This document shows, one piece after another, positions 1 to 64,000 of a stretch of 64,000 bases of DNA. A model generated the notes under the pieces. That model was not told the DNA's origin. It saw only the letters and a list, made by a program, of their open reading frames with translations, and made no database searches. The DNA is from Clostridia bacterium (GTDB lineage: Bacteria > Bacillota > Clostridia > Saccharofermentanales > Saccharofermentanaceae), in NCBI GenBank assembly GCA_016281535.1, contig JAEEIT010000129.1, forward strand, positions 1 through 64,000, given 5' to 3'. The position numbers were made by a program, and so were the translations under genes. The stretch's first letter is position 1; the number at the start of each line of letters is the position of its first letter.

Positions 1-19
1 GGTTAGAAAGCAGGAATGA

Positions 20-2830
20 ATGAAACAGTATGAAGTGACGGGCATGAGTTGCGCGGCGTGTCAGGCGCGCGTGGAGAAGGCGGTCAGCAAGGTGCCGGGT
101 GTGACCGGCGTGGCCGTGAGCCTTCTTACCAACTCCATGGGAGTGGAAGGGGACGCGGACAGCCGCGCCGTGATCGAAGCGGTCGTGAAGGCCGGGTACG
201 GCGCGTCTCTCAAGACCGGAAAATCCGGAAAACCGGCACAGAAGACCATGTCCGGTCCGGACACTTCTTCACCGCATCCGGCCCGGGCTTCGTCGGCAGA
301 AGCAGAAGCTGAAGAGGCTGTGCTGAAAGATACCGAGACCCCGAAGCTCATCCGCCGCCTGATCCTGTCGGCCGGGTTCCTTCTTATCCTGATGTACATT
401 TCCATGGGACACAACATGTGGGGATTCCCGCTGCCATCGTACTTCGATCACAACCACCTCGGCCTGACGCTCCTTCAGATGCTCCTGGCCCTGACGGTCA
501 TGATCATCAACAGGAAATTCTTCGACAGCGGCATCCGCTCGCTCCTCCACGGCGCGCCGAACATGGACACCCTCGTGGCACTGGGCTCCGGCGTGTCGTT
601 CCTTTGGAGCCTCGTCGTGTTCTTCCGGATGTGCGGCATGATCACGAACGGCGCCGCCAATGCCGAGCTGCACGACCTGTATCACGGCCAGCTCTACTTC
701 GAGTCGGCGGCCATGATCCCCGCCCTCATTACGGTGGGAAAAGCACTGGAGTCGAAGAGTAAGGGCCGTACGACGGATGCGCTGCGTTCGCTGATGAAGC
801 TTTCGCCGAAGACTGCGCGCGTCCTGCGTCCGGCAGAAGCCTGTGGCACGGATGCGTGCGCCATCACTTCGGAAGAGCATGCACATGCCGACGGAGCAGA
901 TGCACAGAACGATGCAGCAACGGAACCGGCGCTCACCGAGTTCGTCGTTCCGATCGAAGATGTGCAGGTCGGCGATCTTTTCGCCGTGAAACCCGGAGAG
1001 AGCATCCCGGTGGACGGCGTGGTCGTCGACGGGCAGAGCGCAGTCGATGAGTCGGCGCTCACAGGCGAATCGATCCCGGTCGATAAGAGCGCCGGCGAGA
1101 AAGTCAGCGCCGCCACGATCAACCGCTCCGGTTACCTGCGCTGCCGCGCCACCCGCGTGGGCGAAGACACGACACTGTCGCAGATCATCCGCATGGTATC
1201 CGACGCCGCGGCGACGAAAGCCCCGATCGCGCGCATCGCGGACCGAGTCTCGGGGATCTTCGTACCGACCGTCATCGGCATCGCGCTTCTCGTGACCGTC
1301 ATCTGGCTCCTTACCGGAAAAGAAGCAAGCTTCGCACTGGCCCGCGGGATCTCCGTCCTCGTGATCTCCTGCCCCTGCGCACTGGGGCTGGCGACCCCGG
1401 TAGCCATCATGGTGGGAAACGGACTGGGCGCGAGAAACGGTGTGCTGTTCAAGACGAGTGAGTCCTTGGAACAGACGGGAAAAGCATCGATCGCGGTGCT
1501 GGATAAGACGGGGACCATCACGTCCGGTCAGCCCCGCGTGACGGGGATCCTGCCGAACGAAGGCGTGACGGAAGAAGAACTGCTTCTTCTGGCATATGCA
1601 TTGGAAATAAAGAGCGAACATCCGCTGGCACGCGCCATCGTAGAAGAATACGAGAGAAAAGAACTGAACGGGACAAAGACCGGAAGAACGCAGGTGCCCG
1701 AAGCAGAGGACTTCTCCATCCAGGCGGGTCATGGACTATCGGCACGGATAGACGGAAGAACCGTCCGCGGCGGAAGTAGCCGTTACATACGTGCATTCAC
1801 CGGCATTCCGGAAGAACTGGAAGCGAAGGAAAGAGCCGCGACAGAAGCCGGGCAGACGCCGCTTCTGTTCGAAGAAGACGGCAAACTTCTGGGCATCATC
1901 ACGGTGGCGGACAGCATGAAGGAGGACTCAGAAGAGGGCATCCGGCAGATGCGGAATCTGGGACTTTCGGTAGTCATGCTGACCGGAGATAATCCGCGCA
2001 CGGCAGACGCCATCGCGAAGAAAGCCGGCGTGGATTATGTCGTGGCCGGCGTCCTCCCGGACGGGAAAGCCGACGTGGTGAAAGACCTTCAGAAAGAAGG
2101 GAAAGTAATCATGGTCGGCGATGGGATCAACGATGCGCCTGCGCTGACGACTGCCGATATAGGGATCGCCATCGGTGCCGGCACGGATGTCGCCATCGAC
2201 AGCGCCGACGTGGTCCTCATGAACAGCCGCCTGACGGATGTGGCCGCAGCGATCCGCCTGAGCAGAAAGACACTACGGAACATCCATGAGAACCTCTTCT
2301 GGGCGTTCTTCTATAACATCATCTGCATCCCGGTCGCGGCCGGGATCCTGTCCTGGAAGATGAACCCGATGATCGGCGCGGCAGCCATGAGCATCTCGAG
2401 TTTTACCGTGTGCATGAATGCCCTGAGACTGAACCTTTATTCCATGCGGGACAGCTCGCATGATAAAGCGATAAAAGGAAGAGGACCTGCGGCCCTCCCG
2501 CTTCCGAAGCCCGGTGCAGCTTCGGAAACGGCGATGAAAACACCGCAGGCCGATTCCGAAAAGACATCTGAAACCGTATCAAATCCGGAAACGGAGAAAG
2601 GGAGTGCAAAAATGAAGAAAGTACTAATTATCGAAGGCATGATGTGTGGCCACTGTGAGGCCTCCGTGAAGCAAGCACTGGAGGCTCTGCCGTTTATTAC
2701 CTGTGCGGCACCGGATCACACCAGCAACACGTGCGTGGTCGACATCACGGATGGGGGCGACTGGGATGAGCAGACCGTAAAGGCTACCATCGAAGGCAAG
2801 GACTATAAGTACCTCGGAACGAAAGAGTAA
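20..2830 (+). CDS. copA: Copper-translocating P-type ATPase with N-terminal and C-terminal HMA domains
   Basis: GMSCAAC HMA motif, CPCALGLATP, DKTGT, TGESIPVDKS and GDGINDAP motifs; C-terminal GMMCGHC HMA domain. Confidence 0.95.
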   Translation: MKQYEVTGMSCAACQARVEKAVSKVPGVTGVAVSLLTNSMGVEGDADSRAVIEAVVKAGYGASLKTGKSGKPAQKTMSGPDTSSPHPARASSAEAEAEEAVLKDTETPKLIRRLILSAGFLLILMYISMGHNMWGFPLPSYFDHNHLGLTLLQMLLALTVMIINRKFFDSGIRSLLHGAPNMDTLVALGSGVSFLWSLVVFFRMCGMITNGAANAELHDLYHGQLYFESAAMIPALITVGKALESKSKGRTTDALRSLMKLSPKTARVLRPAEACGTDACAITSEEHAHADGADAQNDAATEPALTEFVVPIEDVQVGDLFAVKPGESIPVDGVVVDGQSAVDESALTGESIPVDKSAGEKVSAATINRSGYLRCRATRVGEDTTLSQIIRMVSDAAATKAPIARIADRVSGIFVPTVIGIALLVTVIWLLTGKEASFALARGISVLVISCPCALGLATPVAIMVGNGLGARNGVLFKTSESLEQTGKASIAVLDKTGTITSGQPRVTGILPNEGVTEEELLLLAYALEIKSEHPLARAIVEEYERKELNGTKTGRTQVPEAEDFSIQAGHGLSARIDGRTVRGGSSRYIRAFTGIPEELEAKERAATEAGQTPLLFEEDGKLLGIITVADSMKEDSEEGIRQMRNLGLSVVMLTGDNPRTADAIAKKAGVDYVVAGVLPDGKADVVKDLQKEGKVIMVGDGINDAPALTTADIGIAIGAGTDVAIDSADVVLMNSRLTDVAAAIRLSRKTLRNIHENLFWAFFYNIICIPVAAGILSWKMNPMIGAAAMSISSFTVCMNALRLNLYSMRDSSHDKAIKGRGPAALPLPKPGAASETAMKTPQADSEKTSETVSNPETEKGSAKMKKVLIIEGMMCGHCEASVKQALEALPFITCAAPDHTSNTCVVDITDGGDWDEQTVKATIEGKDYKYLGTKE

Positions 2831-2832
2831 CC

Positions 2833-4167
2833 TTACGGGGATGGGTCCGGATTCGGACCACATATCTCATGAACTCTTTCTTGCATAAGCTCGAAGAGCG
2901 ATATCGGTGGTTCGTCGAACCCCATTACATCGAAGGGGAGACGTGTCGTATCGTCTTCCACAGGAACGCCGTAAGGAAGAAGGGGATCGGTCCCTTCCGT
3001 GATCCCCCCTTTCGAAGCGGACCTCGTACCCGACGATCTGGGGCAGGCGCGTTTCCTGCCGTTCATCTCGGTGAGCATCGAGTAGAAGAGATCTCTGTCG
3101 TCATTGTCGAGAAGCGGGATCAGACCGCGGATCGTCGTCGTAGAGAAAGAACGGCATTCGTGCAGGACCGCCTCCTTGAAATGCCCGATGGCCCATGTGT
3201 TGAAGGGGTCCTCGGGCCAGAGCATCTTCGCATAGCTGATGCGGCCTCGAAGAGAGAACAGATAGTGACGGATATCCGCATTCGAGCAGGGAGACCGGTA
3301 CCACTCCGGACGTGTCTTCTCGAGATGTTCTTCCACGCCGTATTTACAGACGTAGTAGAGTTCCTGACGGAGCTTCTGGCGGTAGACACGCTTCGCACGT
3401 ACCCGGTCGTTGACCACGGCGCCTGTGACTTCGCGGCGCTGGCCGGGACCGAGATAACGTGTCTTCTTCACGTTCAGTTCGAAATGATACGAGGAAAGAA
3501 GAAGCGCGACCGTGTTCTTCAGCAGTTCCACGTCGAAGGGAAGGGGACTGGAGAACGTCATGTCGTCACAGTAGCGCGAGTATGCAATACCGGAGTTCAG
3601 GCAGAAGATCGAAATGATGTTGTCGAAGTCGGAAAGGACCAGATTGGCGATCTGCGGCGAAGTGCAGGCTCCCTGGCAGAGCGCACCGTTATAGCACAGA
3701 AGACGCGTCAGCGTGCCCAGGATCGCACGGTTATAGTGGGTGTGCTTCTTAAGCATGGAGTAGACCAGGCTCTTGCGGATGCTCTCGAAGAAGTGGCGGA
3801 TGTCCAGCTTCAGCATATAGCGGCATCCGGCATGCACCTGCGCGTTGTCTCTCGCGGAGCGTCCTTTCCGATAGGCAAAAGCATAGTCGGCCGTGTATTC
3901 CCGGTCCAATGGATCGAGGATCGTTACCTTAATGAATTTCTGGAGAAGACGCAGATCCGGGGAAACCTCGAAAACGATACGCTTCTCTTTACTGTTGCGC
4001 TTGGGAATGCTGTGCTTCTTATAGTAAGGTGCAACATTGTCCAGGATGGTCTTGATCCTTCCCGCAGTGTAGAAGATATCGTCGCTTCGTAAGCTGTTTC
4101 GCATGAAGCGGTGATACTGATGTGTGAAACTGTAGAGTGAATCCATATAGGGAAGCGAAGGTTTCAT
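2833..4167 (-). CDS. Retron-type reverse transcriptase
   Basis: Motifs DNAQVH (NAxxH), LDIRHFFESI, QGACTSPQIANL, YSRYCDDMTF (YxDD) and EVTGAVVND (VTG). Start chosen at 4167 (MKPSLPYMDSLYS) with GGAG 10 nt upstream; the longer ORF to 4362 runs through the ncRNA locus. Confidence 0.9.
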   Translation of the reverse strand: MKPSLPYMDSLYSFTHQYHRFMRNSLRSDDIFYTAGRIKTILDNVAPYYKKHSIPKRNSKEKRIVFEVSPDLRLLQKFIKVTILDPLDREYTADYAFAYRKGRSARDNAQVHAGCRYMLKLDIRHFFESIRKSLVYSMLKKHTHYNRAILGTLTRLLCYNGALCQGACTSPQIANLVLSDFDNIISIFCLNSGIAYSRYCDDMTFSSPLPFDVELLKNTVALLLSSYHFELNVKKTRYLGPGQRREVTGAVVNDRVRAKRVYRQKLRQELYYVCKYGVEEHLEKTRPEWYRSPCSNADIRHYLFSLRGRISYAKMLWPEDPFNTWAIGHFKEAVLHECRSFSTTTIRGLIPLLDNDDRDLFYSMLTEMNGRKRACPRSSGTRSASKGGITEGTDPLLPYGVPVEDDTTRLPFDVMGFDEPPISLFELMQERVHEICGPNPDPSP

Positions 4168-4195
4168 ACGTGTAGTTCTCCAAGTATAAAGAAAT

Positions 4196-4392
4196 AGAGG
4201 CCACAGACCGGTCATACCTGATGGTGTTTGTCCGAAACGTTCTATTGAGCTCCTCAATAGGACGGGTTCGGAGTCTCGGAATTCGCTCGAGAATTCCGAG
4301 CACACTCCCGAATTGGATGCATGGACGCCGACTCGGCGGCCCTCGTCTAGACTAATCGCCAAAACGAATCTCTATGCCGGTCTGTGGCCTCT
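4196..4392 (-). ncRNA. Putative retron msr-msd ncRNA
   Basis: Perfect 16-bp inverted repeat agaggccacagaccgg (4196-4211) / ccggtctgtggcctct (4377-4392) flanks a hairpin-rich 165-nt segment directly upstream of the RT start, the classic a1/a2 layout. Confidence 0.8.
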
Positions 4393-4405
4393 GGTGTTAT
4401 GTGTA

Positions 4406-6703
4406 TTAAGATGCGCGTCTGGTCACCTCGATCGTCACGTTGCGGATGCCTGTGAATCGTGCGCGGATCAGCTTCGAGAAGGCTCTGGCGCTCTCGTAAT
4501 CCTTGAAGAAGGAGACGAGCTTCGAGTTTTCGAGGAGACTCGGAAGCGAAGCGCTGGATCTGACGCTGTGGCGGATGCACATCCGGAACAGATCGTAGTG
4601 TTCTTTCTCCGGCGTGTCCGAGATGTCGATGATGACGCTGTATCCGGCGGCCTTGTCTGAAGGACCCGAAGAAGTCTCCTTCGGTACTTCAGAGATTGCC
4701 GTCTTTCTCGGGCGGCCGCGCTTCTTCTTCTCGGGCGGGGCAGATGCCGAAGTTTCTGCTGCAGCTTCTGCTGTGGCGACCTTCTTCGGGCGGCCGCGCT
4801 TCTTCTTCTCGGGCGGCGCAGATGCCGAAGTTTCTGCTGCAGCTTCTGCTGTGACGGCCTTCTTCGGGCGGCCGCGCTTCCTCTTCTCCGGAGGCTTTTC
4901 TGCCGAAGCTTCTTCTGCGGCTTTCGCATCCGCGACCTGATGCATCGCATGGGCGATCTTCCCGGCGACGTCCTTCCGCATGCGTTCTTCCTCCGCCCTC
5001 TTGTCCGCTGCCATCTTTAACGCTGTGGCGAGCATCTGGGCATACTTATACTTGCGGATCTGCTCGGATGGAGTGACATGTTCCTCGTAGATGGGTTTAA
5101 ACAGGTCAGGGTCGTGCTCCCAAGGCGTGTATGCCCAGTGCTTCGGAGCCGGAGCCTTCTCTTCCTCCTCATCGTCCTTCAGGCCGAGAGAGTTGATGGT
5201 GTCCTGGATCTCTTTGATTATTTCATCTGCCTTTACGTTCTTCTTTTTTTCCTCAGCTTCCATGTTCCTGTTCATCACTTCCGCGACGAAAGGATGCAGA
5301 GCTGGTCTCGTCTTCTTGATCGCCCCGCGTTCGGGGACATGTACCGCCTTGGGAAGATCCTTCAAGGTGATGATCTCGGTAAAATCCGGAAGCTGCGTGA
5401 TATATTTCAGCCGTCCGCTCTTCAGGACGAGGACCTCGCCGTTATTCAGAGACCCCAGCTGTGTCGGCGTGACCAGAGGTTCCACGGTATCCGCATCGTT
5501 GTCCACCTTCAGACCGCATTTCGAGGAGAGCTCGCGAAGAGTGTTCAGCTCATTCGTACGGTAGGCGATAAGCGTATCCGCATTGGCCAGGATCGTACTG
5601 GCTTTGCTTCTTCCATAGAGCGTATCCAGCTGGGAGAAGGACTGGATGACGAAGAACGTGCGGATGTTGCGCGAGCGTCCGGCGGTCATCAGGCAGTCGA
5701 GCATCGGAAGAGAGCCTCCGATGTTCCCGAGTTCCTCGATCACCACGTTCATGCGGCGCGGGAGACGTCCGTCGTACTTCGTATGGGCGATACGGATGTG
5801 GTGGGAGACGATCTGGGCCAGGATGATCGACGCCAGAGTCGAGTAGTTCTTGTTCTCGTCCGGAAGGATGATATAGATGGCGACCTTCTTCTTGCCGTCG
5901 AGCTCGGACATCTTAAAAGAGGCGTCGCTCATCAGCTCGGTGATGGCCGTGCTTGTCATGAAGGTGTTCAGAGGCTCGAAGAAACAGCTCTTGATGGAGC
6001 CCAGCGTATCCGTCGGGGCAGAGCGCACGTTGCCCAGAAGACGTGTAAAAGGCGCATTCGGGAAAAGCTCGCACATCTTGTCCAGGTAGCGGATGGGACC
6101 GAGACGCGCGAAGAGATCACTCGCGATCTTAATCAGTCCGTCCGGGTGGATGTGATCCGGCGTACCGTACTCGAAGAGCATATACATCACGGCGGTGAAG
6201 AAGGACTTGGCCGAGCTGTCCCAGAAGGGGTCACGCTGGGCGTGGATACGCTCGCTGTCACCGTAGATGCAGTCGGCAATATTTCTTAATGTCTCGATCC
6301 CCATCTGCTTATCAGAAGGGTTCGAGCTTTTGTAGTTCTCGTACGCATAACCGAAGAGATCGAAGCCGTCGCTTCGGGTCAGATCGCGGAAATCGAATAC
6401 CTTGATATAGTAACCGCGCTGCTTAGCGAGGCCATAGGTGGAGGCGAAGATGTCCCCCTTCGGATCCACAGACAGGAAAGACTCTTCAGCCTGGATCATG
6501 GACATGGTCATGGGGATCGTACCGCGACGGGTCTTCCCGCAGCCGGTCACCCCGAGAAAGATCGCGTTCGACTCGGAGCCGCTGACGTAGGGTTCGCCTG
6601 TTTCCCAGTCCATGAAAAGCACCGGACCGCTGCTTGTGCCGTCGGCTTTCGAAAGCTCACGTTTGATTTCTTCTTCCGAAGAAAATTCCACATTTTCTAT
6701 CAT
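4406..6703 (-). CDS. Orphan VirD4/TraG-like (type IV coupling protein family) ATPase with C-terminal AT-hook-like repeats
   Basis: Walker A GVTGCGKT, Walker B-like MNVVIEELGNIG, VirD4-type 'FLSVDPKGDI' and 'TAGRSRNIRTFFVIQS'; three KKRGRPKK-type motifs; AGGAGG 12 nt upstream of ATG at 6703. Confidence 0.8.
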   Translation of the reverse strand: MIENVEFSSEEEIKRELSKADGTSSGPVLFMDWETGEPYVSGSESNAIFLGVTGCGKTRRGTIPMTMSMIQAEESFLSVDPKGDIFASTYGLAKQRGYYIKVFDFRDLTRSDGFDLFGYAYENYKSSNPSDKQMGIETLRNIADCIYGDSERIHAQRDPFWDSSAKSFFTAVMYMLFEYGTPDHIHPDGLIKIASDLFARLGPIRYLDKMCELFPNAPFTRLLGNVRSAPTDTLGSIKSCFFEPLNTFMTSTAITELMSDASFKMSELDGKKKVAIYIILPDENKNYSTLASIILAQIVSHHIRIAHTKYDGRLPRRMNVVIEELGNIGGSLPMLDCLMTAGRSRNIRTFFVIQSFSQLDTLYGRSKASTILANADTLIAYRTNELNTLRELSSKCGLKVDNDADTVEPLVTPTQLGSLNNGEVLVLKSGRLKYITQLPDFTEIITLKDLPKAVHVPERGAIKKTRPALHPFVAEVMNRNMEAEEKKKNVKADEIIKEIQDTINSLGLKDDEEEEKAPAPKHWAYTPWEHDPDLFKPIYEEHVTPSEQIRKYKYAQMLATALKMAADKRAEEERMRKDVAGKIAHAMHQVADAKAAEEASAEKPPEKRKRGRPKKAVTAEAAAETSASAPPEKKKRGRPKKVATAEAAAETSASAPPEKKKRGRPRKTAISEVPKETSSGPSDKAAGYSVIIDISDTPEKEHYDLFRMCIRHSVRSSASLPSLLENSKLVSFFKDYESARAFSKLIRARFTGIRNVTIEVTRRAS
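4711..4876 (-). repeat. 78-bp tandem repeat encoding 26-aa AT-hook-like units
   Basis: ggcggccgcg recurs at 4711, 4789 and 4867 with near-identical intervening 78-bp units, encoding (KKRGRPKK-VATAEAAAETSASAPPE)n. Confidence 0.85.
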
Positions 6704-6934
6704 GCTAAGTCTTTTCCTCCTATTTACTTTCCCGGCCATGAAGATGGCGAAGAGATCTTCTGACGAGGCGGGGCCCGTACACCTGTACGGACCGTACCCG
6801 CCTTTCAGAGATTCAGCCGTCTGGGATGTGACGGCCATTTATCCAAGACGGAAAGAAGAAGGAGAGTGCCTGCCTCCCACTTCGTTCCGCGACTCGGTGG
6901 ATCTGGGATCCCGGATAACCGAAAAGGATAGAAA

Positions 6935-6967
6935 AACCGTCCGATTATTCGAGAAATCCGGACGGTT
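6935..6967 (-). terminator. Rho-independent terminator
   Basis: 9-bp perfect stem aaccgtccg/cggacggtt followed by a T-run on the minus strand. Confidence 0.6.
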
Positions 6968-7000
6968 GCGAGAAACGGATATAGGTGTCGCGTCAATACG

Positions 7001-7147
7001 CTAACACTGCAAACGTCCTGATATAGGGATGTGAACGATGAAGATCCCGGAAGGATAAGGGCCAACGGCTCTTACGAGTCCATAGATCGGGAGATTCAAC
7101 GTATGTCTGTTGATCGTGTCGAATCCGTATTCAGTTGTCTTACTCAT
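7001..7147 (-). CDS. Small 48-aa protein MSKTTEYGFDTINRHTLNLPIYGLVRAVGPYPSGIFIVHIPISGRLQC, unknown function
   Basis: Strong SD AAAGGAGGTG 8-9 nt before ATG; promoter-like elements upstream and terminator downstream. Confidence 0.5.
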   Translation of the reverse strand: MSKTTEYGFDTINRHTLNLPIYGLVRAVGPYPSGIFIVHIPISGRLQC

Positions 7148-7328
7148 GTCGTTCACACCTCCTTTAGTAAAAAAATAGGAAGTTCTGTCCGCCGCACACT
7201 TGTGCACATCTATCGATGCGCTTCGATGTATCGATCAAATTGGACAGGCACTTCCGATTCACTCTATACAAACCGTATTCAGTTGTGAAGCCCGATAAGA
7301 AGGACTTTTCCTCCTGAGGGTAAGATGA

Positions 7329-7357
7329 ATTATAACTCTACTTCCTGACCAGCGCAA
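7329..7357 (-). promoter_or_regulatory. Sigma-70-type promoter
   Basis: Minus-strand TTGCGC-17 nt-TATAAT. Confidence 0.5.
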
Positions 7358-7514
7358 TAGGTTCGGGACGATTTTTTTGTTCGTTTTTCGTAAAATCTCA
7401 GACCCGGCTTGAAATGACGGGCTTTCCGGGAAGAAAAGAAAAATCCGGGATGAGTTTCCGGTTTCCCCTTGATTTCTTTCCGGACTTCCTGTAAACTCTT
7501 ATAGTCACATGAAT

Positions 7515-7591
7515 GGGTGGTTAGCTCAGCTGGTTAGAGTACTTGCTTGACATGCAAGGGGTCGATGGTTCGAGTCCATTACTACCCACCA
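7515..7591 (+). tRNA. tRNA-Val (GAC)
   Basis: Cloverleaf: acceptor GGGTGGT/ACTACCC, D-arm TTAGCTCAGCTGGTTAGAG, anticodon arm CTTGC-TTGACAT-GCAAG, T-arm GGTTCGAGTCC, encoded CCA. Confidence 0.95.
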
Positions 7592-7631
7592 GAAAAGGCG
7601 GTCTTACGGATAATCGTTAGGCCGCCTTTTC
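7592..7631 (+). terminator. Terminator after tRNA-Val
   Basis: Stem gaaaaggcgg/ccgccttttc. Confidence 0.65.
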
Positions 7632-7652
7632 CGTTCTTCGAAAGAAGAAGCG

Positions 7653-7690
7653 AAAAGGGGATGCCTCATTGTGTTGAGGCAGCCCCTTTC
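7653..7690. terminator. Bidirectional terminator-like hairpin
   Basis: aaaggggatgcctca/tgaggcagccccttt inverted repeat between tRNA and ABC permease. Confidence 0.6.
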
Positions 7691-7730
7691 GTGTTAGGAG
7701 GTTATGTTTCGATCTCCTGCGCGGCCGGGA

Positions 7731-10106
7731 TCACTCGTCCTTCAGGATCCGTACCGGCTCGAGCTTACTGATGGAGCGGGAGTTCAGGAAGCTTGTGATC
7801 AGGGCGCAGGCGACGATGATCACCATGGTCAGCAGGAACCACAGCGGGTTCGTCGACAGGTTGGTCTGCTTGATCCCGAACAGTCCCAGTCCCAGAAGCA
7901 TGAATCGGTCTGCAAGAAGGAGATGCAGGACGATACCGGCGAGTACACCGATGACGACCAGCGGAAGGTTACTCATGATCATTCTTCTGACCAGTTCGCC
8001 GGACGTGTAACCGAGGGCTTTGCTGACGCCAAGTTCGGAACGTTCACGGATGATCTGGGAGCGGGTCAGGAGGATCTCGGTCAGGATGACGACGAAGCAC
8101 GTAAGGCTGACGAAGATGGCACAGATCGCCACCATGGTGGTCGTGATGGTCCGCATCGTGGACCCGATGAGATCATCGACCAGCATAATATTATTCTTCG
8201 GATACCTCTCGGCCAGTTCCTTCATATAGGCCTTTGCCTGTGTCTTATCTTTCAGGTAGATCATGATGGAACCGAACTTATAATCCGGCTTGATCCGCTT
8301 CGCACCTTCTTCGCTGACCAGAGCCCTGTTTCCCATGTTGTTGATCTTCTGGTCGATCCCACAGATGGTAAAGGGAACGGTTCCGGAATTGTTGGTGGTC
8401 TTGACATCCACCACATCACCGATTTTGGCATCAAGATTTTTCGCTTCGATAAATGTCAGAACGATCTCGTTTTCGTTCTCCGGCAGGTGTCCTTCCAGAA
8501 GGTACTCGTACTCAAGTTTACTGAGATCATCGAAGGTGTCGACACCGATGGAACGGGTATTCTCCAGATGCGTGAATTCGATGCTGCTCAGAGTACTGCT
8601 TGTAACCACGCGTTCGACTTTCGGGTCATTCTTTAGGTCAGAAAGAAGGGCCTCGTCGCCATTTGCGGTGATCTGTACTTCAGAAACTTCGAAGCCGACC
8701 AGTTTCAGCATGGCGGTCTGATCCATGGCGAAATTCTCGAAGAGCGTGAAGCCCAGGCAGCTGGAGAATGTCAGAAGAGCAATGATCAGGATGATGAAGA
8801 GGCTCTTCTTCGGGCGGCCGAAGATGTTCTTGCCGGACAGCGCCAGATCCAGCGGCATGGAAGATTTGTCCAGCGCGAAGTGGTTCTTCTTGAAGTTGTG
8901 GTTGGACATTCCGGAACGGAGTGCTTCCAGAACGGTGAGCTTCTTGTAGCTTCTGGAAGCCAGAAGAGTGCCGAGAAAGACCAGAAGCGGGATGCCGATC
9001 AGTGTGGAAAGAAGAGCCGGAATACATACGCCGGAGAAACCGGTAAGGCCCATGAGCATGCCCTGAAGAGAACTCAGAACCGGGCTTAAGAAGAGGCCGA
9101 CAACGATGGCAAGAATGGTGGCAAGTCCGCAGATCAGCATTTCTTCCATGATACAGGACCAGCGCAGTGCCCGGGCTGTATAGCCGTTTGCCTGAAGAAG
9201 ACCGATATTCTGGATGTTCATCTCGATAAAATTCTTAATGGAGAAGTGCATGATGATGATAGCCAGTCCCACTAAAACGATGGTGAAGAGGAGAATGATT
9301 GCCGAAGCCATACCGGATAAGACCATCGTGCCCATTTCCATGATGTCGACCTTGATTGAAGTCGGAGCCGCTTCCGGGAAGGCACGCTTCACAGACAGCT
9401 CGTAATCCGTGAGGTCAACACCGTCTTCGACCGTGCAGTACACGAAGGAACCACACATGCTCGGATCTACATTTTCAGAAATTTCCTGAAAAATGTTCGG
9501 GCTGACGAGAGCGGGGAAGCCGGAAATGTTCATGGTCGTGGCAAAATACAGATTCTCCATATAACCCTTGACGATGAAATCAAAACTCATGCCGTTGGCG
9601 GAGATATGGAATGCATCTCCTTTCTTGACAGAAGAGGACAAATGGTACGGAAGCACGATCTCGTTGTCTTTGAGATCAATATACTCTTCCGGATAGGAAT
9701 TGAGATACGTCGGTTTGGAACTATCTTGAATAAAGAATTCGTAGGAACGACTGTCTTCTTCGGTCTGGCTTCCATAATAGTAATCTGCCGGCCATTCCAC
9801 GATTGGAACGGATTCGCAGAGTTTCGTGCCGGGAAGAGCGGCGATCGTTTCTTGAAACTCTTTTGAATAATCCATGATGTCTTCAGGAGTGTCTGAAACT
9901 ATATTCATAGGTGCGTTCTGAAAGATCAGAATATCGGATGTGTGATAGGTATCCTTACACTCGTTGATGATGTTCTGGCCGGACAGAAGAAGCGAAAGGC
10001 TGGAGAAGAGAAGGGTCGCGGCCAGGAAAATCAGTGTAAAAAGGATCACCACTTCGCCCTTGTGCTTCTTGAGATTATTTTTAGCAATAAAGAATAACGA
10101 ATACAT
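7731..10106 (-). CDS. FtsX/MacB-like ABC transporter permease
   Basis: 791 aa, large extracellular domain, C-terminal FtsX-type TM cluster; adjacent to ATPase. Confidence 0.9.
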   Translation of the reverse strand: MYSLFFIAKNNLKKHKGEVVILFTLIFLAATLLFSSLSLLLSGQNIINECKDTYHTSDILIFQNAPMNIVSDTPEDIMDYSKEFQETIAALPGTKLCESVPIVEWPADYYYGSQTEEDSRSYEFFIQDSSKPTYLNSYPEEYIDLKDNEIVLPYHLSSSVKKGDAFHISANGMSFDFIVKGYMENLYFATTMNISGFPALVSPNIFQEISENVDPSMCGSFVYCTVEDGVDLTDYELSVKRAFPEAAPTSIKVDIMEMGTMVLSGMASAIILLFTIVLVGLAIIIMHFSIKNFIEMNIQNIGLLQANGYTARALRWSCIMEEMLICGLATILAIVVGLFLSPVLSSLQGMLMGLTGFSGVCIPALLSTLIGIPLLVFLGTLLASRSYKKLTVLEALRSGMSNHNFKKNHFALDKSSMPLDLALSGKNIFGRPKKSLFIILIIALLTFSSCLGFTLFENFAMDQTAMLKLVGFEVSEVQITANGDEALLSDLKNDPKVERVVTSSTLSSIEFTHLENTRSIGVDTFDDLSKLEYEYLLEGHLPENENEIVLTFIEAKNLDAKIGDVVDVKTTNNSGTVPFTICGIDQKINNMGNRALVSEEGAKRIKPDYKFGSIMIYLKDKTQAKAYMKELAERYPKNNIMLVDDLIGSTMRTITTTMVAICAIFVSLTCFVVILTEILLTRSQIIRERSELGVSKALGYTSGELVRRMIMSNLPLVVIGVLAGIVLHLLLADRFMLLGLGLFGIKQTNLSTNPLWFLLTMVIIVACALITSFLNSRSISKLEPVRILKDE

Positions 10107-10109
10107 TTC

Positions 10110-10931
10110 TTACCACCCCATGTTCGAAAGGAATGCGCGAATGGCGCTGTGACGCTCTTTGTCCGGACCATTGTACGGCTGAAGTTCGATCTCATCGCAG
10201 ATCACACCGTCACGGAGATAGAGGATGCGGTTGCCGCGCTCGGCGGCGGCGATGGTGTGGGTGACCATGACGATGCTCTGACCGCGGTCGTTCATTTCCG
10301 TGAGGACGTCGAGAACGGCCTGGGTGTTCTGCGAGTTCAGGGCGCCCGTCGGCTCATCTGCGAAGAGCACTTCCGGGTCGTTGATGACGGATCTGACGAG
10401 GGCGACGCGCTGCTGCTCACCGCCGCTTAGCTGGTTCGGGAACTTGCTGAAGCTGACTTCCGCGATGCCCACCTGAGAAAGAAGCTTCTTCGCTTTCTCG
10501 GCCAGTGCTCTGCGATCCTTGTGCTTGAGAAGGCCGCTGACCATGATGTTATCGAGAACGCTCATGGTGTCGTTCAGGTAGTTCTGCTGGAAAACGAATC
10601 CGCAGTGTTCTCTTCTGAAACGGGCCAGCTTGTCGTTATTGTACTTGGAGATCTCTTCGGTACCATAGGAGATGGAGCCGAGGCTCGGACGGTCCATGCC
10701 GGAAAGAGCGTAAAGAAGCGTGGATTTGCCGGCGCCGGAATCGCCCATGATTACGGTGAAATCGCCTTTCCTGATCTGGAGGTTCAGGTTCTTCAGAACA
10801 TGCTGCTGAACCGATTCGTTACTGAAAGTCTTGCAGAGATCTCTGGCGGTGAGGATGGTCTCCTGTGTGGGAAGAGATCTTACATCCTTTTGCTGTGCTG
10901 TCGTATCTTTGACGTGGATTTTAGTCTGCAT
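10110..10931 (-). CDS. ABC transporter ATP-binding protein (LolD/MacB family)
   Basis: Walker A GDSGAGKST, signature LSGGEQQRVALVRS, Walker B VLFADEPTGAL. Confidence 0.93.
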   Translation of the reverse strand: MQTKIHVKDTTAQQKDVRSLPTQETILTARDLCKTFSNESVQQHVLKNLNLQIRKGDFTVIMGDSGAGKSTLLYALSGMDRPSLGSISYGTEEISKYNNDKLARFRREHCGFVFQQNYLNDTMSVLDNIMVSGLLKHKDRRALAEKAKKLLSQVGIAEVSFSKFPNQLSGGEQQRVALVRSVINDPEVLFADEPTGALNSQNTQAVLDVLTEMNDRGQSIVMVTHTIAAAERGNRILYLRDGVICDEIELQPYNGPDKERHSAIRAFLSNMGW

Positions 10932-11150
10932 TTTCGATTATCTCCTTCGTTTTATGTCTTGTGTGTTTTTTCGAATCTTACAATGTTAGTGTAGAACTCT
11001 TTCCGAAGGAATGCTTTACGCAAATCTTGTGCAATCCTTAACTGTTTCTTACACGTGGGCAATTGCTATTATTCTCTTAATACGTAGTTCATTTTCGAGT
11101 ATAATAGTAATGATTGACGTAATTACCGCATCATTTGAGGAGGGGAAAAC

Positions 11151-11450
11151 ATGCTTGATATGAATAAGAAGAAGGACGGGAAGAAGCTTACCTATTTCCT
11201 GTCCGGACGGCTCGATACCATTACTGCGCCGGACCTGGAGAAGGATCTTACATCGTCTGCGGAAGAGACCGAAGAACTGGTCCTCGACCTGGAGAAACTC
11301 GACTATATCTCTTCTGCCGGGCTTCGAGTCCTTCTGTCGGCACATAAGAATATGAGCAAGAAAGGATCCATGAAACTGATCCACGTCGGATCTTCCCTGA
11401 TGGAGATCTTCGAGGTGACCGGGTTCTCGGATATCCTTACGATCGAATAA
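11151..11450 (+). CDS. STAS-domain anti-sigma factor antagonist
   Basis: DLEKLDYISSAGLRVLLSAHK motif. Confidence 0.9.
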   Translation: MLDMNKKKDGKKLTYFLSGRLDTITAPDLEKDLTSSAEETEELVLDLEKLDYISSAGLRVLLSAHKNMSKKGSMKLIHVGSSLMEIFEVTGFSDILTIE

Positions 11451-11452
11451 AT

Positions 11453-13480
11453 ATGAAAGTGCTTATTCATTCGAGGCAGTTCCGGGTGCACGCCTTGCTG
11501 CTGGCGATGTTTCTCGTACTCACGGTGGTCCTTGCCGTGGTGTCGTTCATCATCAGCGATCCGGCGTCCCTTCCGAGTAACCGTGTGATCAGCATTACGG
11601 CCGACATCTTCGGTATGTGTCTGGGCCTGGTGCTGTATCTGTGCTGCGGAAGTGACACCCAGTGGGATGAGGAGAACCTGAAGGCATTCCTGATGCTGAT
11701 CGGGACGTGCTTCGTCGCCGCTTTCGCCGATGAATATGCCTGGCTCGTGGACGGGAAGAATTACCTGCGGATCCCGAATCTGATCACCAACACGGTCTAT
11801 TACGGGACCACGCCGCTGATGGCCTACTCCTTCTGGAGATATGTCGTTACCTTCCTGAATACACGTAAGGAGCGGGTGGATAAGTGGAATAAGATCTTTC
11901 TGACCGGGCTTGTCGTGACAGTCCTGTCGATCGTCGGAAATGTCTGGTTCGGCTACTATTTCTCTGTTGATGAAGCAGGGAATTACCAGCGCGCGGAATT
12001 GTTCTCGATCCCGCTGATCTACGCGTACCTGATGCTCGGGATGACGCTCCTTCTGGTGATCATCGCGAGAAAGCGGTTCCAGAGATTCCAGATCATCGCA
12101 CTCTTTTCGTATGCGGTGGTACCGATGGCGATGGGCGTGGTTACGGTCCTGACCTACGGGATCTCGCTGTCTTCGGCGGTGATCATGATGGTGCTGATGC
12201 TGATGTACTGCGTGCTGAACGTCGTGCAGTCCCGCGAACAGAATGTGGCGGAGAATGAGCTTCATCTGGCCAGTGCGATCCAGGAGGCCATGCTGCCGAG
12301 AAAGTTCCCGCCTTATCCGGATAGAAAAGAATTCGATATTCATGCGCTGATGGATCCGGCGAAAGAAGTGGGCGGCGACTTCTACGACTTCTTCCTGATC
12401 GATGACGACCATCTGGCGATGGTGATCGCGGATGTGTCCGGCAAGGGCATCCCGGCTTCGCTCTTCATGATGGTCAGTAAGACGCTCATTAAGACGCAGA
12501 CCATCGCGAAGATGGATATGGATCCGTCGGAGATCCTGGAGCGTGTCAATACGCAGATCTGTGAGAATAATAACCTCGAGATGTTCGTGACGGTGTGGCT
12601 CGGTATCCTGACGATCTCGTCCGGGAAACTGGTCTATGCCAATGCGGGCCATGAGTACCCGGCCCTGAAACACAAGGGGGAGGCATTCGCACTTCGTAAA
12701 GAGAAGCATTCGCCGCCGCTTGGTGCCATCGAGGGGATCCCGTTCCGGAAAGGGGAAGTGACCCTTCAGAAGGGGGACATTCTCTATGTCTATACGGACG
12801 GTGTGCCGGAGGCTTCCGATCTCGAGCAGCATCTACTCGGAACAGAACAGATGGTGAAGATCCTCAATCAGTCGGATACGGAAGACCCATCCAAAATCGA
12901 TGCTTTTGTACGGGGAAAGATCGATGAGTTTGCCAACGGGGCCGCGCAGTTCGACGATATCACGATGCTGTGTCTTAGGTATGACGGTCCGCAGGAACTT
13001 GCCGGGAAGGAACCGGAGATGGAGGCGAAGATGAAAACGGAAGAGATCTCCAAGGATGCGGAAATAACGGGCGGGGAGGAACTGACCGTGGAGGCGGAAG
13101 CCGGGAATCTTCCGAAGGTGCAGTCGTTCATCGAGCAGTATCTCGAAGCAGCGGACTGTCCGCCGAAAGAGATGATGCAGATCGGGGTCGCGGTGGAAGA
13201 GATCTTCGTCAATATTGCAAGCTATGCCTATGCGCCCGATACAGGAGAAGCAACGGTCCGGGTGCGTGTGGAGCAGGATCCGAAGTGTGCGGTGATCACG
13301 TTCCTCGATCAGGGGAAACCCTATGACCCGCTTTCACGGGAGGATCCGGATGTTTCGCTGGCGGCGGAAGATCGGGAAATCGGCGGACTCGGGATATTTA
13401 TCACGAAAAAGACGATGGATGAAGTATCCTATGAATATAAGGATGGAAAGAACGTCTTCACCATGAAGAAGAAATTCTGA
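11453..13480 (+). CDS. Membrane SpoIIE-family PP2C phosphatase fused to RsbW-like HATPase domain
   Basis: N-terminal TMs; LASAIQEAMLPRKFPP, KEVGGDFYDFF, ADVSGKGIPASLFM; C-terminal VEEIFVNIASYAY and GGLGIFI. Confidence 0.88.
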   Translation: MKVLIHSRQFRVHALLLAMFLVLTVVLAVVSFIISDPASLPSNRVISITADIFGMCLGLVLYLCCGSDTQWDEENLKAFLMLIGTCFVAAFADEYAWLVDGKNYLRIPNLITNTVYYGTTPLMAYSFWRYVVTFLNTRKERVDKWNKIFLTGLVVTVLSIVGNVWFGYYFSVDEAGNYQRAELFSIPLIYAYLMLGMTLLLVIIARKRFQRFQIIALFSYAVVPMAMGVVTVLTYGISLSSAVIMMVLMLMYCVLNVVQSREQNVAENELHLASAIQEAMLPRKFPPYPDRKEFDIHALMDPAKEVGGDFYDFFLIDDDHLAMVIADVSGKGIPASLFMMVSKTLIKTQTIAKMDMDPSEILERVNTQICENNNLEMFVTVWLGILTISSGKLVYANAGHEYPALKHKGEAFALRKEKHSPPLGAIEGIPFRKGEVTLQKGDILYVYTDGVPEASDLEQHLLGTEQMVKILNQSDTEDPSKIDAFVRGKIDEFANGAAQFDDITMLCLRYDGPQELAGKEPEMEAKMKTEEISKDAEITGGEELTVEAEAGNLPKVQSFIEQYLEAADCPPKEMMQIGVAVEEIFVNIASYAYAPDTGEATVRVRVEQDPKCAVITFLDQGKPYDPLSREDPDVSLAAEDREIGGLGIFITKKTMDEVSYEYKDGKNVFTMKKKF

Positions 13481-13525
13481 TGCCGGGAGTAGATCCGGTC
13501 CGGGAAGAATAGAGGATAAGTAGAG

Positions 13526-14422
13526 ATGGTAAGAATAGATCTTCATATGCATACGACTGTTTCGGACGGGACGGACCGGCCGGAGGAGATCGTCAGGAAT
13601 GTTCGGGCGGCCGGGATCGAAGTGTTCTCGGTGTCGGACCATGATTCCATCGACTGTGCATCGGTCATCCCGACACTTCTTCTGGATGAGGATCCGGTGT
13701 TTATCTCGGGCGTGGAGTTCTCCTGTAAGGATGAAGAAGGAAAATACCATATCCTGGGATACGGGTATGATCCGGAAGGGGAATCGATCCGGCGCGTCGT
13801 GGAACAGGGGCATGCTTTCCGCATGGACACGGTAAGAAGAAGGCTCGCGTTTCTTTCGGATGCCTTCGGATTTACGTTCCCGAAGGAAGAAACGGATGCC
13901 CTTCTTTCCCTGGATAATCCGGGGAAACCGCATATCGGAAATCTCATGGTGAAGTACGGATATGCGAAGACGAAGGAAGAGGCGATCCTGGAGTATATCA
14001 ATAAGATGCCGAGAAAAGAGGCCTATGTTGATCCGAAAGATGCCATCGAGGGGATCCTGGGAGCCGGAGGGATCCCGGTGCTGGCCCATCCTTTCTTCGG
14101 AAGCGGCAGCCAGACCATCCCCTTTACGGATATACGGGACCGGGTCGGAAGACTGAAGTCTTACGGGCTTTCGGGTATCGAGGGTTTCTACTCCGGCTTC
14201 GACGGGGACATGATACGGTATGCCCTGGAGGTCGCGGAAGAGATGGATCTGTATGTGACCGCCGGAAGCGATTATCACGGAGGGAATAAAACGGTGAAAC
14301 TGGGAGATACAGGTCTTGAACGGATCCTGTCTGAGATGCCGGGTGATCCTTCTCTGGAGAAGGTGCCGGGGCTTCTTAGGTTCCTTCAGGATGTGAAGAA
14401 GAGTAAAGGAGTCAAGTGGTAA
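13526..14422 (+). CDS. PHP-domain metal-dependent phosphoesterase (TrpH/RNase AM-like)
   Basis: DLHMHTTVSDGT, SVSDHDS, PVLAHPF, GSDYHG. Confidence 0.9.
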   Translation: MVRIDLHMHTTVSDGTDRPEEIVRNVRAAGIEVFSVSDHDSIDCASVIPTLLLDEDPVFISGVEFSCKDEEGKYHILGYGYDPEGESIRRVVEQGHAFRMDTVRRRLAFLSDAFGFTFPKEETDALLSLDNPGKPHIGNLMVKYGYAKTKEEAILEYINKMPRKEAYVDPKDAIEGILGAGGIPVLAHPFFGSGSQTIPFTDIRDRVGRLKSYGLSGIEGFYSGFDGDMIRYALEVAEEMDLYVTAGSDYHGGNKTVKLGDTGLERILSEMPGDPSLEKVPGLLRFLQDVKKSKGVKW

Positions 14423-14423
14423 G

Positions 14424-15119
14424 ATGCACTATAACTGTCTGATCATCGATGATGAGGTGGAGCTGTCGAAGATGACGCAGGAATACTTCGAGATGTTCGA
14501 AGTATCCTGTGCATGTGTGGAGACGGCGAAGGACTGCCTTCGTTTCCTTGAGGAGAATACAGCGGATGTCTTTCTTCTCGACATTAACTTAGGAAATGAG
14601 AGCGGATTTGCGCTGTGTAAGACGCTTCGCGAGAAATACGATACACCGATCCTGTTTATCAGTGCGCGCCAAAGTGACGATGACGTGCTGGTGGCGCTGA
14701 ATATCGGCGGGGATGATTATGTGAAGAAACCCTATACTTTATCGGTACTCCTGGCGAAGGTGAAAGTGCAGCTTAAGCGGCTCGCCGCGGTACGAGACAA
14801 GGCCAGGAAGGGCGAAGAAACAGACGGCAACAGTGCTTTTGCCATCGACGAACCGACCATGAGCTGCCGCGTGGAAGGGAAAGAGATCGCGCTGAAGGCC
14901 AAGGAGTTCGCGCTGCTTTCCTGCCTTTACGCTCATAAGAATACCATCGTGACGAAAGAGCAGCTCTTCCTTCAAGTGTGGGGCGATGCGTTCTACAGCG
15001 ACGGCACGCTGAATGTCCATATCCGCAGGCTTCGCGAGAAGATCGAAGAGGACCCGAACCACCCGAAGTGGATCAAGACGATCTGGGGAACGGGCTATAA
15101 GCTGGAGATCCCGTCATGA
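14424..15119 (+). CDS. OmpR/PhoB-family response regulator
   Basis: Receiver DVFLLDINLG plus winged-helix C-terminus. Confidence 0.92.
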   Translation: MHYNCLIIDDEVELSKMTQEYFEMFEVSCACVETAKDCLRFLEENTADVFLLDINLGNESGFALCKTLREKYDTPILFISARQSDDDVLVALNIGGDDYVKKPYTLSVLLAKVKVQLKRLAAVRDKARKGEETDGNSAFAIDEPTMSCRVEGKEIALKAKEFALLSCLYAHKNTIVTKEQLFLQVWGDAFYSDGTLNVHIRRLREKIEEDPNHPKWIKTIWGTGYKLEIPS

Positions 15120-16357
15120 AGTTACGTGTGATCGCTGTATTCTATATTCTGATCGTGTTCCTAAGTGCATTTGTCTTCCTCAGGCGGATCGACAGCACGG
15201 AGGTGTACGAGATCGATATGCTGGAACTCAATGAGAAGGTGTACGATATCTCGAAGGACCTTCAGACCGGGAAGACACCGGAGGAGCTGGAGAAGCGCTA
15301 TGACTGCCGTATCGTCCTTCGTTCGGAGAACAGCTATGAATCCGAGAATAATATGTATATCCGGAACGGATACTCGGTCTTCGACTATGCGGTGGATGGA
15401 GAAATCGAAGGGAAGATCGCATTTCAGGCGAGGCAGGACGAATATAAGCTTCGGAAGGATCGGGAGAAGACGGATCTTGCGCTGATGACCCTTCTGGCGC
15501 TGGTGCTGGGATTGTCGGTCTTAGGCGTGGTGTGGTATCTGTACGTGCGGCCGTTCTCGGAACTGAAGGTGTTTGCCGAGCATGTGTCGAAGGGCAATCT
15601 CAATGTGCCGCTTAAGATGCAGAAACACAATTATTTCGGTGCTTTTACCGAGTCCTTCGACCGCATGCGTGAGGAGCTGAAGAAGGCCTCCGACCGAGAG
15701 AACGAGGCGAACCGGAGTAAGAAGGAGCTGGTGGCGGAACTGTCCCACGACATTAAGACGCCGGTGGCGACCATTAAGGCGACCTGCGAAGTAATGGAGA
15801 TCAAGTATAAGGATCCGGATGTGCTGGAGAAGGTGGAGGTCATTAAGGCGAAGGCGAACTCGGTCGATAAGCTGATCGATAATATGTTTAAGGCGACGCT
15901 GGAGGAACTGGAGGAACTGAAGGTGGAGCCGACGGAGGAATCGTCGATGATCCTTGCCGACATGATCTCCGAACTGCGTTTCTACGGGACCGTCGAGACA
16001 AGAAATGAAGTGCCCGAGTGTCTGATCCTCGTGGATACGCTCCGGCTCGAGCAGGTCATCGATAATATTGCCGGGAATTCCTTCAAGTATGCGGGCACGC
16101 CGCTGGAGATCGAGTTCGTGTCGGATGAGCTGGAGATGCACATCCTCTTTATGGACAGAGGTCCGGGTGTGCCGGAAGAGGAGATCTCGCTTCTGACGAC
16201 GAAGTTCTACCGGGGCTCGGTGGCGTCCGGGAAGGATGGCTCCGGTCTGGGCCTTTATCTGGCGTCGGTGTTCATGGAGCGCATGGGCGGCGGACTTGAG
16301 GTGAGGAACAGGGACGGCGGAGGATTCGTCGTGGAGATCGTTCTGAAGAAAGTGTAA
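15116..16357 (+). CDS. Sensor histidine kinase
   Basis: HAMP-like region, ELSHDIKTPVATI H-box, GSGLGLYLASVF G-box; overlaps RR stop. Confidence 0.92.
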   Translation: MKLRVIAVFYILIVFLSAFVFLRRIDSTEVYEIDMLELNEKVYDISKDLQTGKTPEELEKRYDCRIVLRSENSYESENNMYIRNGYSVFDYAVDGEIEGKIAFQARQDEYKLRKDREKTDLALMTLLALVLGLSVLGVVWYLYVRPFSELKVFAEHVSKGNLNVPLKMQKHNYFGAFTESFDRMREELKKASDRENEANRSKKELVAELSHDIKTPVATIKATCEVMEIKYKDPDVLEKVEVIKAKANSVDKLIDNMFKATLEELEELKVEPTEESSMILADMISELRFYGTVETRNEVPECLILVDTLRLEQVIDNIAGNSFKYAGTPLEIEFVSDELEMHILFMDRGPGVPEEEISLLTTKFYRGSVASGKDGSGLGLYLASVFMERMGGGLEVRNRDGGGFVVEIVLKKV

Positions 16358-16363
16358 GAAGGA

Positions 16364-16387
16364 AGCGCCCGGCGAGGGCGCTTTTTT
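16364..16387 (+). terminator. Rho-independent terminator
   Basis: agcgccc-ggcga-gggcgctttttt. Confidence 0.8.
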
Positions 16388-16573
16388 CACGTGAAGTGAG
16401 AATGTGACTTTCGTCATGTTGGAAATCGTGGCTTTTTTCACTTCAGTCATAGATTCACAATTGATATTCTGTTAACAGTGGAAGGCGGGATACGGCAAGA
16501 CCATAAGTTCCTCCGCCGTACTCTCCTCCTGCCTCCACGGAAAAACACATCAATTTCTAACGGAGTGATTCTT

Positions 16574-17326
16574 ATGGAAACGATTCTGAAACTTACGGAT
16601 CTGACGAAGAAGTATGGAAACAAAGTAGTCGTGGACAATCTCAATATCGAGATCCAAAAGGGCGAGATCTTCGGCCTTCTCGGACCGAATGGCGCAGGAA
16701 AATCCACCACGATGAACATGATCTGCAACATCGTGCGCCCGACACTGGGTTCGGTGGAATTTCTGGGAAAGGATTTCCGGAAAAACAAGAAGGAACTGAG
16801 CCGGCATCTCGGCTATATCCCGCAGGATCTCGCGATCCACGGAAGGCTGAAGGCCTGGGAGAATGTCGAGCTGTTTACTTCTCTTTATGGTATTAAGGGA
16901 AAAGAACTGAAGGAGAGGATCGATGAGTCTCTCGAGTATGTCGGGCTCCTCGATCGGAGAAACGATTATGCGAAGACCTTCAGCGGCGGTATGAAGCGCA
17001 GACTCAATATCGCCTGTGCGATCGGGCATCACCCGGATCTTCTGATCTTCGACGAGCCGACGGTCGGTATCGATCCGCAGTCGAGAAACTTCATTCTGGA
17101 GCGGATCAAGAAGTCGAACAGAAACGGTGCGACGGTCATCTACACTTCCCATTACATGGAGGAAGTCGAAGCGATCTGCACAAGGATCGCCATCATGGAC
17201 AACGGGAAGATCATCGCCACCGGAACGTCTGAAGAACTGAAGAAACTTGTCGTCGAGGACACATCTTCCATCACGCTGGAGGAAGTCTTCCTGACACTTA
17301 CTGGAAAGAAACTGAGGGATATCTGA
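16574..17326 (+). CDS. ABC transporter ATP-binding protein
   Basis: GPNGAGKSTTM, FSGGMKRRLNIA, LLIFDEPTVGIDP; start after 'aacggagtgattctt'. Confidence 0.93.
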   Translation: METILKLTDLTKKYGNKVVVDNLNIEIQKGEIFGLLGPNGAGKSTTMNMICNIVRPTLGSVEFLGKDFRKNKKELSRHLGYIPQDLAIHGRLKAWENVELFTSLYGIKGKELKERIDESLEYVGLLDRRNDYAKTFSGGMKRRLNIACAIGHHPDLLIFDEPTVGIDPQSRNFILERIKKSNRNGATVIYTSHYMEEVEAICTRIAIMDNGKIIATGTSEELKKLVVEDTSSITLEEVFLTLTGKKLRDI

Positions 17327-17328
17327 TC

Positions 17329-18402
17329 ATGATACGGTATTTAATTAAGAATAATGCCAAGCTCATGGGCAGGAGCTGGGTCAATGTACTTCTGTTTACG
17401 ATCTGCCCGGTAATCGTATCCGCTGTGCTGATCAGTGCTTTTTCCGATCTGATGGAAAACTATAAAGAGCGTGGGGAGATGCACTGCGGATATTCGATCG
17501 AAGCAGGCAGCATCTGGGAATCTGCCGAAGAGGCGCTGAAGATCTCGGGTGAACAGGCGGAGATCACCTTCACCCGGTTTGACACCGAGGAGCCGGAAGA
17601 GATGATCTCGAAGAATGAACTGTCGGGATTTGTGAAGTTTGAAAGCGGAGGCTACAAGATCTACCGCGTGTCGGAGAAGCCGACGCAGGGAGCCGCCCTC
17701 GAATACTTCATGTCTGTCTTCTGCGACGAGATGACCTATGCCGGGATGGGTTCTGTTGAGAACATCAAGCTCCATATCGAGCACCCGTCCTTCCTGAAGG
17801 CTGTGGATTCCACGGATTACTACGGGATCGTATTCGTCCTCTACTACGCTTGGTGCGCGATCATCTGCGCATCGGGTATTCTGACGAGTGAGAAGAAATA
17901 CGGTATCCGCAGAAGATATACTGTATCGGCACTGAACGATCTACAGCTTTACCTGGGAAGATTCGTGCCCCTTGCGATCGTCGTCTTCTTCGGAACAGCC
18001 ATCGCGGCACTCCTCAACTCGATCTGTTTCGGCGCCAATTGGGGCAATCTTCTCTATGCAGGAGTGCTGTTCCTCGTTATGACCGCGGCGTCCTCTGCGC
18101 TGGGACTGATGTTCCAGAGCATCACGGACAACATGATCATCACGGTCATCCTGACCTTCTCGCTGGTCTGGATCGCGGGGTTCTTCGGCGGAAGTTTCGA
18201 GACCTACATGTTCTCGTCTCATCCGGAGTATATGAAGCTGCTCTCGCCGATCTATCACTGTAACCGTGCGATGGTCGAGCAGGCCGCGTCCGGAAGGACG
18301 GATTATTTTCCAAGTGCGATCCTGTACTGCGCCGGCATCATCGTCGTATGTTCGTTGATCTCGGTTGCCGCAGACACGATCAGAAGGAGGGGAAGAGCAT
18401 GA
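17329..18402 (+). CDS. ABC-2 type transporter permease
   Basis: N- and C-terminal TM architecture, operon with ATPase. Confidence 0.8.
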   Translation: MIRYLIKNNAKLMGRSWVNVLLFTICPVIVSAVLISAFSDLMENYKERGEMHCGYSIEAGSIWESAEEALKISGEQAEITFTRFDTEEPEEMISKNELSGFVKFESGGYKIYRVSEKPTQGAALEYFMSVFCDEMTYAGMGSVENIKLHIEHPSFLKAVDSTDYYGIVFVLYYAWCAIICASGILTSEKKYGIRRRYTVSALNDLQLYLGRFVPLAIVVFFGTAIAALLNSICFGANWGNLLYAGVLFLVMTAASSALGLMFQSITDNMIITVILTFSLVWIAGFFGGSFETYMFSSHPEYMKLLSPIYHCNRAMVEQAASGRTDYFPSAILYCAGIIVVCSLISVAADTIRRRGRA

Positions 18403-19649
18403 GAACACTGATCACATCGAGTCTTAAATTACTGTTCCGGAATAAGAGCTTCTGGTTCTTCATGCTGATCGTTCCGATTCTTGCCACGTTCGTTCTGAAC
18501 GCTCATCAGATGAACTCGATCTCTCTATCCAGGCTGGCGGAGCATAGAATCTCCGAACTGGATGACGCAGATGAGAAAGCAGCGTACTACAGCAGCGGGG
18601 GCCAGTTTGTCGTGAAGGTCTATGACGCCTGCGGAAGTGAGCTTTCCGAATACATGCTGAATAAACTTGCTCGGACAGGAGCTTTCTCCATCGTGAGGGC
18701 GAAGGTGCCGGATATGGATCAGGCCGAAGCGGATGAGAAGATCAAGTCCGACGGCGAATTCGACCGCATGGGCGCGGCGCTCTATATCAACAGTAACTTC
18801 GACGCGCTTCTCTCGGAAGGGAAAGAAGACGAGGCGCTGACCCTCTATGTTCTTTCCGAAGACGGACGTATCGAGATGTTCGAATATTCCTTGCGCAAAG
18901 AACTGGCCCTGATCACAGAGACAGTCTCGGACGGGACGGTCCCGGAGGCGGTCCGCCTTCTTAACCAGAAGCTTCAAAGTATGCCGGAGAAAGAAATCGT
19001 CGAGCTTTCGGAAGGCTCTTCCAGAAAGCTTACGCTGGAGCAGGAGAATAGAAAGACCGCGATCGGATACGCGATCGCATTCATGACGCTGGGATATGTA
19101 TTCTGCGGGATCTTCATCGCCCACACGGTGATCAAAGACGAGCATGACAAAGTTCTTATGCGGCTTCGCCTGACGGGCATGTCTTCGTTTACATACTTTG
19201 CATCGAAGTTCATCATCAGCGCGATCGCGACCTTCCTGATGACCGTCGTTCTCGGAGCTTGCTCGTTCGTGATCGACACCGATAAGTTCGGTATCGGAAG
19301 AGTGAAGTTCCTCCTGATGATGTTCCTTCTGGGTCTGATCTTCAGTGCCATCAGCCTCGTGATCGGTGTCATCCTCGGCGATGTGATGAATGCCAATATT
19401 GCGGCCTTTGCGCTGTTCTCGATGTCCTCGCTTCTGGCAGGAACCTTCTTCCCGATGGATGCGACGTCCCGCCTCATTAAGGCCCTGTCCTCGCTGATGC
19501 CGCAGAAGTGGTTCCTGGACGCGACGGAGATGATCTTCGTCGGCGACAACAAAGCGTACCTCGTGCTGTTATGTGTGACGCTCGCATACCTCGTTCTGGC
19601 GCTGAGCCTGGGCGGGGTGGGGATCAAGGTCCGGAATGGTGAGGAGTGA
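18399..19649 (+). CDS. ABC-2 type transporter permease
   Basis: ATGA overlap with the previous gene; ABC-2 membrane domain. Confidence 0.82.
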   Translation: MRTLITSSLKLLFRNKSFWFFMLIVPILATFVLNAHQMNSISLSRLAEHRISELDDADEKAAYYSSGGQFVVKVYDACGSELSEYMLNKLARTGAFSIVRAKVPDMDQAEADEKIKSDGEFDRMGAALYINSNFDALLSEGKEDEALTLYVLSEDGRIEMFEYSLRKELALITETVSDGTVPEAVRLLNQKLQSMPEKEIVELSEGSSRKLTLEQENRKTAIGYAIAFMTLGYVFCGIFIAHTVIKDEHDKVLMRLRLTGMSSFTYFASKFIISAIATFLMTVVLGACSFVIDTDKFGIGRVKFLLMMFLLGLIFSAISLVIGVILGDVMNANIAAFALFSMSSLLAGTFFPMDATSRLIKALSSLMPQKWFLDATEMIFVGDNKAYLVLLCVTLAYLVLALSLGGVGIKVRNGEE

Positions 19650-19665
19650 GTCTTCTTCGGACTGG

Positions 19666-21012
19666 TTACTTGACATGTGTGACGGTTCCGAAGAAGATCG
19701 GAAGGCCGGTCTCCACGTCGACGATCGCATACGCGAAAGGACGGTCGCAGATCACTTCTCTGTTCATGATGACTGCGTTATGCTCCATGACTACGCCGGT
19801 GGCGGCCGCGGCCTTCGTACCCTCGGCCGTCACTTCGATCCTTGTCTTGTGGATCACATCCGCGATGTTAAGAGGTGTGAGGTTACTCATGTTGCTGAAG
19901 TTTGCTTTCGCCGGATCGAAGGCATCCGCCATGCCCATGTCGATAAGAATGTCCCTCAGGGAAGTATCGTACTCACTCGTAAACTCGGGAAAGGCGTATT
20001 CCACATTATCCTGGTTGGCGCTGTTCCAGAACTGCCAATAGTCTTTCGCCGTCATATCGGCCACGAAAGCGTTGATATCGTATGTGAAATAGTCGTCTTC
20101 GCTGTCCTTCGGGGAGGGTTCGGACAAGTCATCGAGACTAGTTAGGATATCTGGCTCGGGTGCACCCGGGAGCATCACCATGAAGGCGTATTTCCCGCCT
20201 TCGTAAAGCTTATAGAAACCGGTGGATTTCTCGTTATGAAGATAGACAACATCTTTCTCCCCGCAGAGGAACCGGCAATCCTCTTTGCTTCCGTCTAAGC
20301 AATGGAAAGTCATATCTTCGATGTTTTCCTCTTCGAAGGGCTTCTTCCACTTCGCGTCAAATGCGAGTGCATTGACCAGGACCATCACGCTGTCGGGTGA
20401 CAGTTCTTTTACTAATTTGTCGATCATGCCGTCCGTCTTGTCATGCACCCAGGAATTGATCGTGTTGATCCCGCTGTTCGTAAAGGGGACGGCTTCGATC
20501 TGTGCATCGAAATGCTCTTTTACATAGTCCAGATAGCTGCTGTAAAAGGCGACTTTCTTATTGTCGTTGAGCCAGACGGAGTTGGCGATCTTTAGTTGAT
20601 CGCTCTTGAGCTGATCCATCCGGTCGACGGCGAAGAGGAAGGCATCTTCTTTCGCCACGCCGGGAACAAGCGTGCCGAGCATCTGGTCGAGTGTTTCTCC
20701 GTCCGCTCCGGCCGCCGTCATCTCCAGCGCGAGAAGCACGGAGTCGGAAGAGACCAGGAAGTTTTTGTCCCCGGCATTTTCTGCACAGTGCCGGATCAGA
20801 CCGACAGAAAACTCGGAGTAGGCTCTCTTTCGTTCCTCTTCGTCTGTTTTAGAACTGTTGCCGGAAGCAAGTTCGTATATGGCGGTTCCGCTTGATTTCT
20901 GCTCGATCGTCGCGATATCAGTTATCGGTTTCGATTTCTCCATGCAGCCGGATGCGGCCGTAAGAAGAAAGGAGGAGATAAGTATACCTGCAAAGAATTG
21001 TTTCGATTTCAT
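19666..21012 (-). CDS. Lipoprotein serpin (serine protease inhibitor)
   Basis: Lipobox LTAASGC; NSVWLND, NSWVHDKTDGMIDKL, LVNALAFDAKWKKPF, EVTAEGTKAAAATG hinge, DRPFAYAIVD...PIFFG. Confidence 0.95.
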   Translation of the reverse strand: MKSKQFFAGILISSFLLTAASGCMEKSKPITDIATIEQKSSGTAIYELASGNSSKTDEEERKRAYSEFSVGLIRHCAENAGDKNFLVSSDSVLLALEMTAAGADGETLDQMLGTLVPGVAKEDAFLFAVDRMDQLKSDQLKIANSVWLNDNKKVAFYSSYLDYVKEHFDAQIEAVPFTNSGINTINSWVHDKTDGMIDKLVKELSPDSVMVLVNALAFDAKWKKPFEEENIEDMTFHCLDGSKEDCRFLCGEKDVVYLHNEKSTGFYKLYEGGKYAFMVMLPGAPEPDILTSLDDLSEPSPKDSEDDYFTYDINAFVADMTAKDYWQFWNSANQDNVEYAFPEFTSEYDTSLRDILIDMGMADAFDPAKANFSNMSNLTPLNIADVIHKTRIEVTAEGTKAAAATGVVMEHNAVIMNREVICDRPFAYAIVDVETGLPIFFGTVTHVK

Positions 21013-21150
21013 GTGACACCTCGTATGGCTACTTTGTAGCTTATCTAAACACGCGTTTTTTTACTCTTTTATTATAATCGATTCGAAGCGGAATGTATAA
21101 GAATATGTGCTATCATGGTGATGTAAAGATGAAATGACGGGGAGAATCTT

Positions 21151-22278
21151 TTGGAACGGTTGAAGAATCATTATTTCGTGCTGGTGAGAATCTTTCTGAT
21201 AGTTGCCTTCGGCGCGTATGGGTTTGTCGAGAGACCTAAGGACGGGCCGATAACGGCGTGGACGCTTCTTCTGGCGGCGATGTACCTTGCGTCGATGGCG
21301 CTCTTCGAGATCGTTCCGAAGAAGTATAAGTTCGTATGCATAGCTGTTTCTGCCGGATTCTTCGCAGCGCTGATGGTGCTTCACGAGACGGGATTTATGC
21401 TCCTGGGATTCATCGTCGTCTACGATTTTCTGTCGCTCTTTGAGAGGCTGGATGCGAGGATCTATCTGCTCCCGGTCGTGGGATTCGTTCTGCCGGGGCA
21501 GGTCAATATCGTGACGCGTCTGATCGCGGTATCCCTTACGGCCATCGTCTATCTTCAGCACAATTACGTCATCCGTTCCTACAGGAAGCAGATGATGGAA
21601 GATACCATCAACGAGCAGAACCTCAAGCGGGATATGCAGCAGCAGGAATATGCGGCGAAGATGGAGCAGAGAAGAAGTATGATCTTGGCGGAGAACCAGA
21701 TCCTCGAGCAGCGTGCTTCACTGTCACAGACGCTCCACGATAAGCTCGGGCATAACATCAACGGTTCGGTGTATCAGCTGGAGGCGGCGAAAGTCCTTCT
21801 GAAGAAGGATCCGGAAAAGTCGGAGACGATGATCCAGGCCGTGATCGACCAGCTGCGCGGTGGGATGGATGAGATACGTGTGATCCTTCGGAAAGAGCGT
21901 CCGGAGAAGCGGCAGCTGGCGATGCTGCAGCTGTATAAACTCTGTGAAGACTGTAACGGGAAGGGTGTGCAGACGGATCTTACGACAGAGGGAGAGACGG
22001 CGCAGATCCCGGATAAGATATGGGAAGTGATCCTGGATAATGCTTTTGAAGCGGTATCCAATTCTATGAAATACAGTAAATGCAGCCGTATCGATATCCG
22101 GCTCGTGGTGATGGCGCAGCGGGTCCGCGTCAGTATCAGCGACGACGGGGTCGGTTGTACGGAAGTGAAGGACGGCATGGGCATATCCGGTATGCGCCAG
22201 CGGGTCCGGGAAGTGAACGGCACCATCTCTTTCGAGAGTGCGGCCGGCTTTACCGTGACGATGCTGCTGCCGATCTGA
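21151..22278 (+). CDS. NarL-type sensor histidine kinase (HisKA_3)
   Basis: LSQTLHDKLGHNINGSVYQLE and GMGISGMRQRVREVNG; TTG start likely. Confidence 0.88.
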   Translation: MERLKNHYFVLVRIFLIVAFGAYGFVERPKDGPITAWTLLLAAMYLASMALFEIVPKKYKFVCIAVSAGFFAALMVLHETGFMLLGFIVVYDFLSLFERLDARIYLLPVVGFVLPGQVNIVTRLIAVSLTAIVYLQHNYVIRSYRKQMMEDTINEQNLKRDMQQQEYAAKMEQRRSMILAENQILEQRASLSQTLHDKLGHNINGSVYQLEAAKVLLKKDPEKSETMIQAVIDQLRGGMDEIRVILRKERPEKRQLAMLQLYKLCEDCNGKGVQTDLTTEGETAQIPDKIWEVILDNAFEAVSNSMKYSKCSRIDIRLVVMAQRVRVSISDDGVGCTEVKDGMGISGMRQRVREVNGTISFESAAGFTVTMLLPI

Positions 22279-22311
22279 AGCGCGTGCGCGAAGGAGACAG
22301 GAGGAACGAAG

Positions 22312-22947
22312 ATGGAGAAGATAAAGGTCATCATCGCAGACGACAGTGATTTTGTAAGAGACGGCATGAAGATCATCCTCGATGTCGATGACGAATTCGA
22401 GGTCCTGGGCTGTGCCCGAAACGGCAGGGAAGCCATCGAGATCGCCGAGAAGAATAAGCCGGATGTATTTCTCATGGATATTCAGATGCCGGAGATGGAC
22501 GGGATCGAGGCGACGGCGGAGATCGTGAAGAAGGATCTCGGCAAAGTCCTGATCCTGACGACCTTCGATGACGACGATCTCGTTCGAAAAGCACTGGGAA
22601 ACGGGGCGAAGGGCTATCTCATCAAGAACCATACTCCGGAACATCTCAAGCAGATGATCAAGTCCGTCTATAACGGGACCGGTGTCATGGAAGAGAGCCT
22701 CCTCGAATCGATCAGTAAATCGGCGGCGACTGCGACCGCGGGAAAAGGTTTCGACGAGAGCGGGTATACGGAGCGTGAACTCGAGATCGTGCGCGCTGTC
22801 GCCGACGGCCTTTCGAATAAAGAGATCGCGAGTAAGCTCTTCATCTCTGAGGGGACTGTGAAGAACTACATTACCTCGATCCTCGCAAAAGAAGGATTGT
22901 CGCATAGAACGGCGCTGGCTGTGTATTACATTACGGGGAAGAAGTGA
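22312..22947 (+). CDS. NarL/LuxR-family response regulator
   Basis: Receiver DVFLMDIQMPEMDG; LuxR HTH YTERELEIVRAVADGLSNKEIASKLFISEGTVKNY. Confidence 0.93.
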   Translation: MEKIKVIIADDSDFVRDGMKIILDVDDEFEVLGCARNGREAIEIAEKNKPDVFLMDIQMPEMDGIEATAEIVKKDLGKVLILTTFDDDDLVRKALGNGAKGYLIKNHTPEHLKQMIKSVYNGTGVMEESLLESISKSAATATAGKGFDESGYTERELEIVRAVADGLSNKEIASKLFISEGTVKNYITSILAKEGLSHRTALAVYYITGKK

Positions 22948-22969
22948 AGTGTGAAAGGGCACTCCGGCT

Positions 22970-23728
22970 TCAGACAGTATCCTGAAGCTGGACTTGCTCA
23001 CGGATGTTGTGTCTTTCTTTGCCGCCGTTACTTGCGACACTTATGGAACTGATCGTGTCTTTCTTATTCATGGCCAGAGTATAGAAGCATACGCAGTCCT
23101 TCGAGCGGTCTTCCGTCGCGGTTTCCTCTGTACAGCAGTAGATCGTGATGGAGCAGACTTCGTCACGGTCTTTTACGATACTGACTAAGATCTCCGCCAT
23201 TTCTTCTTCAGAAGGGAAACTGCCGTCTTCTTTATAAAGGGTCACTCGGGTTTGATTGAGATGCACATACTCTTCGACAAATTCTCTTTCGGAAATATCC
23301 TCGACCGGTGTGTATGCATTCACCGGTTTGTACTCGACTTCGTAATCGTCACACTCGAAAATGCCGTCAAAATACTCCGTCAAATAATCTTCCGCTTCTT
23401 TCTGATAGCGGATGTAGTTGTAGTTCGTCTGCAGTTCTCCGTCGTTGTTTCGTACGATGATCTTTTCATCCGGGAACTCTTTTGATCTGGCGATAGCTAC
23501 ATTCGAATTGGCGCCGAACGGTGTGCCCGAACCGGCTCCGGTGTATTCGAATTGATCGTCCTCGAAAGTCTTGTTGAGCTCTTTGACCCATTTCTCCTGA
23601 TCCTTGCGCTCCTGCCCGCTGAGGCATCCACTGAAGAATGTTGCGCAGAGGCACAGGAGCATGCCTGCCGCGACTGTTCTTCTATTTATTCTTTTCGTTC
23701 CCGTTGTCGCTCTCATCTTTATTCTCAT
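22970..23728 (-). CDS. Hypothetical lipoprotein
   Basis: Signal peptide with lipobox CATFFSGC. Confidence 0.65.
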   Translation of the reverse strand: MRIKMRATTGTKRINRRTVAAGMLLCLCATFFSGCLSGQERKDQEKWVKELNKTFEDDQFEYTGAGSGTPFGANSNVAIARSKEFPDEKIIVRNNDGELQTNYNYIRYQKEAEDYLTEYFDGIFECDDYEVEYKPVNAYTPVEDISEREFVEEYVHLNQTRVTLYKEDGSFPSEEEMAEILVSIVKDRDEVCSITIYCCTEETATEDRSKDCVCFYTLAMNKKDTISSISVASNGGKERHNIREQVQLQDTV

Positions 23729-23979
23729 CCTTTCTTAGACGCGGAAAGTGAGTCTTCGTTTTCGCTTCATACACAATTGACGAGAAAGACATGGAAAATG
23801 TTGCAAAGATTGGAAAAGCAGACTTTCCATTTTCGAAATAGTACTTCTTCCTGCTTTCCGGGTGAATGCGCGATGAAACTTCAGTTGCGTTCTGGTATGA
23901 TAGGGGAAGCTTTTTCGCCGTGATGATATAGGAAACAAGGTTTCTGCGAGATGCGGAAAAAAAGAAAGGACCCACACGC

Positions 23980-24654
23980 ATGGCACCATCAGAGAAGAAT
24001 ACACGAAGAGAGATCATCCTGGGATGGATCCGTATCGTCCTGGGCCTTCTTGTCTTTTCCTTCGGCGTGCACCTGACGATCTATGCCAACATCGGTCTGG
24101 CGCCGTGGGACTGCCTCGGTATGGGCATTGCGAAGCACACGCCATTTAACTACGGCATCTCCATGACGATCATTGCAGTGACGGTGCTGCTGATCGATAT
24201 CCTTCTCAAGGAAAAGATCGGCTTCGGCACGATCATCGACGCGCTTCTTACGGGGAACTTCGTCCAGGCTTTCACGTATCTGAATCCTCTTCCGGAGAAT
24301 ACGAATACCTGGCTCGGGATCGCTATCATGCTTTTCGGATTTGTGTTCATGGCGCTCGGCATGTGGATCTACATGAAAGCCGAGCAGTGCTGCGGGCCAA
24401 GAGATGCGCTTCTGGTTGGCCTCGGAAAAAGACTTCCGAAGATCCCGATCGGGGTGGTGGAAGTGCTTCTTTGGGCGGTGGTTTTACTCGGGGGCTTTCT
24501 GCTTGGAGGGCCTGTCGGGATCGGCACACTGATCAGTACATTTGGGGCAGGACTCGTCATGCAGTTCGTGTATAATATAATCAGGTTTGAACCGAGGAAA
24601 CTGAAGCACCGTGGCGTTGCGGAAACGGCGAAAGTGCTTCTTTCGAGGAAGTGA
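23980..24654 (+). CDS. YczE/YitT-like membrane protein
   Basis: GVHLTIYANIGLAPWDCLGMGIAKHTPFNYG pattern, multiple TMs. Confidence 0.8.
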   Translation: MAPSEKNTRREIILGWIRIVLGLLVFSFGVHLTIYANIGLAPWDCLGMGIAKHTPFNYGISMTIIAVTVLLIDILLKEKIGFGTIIDALLTGNFVQAFTYLNPLPENTNTWLGIAIMLFGFVFMALGMWIYMKAEQCCGPRDALLVGLGKRLPKIPIGVVEVLLWAVVLLGGFLLGGPVGIGTLISTFGAGLVMQFVYNIIRFEPRKLKHRGVAETAKVLLSRK

Positions 24655-24670
24655 GGAAGAAGACTGGAAA

Positions 24671-25285
24671 ATGGGTATTGAAGACTTTTTAAGTTCGGGA
24701 AATGAGAGACTTGATCAGCAGCTGAAGTTCACGGCGGAGATCGATAAGATGACGAGTGTGTACAGAAGAACGATGCTGATCTCGGGGATAAGAAATGAGA
24801 ACGATGCGGAGCACTCCTGGCACATCGCCGTGATGGCGCTGCTTTTCAAGGAGTATTGTATTGAGGAACCGAATGTGGAGCGCGCCATCAAGATGCTGGT
24901 CGTGCACGATCTCATCGAGATCTATGCCGGCGATACTTTCGCATATGATGTGGAAGGAAATGCGACTAAGGCCGAGCGCGAGGCGGCTGCAGCGGATAAA
25001 CTCTATGCCCAGCTTCCGCCGGAACAAGGCGCCGAGCTTCGTGCCCTCTGGGAAGAATTCGATGCGATGGAGACCGTGGATGCCAAGTATGCGGCGTGCC
25101 TGGACCGTACGCAGCCGCTTCTTCACAATACCCTTACCGAGGGTCACACCTGGCGAAACGGTGGCGCGGTAAGATCCCAGGTGGAAGAGCGCGCACATAT
25201 CGTCAAAGAGTTCATGCCGGAATTGTATGCCTGGATCATGAAGAACCTCGACCGCGGTGTCGAGAGAGGCTGGCTGAAAGAGTAA
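24671..25285 (+). CDS. HD-domain phosphohydrolase (YfbR-like)
   Basis: NDAEHSWHIAVMA and VVHDLIEIYAGD. Confidence 0.9.
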   Translation: MGIEDFLSSGNERLDQQLKFTAEIDKMTSVYRRTMLISGIRNENDAEHSWHIAVMALLFKEYCIEEPNVERAIKMLVVHDLIEIYAGDTFAYDVEGNATKAEREAAAADKLYAQLPPEQGAELRALWEEFDAMETVDAKYAACLDRTQPLLHNTLTEGHTWRNGGAVRSQVEERAHIVKEFMPELYAWIMKNLDRGVERGWLKE

Positions 25286-25316
25286 ACCGAAGATAAGGAA
25301 TCATCGATCGATAGTT

Positions 25317-25868
25317 CTATTTCTCCTCTGAAAGGATCCGCAGGATCTCCAGATATGTCTCCGCCGTGGCTTCCTGCCAGCGCTTGCAGGTTCTCTTCGC
25401 GGCGTCTTCCGTAGGGGCATTCCACTTAAGCTGGAACGTTGTCGCGTGATTCTCGATGAGGCGCAGGTCCACGACCCATGTGCCTTCGTCATTCGGTGCA
25501 TAGTCGGCATAGACGCTGGAATCTTCGGAAGACTCCTTCTTCCAGGATCGGGACGCGGAAGTGAGGTAGGCGCGGATGCCTGCCGGAACGGAGGGCATGA
25601 GCCGATTTAGGATCTCAATGCCGGCGGGCGTAATGTCACAGCTGAGAACGGTCCTTCCGGAGGCGTCCTTCCGAAGCTCGCCTTTCCGCTCGCCCTCGGT
25701 CATCAATCGCTGCTCAAGAAGTTCCTTCTTCGCCTGGGAATACAGGAAATAGTCCATGTACAGAGACTCCATCGCGCACTCCATCAGCTGCGAAGACGGA
25801 ATACCGCTGATCTTCGACAGGATGAACAGAATAATGATCTTGGCATTTGGCAGATCCGTGTTGGCCAT
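25317..25868 (-). CDS. DUF4364-like regulator
   Basis: Overall sequence pattern recalled for the family. Confidence 0.65.
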   Translation of the reverse strand: MANTDLPNAKIIILFILSKISGIPSSQLMECAMESLYMDYFLYSQAKKELLEQRLMTEGERKGELRKDASGRTVLSCDITPAGIEILNRLMPSVPAGIRAYLTSASRSWKKESSEDSSVYADYAPNDEGTWVVDLRLIENHATTFQLKWNAPTEDAAKRTCKRWQEATAETYLEILRILSEEK

Positions 25869-26123
25869 GGCAATCTCCTAGGTGAAAAGATGTAGTTCAT
25901 TATACGCTATTTTCTTCTTCAGAAAAAGCACTGTGACCTTAACCGATTTCGATTTCATTTTTTCTTGACAAATGTCAGAAAGCGTTATTTTTTCGTCGGA
26001 TATTAGCGCGATTTGAACACAATTATCGCAATTTTGACAATTCGCACGAGGTTTTCATGCTATACTATATGCGGTGTTTCCGGACACCAAATCTGACATA
26101 AATGAGAATGAGGAGAAACTTTT

Positions 26124-27470
26124 ATGATTAGTCTTGATACTTCCAACATTATGCCTTTTATTGCCGAAGGCGAGATGGAGAAGATGCTGCCGCAGGTGGA
26201 AGTGGCACATAACATGCTCCACAAGAAGACCGGCCCCGGCAGCGATTTTCTCGGATGGGTAGAACTCCCGAGCAAGTACGATAAGAATGAATTCATCCGC
26301 ATCCGTAAGGCTGCGGCCAAGATCCGTAAGGATTCCGATGTGCTTCTGGTCATCGGCATCGGCGGTTCCTACCTGGGAGCCCGTGCGGCGATCGAACTTC
26401 TGTCCCACTCTTTTGCCAATGTGGCGCAGAAGAAAGTGAGAAAAGCACCGATGGTCCTGTTCTGCGGTAACTCCATCAGCGCCACCTATCTTGCTGACCT
26501 GATGGATCTTCTCGAAGGAAAGAGAGTTTCCGTTAACATCATCTCCAAGTCCGGTACCACAACCGAGCCGGCGATCGCTTTCCGTATCATCCGCGCATAT
26601 ATGGAAGAGAAGTACGGTAAGGAAGAAGCACGCCAGCGCATCTATGCGACAACAGATAAGGCGAAGGGTGCTCTGAAGGGCCTGGCTACGAAGGAAGGCT
26701 ACGAGACATTCGTCGTTCCGGATGACGTCGGAGGACGTTTCTCCGTTCTGACCGCTGTAGGCCTTCTTCCGATCGCCGTTGCCGGCATCGACATCCGCCA
26801 GCTCATGACCGGTGCAAGAGATGCTTCCCGTGACTTTAAGAAGGTAGAGATGGAGAATGACTGCTATAAGTATGCCATCGCCAGAAACTGCCTGCTGCGC
26901 CGCGGTTACACCACAGAGGTCATGGTCAACTATGAGCCTTCTTTCCACTTCATGACAGAATGGTGGAAGCAGCTCTATGGTGAGTCCGAAGGTAAGGACG
27001 GCAGAGGTATTTTCCCGGCCGGCGTAGACAACACCACAGATCTTCACTCCATGGGCCAGTACATCCAGGATGGTAAGAGAATGCTCTTCGAGACCGTTGT
27101 CGTCATCGACAAGGCCCGCCGTTCCTTCACGATCCCGAATGATCCGGAGAATCTGGATGGCCTCAATTTCCTGTCCGGTATGGATATGAACGAGGTAAAC
27201 CTCAAGGCGATGCAGGGTACTGTTCTGGCGCACGTAGACGGTAAGGTCCCGAACCTCATCATCCACGTTCCGGAACTCAATGAATACTGGCTCGGCCAGC
27301 TGATCTACTTCTTCGAGAAGGCCTGCGGTATTTCCGGTTACCTCAATTCCGTAAATCCGTTCAACCAGCCGGGTGTGGAAGCGTATAAGAAGAACATGTT
27401 CGCGCTTCTCGGTAAGCCGGGTTACGAAGCAGAGAAGAAGGCGCTGGAGAAGAGACTGAAGAATAAGTAA
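26124..27470 (+). CDS. pgi: Glucose-6-phosphate isomerase
   Basis: [45 protein letters not shown]. Confidence 0.96.
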
Positions 27471-27681
27471 TTTCCATGCGAAAGCACTGTTCTGTCAGCT
27501 TATATGTGAAATCAGAGGGGGCGGCCTCAATACTTTGAGACCGCCCTCTGCTGTCCATGAGGGCATTCGAATTCAGAAAACAATCACGATCAGCGATACA
27601 GATTTGGACACTGACATCATGTGTGATAAAATATAAAGAAATGTTGATAACGACCCAGCGATCGAAAAAGAGGAGAAATTC

Positions 27682-29439
27682 ATGAAAGCTTTCAAAACGA
27701 TTCTGTCTATTCTGCTTGCCATGCTTCTGCTTGTTCAGACCCTGCCGGCTACTGTCGCCGCGGATTCGCCGAATAACGGCGATCAGGGCTGCACCGTAGA
27801 CTTTGTTGCCGTCGGAAACAGCGAAGGCAGCGAAACGGCGGACATTGAAAACGTGATCACGCTGCCCTCGACGGTCAGCAATATGCCGGACGGGTACGAG
27901 TTCTCCGGCTGGGTGGAATCGAGATTTACCGAGACGACCGAGGAACCTGTGTTCTACGTGCCCGGTGCGGACTATACCGTCACGGGAAATGCTACCCTGT
28001 ACGCGCTGTTTACCCGCACTGAAGAGAACGGCGAAGACTTGATCTATAAGCTGACCGATGATCTCGCCGTCGGCGGCAAGTACGTCATCACCATCGAAGA
28101 GTATGCCGTTGGAGATGCCGTAAATACATCTTTTAATCACTACGTGACCAGTCAGTCGGTCACGATCGACAGTAGCACGGATACGCTTACCGTTCCATCC
28201 GGCGTTGACGTCAACACGATCCTCTACGAGATCGAATCCGGAAATGATACATACGGCTGGATTTTTAAGAACGTTTACAACGGTCTGTATCTGACCTTGG
28301 GCTCCGACGAATTCCTGATCGTCGGAGATACGCCACTTGCATGGCTGTATCAAAACCATAATCTTGATAATCAGGTCGACACCGAGGGCTATTACTACCT
28401 GAGCCTGCGTTCGGGCAAGTCCTCCTTCACGACCAACAAGTTTAAGGAGGATAACGTCAAACTGTATCAGAAGCTTCCGTCTTATGTCACGTTCTACATG
28501 ACAGATCAGGCGATGCCCATGTTTGCGTACCATTCGCTTGTGCTCTCCGGACAGATCGGTGTGAATTTCTATCTGGATCTTCCGGAAATCGATGGTGTGG
28601 ACTATACGGCAAGCTATATGACATTCGAAATTTCCGGAAAGGGCAAAGTATCCGCTGATCCGGTCCCGTACAATTCGACGCAGACGATCGCGGGGAGTAC
28701 ATATTACGGCTTCACCTGCTATGTGAATTCCATCCAGATGGCGGATACGATCACTGCGACATTCCATTACGGCGACGGATTGACTATTTCCGAGGAGTAT
28801 TCGATAGCGCAGTATATCGCGTCATTCGATACATATGCTGAGACACATCCGGACGAATTTGATGCCGAAACGATCAACCTGGTCCATGCGGTGGCCGACT
28901 ACGGTCACTATGTACAACCGTTCCTTTCAGATGTGCGCGGCTGGACGATCGGTTCGGGCGACAATCAGTATGCGGAGATGGATAGGTTCTATACGGCCGA
29001 ATATGACATTGATACGGTCAAAGCCTCGGTAGCTGGTTATGGGATTCAGAGTACAATGAGTGATGATATTGAAGGAATCAATTACAGTCTGCTTTTGGAC
29101 AGCGATACGGCGGTCTATCTGTACTTCGAGCCGGTTGCGGATTATGACGGCAGCTTTACCGTTTCCGTCGGTGGCGATCCGGTAACAGCAACAAAACTAA
29201 AAGACGGCAGGTATCTTGTGAAGATCAAGAACATCGGTGCGCATAAGCTGGGCGATCCGTATACGGTCGTTGTGACGACGACGAACGGCGAATCAACAGT
29301 AACGGGTTCCGCATTGTCGTATGTGAAAGGTTTACTGGATGCGGAAGCATACAAGGACAATACCAACGCGCAGGACGCTGCCGCAGCAATCTATTATTAC
29401 CATGTTGCCGCGCAGGCATATAAAACAAAGAATCCGTAA
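27682..29439 (+). CDS. Secreted protein with InlB B-repeat-like domain
   Basis: Signal peptide; LPSTVSNMPDGYEFSGWVES...YTVTGNATLYALFT. Confidence 0.65.
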   Translation: MKAFKTILSILLAMLLLVQTLPATVAADSPNNGDQGCTVDFVAVGNSEGSETADIENVITLPSTVSNMPDGYEFSGWVESRFTETTEEPVFYVPGADYTVTGNATLYALFTRTEENGEDLIYKLTDDLAVGGKYVITIEEYAVGDAVNTSFNHYVTSQSVTIDSSTDTLTVPSGVDVNTILYEIESGNDTYGWIFKNVYNGLYLTLGSDEFLIVGDTPLAWLYQNHNLDNQVDTEGYYYLSLRSGKSSFTTNKFKEDNVKLYQKLPSYVTFYMTDQAMPMFAYHSLVLSGQIGVNFYLDLPEIDGVDYTASYMTFEISGKGKVSADPVPYNSTQTIAGSTYYGFTCYVNSIQMADTITATFHYGDGLTISEEYSIAQYIASFDTYAETHPDEFDAETINLVHAVADYGHYVQPFLSDVRGWTIGSGDNQYAEMDRFYTAEYDIDTVKASVAGYGIQSTMSDDIEGINYSLLLDSDTAVYLYFEPVADYDGSFTVSVGGDPVTATKLKDGRYLVKIKNIGAHKLGDPYTVVVTTTNGESTVTGSALSYVKGLLDAEAYKDNTNAQDAAAAIYYYHVAAQAYKTKNP

Positions 29440-29453
29440 CTGAAGACGAAACC

Positions 29454-29552
29454 ATGGAACAATATGAATCTCTGAAATTCGAAATCGTCGCCTTTGAAAT
29501 CGTCGACATTATCACCGATAGCGACCCGCTCGGCCCGGAACTTGAGGTCTAG
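29454..29552 (+). CDS. Small peptide MEQYESLKFEIVAFEIVDIITDSDPLGPELEV (32 aa)
   Basis: ATG 14 nt after the upstream stop codon; acidic, I/V-rich; below ORF-track size cutoff; weak SD. Confidence 0.4.
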   Translation: MEQYESLKFEIVAFEIVDIITDSDPLGPELEV

Positions 29553-29571
29553 AATAGAATCTGCAGATCAT

Positions 29572-29614
29572 AAAAAACTGCCAACAAAAAACTATTGTTT
29601 GTTGGCAGTTTTTT
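29572..29614. terminator. Strong terminator hairpin
   Basis: 15-bp perfect inverted repeat aaaaaactgccaaca/tgttggcagtttttt. Confidence 0.9.
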
Positions 29615-29629
29615 AATGCGTGTGATTCG

Positions 29630-30109
29630 TTACCTTCCGGCCATTTCTTTCCGGGGCCGGGTGATGTGGGAGAGGAATGTAAGAAGAAGTTCCAGCGCGC
29701 AGAAGGCAACGTAGATGAGAAACAGAACCTCTCCCTTCAGAAGAAAATCACCAAGGATCGTCACATCGACGGATCCTGTGGCGTTGATGTGGTAAAGAAG
29801 ACACAGAAGTCCCGTACCGACGATGCCGCTGATCGAGAAGATCAGATGGCAGATGAGATACGGCTTGGGCTTTTTCCGCCATGCGGCGAAGGAAATGATG
29901 CCGAACAGGAAGAGAAGAAAGCCGTGTGCGATGATCAGTCCGCAACTGAGTAGCAGAACGAATGATTCGGTTACGAAGTCGTCTCTTTTGCCCCAGCTCC
30001 CGACGAAAAGCTCCAGGAAAGAAAAGCCTCCGACGAGTCCGCAGAATAGAAATGAGTAAACAAATGCCAGGATATCCGTAATCAGGTTCGTAATCTTAAA
30101 TCCAATCAT
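29630..30109 (-). CDS. Hypothetical membrane protein
   Basis: Four hydrophobic segments; start MIGFKITN with upstream GGGAGA. Confidence 0.55.
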   Translation of the reverse strand: MIGFKITNLITDILAFVYSFLFCGLVGGFSFLELFVGSWGKRDDFVTESFVLLLSCGLIIAHGFLLFLFGIISFAAWRKKPKPYLICHLIFSISGIVGTGLLCLLYHINATGSVDVTILGDFLLKGEVLFLIYVAFCALELLLTFLSHITRPRKEMAGR

Positions 30110-30228
30110 AATCCAATCTCCCTTCGGGGCTATCGTAACGTAAAGAACGTTTCTTGGCAAGTTTTCGGAAGATGAGACCACAGAAGATAGGACATGACGG
30201 TGTTTTTGCAGTAAAATATAGAGAAACG

Positions 30229-32172
30229 ATGAACAAGGGGAAGTGTATATCGCGAATGAAATCATATCCTGCACCACTAAGTAAATCTGATCTGATGTCG
30301 GTCGAGAGCCCGGCCCGCTATGTGGGCGGAGAATTTAACGCCGTGATCAAGGAGGATATGATGGAGGAACTGGAGAAGACAGGGAAGACCTCCTACGTCC
30401 GGTTTGCCTTCTGCTTCCCCGATATCTATGAGATCGGAATGAGTAATCTTGCCCTGCAGATCTTGTACCACGTCCTGAACGAAAGTGCTTTTGTCGCATG
30501 CGAGCGTGCGTTCTCTCCCTGGTTCGATATGGATAAGATCCTGCGGGAGAAGGATATCTTGCTTTATTCCCAGGAGACGAAGACCCCTCTTTGTGATTTC
30601 GATATCCTCGGGTTTACCCTCGGGTATGAGATGTGCTATACCAATGTGCTGCAGATGATGGATCTCGGGAAGATCCCGCTTCTTGCTAAAGACCGTGACG
30701 AGGACGATCCGATTATCTGCTGCGGCGGTCCGTGTGCGTATAATGTCGAACCGATGGCGGATTTCTTCGATATCGCCATGATGGGCGAAGGGGAAGAGAT
30801 GATCCTCGAGCTTTGCGAGAAGATCCATGAATATAAACAATCGAAGGATACAGACCATCCGATGACGAGAGCGGAACTACTTCGGAACTGCGATGCCATC
30901 GAGGGGATCTATGTTCCGTCCCTGTACGAGGTATCCTATCACGGCGGCGCCCTTGTCCGCCCGGTCGATGACGGCGTGAAACCGGTCATTAAGAAGCGCA
31001 TCATCTCCGATCTGGATACATGTACGTATCCGACGGCACCTGTGGTGTCGAATCTCCGCGTCGTACATGACAGATCGTACCTCGAAGTCTTCCGTGGATG
31101 TATCCGCGGCTGCCGCTTCTGCCAGGCGGGATTTATCTACCGTCCGGTTAGAGAGAAGTCCGTGGACGTTCTCTGTGAGCAGGGCAGGCTTCTCGAGAAG
31201 AACACCGGATACGATGAGATGGGCCTTCTTTCGCTGGCGACCTCGGACTACACGCATTTTCCGGAACTGGCGGAGAATCTTCTCTCTACCTTTGAGGGAC
31301 ACCACACGAGTCTCTCGCTTCCGTCGCTGCGTCTGGATTCTTTCTCTCTCGATCTGATGGAGAAGGTCCAGTCTACGAGAAAGTCCGGCCTGACCTTCGC
31401 ACCGGAGGCGGGCACGCAGCGGCTTCGTGATGTGATTAACAAGAACATTAAAGAGGAGGATATCTTCTCGGCACTGCGTCTGGCGTTCATGGGCGGCTGG
31501 AGCACGGTGAAGCTCTACTTCATGCTCGGCCTTCCGACAGAGACGGATGAGGATGTGCTCGGTATTGCCGATCTGGCGAAACGGATCGAGAAACTCTACT
31601 ACGATGTGGGGCGCGAGACGGGAAGAAAGATGAGAAAACTGGAGATCACGGTCAGTACGTCTCTCTTTATTCCGAAGCCCTTTACTCCGTTCCAGTGGGA
31701 ACCGCAGAATACGAAGGAAGAGCTGATACGGAAACAGCATCTGCTTAAGGATAATATGCGCAGCAGAAATATCCGCTATGCCTGGCATGATTTTGATTCT
31801 TCCGTGTGGGAGGTCGTACTGGCCAGAGGCGACAGAAGACTCGGACCGGTACTTCTTGAAGGGTACCGCGCCGGGCATTTCTTCGATGCCTGGGATGATC
31901 ACTTCCATCTTTCTGACTGGGAAGAGATATTGAACCGTCACGGCATGACGATCGATGAGTTTGCCCGGGAGTTCTCCGAGGAGGAGACGCTTCCGTGGGA
32001 TCACGTAAGTGTAGGTGTCAGTAAGAAGTTCCTGCTTTCCGAGCGCCATAAGGCGCACGAGGAGAAGACCACGCCCTCCTGCCGGGAACACTGCTCAGGT
32101 TGTGGTGCGGCATCTTTCGGTGTCGGGGAATGCTTCGCGAAAAGAGAGGTGAAAGCAGATGCTGCAGAGTGA
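30229..32172 (+). CDS. Radical SAM protein, TIGR03960-like (B12-binding-type)
   Basis: FRGCIRGCRFCQAGFIYRP radical SAM cluster; 5' start uncertain (30154/30229/30256). Confidence 0.88.
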   Translation: MNKGKCISRMKSYPAPLSKSDLMSVESPARYVGGEFNAVIKEDMMEELEKTGKTSYVRFAFCFPDIYEIGMSNLALQILYHVLNESAFVACERAFSPWFDMDKILREKDILLYSQETKTPLCDFDILGFTLGYEMCYTNVLQMMDLGKIPLLAKDRDEDDPIICCGGPCAYNVEPMADFFDIAMMGEGEEMILELCEKIHEYKQSKDTDHPMTRAELLRNCDAIEGIYVPSLYEVSYHGGALVRPVDDGVKPVIKKRIISDLDTCTYPTAPVVSNLRVVHDRSYLEVFRGCIRGCRFCQAGFIYRPVREKSVDVLCEQGRLLEKNTGYDEMGLLSLATSDYTHFPELAENLLSTFEGHHTSLSLPSLRLDSFSLDLMEKVQSTRKSGLTFAPEAGTQRLRDVINKNIKEEDIFSALRLAFMGGWSTVKLYFMLGLPTETDEDVLGIADLAKRIEKLYYDVGRETGRKMRKLEITVSTSLFIPKPFTPFQWEPQNTKEELIRKQHLLKDNMRSRNIRYAWHDFDSSVWEVVLARGDRRLGPVLLEGYRAGHFFDAWDDHFHLSDWEEILNRHGMTIDEFAREFSEEETLPWDHVSVGVSKKFLLSERHKAHEEKTTPSCREHCSGCGAASFGVGECFAKREVKADAAE

Positions 32173-32914
32173 ACGGGAGAAGATGATGACCCTGCAGCCG
32201 CACCAGAAGGCGTATGTCCAGCGTGCGTGCTTCAGCAGGGAAGGTGCGACGGTCTATCTCGGACATCTGGACCTGATGACCTGCTTCGAGAGAGCGGCCA
32301 GAAGAGCGGAACTTCCGATCCTGTATTCCCAGGGGTATAACCCCCGTCCTATGATGGTCTTCGCGCTTCCGTTAGGTGTCGGGATCGAGTCGAGAAGCGA
32401 CTATCTCGACGTATCACTCGAAGTGCCCTACGATCCGGTGCTTTTTACCGAGGAGATGAATCGTTGCCTTCCGGAAGGTCTTCAGATCCTGAGGTCGAAG
32501 CAGATCCCGGAACCGAAGGACAGCATTATGTCCATCGTGACGACGGCGACGTACCGGTTCGAAGCGACCGGGATCCGGGAAGCGATGAACGATGCGATGA
32601 AGAGGGAGACCCTGATCGTGACGAAGATCGCGAAGGGGAAAGAGAAGCAGACCGATATCCGGCCACTGCTCCTGTCGATCAAGAAGGACGGGGGCGAAGA
32701 TCCGGATGCGGTGGAGTTCTTCGCCAGCGCGGGCTCGGAGAAGAATGTCCGGCCGGACCTGATCCTCAGCAGCCTTTCCCTGTACTGCGGGATGGACAAA
32801 GAAACTGCCGACAGTGCCAGAGTCATCCGGACAGGGCTGTTCTCCGGGAAGTATCCGAAGATCTTGCCGATCGATGAGACACCGATCCGTAAGTTCGAAG
32901 ATTTCACGAATTGA
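32159..32914 (+). CDS. TIGR03936 / DUF2344-family protein
   Basis: YLGHLDLMTCFERAARRAELPILYSQGYNPRPMM; partner of the radical SAM gene. Confidence 0.88.
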   Translation: MLQSEREKMMTLQPHQKAYVQRACFSREGATVYLGHLDLMTCFERAARRAELPILYSQGYNPRPMMVFALPLGVGIESRSDYLDVSLEVPYDPVLFTEEMNRCLPEGLQILRSKQIPEPKDSIMSIVTTATYRFEATGIREAMNDAMKRETLIVTKIAKGKEKQTDIRPLLLSIKKDGGEDPDAVEFFASAGSEKNVRPDLILSSLSLYCGMDKETADSARVIRTGLFSGKYPKILPIDETPIRKFEDFTN

Positions 32915-32976
32915 CTTTCCATTTCGGAAGGTTTCGTGTATGATTTTCTTATGTGCCGAAAGGAGTAATAGAGAAG

Positions 32977-33474
32977 ATGGATCCGAAAGAGAATGATTTC
33001 GCGGAGAGCCTGTTAAGTATATTCGATAATGTTCTTCTGACTGAAGAAATGGCGTTGTCTAAGGGCTATTTTTCCGACCTTTCCATCGCAGAACTTCACA
33101 CGATCAATGCGATCGGACCGTATGATGCAAGGACGATGACCGAGACGGCCAATATCCTGGGGATCACGGTCGGCACGCTCACTGTTTCCGTGGACCGCCT
33201 TGTGAAGAAAGAATATGTGGAGCGCCAGAGGGATACGAAGGACCGAAGGATCGTCCGGATCTCCCTCACCCGTCAGGGGAAGCTCGCGTACCGCATGCAT
33301 TCCAAGTTCCACAGAGTACTGGCCAAGCGTATCTTCGATCCGCTTTCCGATGAGGAGAAACGGATCCTGACGAATACGATCTCGGAGATCGATACGTTTG
33401 TCAAAGAGCAGTATAAGAAGTACAGCAACGGCGAACAGTATAAGAAGATCGTCCGTGACGATACGGAGGTATAA
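32977..33474 (+). CDS. MarR-family regulator (FabT-like by context)
   Basis: wHTH: ANILGITVGTLTVSVDRLVKKEYVERQRDTKDRRIVRISLT. Confidence 0.85.
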   Translation: MDPKENDFAESLLSIFDNVLLTEEMALSKGYFSDLSIAELHTINAIGPYDARTMTETANILGITVGTLTVSVDRLVKKEYVERQRDTKDRRIVRISLTRQGKLAYRMHSKFHRVLAKRIFDPLSDEEKRILTNTISEIDTFVKEQYKKYSNGEQYKKIVRDDTEV

Positions 33475-33475
33475 G

Positions 33476-33781
33476 ATGGCTGATTCGAAGAAGAACGATA
33501 AAGTGAATAAGGCACCGGAGACAGAAACGCCCGTAAGTTTCGAGAAGGAAGACATTTTCGGAACCCTGTCGGACATGCTCTCGGAACTTCTGGACATGCC
33601 GAAAGACAGTTTCCGTTATGACACGATGATATTCGATGAACTGCCGCTGGATTCGCTTCAGCTTTATGAGCTGGTGGTCGATCTGGAGACGAAGTTCGAT
33701 ATCCGTATTCCGGATGAAGACATCGAGAAGATCACGACGATCGGTGATGTGGTGGACATGATCCACGAAGCGGGGAAATAA
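33476..33781 (+). CDS. Acyl carrier protein
   Basis: ELPLDSLQLYELVVDLETKFDIRIPDED (DSL phosphopantetheine motif). Confidence 0.92.
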   Translation: MADSKKNDKVNKAPETETPVSFEKEDIFGTLSDMLSELLDMPKDSFRYDTMIFDELPLDSLQLYELVVDLETKFDIRIPDEDIEKITTIGDVVDMIHEAGK

Positions 33782-33784
33782 GAG

Positions 33785-34753
33785 TTGCAGTATATCTTCA
33801 TTGTCAATTCGAACATCCATAAGAAGAGGAAGAGAGCCCTGGAGAAGGCAGTGGCTGCTCTTCCTTCTGATCTGCGTAATAAGTCGAAGATCGTCTATAC
33901 CGAGCATAGTAACCATGCGGAGGAACTGGCGGTCAGCTTCTCGGACCGGTATGGTTCCGAGTGCATCATCTTCGCCTGCGGCGGCGACGGCACGGTCCAT
34001 GAGATCGCCAATGCCCTGGCCTTCCGGAATTCCCCTATGGCGGTGATCCCGCTTGGTACCGGTAACGACTTCGCCAGAACGGTGTATCCGAAGGAGATCT
34101 ATAAGAATCCTCTTTCGATCTTAAGTAAGCTCGAGCAGCCGATGATCAAGCCGATCGATCTTCTTCGTATCGACAGCTATGACCTGATGGGGAACCATCT
34201 TCCTTTCTGGAGCCGGTACAGCCTGAATATCGCATCGATGGGGCTGGATACGCAGGTCCAGTCGAAGGCGAAAGCCATCGTGGCGAAGCATCCGAAGAGC
34301 CTGTTCTTCCGGAATAACGCCTATTCGATGGCAGCCATCTCCTGCCTTCTGAACGGCTGGCGGTATGCGATGGACTATTCCATCGAATTGGAAAACGGGG
34401 AGATGATCGAGAAGAAGGGTGTACCGTATTCTCTGGTCAGCATCTGCAACGGCCGCTTCTACGGCGGCGGATTCTGCCCGGCGCCTCAGGCCAGTATCGA
34501 AGATGGTGTTCTGGATATCTGCGTGGTGGACAACATGTCGAGGTCGAAGGCATTCTCCCGGCTTCTTCAGTATAAGAAGGGGAAACACATCGGCAAGAAA
34601 GGCTTCACGATCTATCGTTCCACGAGCGGGATCTTCTCTTCGCTAGACAGTAATCTTCAGATGCAGGGAAACTATGACGGCGAGGACTTCTTCGGTCATA
34701 AGATCCGATACGAAGTCGTGCCGAAGGCGATCCAGCTGGCGTTCTTCTCCTGA
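33785..34753 (+). CDS. Diacylglycerol kinase/YegS-like lipid kinase
   Basis: GGDGTVHEIANAL and PLGTGNDFART; TTG start. Confidence 0.9.
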   Translation: MQYIFIVNSNIHKKRKRALEKAVAALPSDLRNKSKIVYTEHSNHAEELAVSFSDRYGSECIIFACGGDGTVHEIANALAFRNSPMAVIPLGTGNDFARTVYPKEIYKNPLSILSKLEQPMIKPIDLLRIDSYDLMGNHLPFWSRYSLNIASMGLDTQVQSKAKAIVAKHPKSLFFRNNAYSMAAISCLLNGWRYAMDYSIELENGEMIEKKGVPYSLVSICNGRFYGGGFCPAPQASIEDGVLDICVVDNMSRSKAFSRLLQYKKGKHIGKKGFTIYRSTSGIFSSLDSNLQMQGNYDGEDFFGHKIRYEVVPKAIQLAFFS

Positions 34754-34769
34754 TTTTGAAGAAAGACAC

Positions 34770-35498
34770 TTACTGCAGGTTTACGTCCTTTTTCTCCATA
34801 TCTTTCATCCAGGAGAGCACGGCGTCCGTCATCTGGTGCGCATCTTTATTGAAATTCTCGGGAATCATGGGCTGACCGAAATGGATCGTGATGCGCTTCC
34901 TTCTGTGGTTCTTCTTGTCCCATGTCTGCGGACGCTTCATGTGACGTGACCATGCCTGGTATCCGCCCTCGATGTAGACGGGCAGAAGCGGAACGTTCGC
35001 CTTGATCGCGATGTAGGCGGCGCCGTCTTTAAACTCGCCGAGATGACCGTCGTGGCTTCTCGTTCCTTCCGGATGGACCAGAATGATATTGCCGTTATCG
35101 ACTTCCTTCTTCGCCTTGATCAGGCCACGCACCGGGTTGCCGAAACGGTCGACGGCGATGCCTCTTCCGACGTGCATCATGACACGTCCGAGACGGCCGT
35201 AATTCGTCTCCAGGTCGGAAGCGGCCAGGGCACAGAAGACCTTCCTGTGTTTTCTCGGCAGCATGCTCATGATCCACATGCCGTCTGCATAGGTCTGGTG
35301 ATTCGAGCAGATCACATAGGGACTCTGGCTCGGGATATTCTCTTTCTCTCCGGGGCGGAGCTTAACGAGGATCCGGGTGATCGCCATGGAGACGTGGTAC
35401 CAGAAGAATCCGGTGAATCCACGCGGTGTCGGGTATTTGTTATTCAGTTCCTCAGCCGAATGGGCCGGGGCGGCAGCGCCGTTCTCTTTCGATGACAT
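34770..35498 (-). CDS. 1-acyl-sn-glycerol-3-phosphate acyltransferase (PlsC-like)
   Basis: NHQTYADG (NHxxxxD), VHPEGTRS. Confidence 0.92.
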   Translation of the reverse strand: MSSKENGAAAPAHSAEELNNKYPTPRGFTGFFWYHVSMAITRILVKLRPGEKENIPSQSPYVICSNHQTYADGMWIMSMLPRKHRKVFCALAASDLETNYGRLGRVMMHVGRGIAVDRFGNPVRGLIKAKKEVDNGNIILVHPEGTRSHDGHLGEFKDGAAYIAIKANVPLLPVYIEGGYQAWSRHMKRPQTWDKKNHRRKRITIHFGQPMIPENFNKDAHQMTDAVLSWMKDMEKKDVNLQ

Positions 35499-35629
35499 GA
35501 CGATTCTCCTCGTACCTATTATCTTCTTTACGCTATGCTAGACTACATTTATCGGATTGTCAATTGATTTTGCCGACAATTTTTCTTCGGCAAAAGCGCT
35601 TGAAACGGGCGAGTGACAGTGCTTTTGCC

Positions 35630-35656
35630 AAAATATTTTGAATTTCAAAATATTTT
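35630..35656. promoter_or_regulatory. 27-bp perfect palindrome, candidate operator
   Basis: aaaatattttgaa-t-ttcaaaatatttt in the divergent plsC-like / acyl-CoA ligase intergenic region. Confidence 0.65.
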
Positions 35657-35757
35657 CGAAATCCATAGACGTAGACAAAAGAAAGTGGTATCATTTTAAA
35701 ATGCGTGAGGGTGCGCATGCGCCTCATGACAGGAAGTATAACCGCGACGGAGGATTT

Positions 35758-37599
35758 ATGTCGAGCATAGTCGGGAAACCATTACACGAGGGCATTCGTT
35801 ATGAGACGATGCGGGACCTGATCCTTGGATCGAAGGAGAAATATGCGACGAAGGATGCTTTCATCTTCAGAAGAAAGCCGACGGAAGCGGAGATCCATAA
35901 AACATATAATGATTTTACATCCGATGTAGAGTACCTGGCGGAGGCCATCTCTCTTCACGGTTTCCAGGGCGGGCACCTGGGTGTGGTCGGTGAGAATGCC
36001 TATGAGTGGACGGTGTCCTACTCGGCGATATTAAGTTCCGGTTCTGTGGGCCTTCCGCTGGACAGACTCCTTCCGGAACATGAGCTGGTCAGTCTCCTTG
36101 TCAGAGGCAAGGTGGAAGTGCTGTTCTATCACCAGAAACATCACGAGATGATCCTGAATATTGCGAAGAACGAGAAAGAGAACGGGGTTCTGGTGAAGCA
36201 GTATGTCTGCATGTGCACCGAGTACATCGCACCGAATCTGGAATTCCCGAAGGACGATCCCCGGTTCGTGGACATTCAGGACTGGCTCGAAGAGGGAAGA
36301 AAGTCCGTGGAGAGCGGATCGAGCATTATGCGACGTGTCGCCATCGATCCGGACGAGACCCGGATCATCCTCTTTACGTCCGGTACGACGGCTATGAGTA
36401 AGGGCGTTATGCTTTCCCATAAGAACATCATGACGAATGTGTATGCGATCTCCACGACGCTGACACTGAATCCCGGAGAGAGGATCTTCTCGATACTTCC
36501 TCTGCACCATACTTTCGAGAATACCTGTGAGTATTTCATGCTGGCCAGAGGATGCTGTATCTGTTTCTCGGATGGACTTCGTTATATCGTGAAGAACCTG
36601 AATGAGTGGCACGTCGAGGCCTGTATCTCGGTGCCGCTTCTGTTCGAGAATATCCACGGCAAGATCAAGAGCGGTATTGAAGAATCGGGGAAAGCCGGTC
36701 TTCTTTCCATGATGATCCCGGTCAGCAATTTCCTGAGAAAATTTAAGATCGACCTGCGGCGTGTATTCTTCTCGTCGATCATCAAGAAACTCGGCGGTCA
36801 TCTGCGCCTCATCGTTATCGGCGGCGCCGGGATCGCGAAGAACTATATCGAAGATTTCAATAACTGGGGATTCGAGTTCCTGATGGGCTACGGCCTGACC
36901 GAGACCTCTCCGGTTATCGCCGTGACGACGAATAAATGTAATGTCTACGGATCTGTCGGCAGACCGATCACAGGTGTAGAAGTGAAGATCGACACAGACA
37001 GTCCGAAAATTGGGACAGTTGGTGAGATACTATCTAGGAGTGACTGTGTCATGCAGGGTTACTACGAGAATCCGGAAGCTACGGCAGAAGTGCTCGAAGA
37101 AGACGGATGGTTCCACACCGGAGATATGGGTTATCTCGATAAGAAGGGATGCCTGCATATCACCGGCCGTGTGAAGTCGATGATCGTGCTTACCAACGGA
37201 AAGAAAGCTTTCCCGGAAGAGATGGAATCTCTTCTGAATAACATCCCGGGCGTCAAGGAGGCTTTCGTCTGGGGATGTAAGGACGATAAGGATGCTGTGG
37301 ACATTTGCGCCAAGCTCCTTATCGACCGGAAAGTCATCGGTGAGAACCTCCCGATCCCGGATACGACCGCAGGTGATAATGCGGTACGGGAGTATCTGAG
37401 CGCGAAGATGAAGGAAGTCAACCATCAGATGCCGTCGTATAAGTCGATCCATTATTTCGTCTTCTCGGAGACGGAGATGGTGAAGACCACGACGCTGAAG
37501 GTGAAGCGTCCTTCCGAACAGCAGGCGATCGAGGCAACACTCGAGAAGGCCGGCACGACAATGAAAGCAGCGAACGGACAGAATCTGGATACCCTCTGA
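35758..37599 (+). CDS. Long-chain fatty acid-CoA/ACP ligase (AMP-binding)
   Basis: LFTSGTTAMSKGVMLSHKN, GYGLTETSPV, GWFHTGDMGYLD. Confidence 0.93.
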   Translation: MSSIVGKPLHEGIRYETMRDLILGSKEKYATKDAFIFRRKPTEAEIHKTYNDFTSDVEYLAEAISLHGFQGGHLGVVGENAYEWTVSYSAILSSGSVGLPLDRLLPEHELVSLLVRGKVEVLFYHQKHHEMILNIAKNEKENGVLVKQYVCMCTEYIAPNLEFPKDDPRFVDIQDWLEEGRKSVESGSSIMRRVAIDPDETRIILFTSGTTAMSKGVMLSHKNIMTNVYAISTTLTLNPGERIFSILPLHHTFENTCEYFMLARGCCICFSDGLRYIVKNLNEWHVEACISVPLLFENIHGKIKSGIEESGKAGLLSMMIPVSNFLRKFKIDLRRVFFSSIIKKLGGHLRLIVIGGAGIAKNYIEDFNNWGFEFLMGYGLTETSPVIAVTTNKCNVYGSVGRPITGVEVKIDTDSPKIGTVGEILSRSDCVMQGYYENPEATAEVLEEDGWFHTGDMGYLDKKGCLHITGRVKSMIVLTNGKKAFPEEMESLLNNIPGVKEAFVWGCKDDKDAVDICAKLLIDRKVIGENLPIPDTTAGDNAVREYLSAKMKEVNHQMPSYKSIHYFVFSETEMVKTTTLKVKRPSEQQAIEATLEKAGTTMKAANGQNLDTL

Positions 37600-37630
37600 C
37601 AGCATCATTGACTGCAAGGAGGAGAGAATC

Positions 37631-40600
37631 ATGGCTTTTCATTTGCTATATGGCGAGAACCCGGGACTTCTTCTGGACCGTGCTCTTGAACGGATCTGCG
37701 AGGAAGCGGTCCGCTGGCCGACGAAGCGTGGCTATATTATTGTTCCCGAGAAGATGAAGGCGGAAGTGGAACGCCGCTATATCGAGATCCTTCAGGAGAA
37801 GAAGGCAGGCGGAGATCCGCGCGCGGCGTTCATGATGATCGATGTCGTGAGTTTCTCGCGTTTAGCCTACCGTGTCGTAAGTGAAGTCGGCGGAACATCC
37901 GGAAGGTCGATGGATCCGGTCGCCAAGACTATCCTGATCCACCGTATTCTGCGCGAGAACGAGGAGTCCTTCCCGCAGCTTTCCCGGTTCGCCGAGCGTG
38001 TCGGTTCGGTCCGCGAGATCGATGAGGTCCTCGGTGATTTCTACAGGTATAACATTACCGCACCGATGCTTAAGGAGATGGACCGCGAAGGGATCGATCC
38101 GACCGTTGCGCAGAAGATCTCTGATTTCGGACTTCTGATCGAGAAGCTGGATCAGCAGAGGGAAGCGTACGGGTTTGCTCCGGAGCGCTACTCGATGAAG
38201 CGTCTGGCCGAGGTGCTGGAACTCATGCGGGAGGATGCGCCCGAGACGAAGACCTGGCCGCTTCGACGCCTCTCATTCCTCCGCCAGGCATCCGCCTGGA
38301 TCCTGGGTTTCGGAGAGAACCGTATCTTCACTCCGGAGGAATATAACATTGTTACACTCCTTGCATCGGTCATGGAGAAGGTGACTCTGACGGCTGTTTC
38401 CGATCTTCGCGGGGAGGCATCGGAGAACGATCTGTGCCATTTCGGAAATAAGACCGTCGAATACTTCGGGAAGGTCAAGCCTTTCTCTTCGATGGAGAGA
38501 ATCGAGGGTAAGAGTCAGCAGAATGCGCGCCTTCAGAAGATCTTCCGGGATTATTCCACACGTGCCGGCAAGAAGGAGGAGGATGCCTTTTTCCAGGCGC
38601 CGGTGGAGATCCGCGTGTTCCCGCAGATCAACGATGAGCTGGAATATGTGGCGGCCCGGATCAGCGAGATGGTTCGTCTGGGTGATTACCGCTATCGCGA
38701 TATTACGGTCGTGCTGTGTGATCCGTCCAAGTACGAGAGCAGCCTTCATGCGGCATTTGCCCGCTTCGGCCTGGATGCATTCCTGGATTCGAATTCCCGC
38801 CTGATGGGGACTTCGTGGCTTCAGTATGTGCAGGCGGTTCTGGATATGTGCCGGTATAACTGGAAGCTTTCTTTCGTGATGAACTGGATGAGAAGCGGAT
38901 TTGTCGCGCTCTCTCCGATCCTGATCGACAAATTCGAGAATTACTGCCTTCTTCACGGCATTAAGGACAGAGGCAGGATGCTCAAGTGTCTTTCCTATGC
39001 GAAGGATGAACATGAGAAGACCTATTTCGAGCCGGTCAGCAGGAAGATCAAGGAACTGGATCAGGGCATCCGCGAGCTGACAAGAAGAAATACATGCAGT
39101 GAGAGGGCGGTCGTTCTTCACGATCTGATCGCGACGCAGCAGGAGAAAGTCGAGAAGCTGGTCGATGAGTGGGCGAGTGCCGGGAACCAGGAGGCGGCGC
39201 TGGCGCTGGCCGCATCGTATAATGCTTTGGACGATGCCCTTCGGGCACTGGCGGGACCGGTCGGGGATTTCGATATTTCCTGCGATAACTTCTGCGATGC
39301 CGTACTCTCTGCCGTCTCGTCCAAGGTGCTTCGTAAGATCCCGTCGTATGTGGACCAGATTACCGTGACGGATCCTGCCAATGCATACAGGCGACCCTGC
39401 CGTACGCTCTTCGTCGTCGGCCCGAACCGGAATAATTTCCCGTTCTCGTCTCCGTCGGAAGGATATCTGAAGAACCGGGAACGTGAAGTGATCGCAGAGA
39501 AGCTTTCTATGGTTTTTCCGAATCATGCGAAGGACCGCTCCTACTCGGACTTCTTTACCGCGTGTGCACTTCTTCAGGTGCCTACGGAACGGATCATCTT
39601 CACGATGGGCAATAACGTGGAGATGTCCTCCATGATCCATTTTATTCAGGAGAATTACCCGAATATCTCCGCTGCCTCTATGGAGAATCTTTCTCTTTCC
39701 GATCCCCGTGTACTTAAGTCGGACCGCATGCAGGATTATCTGCGGGAAGCGCTTACGGACCGTATCACGGTGGGCGCGGAGGAATGGGACAAACTCCGGA
39801 GGGTCTGGAAGAAGTATTTCGGGATGCGGGACCTTTCCGACGAACAGAAGAAGGATCCGGATCTTCAGATCCCGAAGGAACAGATCCTGGAAAGATTTAA
39901 AGGACAGATGCGGATGAGCGTGTCTTCGATCGAGTCGTATGTGATGTGCCCGTACCGGTATTTCTGCGAGAAGGTACTGAAGGTCGAAGAGAGAAAGGTC
40001 CAGTCTCTGGCATATACGGATATCGGAACGATCGCACATGAGATGGTGCGTCATGCGGTGGAAGAATTCCGGGCAGAACTCGACAAGGCCCCGACCGCAG
40101 AAGAGAAGAAAGAAATCCTTGCCGCTTATACCTCCCGGGAGAAGCGTCCGTGGGCGGAGAAACTTCTTTCGGACGTGCACGAGAAGAGTACGTTCGCCTT
40201 CAGCGAGGATCCGGCCATGAAGAAAGAAGCAGACGGAAGGATCGTCCGAAGTGTATCGGAAACGCTACAGGAAGTGTTTGACCGCATCGATCCGGACGGT
40301 TTCGTTCCGGCCCGGTTTGAGATGGATTTCGGTAAGGACGGCGCTCCTCCATATGAGATCACATTGAAGGACGGAGAGAAGGTGGACTTTAACGGTACGA
40401 TCGACCGTGTGGATATCGATCCTGTCAATAAGCGTTTCCGGATCGTCGATTATAAGACCGGTGCCAAGAAGATCGATTACGATGCGATCTATGCGGGAGA
40501 AAGTGTCCAGCTTCTGGCATATATGTATATCTATCAGAAGCTTTTTGAGAAGGAATTCTCACCGGACGGGGTGTCTTATCTTCAGGTCCGGACGGCAAGT

Positions 40601-41005
40601 GAGAAATCACCGCTTCTGGGCCAGTCATTCAGTGAAGAGAACATCAGGAAGGCGCGGGAAGAATCCCTGAAGAAGGCCTATCGTGGCGGTACCTTCTCGA
40701 TGCAGGCCGATTCGGAGGATATGCTCCTGGCAGCGGAAAGGTCGATCGAAAGCATTAAGAAGAACTGTGAACTTCTTTTCGGCGGACATTTCCCGTCCAA
40801 GCCGGGAAAGATCGGAAAGAAGTCTTTTGTGGACTGCAGCACATGTGCTTTTGCAGCGGTATGTAATCAGGATCAGCTGGCGCCGCAGTATACGAAGCTT
40901 CCGACCTTCCCGATGGTAAAGGGCGGAGCGGATGGAAAGAAAGTGTCTTTCTTTACGGCATTGAAGGGAAGTGAGAAGAGTGAATCCGACAACGGAACAA
41001 AGTAA
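37631..41005 (+). CDS. addB: ATP-dependent nuclease subunit AddB
   Basis: CPYRYFCEKVL Fe-S region, FRIVDYKTGAKKID nuclease motif, C-terminal CSTCAFAAVC. Confidence 0.92.
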   Translation: MAFHLLYGENPGLLLDRALERICEEAVRWPTKRGYIIVPEKMKAEVERRYIEILQEKKAGGDPRAAFMMIDVVSFSRLAYRVVSEVGGTSGRSMDPVAKTILIHRILRENEESFPQLSRFAERVGSVREIDEVLGDFYRYNITAPMLKEMDREGIDPTVAQKISDFGLLIEKLDQQREAYGFAPERYSMKRLAEVLELMREDAPETKTWPLRRLSFLRQASAWILGFGENRIFTPEEYNIVTLLASVMEKVTLTAVSDLRGEASENDLCHFGNKTVEYFGKVKPFSSMERIEGKSQQNARLQKIFRDYSTRAGKKEEDAFFQAPVEIRVFPQINDELEYVAARISEMVRLGDYRYRDITVVLCDPSKYESSLHAAFARFGLDAFLDSNSRLMGTSWLQYVQAVLDMCRYNWKLSFVMNWMRSGFVALSPILIDKFENYCLLHGIKDRGRMLKCLSYAKDEHEKTYFEPVSRKIKELDQGIRELTRRNTCSERAVVLHDLIATQQEKVEKLVDEWASAGNQEAALALAASYNALDDALRALAGPVGDFDISCDNFCDAVLSAVSSKVLRKIPSYVDQITVTDPANAYRRPCRTLFVVGPNRNNFPFSSPSEGYLKNREREVIAEKLSMVFPNHAKDRSYSDFFTACALLQVPTERIIFTMGNNVEMSSMIHFIQENYPNISAASMENLSLSDPRVLKSDRMQDYLREALTDRITVGAEEWDKLRRVWKKYFGMRDLSDEQKKDPDLQIPKEQILERFKGQMRMSVSSIESYVMCPYRYFCEKVLKVEERKVQSLAYTDIGTIAHEMVRHAVEEFRAELDKAPTAEEKKEILAAYTSREKRPWAEKLLSDVHEKSTFAFSEDPAMKKEADGRIVRSVSETLQEVFDRIDPDGFVPARFEMDFGKDGAPPYEITLKDGEKVDFNGTIDRVDIDPVNKRFRIVDYKTGAKKIDYDAIYAGESVQLLAYMYIYQKLFEKEFSPDGVSYLQVRTASEKSPLLGQSFSEENIRKAREESLKKAYRGGTFSMQADSEDMLLAAERSIESIKKNCELLFGGHFPSKPGKIGKKSFVDCSTCAFAAVCNQDQLAPQYTKLPTFPMVKGGADGKKVSFFTALKGSEKSESDNGTK

Positions 41006-44000
41006 TATCATTAAAGAACCCCGCGGGAATCTTCTTGTCAGTGCTGCTGCCGGCTCCGGAAAGACGACTGTCATGACGGAGCGTATCGTCGCGCGGATCC
41101 TGAAGCGTGAACTGAGCGTGGACCGTATGCTGGTCATGACATTTACGAATGCGGCCGCGGCCAATATGAGTGCGAAACTGGAAGAGAAGCTCCGTGCGGT
41201 TCTTGCGAAGACTTCCGACCGCGAGATGCGTAAATATCTCAGCTCGCAGATCGCGATGCTTCCGTCTGCATTTATCTCTACGATCGATGCCTTCTGCGTG
41301 AAGGTCATAAGCAGTTTTTCTTCTTCGGTCCGTGACGAGAACGGTGAACTTCTGATCGAGCCCGGAAGTACTGTGCTGGACGATACACATAAGGCTATCC
41401 TTCTTTCCGAATCCTTCGATGAAGTGTTTGCCGAGGCCTATCTTCTGACCGAGAAGGCGGATGCCGATCCGGAGTACGGGAAAGAGATCATGGACAGTGG
41501 CAAGGATGGCACCTGGCCGGGAGATCTTCTTGAGCTGGGCGTGACCCGCAAGGTGTGGGCGGAACAGTTCATCGGGATGGTCACGTCCCTGGGATCCGGC
41601 AGAGATGACCGGAGCCTTAAAGAAGACATGATGAAGAAGCTCGACTATCTGCGGAGCCTTCCTCGTTACCGGCTGTGGCTTACTGAGAAACTTCTGAAGA
41701 AGAAAGAAGAGTCCGACGCCCCGCTTTCTTCACCGTTTTACGGAAGGATCTGGAAGACTGTGCGCACCCTGGTGAAGGAACGTCTCCCGTATGTGCGTAA
41801 GAATTTTGCGGATGTTGACCAGGTCATCTTCCTTAAAGATGCGAAGAAGAATGCGGAAAGACAGAAACAGTGGAAGATCTGGCTCGCTTATGTTCTTGCA
41901 TTCGGAGAGTATATTGCAGATACGGAAGAATTCGACTGGGATGAACTGGTTGCCCGTGCTGCGAAGAAGCCTTCCGATAAGCTTCCTGATGCGAGAAGAA
42001 GCAAGAATACGGATGATACACTTCTGGATTATTTGGACGAGCTGGGCCCGTTCTATGAACTTTCGTATCTTCTGACCGGAGTCAGCAAGAACGGTGACCT
42101 CACGAAGGTTATGAATAAGTACACCCGCTTCTTCTTCGGCAAGACGGAGGAGGAACTCCGTGAGGAAGCCCGGAACTTGTTCCCGACGCTTCTTCGGTAC
42201 TTCGAGGTGGTTCTGGCAGCAGATAGAAGATATGCGGAGAAGAAGAGGAAAGAGTCTTCTCTTGACTTTACGGATCAGGAACAGATGGCGATGCTTCTTC
42301 TTTCCCAGGAGGAAGTTGCTTCGTACTACCGGGATCTTTTCGACGAGATCTATATTGATGAATATCAGGATAACAGTGGGGTGCAGGATGCGATCGTGCA
42401 GTGTTTCTCCCGTGAAAATGTCTTCTTCGTGGGAGATGTGAAGCAGAGCATCTACCGGTTCCGTCATGCGAAACCACAGATGTTCCTTGACCGCTGTGAG
42501 AAATACGAAGCGGGACAGGGGGGAACGCTGTTCAGGCTTAAGGAGAATTTCAGAAGCGTAAGCGGTGTGCTTTCTGTGGCGAATGAAGTATTCGAAGAGA
42601 TCATGGGCAAGGACTTCGCGGACATTGAATACGATGATTCGCATGCCTTGAAGAAAGGTGTCAAGCAGAATGAACCCAAGGAGACAGGTGGCTCTCCGGT
42701 GACGGTGATCCTGGCTGAGGATGACTGGGTGGAAGAGGACGAAGAGGACGAGAAGAGTTCGGCAGAAGATACCGGATCTTCGGATGGAACTTCGGCTCAG
42801 AAAGAGGAAGGAAAAGACGAAGGAACATCTGAATCTGATGAGGATGGCGATGAGTACGGACAGTCCGACGAACAGCTTCTCAAGAATGTGGAGAAGGAAG
42901 CCCGGATCATTGCCCGGAAGATCTATGAACTGAGCCGTCTGCCCGGTTTCTCCTATAAGGACTGTGCTGTCCTCACGACGACGAATGCGACGGCGATGAA
43001 GGCGGCGGAGATGCTCGGGAAGTGCGGGATCCCTGCAAGAGGCCCTTTCCTCGGAAATATTCTCCAGCATCCTGACCTTCGGGTCATGATCGATCTGGCA
43101 CGTATTACGGATAATGTGCTGGTGGATATTCCGCTGGCTTCTGTCATGAAGTCCGGTATTCCGCAGGCCGGATTCTCGGATGAGGATCTTCTTGTGATCC
43201 GGCTGTTCGCGGATAAGGAAGGAAGAGGTGCCGCACTGTTCTGCGAGAAAGTTCTGTTCTTTGCCGAGAAAGCAGAGGGAGACCTGGCGGAGAAAGTCCG
43301 TTCGTTCCTGTCTTTCGTGAATGATCTTCGGACCTGGGCGATGCAGATGCCCATGACCAAATGGCTTGAACACGTGTATGCGATTACGGACTATCCGAAG
43401 CGTGTCCGGATGCAGATGAACGGTGAAGAACGATATTTCGCACTGATGTCACTGGCCGAATGGGCGGCCCGGTTCGACCTGACAAGAAGATCCGGACTTC
43501 GCGCATTTGTGGGATACATTGAAGAGATGGACGCCCAGAAGGACAGCAAGACCGAGATTGAGCTTTCCGCTTCGCTGGAAGATGTGGTGCGCTGCATGAC
43601 GATCCATAAGAGTAAGGGTCTGGAATTTCCGTATGTTTTCCTCTGCGGGCTTCAGGCTTCGCAGAAGGCGGATGCCTCTCCGGTACGCCTTAACGAGAAT
43701 GGTGAGATGGCTGCGGTATGTTATTGTCCGCAGTGGCAGGCAAAATATGAACCTCATGATTTCTTCTTCCTGAATATGGAGAACCGGCGCGAAGAAGAAG
43801 CGGAAAAGATCCGCCTTCTGTATGTCGCCATGACTCGTGCGGAGAAGAAACTGTTCGTTGTGGCGGTGGTCAGGCGTACGAAAGAGAATATGATCAGCGG
43901 CTGTTCGTGGGTGAATGAGGTAATGGCTGCACCACAGGGAGAGAAACTTCCTTACACGACGATGTGGAAGCTGGGGACGCATCTTCAGAGACTTCTGGCG

Positions 44001-44975
44001 GCGCTGGTGCGAAGACATCCGGCATGGGTGGATCCGATCCTCAATCGGGTAAAGGTAGAGGAAGGAGATCTGGATTATTCGGGTGAAGAGAGAAGTCCCG
44101 ACAGCCCGGATCTGGCGTTGATCGTCGACAGTGGCAGCAGGCTGTCGGTAAGTCCGGTCGAGCCGCCTTCTTCAGATGCTGCTGCATATGAGGAAGCGAG
44201 AAACGAGAAGATTGAAATGAAACTTACTGCTGAAGAAAATAGGCGTTTCGCGCTTCTTGAGATGGATGAGAAAGGGTGGAAGGAGCTCGACCTGATCCCG
44301 TCGAAATCCACAGTCAGCGACTTTGCCCGCATGCTGAACCGGGAAGAGACCGAGGAAGAGGAAGAGCCGGCGAGGCTGGAAACCATGAATATGCGTGTGC
44401 ATGAAAGTGCCGAGAAATGGAAAGGTTCAGGATATACCGCTGCGGAGCTGGGTACACTTCTTCACAGTGCCTGGCAGTATCTCGATTTCGCGGGAATTCG
44501 AAGCAGTGGCGGTAAAGTGGACTGGCAGGCTGAACTTACGAAACTTTCAAGTAACGGCATGATCGCGAAGGATCAGGTCGAAGTGCTTCTTCCCTTTGCA
44601 CCATGTATGCAGAAGTTCCTGGAAAGTGATCTTTGCGGCTCGGTCGTTTCGGCAGAGGAAGATCCGGAACGGGGAACGTTCAGGGAGATCCCCTTTGCGC
44701 TTGCTCTCCCGGGGGCGGAAGGAGACGGACACGATTTTACTCTTGTACAGGGTATGATCGATATCTGGTTCATTGATACAGACGGACAGGCTGTACTGAT
44801 CGACTATAAATCCGACCGGATCTCCGGAAGTGCCGAAGAGAAGCAGGCGGAAGTCGAGAAGCGCCATAAGGCCCAGATCGATATGTATGCGCAGGCGATT
44901 ACGGCGGCGACCGGAAAACAGGTGAAGCGTAAGATCATCTGGCTGATTCGGGACGGAATGGCGATTGAACTGTAG
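40980..44975 (+). CDS. addA: ATP-dependent helicase/nuclease subunit AddA
   Basis: AAAGSGKTTVMTERI, IDEYQDNSGVQDAIV, DVKQSIYRFRHA, IDYKSDR; GTG start likely. Confidence 0.93.
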   Translation: MNPTTEQSNIIKEPRGNLLVSAAAGSGKTTVMTERIVARILKRELSVDRMLVMTFTNAAAANMSAKLEEKLRAVLAKTSDREMRKYLSSQIAMLPSAFISTIDAFCVKVISSFSSSVRDENGELLIEPGSTVLDDTHKAILLSESFDEVFAEAYLLTEKADADPEYGKEIMDSGKDGTWPGDLLELGVTRKVWAEQFIGMVTSLGSGRDDRSLKEDMMKKLDYLRSLPRYRLWLTEKLLKKKEESDAPLSSPFYGRIWKTVRTLVKERLPYVRKNFADVDQVIFLKDAKKNAERQKQWKIWLAYVLAFGEYIADTEEFDWDELVARAAKKPSDKLPDARRSKNTDDTLLDYLDELGPFYELSYLLTGVSKNGDLTKVMNKYTRFFFGKTEEELREEARNLFPTLLRYFEVVLAADRRYAEKKRKESSLDFTDQEQMAMLLLSQEEVASYYRDLFDEIYIDEYQDNSGVQDAIVQCFSRENVFFVGDVKQSIYRFRHAKPQMFLDRCEKYEAGQGGTLFRLKENFRSVSGVLSVANEVFEEIMGKDFADIEYDDSHALKKGVKQNEPKETGGSPVTVILAEDDWVEEDEEDEKSSAEDTGSSDGTSAQKEEGKDEGTSESDEDGDEYGQSDEQLLKNVEKEARIIARKIYELSRLPGFSYKDCAVLTTTNATAMKAAEMLGKCGIPARGPFLGNILQHPDLRVMIDLARITDNVLVDIPLASVMKSGIPQAGFSDEDLLVIRLFADKEGRGAALFCEKVLFFAEKAEGDLAEKVRSFLSFVNDLRTWAMQMPMTKWLEHVYAITDYPKRVRMQMNGEERYFALMSLAEWAARFDLTRRSGLRAFVGYIEEMDAQKDSKTEIELSASLEDVVRCMTIHKSKGLEFPYVFLCGLQASQKADASPVRLNENGEMAAVCYCPQWQAKYEPHDFFFLNMENRREEEAEKIRLLYVAMTRAEKKLFVVAVVRRTKENMISGCSWVNEVMAAPQGEKLPYTTMWKLGTHLQRLLAALVRRHPAWVDPILNRVKVEEGDLDYSGEERSPDSPDLALIVDSGSRLSVSPVEPPSSDAAAYEEARNEKIEMKLTAEENRRFALLEMDEKGWKELDLIPSKSTVSDFARMLNREETEEEEEPARLETMNMRVHESAEKWKGSGYTAAELGTLLHSAWQYLDFAGIRSSGGKVDWQAELTKLSSNGMIAKDQVEVLLPFAPCMQKFLESDLCGSVVSAEEDPERGTFREIPFALALPGAEGDGHDFTLVQGMIDIWFIDTDGQAVLIDYKSDRISGSAEEKQAEVEKRHKAQIDMYAQAITAATGKQVKRKIIWLIRDGMAIEL

Positions 44976-45158
44976 AAATTGTGCAATCTGCACAAACGAA
45001 CATAGAACTAAAGGAGGACGTTTCATTAGAAATGCCCTCTTTGCTTCTGTGGGAATTGCCGTATAATTATTTTGGGCGAATTTCCACACTAAACACATTT
45101 TTATGCCCTTGTTTCCCATACACCACACACGCAAATGTACAAGGAGGACGATGTACAT

Positions 45159-46106
45159 ATGGCTACTATTCTCTCTAAGCACCCGGAAGCTATGGACTCG
45201 GAAAACGAGATGTTTCTCTCTTCAGATGAGGCTCTTTCTTCGTTTCAGGAGAAAGAGAGTGACGCTGAAGGAAAAGAGGATCTCGGATCCGGATACATGG
45301 ACGATTCCACGAAGCAGTATATGGCGGAGATCGGCCGCTATCCTCTTCTTACCCCGGAAGAGGAACTGGATGTTGCCCGCCGTGTGGCGGAAGGGGATGA
45401 AGAGGCAAGGAGTACGCTTATTACGAGCAACCTGCGCCTGGTCGTCTCTATTGCGAAGAAGTATACTTCTTCCGGTATGCTGATCCTGGATCTGATTGAG
45501 GAGGGAAATATCGGTCTGATGAAGGCCGTGTCGAAATACGACTACAGGAAAGGTTATAAGTTCAGCACGTATGCGACCTGGTGGATCCGCCAGGGGATCA
45601 CGCGCGCCATTTCCGAGAAATCGCGCCTGATCCGGCTCCCTGTTCACGCGTGCGAATCCGTGAACCGTATGAACCGCTGCATCCGTGAACTGACACAGAA
45701 GCTCGGCCGTGAACCTTCGGAAGAGGAAGTGGCCGGAAGCATGGGCTGCTCGGTAAAGAAAGTCCGTGAACTCAGCGATATCAGCCGTGATCCTGTCTCT
45801 ACGGATAAGCCTGTGGGAGAAGAGGGAGATGCCACGCTGGGCGATCTGGTCGTGGATGGAAGTATCCCGTCTCCGGAAGAGACCGTAGAGAATACACTCC
45901 TTCGTGAACGGATGGAGGAGATCCTGGACAAGTGTCTGGATCCGAGAGAACGGACGGTGATACGCTGGCGGTACGGCTTCGACGGAGGTCGTCAGCGCAC
46001 GCTGGAAGAGATCGGCCGGCATTTCTCCGTGACACGTGAGAGGATCCGCCAGATCGAGGCGAAGGCCCAGCGTAAGATTAAGAGAGAACTCAGTAAGAAC
46101 GCCTGA
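45159..46106 (+). CDS. Sigma-70 family RNA polymerase sigma factor (primary-like paralog)
   Basis: Regions 2-4: [28 protein letters not shown]...[25 protein letters not shown]-type; AAGGAGG SD. Confidence 0.92.
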   Translation: MATILSKHPEAMDSENEMFLSSDEALSSFQEKESDAEGKEDLGSGYMDDSTKQYMAEIGRYPLLTPEEELDVARRVAEGDEEARSTLITSNLRLVVSIAKKYTSSGMLILDLIEEGNIGLMKAVSKYDYRKGYKFSTYATWWIRQGITRAISEKSRLIRLPVHACESVNRMNRCIRELTQKLGREPSEEEVAGSMGCSVKKVRELSDISRDPVSTDKPVGEEGDATLGDLVVDGSIPSPEETVENTLLRERMEEILDKCLDPRERTVIRWRYGFDGGRQRTLEEIGRHFSVTRERIRQIEAKAQRKIKRELSKNA

Positions 46107-46108
46107 TC

Positions 46109-46681
46109 CTAGCTTCTGTCTTCGGATTTCTTTGCCCGGAGAGCGCGGAAAAACTCCTTAAGAAGGGCACTGGACTCTGCCTCCAATATCCCGCCGGTGG
46201 ACTCGACGTGATGATTGTGGGGGAGATCGAAGAGCCGGCTCTTCGAGAAGACGGCTCCGCCCTTCGGATCGTAGGCACCGAAATACACGTGCCGTATATG
46301 AGACTGTATGATGGCACCGGCACACATGTAACAGGGCTCGAGTGTCACATACAGATCACAGTCGAAAAGATGCCAGGCGGACAGCTTGCGGCAGGCCTTC
46401 GAGATGCATACCATCTCCGCGTGAAGCGTCGCATCCTGCTTCGTCTGGCGGAGATTGTGGGCACGGGATATGATCCGGCCGTCCTTGACGATGACGCATC
46501 CGATGGGGGATTCGCCTAAAGCGTAGGCTTTCTGCGCCTCCTTCAGGGCGGCGCGCATGAATTTGGTATGTGTTTCGATTTCGGAAGTCCGGTCGTCCGG
46601 AAGATGGGAAGCAGCCAAATGTAATATCCTCTTTTCTTGCTCATACACAGATTTTCTAAAAAGAAAACGAAATTTGTGCAA
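46109..46681 (-). CDS. tadA: tRNA-adenosine deaminase
   Basis: HAEMVCISKA and LEPCYMCAGAIIQSHI; start may be internal (MRAALKEAQKAYALGESPIG). Confidence 0.9.
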   Translation of the reverse strand: MHKFRFLFRKSVYEQEKRILHLAASHLPDDRTSEIETHTKFMRAALKEAQKAYALGESPIGCVIVKDGRIISRAHNLRQTKQDATLHAEMVCISKACRKLSAWHLFDCDLYVTLEPCYMCAGAIIQSHIRHVYFGAYDPKGGAVFSKSRLFDLPHNHHVESTGGILEAESSALLKEFFRALRAKKSEDRS

Positions 46682-46782
46682 CTTTTTATTTGCACTTACT
46701 CAAGTCTGCGTATATAATGTACTTTGCCTATATGTGGTATTATACCCTTTTATAGGTGATAGAGCAAAGGAAAAAGGATTAA

Positions 46783-47562
46783 ATGGCTACAGAACAAGGT
46801 ATTTGTAAGAATTGCGGTTCGCTTCTTATGGTGAACAGCAGTGATGAATTGTGCGAATGTATTTTTTGCGATTGCGTATTTCCCAGTGCAGAGGCAATCG
46901 AGATCTTTAAAAACCCGGACGGAGTAGAATTCCCGAATCTTCCTCAGCCGAAGCGTGAGGGCAAGGTGACACGTCATACCGTGACGCCGGTCTTCGACGA
47001 TGTGGTAGAGAAGGCTGTTCGGGTCGATAAGGCCGTAAACAAAGAAGCAAAAGTCGAGAAGCTCTACGAGCTTTCCCCGGATGATGTAAAGACACCGAAG
47101 AAGGTGAAGATGATCGTTTACCTGGCGACTGCCGCCTGTCTTCTGATCGTTCTGGGTATTTCCATTCCGCTTTGCGTGATCCGCTCGAACCATGCGAAGG
47201 GGATCGAGAAGAATATAGCCCGCTGTATCACGGATTCCGGCATGAAAGTGTCAACTGAGGTGGATGGCGGATATGCGACCGGGTATAAGATCTCCGGACA
47301 GACGAATAAGAAACTGGAACTCGTTTCTTCCGAAGATGTGGAGAAAGCGCAGGTCCTGTCGGCTTTTGAGTCGTACTGTGCGATCCGCGGCGAAGAGTAC
47401 GGGTACTCTTCATCTGACAGTGCTCATTACTACAGTGGTGTAGTTCTTACAGTATATGCTCCGAATGGAAGATTTACGATCGAAGGGAATAAGGAAGGCG
47501 TAAGTGAAGAGAACGTCGAGTTGTTCGTTCCCGAAACAGAAGAGTCGGAAAGCGAAACATAA
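46783..47562 (+). CDS. Hypothetical membrane protein with N-terminal zinc-ribbon-like motif
   Basis: CKNCGSLLMVNSSDELCECIFCDC then a single TM. Confidence 0.6.
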   Translation: MATEQGICKNCGSLLMVNSSDELCECIFCDCVFPSAEAIEIFKNPDGVEFPNLPQPKREGKVTRHTVTPVFDDVVEKAVRVDKAVNKEAKVEKLYELSPDDVKTPKKVKMIVYLATAACLLIVLGISIPLCVIRSNHAKGIEKNIARCITDSGMKVSTEVDGGYATGYKISGQTNKKLELVSSEDVEKAQVLSAFESYCAIRGEEYGYSSSDSAHYYSGVVLTVYAPNGRFTIEGNKEGVSEENVELFVPETEESESET

Positions 47563-47640
47563 GGATATACTGCTTTAGGTGATGGGAAGCCCGGTGCAGA
47601 GGTGATCTGCACATATATGCACGAATTTGGAGGCATAAGC

Positions 47641-48708
47641 ATGGCAAGTGATTTTTCAACAATTCTCCAGAAACTGGAAAATATGGCGTTAGCCAACAAC
47701 AATACGATTTCCTCTCTGGATGTAATGACGGTGATCGAAGAAAATGACGGCGATCCGGATATGGTCGATAAGGTCTTCGACGAGATGGAGGCGAAAGGTA
47801 TCTCCATTTCCGACGGATCCATTATGGAAGATGACGCGATCCGCGAACTGAACCTGGATACCGGTGCGGTCGATGGCGCGGGCATGGACGATCCGGTCCG
47901 TATGTATCTGAAAGAAATCGGTAAGGTTCCGCTTCTTACGGCCGATCAGGAGCAGGAACTCGCACAGCGTATGCTCGAGGGCGATGAAGAGGCCAAGAGC
48001 AAACTGATCGAGGCGAACCTCCGTTTGGTGGTTTCGATTGCGAAGAGATATCTGGGTCGTGGTATGCAGTTCCTCGATCTGATCCAGGAAGGAAACCTGG
48101 GCTTGATCAAGGCCGTAGATAAGTTCGACCATTCGAAAGGTTTTAAGTTCAGTACCTATGCGACATGGTGGATCCGTCAGGCGATCACCCGTGCGATTGC
48201 GGACCAGGCCAGAACGATCCGTATTCCGGTCCACATGGTGGAGACGATCAACCGTCTGGTGCGTGAGCAGCGTTCCCTGATCCAGGAACTGGGCCGTGAG
48301 CCTACCGTGGAAGAAATCGCCGAGCGCATGGGCATGTCTGTGGAGAAGGTCCGTGAGATCCAGAAGATCTCCCAGGAACCGGTTTCTCTCGAGAAGCCGA
48401 TCGGTGAGGAAGAAGACAGCCATCTCGGTGACTTTATCCCGGATGACGATGCGATGTCTCCTGCCGATCAGGTGGCATATACGCTTCTTAAGGAACAGCT
48501 CCTTGACGCCATGAAGGGTCTTACTGCCAGAGAAGAGAAGGTACTGCGCCTCCGTTTCGGTCTGGATGACGGCCGCCAGCGTACTCTCGAAGAAGTAGGT
48601 AAGGAATTCAACGTTACCCGTGAGCGTATCCGTCAGATCGAAGCGAAGGCTCTTCGTAAGCTTCGTCATCCCAGCCGTGCCAAGAAGTTAAAAGAATTCC
48701 TCGACTAA
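47641..48708 (+). CDS. rpoD: RNA polymerase primary sigma factor
   Basis: [53 protein letters not shown], region 4.2. Confidence 0.95.
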
Positions 48709-48735
48709 CCCTGTTCTTTCGGCGAGGTCGGTTAT

Positions 48736-50076
48736 ATGAAGCGGCTTACTTTCAAATCCGGATTTATATCCAGAGATGGACTGGACTTCGTCAATCAGAG
48801 GAAGTTCATGCGTGAAGCCCTGCTTGAGGTATGCTCTCCGAAAGAAGTGACCATTCCCATGAAGCAGCATGTCGGCACACCATGCGAACCTGTCGTTTCC
48901 GTCGGGGACAGTGTGGCGATGGGCGATCCTGTCGGCATGCCTTCGGATATGGGAGGCGTCCCTGTGCATGCAAGCATCTCCGGTACGGTCACGAGAATCG
49001 ATACGATCCGGCTTCCCAATAAGGTCAGCTGCAAAGCAGTGACGATCAAGAACGATCTTCACCGCCGTGTTTCTCCGCGTATTACGCCAAGGAAAAACTA
49101 CTCGTCGCTTTCGATCGAAGAGATGACGAAGCTTCTGTGGGCTTCCGGGATCTGCGGCATGGGCGGAGAAGGTGTACCGACGTACACGAAGTGCATGCGT
49201 GCAAGAAATGCCGGTGTGGATACACTTCTGGTCAACTGTACACAGAGTGAACCGTTCCTTTCCTGCGATCTTCACCATGTCCGGGTCAATGCGGCGAAGG
49301 TACTTCAGGGGGCCATGGCGCTGAGCGGGATCTGTCACGTGAAGAGAGTCCTGTTCTGTATTGAAGATACGTGGACAGATGAGATCGTGGCCCTCAACCA
49401 GGCGGTAGAGAATGCGAAAGGACGCTATCTGGACAGAAAGATCGAAGTGCGCTTGTTTAAACCGAGATTCCCGCAGGGCTGTCAGCAGCTCCTGATCAAG
49501 GCACTCTACGGCGTCGAGCTCGAACTGGGAAGACAGCCTGAAGAAGCCGTAAAGGCAGTACTGTTTAACGCGTCGACATGTTTCGCTTTCTCGGAGATGA
49601 TCGAGAAGAACCAGCCACTGACATCACGTATCGTGACGATATCCGGCGATACGATCACGGGACATAACGTGCTCGTGCCGATCGGTACCAGTGTGGCGGA
49701 GATCCTGGAGAGAGTTCCGGGTGCCCATAGCGCCCAGCGTGTCGCATGGGGCGGGGCCATGACGGGAGTTGCCATCGACCGGCTGGACGTACCGATCATC
49801 AAGACCACCGCTGCGATTACGATCATCCGGAAATTCGAACCGCCGAGAACGAACTGCATTCACTGCGGTTCCTGTATCGGGGCCTGTCCCGTAGGACTTG
49901 CTCCTGTCCTTCTGAACCGTCTGATCGAACTGGGGCAGACCGAGCAGCTGAAGTCGGAATCCGTGGAACAGTGTATCGCCTGCGGTGCCTGTTCGTATGT
50001 ATGCCCGGCCGGCATCGAACTGTCGACGAATATTGCGAAAGCGGCCCATCGGGCAAGAAGGAGCGGACGGGTATGA
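48736..50076 (+). CDS. rnfC: RnfC-like electron transport subunit
   Basis: GMGGEGVPTYTKC; two Fe-S motifs CIHCGSCIGACP and CIACGACSYVCP. Confidence 0.9.
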   Translation: MKRLTFKSGFISRDGLDFVNQRKFMREALLEVCSPKEVTIPMKQHVGTPCEPVVSVGDSVAMGDPVGMPSDMGGVPVHASISGTVTRIDTIRLPNKVSCKAVTIKNDLHRRVSPRITPRKNYSSLSIEEMTKLLWASGICGMGGEGVPTYTKCMRARNAGVDTLLVNCTQSEPFLSCDLHHVRVNAAKVLQGAMALSGICHVKRVLFCIEDTWTDEIVALNQAVENAKGRYLDRKIEVRLFKPRFPQGCQQLLIKALYGVELELGRQPEEAVKAVLFNASTCFAFSEMIEKNQPLTSRIVTISGDTITGHNVLVPIGTSVAEILERVPGAHSAQRVAWGGAMTGVAIDRLDVPIIKTTAAITIIRKFEPPRTNCIHCGSCIGACPVGLAPVLLNRLIELGQTEQLKSESVEQCIACGACSYVCPAGIELSTNIAKAAHRARRSGRV

Positions 50077-51038
50077 AGAGAAAACAGCTCGCTCCCCATA
50101 TTCATGCCGATCAGCCGGCCTCGGTCCGCTACATCTATGTGCTGCTGGCCCTTCTTCCGGCCTGGATCGGTGCCGTATTCTACTATGGGATCCGTGTGGT
50201 CGTACTCTCGGCCGTTTCCATGGGATGTTTCTTCCTTTCGGACTACATCGTCTCCAGACGCATGTATCCGGAACAGTCATACTATGTGGACTTAAGCTCT
50301 CTGATCAGCGGACTTCTCCTGGTTCTGATGGTCCCGGCGTCCACATCGGTCTGGGCGGTCCTTCTGGCCTCCCTCTTCGGATCGCTTCTCGTGAAGCAGG
50401 CATTCGGAGGCGTGGGAACGAATATCTTAAATCCCGCACTGGCATCGCGGGCATTCCTGGAATTCACATTTCCTGTCCAGATGACGGCGGTGGAAGCCCC
50501 GTTTTCCGGGCTGTGGCATCTTTCCTCGCTTCTGAACGGAAAGCCGGCCGCGCAGATGGTCTCCACAGAGACTTCCGTTCCGTGGATGCATATTCTCTCC
50601 GGACGGATCACCGGCATGGCAGGCGTCACGTCGATCGTGCTCCTTCTGATCGGTCTTCTGATCCTTCTTGAGAGAAGACTGTTCCGTTTCGAAGCGCCGG
50701 CGGGATACTTCCTGGTCCTGATATTCGGATATGTTCCTTTCTACTGGGATGCGCTGCGGTTCGATACCTTTTTCGTCTGGCTCTGTACTGGCGGACTTCT
50801 TCTGGTGGGGATCTTCATGTTAAATGACTATTCCACGATCCCGATGGATCCGAAGGGAAGGTTTCTGTTCGGGCTGATAGCCGGTCTTCTGACGCTGGTG
50901 ATGTACCGCTTCGGAAACAGTACCTATGCGATGGTATTCCCGGTTCTGATGATGAATATGACGACGCCGATCTTCGATCACTATCTGCGTCCGCGTGCTT
51001 TCTCCAAGCCGAGCTGGTACAGGGAGGTGGAAGAATGA
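50073..51038 (+). CDS. rnfD: RnfD-like membrane subunit
   Basis: ATGA overlap with rnfC; RnfD/NqrB-like membrane pattern (FGGVGTNILNPALASRAFL). Confidence 0.82.
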   Translation: MKRKQLAPHIHADQPASVRYIYVLLALLPAWIGAVFYYGIRVVVLSAVSMGCFFLSDYIVSRRMYPEQSYYVDLSSLISGLLLVLMVPASTSVWAVLLASLFGSLLVKQAFGGVGTNILNPALASRAFLEFTFPVQMTAVEAPFSGLWHLSSLLNGKPAAQMVSTETSVPWMHILSGRITGMAGVTSIVLLLIGLLILLERRLFRFEAPAGYFLVLIFGYVPFYWDALRFDTFFVWLCTGGLLLVGIFMLNDYSTIPMDPKGRFLFGLIAGLLTLVMYRFGNSTYAMVFPVLMMNMTTPIFDHYLRPRAFSKPSWYREVEE

Positions 51039-52255
51039 CCCGGTCTTTCTTTAAAGGTGTGACGATACATGCGGCCATCTGTGTGCTGGTCACGCTGACC
51101 TTTCTTTTCTCGTGCCTGAGTTATGCCCGGTCCGTGGCCCGTTCCGGACAGCAGGAAGAATACCGGGAACTCTACGGTTCTCTTCTCATGGCATCGGAGT
51201 ACCGGTCACTTAAGACGGAAGTGCTGGACAATCACGAAGATATACTGGCGGTGTATAGTGCATATGACGAATCGGGACGTCTCATCGGGTATATTCTGGA
51301 TGTGCAGACACAGAACGCAGACGGCATGATCCATACACAGATGAGTATCAGCGAAGACGGAGAGAACCTGATGAATATCCGGGTGGTCGAGCAGAGCGGA
51401 ATCGGAGAAGCTCTGACCGAGGAGCAGATGGATACGCTCCGCACCCAGCTTAAGGGACAGCGTATTCCGGTTTCAGTCCGTAAAGACCTGCCGACCGAAG
51501 CCTATAAGCAGATGGACTATGACCCGCTCCTGGGGCTTCACGATGGCGTGTACTACGCACAGGCAGAGAATGCCGCATCGGACGGGTATAAGGATTACTG
51601 TGAGATCGAGGTCAGTGGCGGCCGTATCGTACGTGTGGAGTGGGATGCGGAAAATGAACTGTCCCACACCCGTTCCCAGGACTCGATCAGTGGGGAGTAT
51701 AAAGTAAGCGGAAATATCTGGGCCGAGCAGTCCTATCGCCTCTGTAACCGTCTGGTGCTGGTACAGGATCCGGTGAAGCTGGCGATGAAGTCTGACGGAA
51801 AAACAGAGATCATCGACGGTGTGACGATCGATATTTCCACTTTCGTCCAGCTCGTGAACGACTGCATCGCGAACTCGCGTGCTTCCTTTACGAAAGAGCA
51901 GTACCTGAAGAATCAGAGCGGTACGGAGGATCCGGACGACGATGCGTCTTCGGAGACGACGGCGCCGCCGGAGGAGATCACGCCTGCCGTAACGGATGAG
52001 ACGAAAGGAGCGCCGGAACCGACGACGGCTGCTGACACGGAACCTTCCGAACTCGGCGTCATCGGCGGAGAAGACGGTGTGGTCTCGGGAGAAGGAGATA
52101 ACATCCTCTCGGATAGTGTGGACGGCATTCCATTAAGTGAGATCCGAACCTATATCGACGGACTTCCTGAAGCGCAGGCACAGACGGCGGCACTTCTGTC
52201 TTCGGTAAATGAGGCGTATAAGTTTATGCGTGAATATTTGAACTGGGTAGGCTGA
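51035..52255 (+). CDS. RnfG-like subunit with long C-terminal extension
   Basis: Overlap with rnfD; single N-terminal TM, FMN-binding-like domain. Confidence 0.65.
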   Translation: MTRSFFKGVTIHAAICVLVTLTFLFSCLSYARSVARSGQQEEYRELYGSLLMASEYRSLKTEVLDNHEDILAVYSAYDESGRLIGYILDVQTQNADGMIHTQMSISEDGENLMNIRVVEQSGIGEALTEEQMDTLRTQLKGQRIPVSVRKDLPTEAYKQMDYDPLLGLHDGVYYAQAENAASDGYKDYCEIEVSGGRIVRVEWDAENELSHTRSQDSISGEYKVSGNIWAEQSYRLCNRLVLVQDPVKLAMKSDGKTEIIDGVTIDISTFVQLVNDCIANSRASFTKEQYLKNQSGTEDPDDDASSETTAPPEEITPAVTDETKGAPEPTTAADTEPSELGVIGGEDGVVSGEGDNILSDSVDGIPLSEIRTYIDGLPEAQAQTAALLSSVNEAYKFMREYLNWVG

Positions 52256-52256
52256 T

Positions 52257-53384
52257 ATGAAGGAGAAAGGCTATATTTCGACAAAACAATACAGGATCCT
52301 GCTTTCCTTCGCGCTGCTGATGATCTTCACCACCAGCTCGCTTCCGGCGTTCTGCGGAGCCTGCGTACAGATCATAGTGTTTCTTCTTCTCAACCGGGAA
52401 GTGTTCCTCCGCGTCTCCAATAAACGGATCAGCTGGGGCGTGTTTCTCATTACCGCAGCACTTATGGGGGAGGGAGTTTATCTTCTTTCTCCATATCTTC
52501 CCGCATCGTTCTCCAGCGAAGGATTCTTCCTTCTTCCTGCTTCGACATTTCTTTTCCTGAGTGTGCCGATGTTCGACTATTTCGATGCGGAACATCAGAT
52601 CTCTCTTCCTGAGATCTGGCGGGGATTCTTCTATTTCGTCCCGGCCGGAATCATCATATCGATGCTTCGGGAACTGTTCGGAAATGCATCGGTGTGCGGA
52701 GTCTATTTTGAGTCGCTTACCCGGTATGAGATCCGGTTCTTCGCGCATACGTCGGGGTCGGCACTTCTGGTCCTGGTGTCCCTTCTTTTCCTGTACTTTC
52801 TTAAGAACGGGGAGTCGGATACGCCGACCGTCATGGATACGAAGGAACAGCGTTCGAGGATATTCCGCCCGATCTCCCTTGCTAAGGAGAAACGGTTCCT
52901 GCTTCTGAGCCTTTGTCTTCTGATTTATGTCCTGCTGTTCGGGGCGATCGGGATCCTTCTGATCTTTCACGTGCCGTCCTTCCTGCATCAGCCGGCCCAT
53001 ATCGTCCTTCTGTCGTCGGTCGTTTCACCTCTTTTATTCACGCTGATCGTGAAAGGCCTGAAGCAGAGTGAAACGCTTGACGAGTATAACTATGTACCCT
53101 TCCTGGGTGTCATTACGACCTCGATCCCCCTGATATTCTATATGCGCGATCTGGTCCTGCCGTCGGATGTTTCGACGGGGATGAGGATCCTCTGGTGGAG
53201 TGCTCTGACCGTCGGGGTCTGGCTCTTCTCCGTTGCCGTGTTCGCATATTGCCGGGTGATCAACGGAAGGCTTTTGTTCGGTAAGCAGCCCCGCTGTCTG
53301 GAGGGGATCCCGTTGATCGTGCTGCATGTCCTTCTGGCCATGATCGTGTTCATGCCGTGGACGCAGGTCCTGATCAATATCTGA
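52257..53384 (+). CDS. Divergent fused RnfE/RnfA-like membrane protein
   Basis: RnfE-like IIISMLRELFGNASVCG...YEIRFFAHTSGSALL in N half; RnfA-like FLGVITTSIPLIFY...GIPLIVLHVLLAMIVFMPW in C half; operon context. Confidence 0.55.
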   Translation: MKEKGYISTKQYRILLSFALLMIFTTSSLPAFCGACVQIIVFLLLNREVFLRVSNKRISWGVFLITAALMGEGVYLLSPYLPASFSSEGFFLLPASTFLFLSVPMFDYFDAEHQISLPEIWRGFFYFVPAGIIISMLRELFGNASVCGVYFESLTRYEIRFFAHTSGSALLVLVSLLFLYFLKNGESDTPTVMDTKEQRSRIFRPISLAKEKRFLLLSLCLLIYVLLFGAIGILLIFHVPSFLHQPAHIVLLSSVVSPLLFTLIVKGLKQSETLDEYNYVPFLGVITTSIPLIFYMRDLVLPSDVSTGMRILWWSALTVGVWLFSVAVFAYCRVINGRLLFGKQPRCLEGIPLIVLHVLLAMIVFMPWTQVLINI

Positions 53385-53408
53385 TGTGAGGAAAAGGAGA
53401 AGTAACAA

Positions 53409-54626
53409 GTGAGAATCGTGATCACGTGCCTGTTCGGGCTGGAACATTATTGTGTAGAGGATCTGGAGAATATCGGTTATTCCAGGGACCGGATCTTCGT
53501 TACCGACGGGCAGGTCGTTCTGGATACGACGCCGAAGGACATGGCGTCGGATGCGGCGAGAGTGTGCCTGTGGAGCCGGCGGGGAGAACGTGTTCTCCTT
53601 TCGATCGATGAATTCCACGCGGAGACATTCGATGATTTCTTCGACGGGATCGCTTCGATTTCCTGGGTGAACTATATTCCGACAGGCGCGGCGTTCCATG
53701 TGAACGGCTATTCGCGTGATTCGAAACTGTTCGGGATCCCGGCCTGCCAGAGCCTTTGTAAGAAGGCCATTGTAAAAGCACTGTCCTCCCTTCGTCCGAC
53801 TTCTTCGGAGGAACGGATCTTCGAAGATGAGAAGATCGGTCTGGTGAAAGTGGTCTTCGGGATCGTGAAGGATAACGTCAACGTCATGATCGATATCACG
53901 GGAGACGGTCTCCATAAACGCGGATATCGCCCGTTGATGCACGAAGCCCCGATCAAAGAGACCCTCGCGGCCGGCATGGTGAGCGCGGCCCAGTACCGCT
54001 TCTTCGGGGAAGAGGCGCTGGTCGATCCCTTCTGCGGGTCCGGCACCATCGTGATCGAGGCGGCCCTGATGGCGCTGAATATCGCACCGGGACTGAACCG
54101 TGCCTTCTCCGGTGAGGCACTTCCTTATATCGGGAAACAGGCATACGACCGGGCCAGGGAAGAGGCGCGGGATCTTATGGATCTGACCCCGATGGATGAT
54201 ATCTATTTCTACGGTTCGGATATCGATCCGAAGGCGGTGCGGGTGGCCGAGAATAATGCGAAAGCAGCAGGTGTTTCCGACTTCGTACGCTTCAAGGTCT
54301 CGGATTTTCGGGACCAGACGCCGGAGGCACTCCTGTCCTGGACGAACATGAAACGTCAGCTGATCCTCTGTAATCCTCCGTATGGCGGCCGTCTTCTGAC
54401 ACCGGAAGCGGCAGCAGAGATCTACCGGGGCATCGCATCGACTTATCTGGACAGGAACGGATACTGTAGAAAAGGCATCCGGCTGTCGGTCATCACGCCG
54501 GACGATTCTTTCGAGAACCAGGTGGTGCGAAAAGCAGATAAAAGACGAAAACTGTATAACGGTTCCATTCGATGCCAATTGACAAATTATTTTCGTCTTC
54601 CTCCGAAAGAAAAAGGGGACCGATAG
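53409..54626 (+). CDS. THUMP-domain class I RNA methyltransferase (RlmL/Trm-like)
   Basis: VDPFCGSGTIVIEAALMALNIAPG, ILCNPPYGGRL. Confidence 0.93.
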   Translation: MRIVITCLFGLEHYCVEDLENIGYSRDRIFVTDGQVVLDTTPKDMASDAARVCLWSRRGERVLLSIDEFHAETFDDFFDGIASISWVNYIPTGAAFHVNGYSRDSKLFGIPACQSLCKKAIVKALSSLRPTSSEERIFEDEKIGLVKVVFGIVKDNVNVMIDITGDGLHKRGYRPLMHEAPIKETLAAGMVSAAQYRFFGEEALVDPFCGSGTIVIEAALMALNIAPGLNRAFSGEALPYIGKQAYDRAREEARDLMDLTPMDDIYFYGSDIDPKAVRVAENNAKAAGVSDFVRFKVSDFRDQTPEALLSWTNMKRQLILCNPPYGGRLLTPEAAAEIYRGIASTYLDRNGYCRKGIRLSVITPDDSFENQVVRKADKRRKLYNGSIRCQLTNYFRLPPKEKGDR

Positions 54627-54676
54627 TCCACCGATTGCGGACAGCGAAATTGTCAAATTGAAATTTTATGACCTTG

Positions 54677-54700
54677 AAAAGCCCTGAAATCGGGGCTTTT
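54677..54700 (+). terminator. Rho-independent terminator
   Basis: aaaagccc/gggctttt hairpin then T. Confidence 0.75.
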
Positions 54701-54809
54701 TCACGTCGTGAAAACTTTTGGTGTTTTTCAGAAAAAGCCTTGACAAAAAATACCCTGCCTAGTTTCAAGCGTTTGAGAGGGCCCTTTTACCGAAAGCCTT
54801 GTTTTTGAG

Positions 54810-54876
54810 TTATCCACAGAGTTTTCCACTTTTTCCACAGGTTTTTTGTTGACTGGAAGAGGAAAACTGTGGAAAA
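54810..54876. promoter_or_regulatory. DnaA-box-like cluster
   Basis: TTATCCACA (54810-54818, perfect), TTTTCCACT (54822-54830), TTTTCCACA (54831-54839), reverse TGTGGAAAA (54868-54876). Confidence 0.65.
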
Positions 54877-55054
54877 CTCGTTGCATCAATCGGTTGTCAT
54901 TTGGCTTCGTTTTCTTTTCTTTTTCTTTCGAAATGAAAACAGAAACGAAAGTGCAAAAATCCTTGAACTTCTCGGTTCATACAGTAGGGAATCTGATATA
55001 ATAAGGTGAAGTAGTTTGGAGAGTGGGGACACTCTGGAAGAGAAGGTTTACGTT

Positions 55055-56335
55055 ATGACGGATTTTGAGATGCGCGCGCAGGCTGCGAAACAGGCTTCTT
55101 TCGAGATGGCCGTACTGCCGACGAAGCTGAAAGATGAGGCACTTCTGGCCATCGCGCAGGCCCTCCTGGATAGAAAAGAAGAGATCTTTTCCGCGAATGC
55201 GATCGATCTTAAGAATGCAGAGGAGTCCGACCTTCCCATGCCGCTTCAGAAGAGGCTGCGTTTCGATGAACATAAACTCAATGATGTGGTGGCAGGACTG
55301 AAGAGCCTGACAACACTGGAAGACCCGGTGGGGCGTGAACTGATGAAGACCGAGCTGGATAACGATTTGGTGCTGACTCGTGTGTCCTGCCCGATCGGCG
55401 TGCTGGGTATTATTTTCGAATCCCGTCCGGACGCACTTGTCCAGATCGCATCGCTTGCCCTGAAATCGGGAAACGCCTGCTGTATGAAGGGCGGTAGTGA
55501 AGCCGTGAACAGCAACCGTATCCTCTTTCAGATCATCGAGCAGGCTTCGGTTTCGGTCGGTGTCCCGAAGGGCTGGATCACGTTGATGGAGAGCCGAAGC
55601 GACGTGGCCGAGATGCTTCTTCTGGACCAGTATATCGATCTGATCATCCCGAGAGGCTCGAATGCCTTCGTCCAGTACATCATGCAGCATAGTTCGATCC
55701 CGGTCATGGGGCACGCGGACGGCGTCTGCCATCTGTATATCCACGAGAAGGCGGACCGTGACATGGCATTAAAGATCGCGGTCGATAGTAAGACACAGTA
55801 CGTGGCGGTATGTAATGCCTGCGAGACCATCCTGGTGGATGCGTCCATTGCGAAGGAGTTCCTGCCGGAGCTTGCTTTCTCACTTCGGGAGAAGAATGTG
55901 GAGATCCACGGCTGCGAGAAGACGAAAGAGATCCTTCCGGATGTGCTTCCTGTGGAAGAGTGGCATCACGAGTATCTCGACTATAAGGTATCCATTAAGA
56001 TCGTGTCGGGACCGGACGAGGCGATCGCCCACATTAACAAGTACGGATCGGGTCACACCGAGTCGATCGTCACGACGGATCCTGCCGTTGCTGAGGACTT
56101 CCTGAACCGTGCCTCTTCCGGTAACGTATTCTGGAACTGCTCCACGAGATTCTCCGATGGCTTCCGCTACGGCTTCGGCGCCGAGGTCGGGATCAGTACC
56201 TCGAAGCTTCACGCCAGAGGACCGGTGGGACTGGAAGGTCTGGTCACGTATAAGTACAAGATCCGTGGAAACGGCAATATCGTTGCGGACTATGCCGAAG
56301 GCAGACGCACATTTACACATAAGCACATTAAATGA
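55055..56335 (+). CDS. proA: Gamma-glutamyl phosphate reductase
   Basis: GVLGIIFESRPDALVQIASLALKSGNACCMKGGSEA; NCSTRFSDGFRYGFGAEVGIST. Confidence 0.96.
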   Translation: MTDFEMRAQAAKQASFEMAVLPTKLKDEALLAIAQALLDRKEEIFSANAIDLKNAEESDLPMPLQKRLRFDEHKLNDVVAGLKSLTTLEDPVGRELMKTELDNDLVLTRVSCPIGVLGIIFESRPDALVQIASLALKSGNACCMKGGSEAVNSNRILFQIIEQASVSVGVPKGWITLMESRSDVAEMLLLDQYIDLIIPRGSNAFVQYIMQHSSIPVMGHADGVCHLYIHEKADRDMALKIAVDSKTQYVAVCNACETILVDASIAKEFLPELAFSLREKNVEIHGCEKTKEILPDVLPVEEWHHEYLDYKVSIKIVSGPDEAIAHINKYGSGHTESIVTTDPAVAEDFLNRASSGNVFWNCSTRFSDGFRYGFGAEVGISTSKLHARGPVGLEGLVTYKYKIRGNGNIVADYAEGRRTFTHKHIK

Positions 56336-56351
56336 AAAGAGGTATTGGAAA

Positions 56352-56804
56352 ATGGTAGTTTCGATTGCATCTGATCACGCAGGGTATCCGCTCCGTAAGG
56401 TCGTCGTCGATCATCTGACGAAGCAGGGACATACGGTAGTCGAGGGTGGCGCAACATCGGCCGATGTGCCTTACAGCTACGTGCTTGCCGGCCAGAAGGT
56501 GGCAAAAGACGTCCTCGGCGGTCAGGCAGAGCGTGGGATCGTGATCTGCGGCACCGGCATCGGTATTTCGATGGTGGCCAATAAGTTCCCGGGTATCCGC
56601 TGCGCACTCTGTACGAATGAGTATATGGCGAGGATGTCCCGTCAGCACAACGATGCGAATGTGCTGTCCATGGGCGCACGCGTAGTCGGCAGTTCGCTGG
56701 CGCTGGGTATCGTGGATGCATACATGAACGAGCCCTTCGACGGCGGCCGTCACCAGACCCGCGTCAATGATATGAAGGAACAAGAGAAAGAGCTATTTAA
56801 ATAA
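56352..56804 (+). CDS. rpiB: Ribose-5-phosphate isomerase B
   Basis: SIASDHAGYPLRKVV, GIVICGTGIGISMVANKFPGIRCALC. Confidence 0.95.
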   Translation: MVVSIASDHAGYPLRKVVVDHLTKQGHTVVEGGATSADVPYSYVLAGQKVAKDVLGGQAERGIVICGTGIGISMVANKFPGIRCALCTNEYMARMSRQHNDANVLSMGARVVGSSLALGIVDAYMNEPFDGGRHQTRVNDMKEQEKELFK

Positions 56805-56822
56805 TTTTCGGGAGGATTACCT

Positions 56823-57452
56823 ATGGCACAGTTTTTCTTATTTGATCATCCGCTGATCCAGCACAAGATCTCCATGCTCCGCGACAAGAACACTTCGACG
56901 AAAGAGTTCCGCGAGCTGGTTCACGAGATCTCGATGCTTATGGCATATGAGGTCACCCGTGATATGCCTCTTACGGACAAGGAGATCGAGACTCCTGTTG
57001 CGAAGACGACGGCAAAAGTACTGGCGGGCAAGAAGGTCGCGCTGGTTCCGATCCTTCGTGCGGGCCTGGGCATGGTAGACGGTATGCTCTCCATCATTCC
57101 GAATGCGAAGGTCGGACATATCGGTCTTTACCGTGATCCGAACACATTAAAGCCGGTAGAGTATTACTGCAAGCTTCCGGAGGATATCGTGGACCGTGAG
57201 GTCATCGTTCTCGATCCGATGCTGGCCACAGGCGGATCTTCGTCTGCAGCGATCCAGTTCCTGAAGGACCGCGGCATCAAGAACATTAAGTTCGTCTGCC
57301 TGATCTGCGCACCGGAAGGTATCGCAAGACTCCAGGAAGATCATCCGGACGTGCCGGTATTCTGTGCCGCCAAGGATGAAAGACTCAACGATCACGCTTA
57401 CATCATCCCGGGTCTGGGCGATGCAGGCGATCGTCTTTTCGGTACGAACTAA
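56823..57452 (+). CDS. upp: Uracil phosphoribosyltransferase
   Basis: [30 protein letters not shown]. Confidence 0.96.
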
Positions 57453-57473
57453 GGAGGTCCGTAAGCAGGGTCT

Positions 57474-58349
57474 ATGAGCATAGTACTTGCCGCTTCCTGG
57501 GGCGCACAGTTCTGGGAAGCTTTTAAAGAAGAATTATCGGAGGTCTTCGGCGTATTCACCGGTAAGGCGAATATCGGCGAAGAGATCCGTGGCGCGATCC
57601 TTCAGTGGAGGGGATATATCCCCGGTACCGGTGAGCGGATTCCGATCACGGACGCCATCATTGTCACATGGGTCGCCATGCTTGTGGGTATCCTTCTGTT
57701 CTGCTGGATGGGCGGAAAGAAAGAACGGATCCCGACGAAGAGACAGGCCGTGATGGAATCCCTTATCAACATTCTGTTCGGTGTATGTAAGGATTACGGA
57801 TTAAACGAGGAACAATCGGAGAAGGTTATCCCGATGATCGGTTCGATCGGTATTTTCCTGATCTCCTGTAACGTGATCTCGATCTTCCATATCCCACCGC
57901 CGGCGAAGAATATCGCATTCCCGTTTGCCATGGCACTGTTTGCGATCTTCTACGTTATTTTCATGTCGATCCGTTTCGTCGGAGTGAAAGGATTCTTCCG
58001 GTCCTTCACCGATCCGATGGGCTTCATGGTCCCCTTTAAGATCATCGACTTTTTCATTAAACCGATCTCTCTGGCGCTCCGTCTTTTCGGTAACGTATTC
58101 GGTGCGTTCATCCTGATGGAATTCCTGAGCATCGTATGTCCGATCATCGCACCGGGTGCATTCAGTCTCTGGTTCGATCTTATGGATGGTGTCCTTCAGG
58201 CCGTCGTATTCTGTTACCTGACGACTTCCTATATCGGTGAAGTGGTCGAGAGTGCCCATGCGACGAAAGAGAGAAACGAGGAGAAAGCAAAACAGAAAGC
58301 TCAAAAGCAGGAGCAAGCAGCACCGCAGGAAGCGGAGCATGCAGCCTGA
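57474..58349 (+). CDS. atpB: F-type ATPase subunit a
   Basis: PISLALRLFGNVFGAFILME. Confidence 0.93.
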   Translation: MSIVLAASWGAQFWEAFKEELSEVFGVFTGKANIGEEIRGAILQWRGYIPGTGERIPITDAIIVTWVAMLVGILLFCWMGGKKERIPTKRQAVMESLINILFGVCKDYGLNEEQSEKVIPMIGSIGIFLISCNVISIFHIPPPAKNIAFPFAMALFAIFYVIFMSIRFVGVKGFFRSFTDPMGFMVPFKIIDFFIKPISLALRLFGNVFGAFILMEFLSIVCPIIAPGAFSLWFDLMDGVLQAVVFCYLTTSYIGEVVESAHATKERNEEKAKQKAQKQEQAAPQEAEHAA

Positions 58350-58374
58350 ATGAGATAAACAGGAGGAAGAGAAG

Positions 58375-58641
58375 ATGTTTGGATTAACGAGAGTTTTATT
58401 GGATACAGCGATCGAGGCGAAAGGCCTTGCAGGATTGGGTGCAGGTATCGCTATCGGTCTCTGCGGACTGGGTACCACGATCGGTATCGGTCTTGCCGCA
58501 GGACGTGCACTGGAGGGTTCCTCCCGTCAGCCGGAGATGTTCAGCAAACTGCAGACGCTCCTTCTGATCGCGATCGTATTCATGGAGTCCATCGCAATCT
58601 ATTCGCTGGTAGTAAGTCTTCTTTTGATCTTTACGGTCTGA
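58375..58641 (+). CDS. atpE: F-type ATPase subunit c
   Basis: GLAAGRALEGSSRQPE and FMESIAIYSLVVSLLLIF. Confidence 0.95.
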   Translation: MFGLTRVLLDTAIEAKGLAGLGAGIAIGLCGLGTTIGIGLAAGRALEGSSRQPEMFSKLQTLLLIAIVFMESIAIYSLVVSLLLIFTV

Positions 58642-58651
58642 TGATAACGAG

Positions 58652-59278
58652 GTGAAAGACATGTATTTTGCAGCATTTAAGTTGCTTTCCGGAGCGAATG
58701 TGATGAAGCTTTCTACTTCGCTTGTGCGCCTGGCGGAAGATGCGGGTGAATCCAGTTCGCTTCTTTCCCCGGATCAGGTGGCGCACTATCTGGTGACCGG
58801 ACTTGTGACGATCGTCAATCTTCTGGTCGCCTACCTGATCTTGAAGTTCGCACTCTTTAAGCCCCTCATGAAGGTCATGAAGGGAAGGAAAGAAGCCATC
58901 GAGAAGGAACTGTCCGAGGCGGAAGAGAAGAACAAGAAGGCATCGGAGAATCTGGAAGAATCCATCAAGCGGGTCGATGCTTCCCACGAAGAAGCCATGC
59001 AGATCATCGCGGATGCCAGAACTCAGGCAGAGAAGCAGTCGGAGACGATCATCGAGACTTCCAGAAAGGAAGCACAGGAGATCCGCGACCGCGCCGAGGA
59101 AGATGCGAAGCGCACCCGTAAGGCGATGCTTGAAGAGATGAAAGACGAAGTGGCAGACCTGGCGGTTTCCATCGCGGGCCATGTCTTAAGTAATTGTGAT
59201 GCGAACGCCGACGAAGCGTCCATTCGCGCGAAGGCGAAAGAGGAACTGGATTCGGCAGAGGTGACGACCGGTGAATAA
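58652..59278 (+). CDS. atpF: F-type ATPase subunit b
   Basis: N-terminal TM then a long charged coiled coil; operon position. Confidence 0.9.
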
Positions 59279-61172
59279 CAATAGTGGTTTTGAAGTCATA
59301 CGGATCGTAACTGCTTCGGATGATATGCCACCGGAGAAAGTGGCACTGATCGCCCGCCGTTTCGCGGAGCATCTCAAGATCCAGGGATATACGATCCAAC
59401 AGGAAACAGATAAGTCGCTCATCGGCGGCTATGTGATCTATGCCCAGGGCACGAAGTACGATTACAGTGCCGCGGGCCAGCTGTCGCGTATCGGGCGGCA
59501 TCTGAAGACGGACCGTGAGAGCGATATCAAGGAGGAACTGGATGGTGCTTCCGAGATCCACCGTTCTCTGTCCGATGCACTTAAGGATTTTAAAGAAAGG
59601 CCGGCGATGCTGTTCGAGAGCGATGAGCTCTGGGAAGGTGAATCTCCGGAACAGACGAATAAGCGGGAACAGATCCTTACGGATTTTGTGAAGGCGGCAT
59701 CGGTCGAACAGGTGGGCCGGGTCATCTCGGTCAGCGACGGTGTAGCCAAGGTAAGCGGCCTGGAGAATTGTGTAGCCAGTGAGCTGATCATGTTCTCCGA
59801 GACGTCCTATGGTATTGCCATGAACCTGGAGACAGACAGCGTCGGTGTCGTTCTTCTGAACGAATGCCGGGATGTGGTCGAGGGCGTGATGTGCCGCCGT
59901 ACCGGTCTTACGGTTTCGGTACCGGTCGGACATGGTATGCTCGGACGTGTCGTGGATCCGCTTGGTAATCCGATCGATGGTAAAGGAATCATCAGAAGTA
60001 CGAGCAGAAGACCGATCGAGACGCCGGCTCCGGGTATCGTAGCGAGATCTCCGATCTGTGAACCGCTTCAGACGGGCATTACGGCCATCGATGCCATGAC
60101 TCCGATCGGAAGAGGACAGCGTGAGCTGATCATCGGTGACCGCCAGACCGGTAAGACCGCGATCGCCATCGATACGATCATCAATCAGCGCGGGAAGAAT
60201 GTACTTTGTGTCTACGTGGCGATCGGCCAGAAGATGGCCAATATCGTCCAGGTGAAGAATACACTTGAGCAGCATAATGCTCTCGAATATACCGTTATCG
60301 TGGCCGCGAGTGCCTCGCAGCCGGCATCGCTGCAGTATATTGCTCCTTATGCCGGATGTGCGATCGCGGAAGAATTCATGTATGCCGAGCATCAGGATGT
60401 GCTGATCGTATACGATGACCTGTCGAAACATGCGCAGGCATATCGTGCGATCTCGCTCCTTCTGCGCCGTCCGCCGGGACGTGAAGCGTATCCGGGCGAT
60501 GTCTTCTATCTGCACTCCCGTCTTCTGGAACGTTCGGCGAAATTGTCGGACGAGCAGGGAGGCGGATCCATCACGGCCCTTCCGATCATCGAGACATTAA
60601 GCGGAGATATCTCGGCGTATATTCCGACGAATGTGATTTCCATCACCGACGGACAGATCTATCTCGAGTCCGAGCTGTTCTTCGCGGGTCAGCGTCCGGC
60701 CATTAATGTGGGTCTTTCTGTTTCCCGTGTCGGTGGTGCCGCGCAGACGAAAGCCATGAAGAAAGTGGCGGGCCCTCTTCGTATCAGTCTGGCGCAGGCC
60801 CGTGAGATGGCGGCCTTTGCCCAGTTCGGTTCCGACCTGGATCCGAATACACAAAGACAGCTCAAGCGCGGCGTGATCCTCAATGAGATTTTGAAGCAGG
60901 AGCAGTACTCGCCCATGCAGATGGATGAGCAGGTCGTGATGCTTTATCTCGCCACGAATGAGAAACTGACGTTCCTGGATAAGGAAGATGCGAAAGAATA
61001 CGTCACGGAATTCCTCCAGCGTATGACGGTCCTGCATCCGGACATCATGAAGAGAATCACGGATACCCGTGTGCTGGATGACGATACGAAGAAAGAGATC
61101 GATGAGATCGAAGCGGAGTATCACGCGATGTTCGTGGCCGAGCATAAGGAATACCAGCAGCGCGAGGATTAA
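59271..61172 (+). CDS. atpA: F-type ATPase alpha subunit with N-terminal delta (C-terminal-domain)-like fusion
   Basis: Alpha: [18 protein letters not shown] and [19 protein letters not shown]-terminus: [19 protein letters not shown]...[32 protein letters not shown], like the delta C-terminal domain; GTG start overlaps atpF. Confidence 0.88.
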
Positions 61173-61178
61173 CGGGTC

Positions 61179-63511
<2,333 letters not shown>

Positions 63512-63520
63512 GGATAAACT

Positions 63521-63973
63521 ATGGCGGAAACGGTGAAAAAGAAGAAAATGACCGTGGAAGTGGTCACGCCCTACGACGTGTTCTATGAGGGACGCGTCAC
63601 GAGTATCGTGATCCCGACCCTCGATGGTCAGTTCGGTATTCTGCCGGGTCATAGTCCGCTTGTTGTTGCCATCACTCCGGGAATCGTAAGGATCGAAGAG
63701 GAAGATGAGAAACGGAGCTTCGTCATCTCGGAAGGATTTGCCGAGATCGGACAGAATGCCGTGATTATCGTATGCAATGCGGCAGAATGGCCGGAGAAGA
63801 TCGACACGACGCGAGCGAAAGAAGCGCTCGAGCGCGCCATGAGCAAGTATAACAGTGTTACATCCACCGAGCAGCAGCGCATCTACGCGCGTCATGCCAT
63901 CCGTCGTGCGAAGGCCAGAATCGCCATTGCGGAAGAGTGGAAGAAGAGCAAGAAAGACAAGTGGGATCAGTAA
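63521..63973 (+). CDS. atpC: F-type ATPase epsilon subunit
   Basis: VTPYDVFYEGRVTSIVIPTLDGQFGILPGHSPLV. Confidence 0.94.
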   Translation: MAETVKKKKMTVEVVTPYDVFYEGRVTSIVIPTLDGQFGILPGHSPLVVAITPGIVRIEEEDEKRSFVISEGFAEIGQNAVIIVCNAAEWPEKIDTTRAKEALERAMSKYNSVTSTEQQRIYARHAIRRAKARIAIAEEWKKSKKDKWDQ

Positions 63974-64000
63974 GAGGATTCCGCCTGTCTGCGATCAGGA

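What the first reader, a model, noticed from the sequence alone, without database searches (positions are those of the whole stretch)
2833..4392. Complete, apparently unannotated retron: RT plus msr-msd locus
Seen directly: a minus-strand RT with NAxxH (NAQVH), LDIRHFF, YCDD and VTG motifs. Just 28 nt upstream of its start is a ~197-nt locus bounded by a perfect 16-bp inverted repeat (4196-4211/4377-4392). Retron RTs are characterised by NAxxH and VTG motifs and by an upstream ncRNA whose a1/a2 ends pair. The supplied ORF track extends the RT to 4362, which hides the ncRNA. The RT also has a ~95-aa proline/acidic C-terminal tail of unknown role, and YCDD in place of the usual YADD.
Basis: partly seen in the sequence, partly recalled or inferred. 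Interest (0 to 1): 0.9.

Follow-up and report, generated by a model that had tools for sequence, protein, structure and literature searches.

The report
Retron operon with coupling-protein-like ATPase
This is a genuine, previously unlabelled retron (a bacterial element that makes small branched RNA-DNA molecules, usually for phage defence) from a gut Clostridia bacterium, and in five related species it always comes in one cassette with a DNA-pump-like ATPase and a tiny 48-residue protein, a combination I found in no described retron type.

Summary
In detail: a 444-aa reverse transcriptase (RT) with NAxxH, YCDD and VTG, and 28 nt upstream a 197-nt locus closed by a perfect 16-bp inverted repeat. 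The RNA folds far better than shuffles (z -8.2), covaries across five species, and carries the CATAG priming-G context. Related loci show the same design (arm of at least 10 bp in 38 of 82, against 0.85% of shuffles). It is a retron by every sequence criterion; msDNA was not tested. YCDD is normal here (88 of 89 relatives; published for Ec107).

In all five species of the genus that carry it, the retron is one cassette with a soluble VirD4/TraG-like ATPase just upstream of the ncRNA and a 48-aa protein in a conserved terminator/antiterminator-like leader. The cassette is present or absent as a whole at the 3' end of copA; ten relatives have copA beside tRNA-Val instead. The RTs linked to the ATPase carry an acidic/proline tail; sister RTs without it have a different extension. 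Most likely a new retron variant in which the ATPase is the effector or partner. Linkage is strong; mechanism is inferred.

The parts
2833..4167 (-). Retron reverse transcriptase, 444 aa (NAQVH, LDIRHFF, YCDD, VTG), with an approx. 95-aa proline/acidic tail that holds a PFDVMGFDEPP motif
4196..4392 (-). msr-msd ncRNA, 197 nt; a1 = 4377-4392, a2 = 4196-4211
4372..4372 (-). Candidate priming (branching) guanosine, in CATAG just inside the a1/a2 stem; CATAG is invariant in five species
   Evidence: literature definition PMC6868368
4406..6703 (-). Soluble VirD4/TraG-like (type IV coupling protein fold) ATPase, 765 aa from the ATG at 6703 (AGGAGG upstream), with AT-hook repeats in the C-terminal half; candidate effector or partner
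7001..7147 (-). 48-aa conserved small ORF (MSKTTEYGFDTINRHTLNLPIYGLVRAVGPYPSGIFIVHIPISGRLQC)
7169..7255 (-). Leader hairpin H1 (GGAAGTGCCTGTCC ... GGACAGAACTTCC followed by a T run)
6932..7018 (-). Mutually exclusive antiterminator (7009-7018 with 6959-6969) and intrinsic terminator (6959-6969 with 6932-6943) between the small ORF and the ATPase gene
6861..6878 (-). Leader hairpin H2, whose loop CAGGCAC is complementary to GTGCCTG of H1 in all five loci
7329..7357 (-). Conserved promoter-like element TTGCGC-17-TATAAT
   Evidence: seen directly; the generic promoter scan did not list it
20..2830 (+). copA-type P-type ATPase; its 3' end is the fixed insertion site of the cassette (flank, not part of it)
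7515..7591 (+). tRNA-Val(gac); the other flank of the cassette, directly next to copA in retron-less relatives

Best explanation
A complete retron of a deep lineage near the Ec107-like and type III-A retrons, forming one cassette (leader and 48-aa ORF - soluble VirD4-like ATPase - msr-msd - RT) at the 3' end of copA. Shown here by sequence: retron RT, covarying ncRNA with the priming-G context, one-unit presence or absence, purifying selection on RT and ATPase. Inferred: the RT primes from G4372 and makes msDNA; the RT-msDNA particle, perhaps through its motif-bearing tail, holds the VirD4-like motor in check or directs it; damage by phage to the particle frees the motor, which stops infection at the cost of the cell. 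Also inferred: the small ORF and the alternative terminator/antiterminator couple expression of the operon to translation, so that it rises when ribosomes stall.
For: RT family: PADLOC RT_Ec107-like 9e-84, NCBIfam St85 retron RT 6e-58, solved retron RTs (Ec86, Kva2, Ec83, Ec78, Ec67) as best PDB matches. ncRNA: 89.7% of cells paired; 20 pairs with changes on both sides, against 7.9 in shuffles and 1-9 when slid; z -8.15; the a1 arm ends in A with G next in 34 of 48 related loci with an arm of at least 9 bp. Cassette: RT, the retron-linked clade of the ATPase and the 48-aa ORF are together in five species, and none of the three occurs without the others in the 23 genomes of the genus; the ATPase and RT trees agree on (L112,L113), with these two as the window's nearest rows. 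Empty site: copA and tRNA-Val 54-263 nt apart in ten relatives; copA followed by c23 without the cassette in L154/L155, the background of L115. dN/dS (L112-L113) about 0.26 for the ATPase and 0.17 for the RT. ATPase: no N-terminal membrane segment, unlike the conjugative T4CPs of the family; fold nearest to VirD4-type coupling proteins, then HerA including SIR2/HerA and DUF4297/HerA phage-defence complexes. Precedent for effector replacement: Retron-Sda1 (PMC12548924).
Against: The ATPase-retron pairing is seen in one genus at one chromosomal site, so it may stem from a single ancestral event. The nearest sister RTs (L116, L117) and the Ec107-like RTs have no such ATPase next to them, and Ec107 itself stands alone. 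No toxicity, defence or msDNA data exist. The ATPase model is of modest confidence (mean pLDDT 54, core 70-89). The tail motif is only loosely shared in L114 and L115. All genomes are metagenome assemblies or drafts.
Confidence: 0.6

Rival explanations
1. A solitary retron of the Ec107 kind whose neighbour, the VirD4-like ATPase, is an unrelated passenger that entered the same site and has been inherited with it.
For: Ec107 lies alone between pyrE and slmA; the related RT loci L036-L111 share no common neighbour; the pairing is confined to one genus and one site.
Against: Insert content is exactly leader, small ORF, ATPase, ncRNA and RT in all five; no half-cassettes; the ncRNA lies 10-58 nt behind the ATPase stop in four of five; ATPase and RT stay under purifying selection.
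Confidence: 0.27
2. The cassette is the relic of a mobilisable element: the VirD4-like protein is a coupling protein for DNA transfer and the retron is cargo.
For: The ATPase belongs to the coupling-protein superfamily (Pfam T4SS-DNA_transf 3e-30; Foldseek TrwB and Cag-beta).
Against: No relaxase, integrase or secretion gene in the insert; no membrane anchor; NCBIfam conjugation model below its cutoff (197 of 250 bits); separate clade from the anchored T4CPs of the same family; kin sit beside ClpP, an FHA protein, a radical-SAM-like 4Fe-4S protein and a ClpB-like AAA protein.
Confidence: 0.1
3. The RT is not a retron RT but a group II intron, DGR or Abi-type RT beside a chance hairpin.
For: None found beyond the general RT homology.
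Against: Retron-specific NAxxH and VTG, HMM ranking, tree, covarying ncRNA with the same architecture in dozens of relatives.
Confidence: 0.03

Closest known systems
Retron-Eco5 (Ec107) and Ec107-like retrons
   Same: RT HMM best match, YCDD, NAxxH, VTG, approx. 200-nt ncRNA directly upstream of the RT with an A|G priming context
   Different: Ec107 is solitary and its RT has 319 aa and no tail; here a VirD4-like ATPase and a 48-aa ORF are part of the cassette, and the RT falls outside the Ec107-like crown in the tree (95/99)
Type III-A retrons (e.g. Vagococcus lutrae plasmid L201)
   Same: Second-best RT models; ncRNA-RT system in Bacillota
   Different: Type III-A carries a phosphoribosyltransferase and a small DNA-binding protein; neither is present here
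Retron-Sda1 (HipA/DUF3037 in place of the type III effector; PMC12548924)
   Same: A retron RT with an unexpected protein partner, read there as effector replacement
   Different: The partner there is HipA/DUF3037, here a VirD4-like ATPase
VirD4/TraG coupling proteins, CD1115 family (NF045973)
   Same: ATPase fold and motifs
   Different: No membrane anchor, no conjugation genes in the insert, score below the family cutoff, separate clade
HerA-based phage defence (SIR2/HerA, DUF4297/HerA)
   Same: Same ATPase superfamily; weaker fold matches in Foldseek
   Different: No SIR2 or DUF4297 gene; the partner here is a retron; resemblance of fold only, not membership

Membership tests
Retron | RT with region X NAxxH and region Y VTG and an intact YxDD | tested here: met
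   NAQVH 108, YCDD 199, VTG 247
Retron | RT closer to retron RTs than to group II, DGR or Abi RTs | tested here: met
   (DGR RTs were not included by name)
Retron | Adjacent msr-msd ncRNA closed by complementary a1/a2 ends, with covariation | tested here: met
Retron | Priming guanosine in TAGC-like context at the inner end of the a1 stem | tested here: met
   CATAG in all five; A|G at the a1 end in 34 of 48 relatives
Retron | Production of 2'-5' branched msDNA | not testable with these tools
   needs nucleic acid extraction from cells
Retron | Associated effector that the RT-msDNA controls | tested here: inconclusive
   VirD4-like ATPase linked in 5 of 5 loci; function unknown
Ec107-like retron | Best RT model Ec107-like and YCDD | tested here: met
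Ec107-like retron | Placement inside the Ec107-like clade | tested here: not met
   outside the Ec107-like rows by a 95/99 branch, near L116/L117 (few other retron types were sampled)
Ec107-like retron | Solitary RT and ncRNA | tested here: not met
   cassette with ATPase and small ORF
Type III-A retron | Phosphoribosyltransferase and DNA-binding partner | tested here: not met
   insert 2831-7514 holds neither
Conjugative type IV coupling protein | N-terminal membrane anchor | tested here: not met
   maximum N-terminal hydropathy -0.29 to 0.37 in the five retron-linked copies, against about 2-3 in nearly all anchored copies
Conjugative type IV coupling protein | Relaxase or secretion genes beside it | tested here: not met
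   empty-site comparison leaves only the cassette genes

The most novel reading that the evidence does not exclude
A new retron type in which the effector is a soluble VirD4/HerA-superfamily DNA motor, docked to the RT by an acidic/proline tail, with a 48-aa protein and a translation-coupled attenuator that switch the whole operon on under translational stress.
Probability: 0.33. Interest if true: 0.82.

Novelty: new variant of a known kind. Interest (0 to 1): 0.62.

Why it matters
Ec107-like retrons are widespread in gut Clostridia, yet I found no effector gene shared by them, and their job is an open question. A sister lineage that always travels with a DNA-motor-like ATPase, with a clean empty site and five diverged natural copies, gives a testable candidate for what such a retron controls. 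It would also add the VirD4 branch of ATPases to retron partners, and offer RTs and ncRNAs from anaerobic Bacillota for genome-editing tools.

Tried and rejected
I briefly took locus L102 for an independent ATPase-retron pairing; the match came from a second record in the query file and is a P-type ATPase, so it was withdrawn. Integration into tRNA-Val as the mobility mechanism was rejected: the cassette lies at the 5' end of tRNA-Val and carries no integrase. No relatives of the RT in viral contigs, and only one distant ATPase match (27% identity) there. Rfam has no model for this ncRNA or leader. The large set of solitary Ec107-like loci has no shared neighbour. Structure prediction of the ATPase gave only modest confidence. 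Mestre et al. 2020 is not held, so the comparison with the published retron types rests on PADLOC models, a review and recent papers; searches for retron with VirD4, TraG or leader-peptide attenuation found no relevant paper.

Full report
Observation. The RT gene is 4167-2833 on the minus strand (444 aa), with NAQVH, LDIRHFF, YCDD and VTG. The stretch folds to -98.4 kcal/mol, z = -8.15.

Is it a retron? PADLOC ranks RT_Ec107-like first (279 bits) and type III-A next (254); NCBIfam ranks the St85 retron RT first and gives the group II model 61 bits against a cutoff of 300; the best solved structures are retron RTs. In a maximum-likelihood tree the group II-like RTs of the same bacterial family are far out, and the window RT sits with its four same-genus homologues, near the two g5 RTs L116 and L117, outside the Ec107-like, III-A and St85-type rows by a 95/99 branch. 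So it is near, but not inside, the Ec107-like group. YCDD is found in 88 of 89 relatives and reported for Ec107 (PMC6868368).

ncRNA. Five species have the same architecture. On a sequence-only alignment the consensus structure has 20 pairs with changes on both sides (shuffles 7.9; slid versions 1-9) and 89.7% of cells paired; the a1/a2 helix itself is mostly invariant, with four pairs changed on both sides. Over 82 related RTs, 38 have an inverted repeat of at least 10 bp in the right place, against 0.85% of shuffled regions. The arm ends in A with G next in 34 of 48 loci with an arm of at least 9 bp, matching the published rule that the priming guanosine, usually in TAGC, lies at the inner end of this stem (PMC6868368). 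In the window it is G4372 in CATAG, invariant in the five species. Rfam has no model for it.

Surroundings. In all five genomes of the genus that carry this RT the order is ATPase - ncRNA - RT, tail to tail with copA. The ATPase is of the VirD4/TraG kind. Its true start is probably 6703, behind AGGAGG, giving 765 aa without a membrane anchor. In a tree the five retron-linked copies form a clade (100/99) in a family without such an anchor, apart from the anchored T4CPs of the same bacterial family. Kin without a retron sit beside ClpP and a small ORF (L150, L151), in a ClpP / FHA / radical-SAM-like 4Fe-4S / ClpB-like cluster (L186), or before an unknown 258-aa gene (L149). The predicted core resembles Cag-beta and TrwB, then HerA of phage-defence complexes (mean pLDDT 54).

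Cassette and empty site. copA and tRNA-Val(gac) are 54-263 nt apart in ten retron-less relatives; in the window and in L112-L114 the cassette lies between them. In L115 it lies between copA and a gene that directly follows copA in L154 and L155. The insert also holds a 48-aa ORF, always exactly 48 codons, conserved as protein (0 of 2000 random placements as good for five of the six pairs that set the window, L112 or L113 against L114 or L115) and found in the 115 genomes of the family only with the cassette at E below 1e-5. Around it lies a leader seen in all five: hairpin H1 with GTGCCTG, the ORF, an antiterminator (GGACG..TGC with GCAACCGTCC; weaker in L114) that excludes an intrinsic terminator, and hairpin H2 with loop CAGGCAC, complementary to H1. 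This looks like translation-coupled attenuation; that is an inference.

Selection and tail. For L112-L113, dN/dS is about 0.26 (ATPase), 0.17 (RT) and 0.10 (copA). The RT tail is proline-rich and acidic; PFDVMGFDEPP in the window corresponds to PFDVLGWDDPF (L113), PFDVMGDYFPG (L112) and looser forms in L114 and L115. The g5 sister RTs, which lack the ATPase neighbour, have a different extension. A docking role is suggested, not shown.

Mechanism. Best supported: RT-msDNA senses or restrains; the ATPase is effector or partner; the leader controls expression. Established for other retrons: the RT-msDNA complex sequesters an effector until infection (PMC12548924). Everything about the ATPase's role is inference. 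The chief weakness is that the pairing is known from one genus and one site.

Verdict. A real retron, a new variant of a known kind, with strong linkage to a partner that I found in no described type; function untested.

Noticed in passing
window 6861-7357 and L112, L113, L114, L115: Conserved leader with a 48-aa ORF, an alternative terminator/antiterminator and two hairpins with complementary loop sequences; not in Rfam.
   Followed up: partly
window 4703-4936: Three 78-bp tandem repeats in the ATPase gene encode AT-hook-like KRGRPKK units; the other four copies have lysine-rich or acidic tails without clear AT-hooks.
   Followed up: partly
L036-L111 upstream of the RTs: Dozens of Ec107-like retrons in gut Clostridia, Erysipelotrichaceae and others, many with clear ncRNAs and no shared neighbour gene.
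   Followed up: partly
L150 7444-10403, L151 7387-9980, L186 6080-9317: ClpP - small or medium ORF - soluble VirD4-like ATPase, a recurrent gene set outside conjugation; in L150 near RloB-like and NB-ARC genes, so perhaps defence.
   Followed up: partly
L149 10371-13381: The same ATPase family followed about 18 nt later by an unknown 258-aa protein with an acidic tail, in the place where the retron stands elsewhere.
   Followed up: partly
L116 393-1934, L117 7432-8991: Sister retron RTs with an approx. 150-200-aa C-terminal extension without a Pfam match (tested for L117); possibly a fused effector.
   Followed up: no
L102 3581-6990: A distant retron RT also lies next to a heavy-metal P-type ATPase, as the window retron lies next to copA; probably coincidence.
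   Followed up: no
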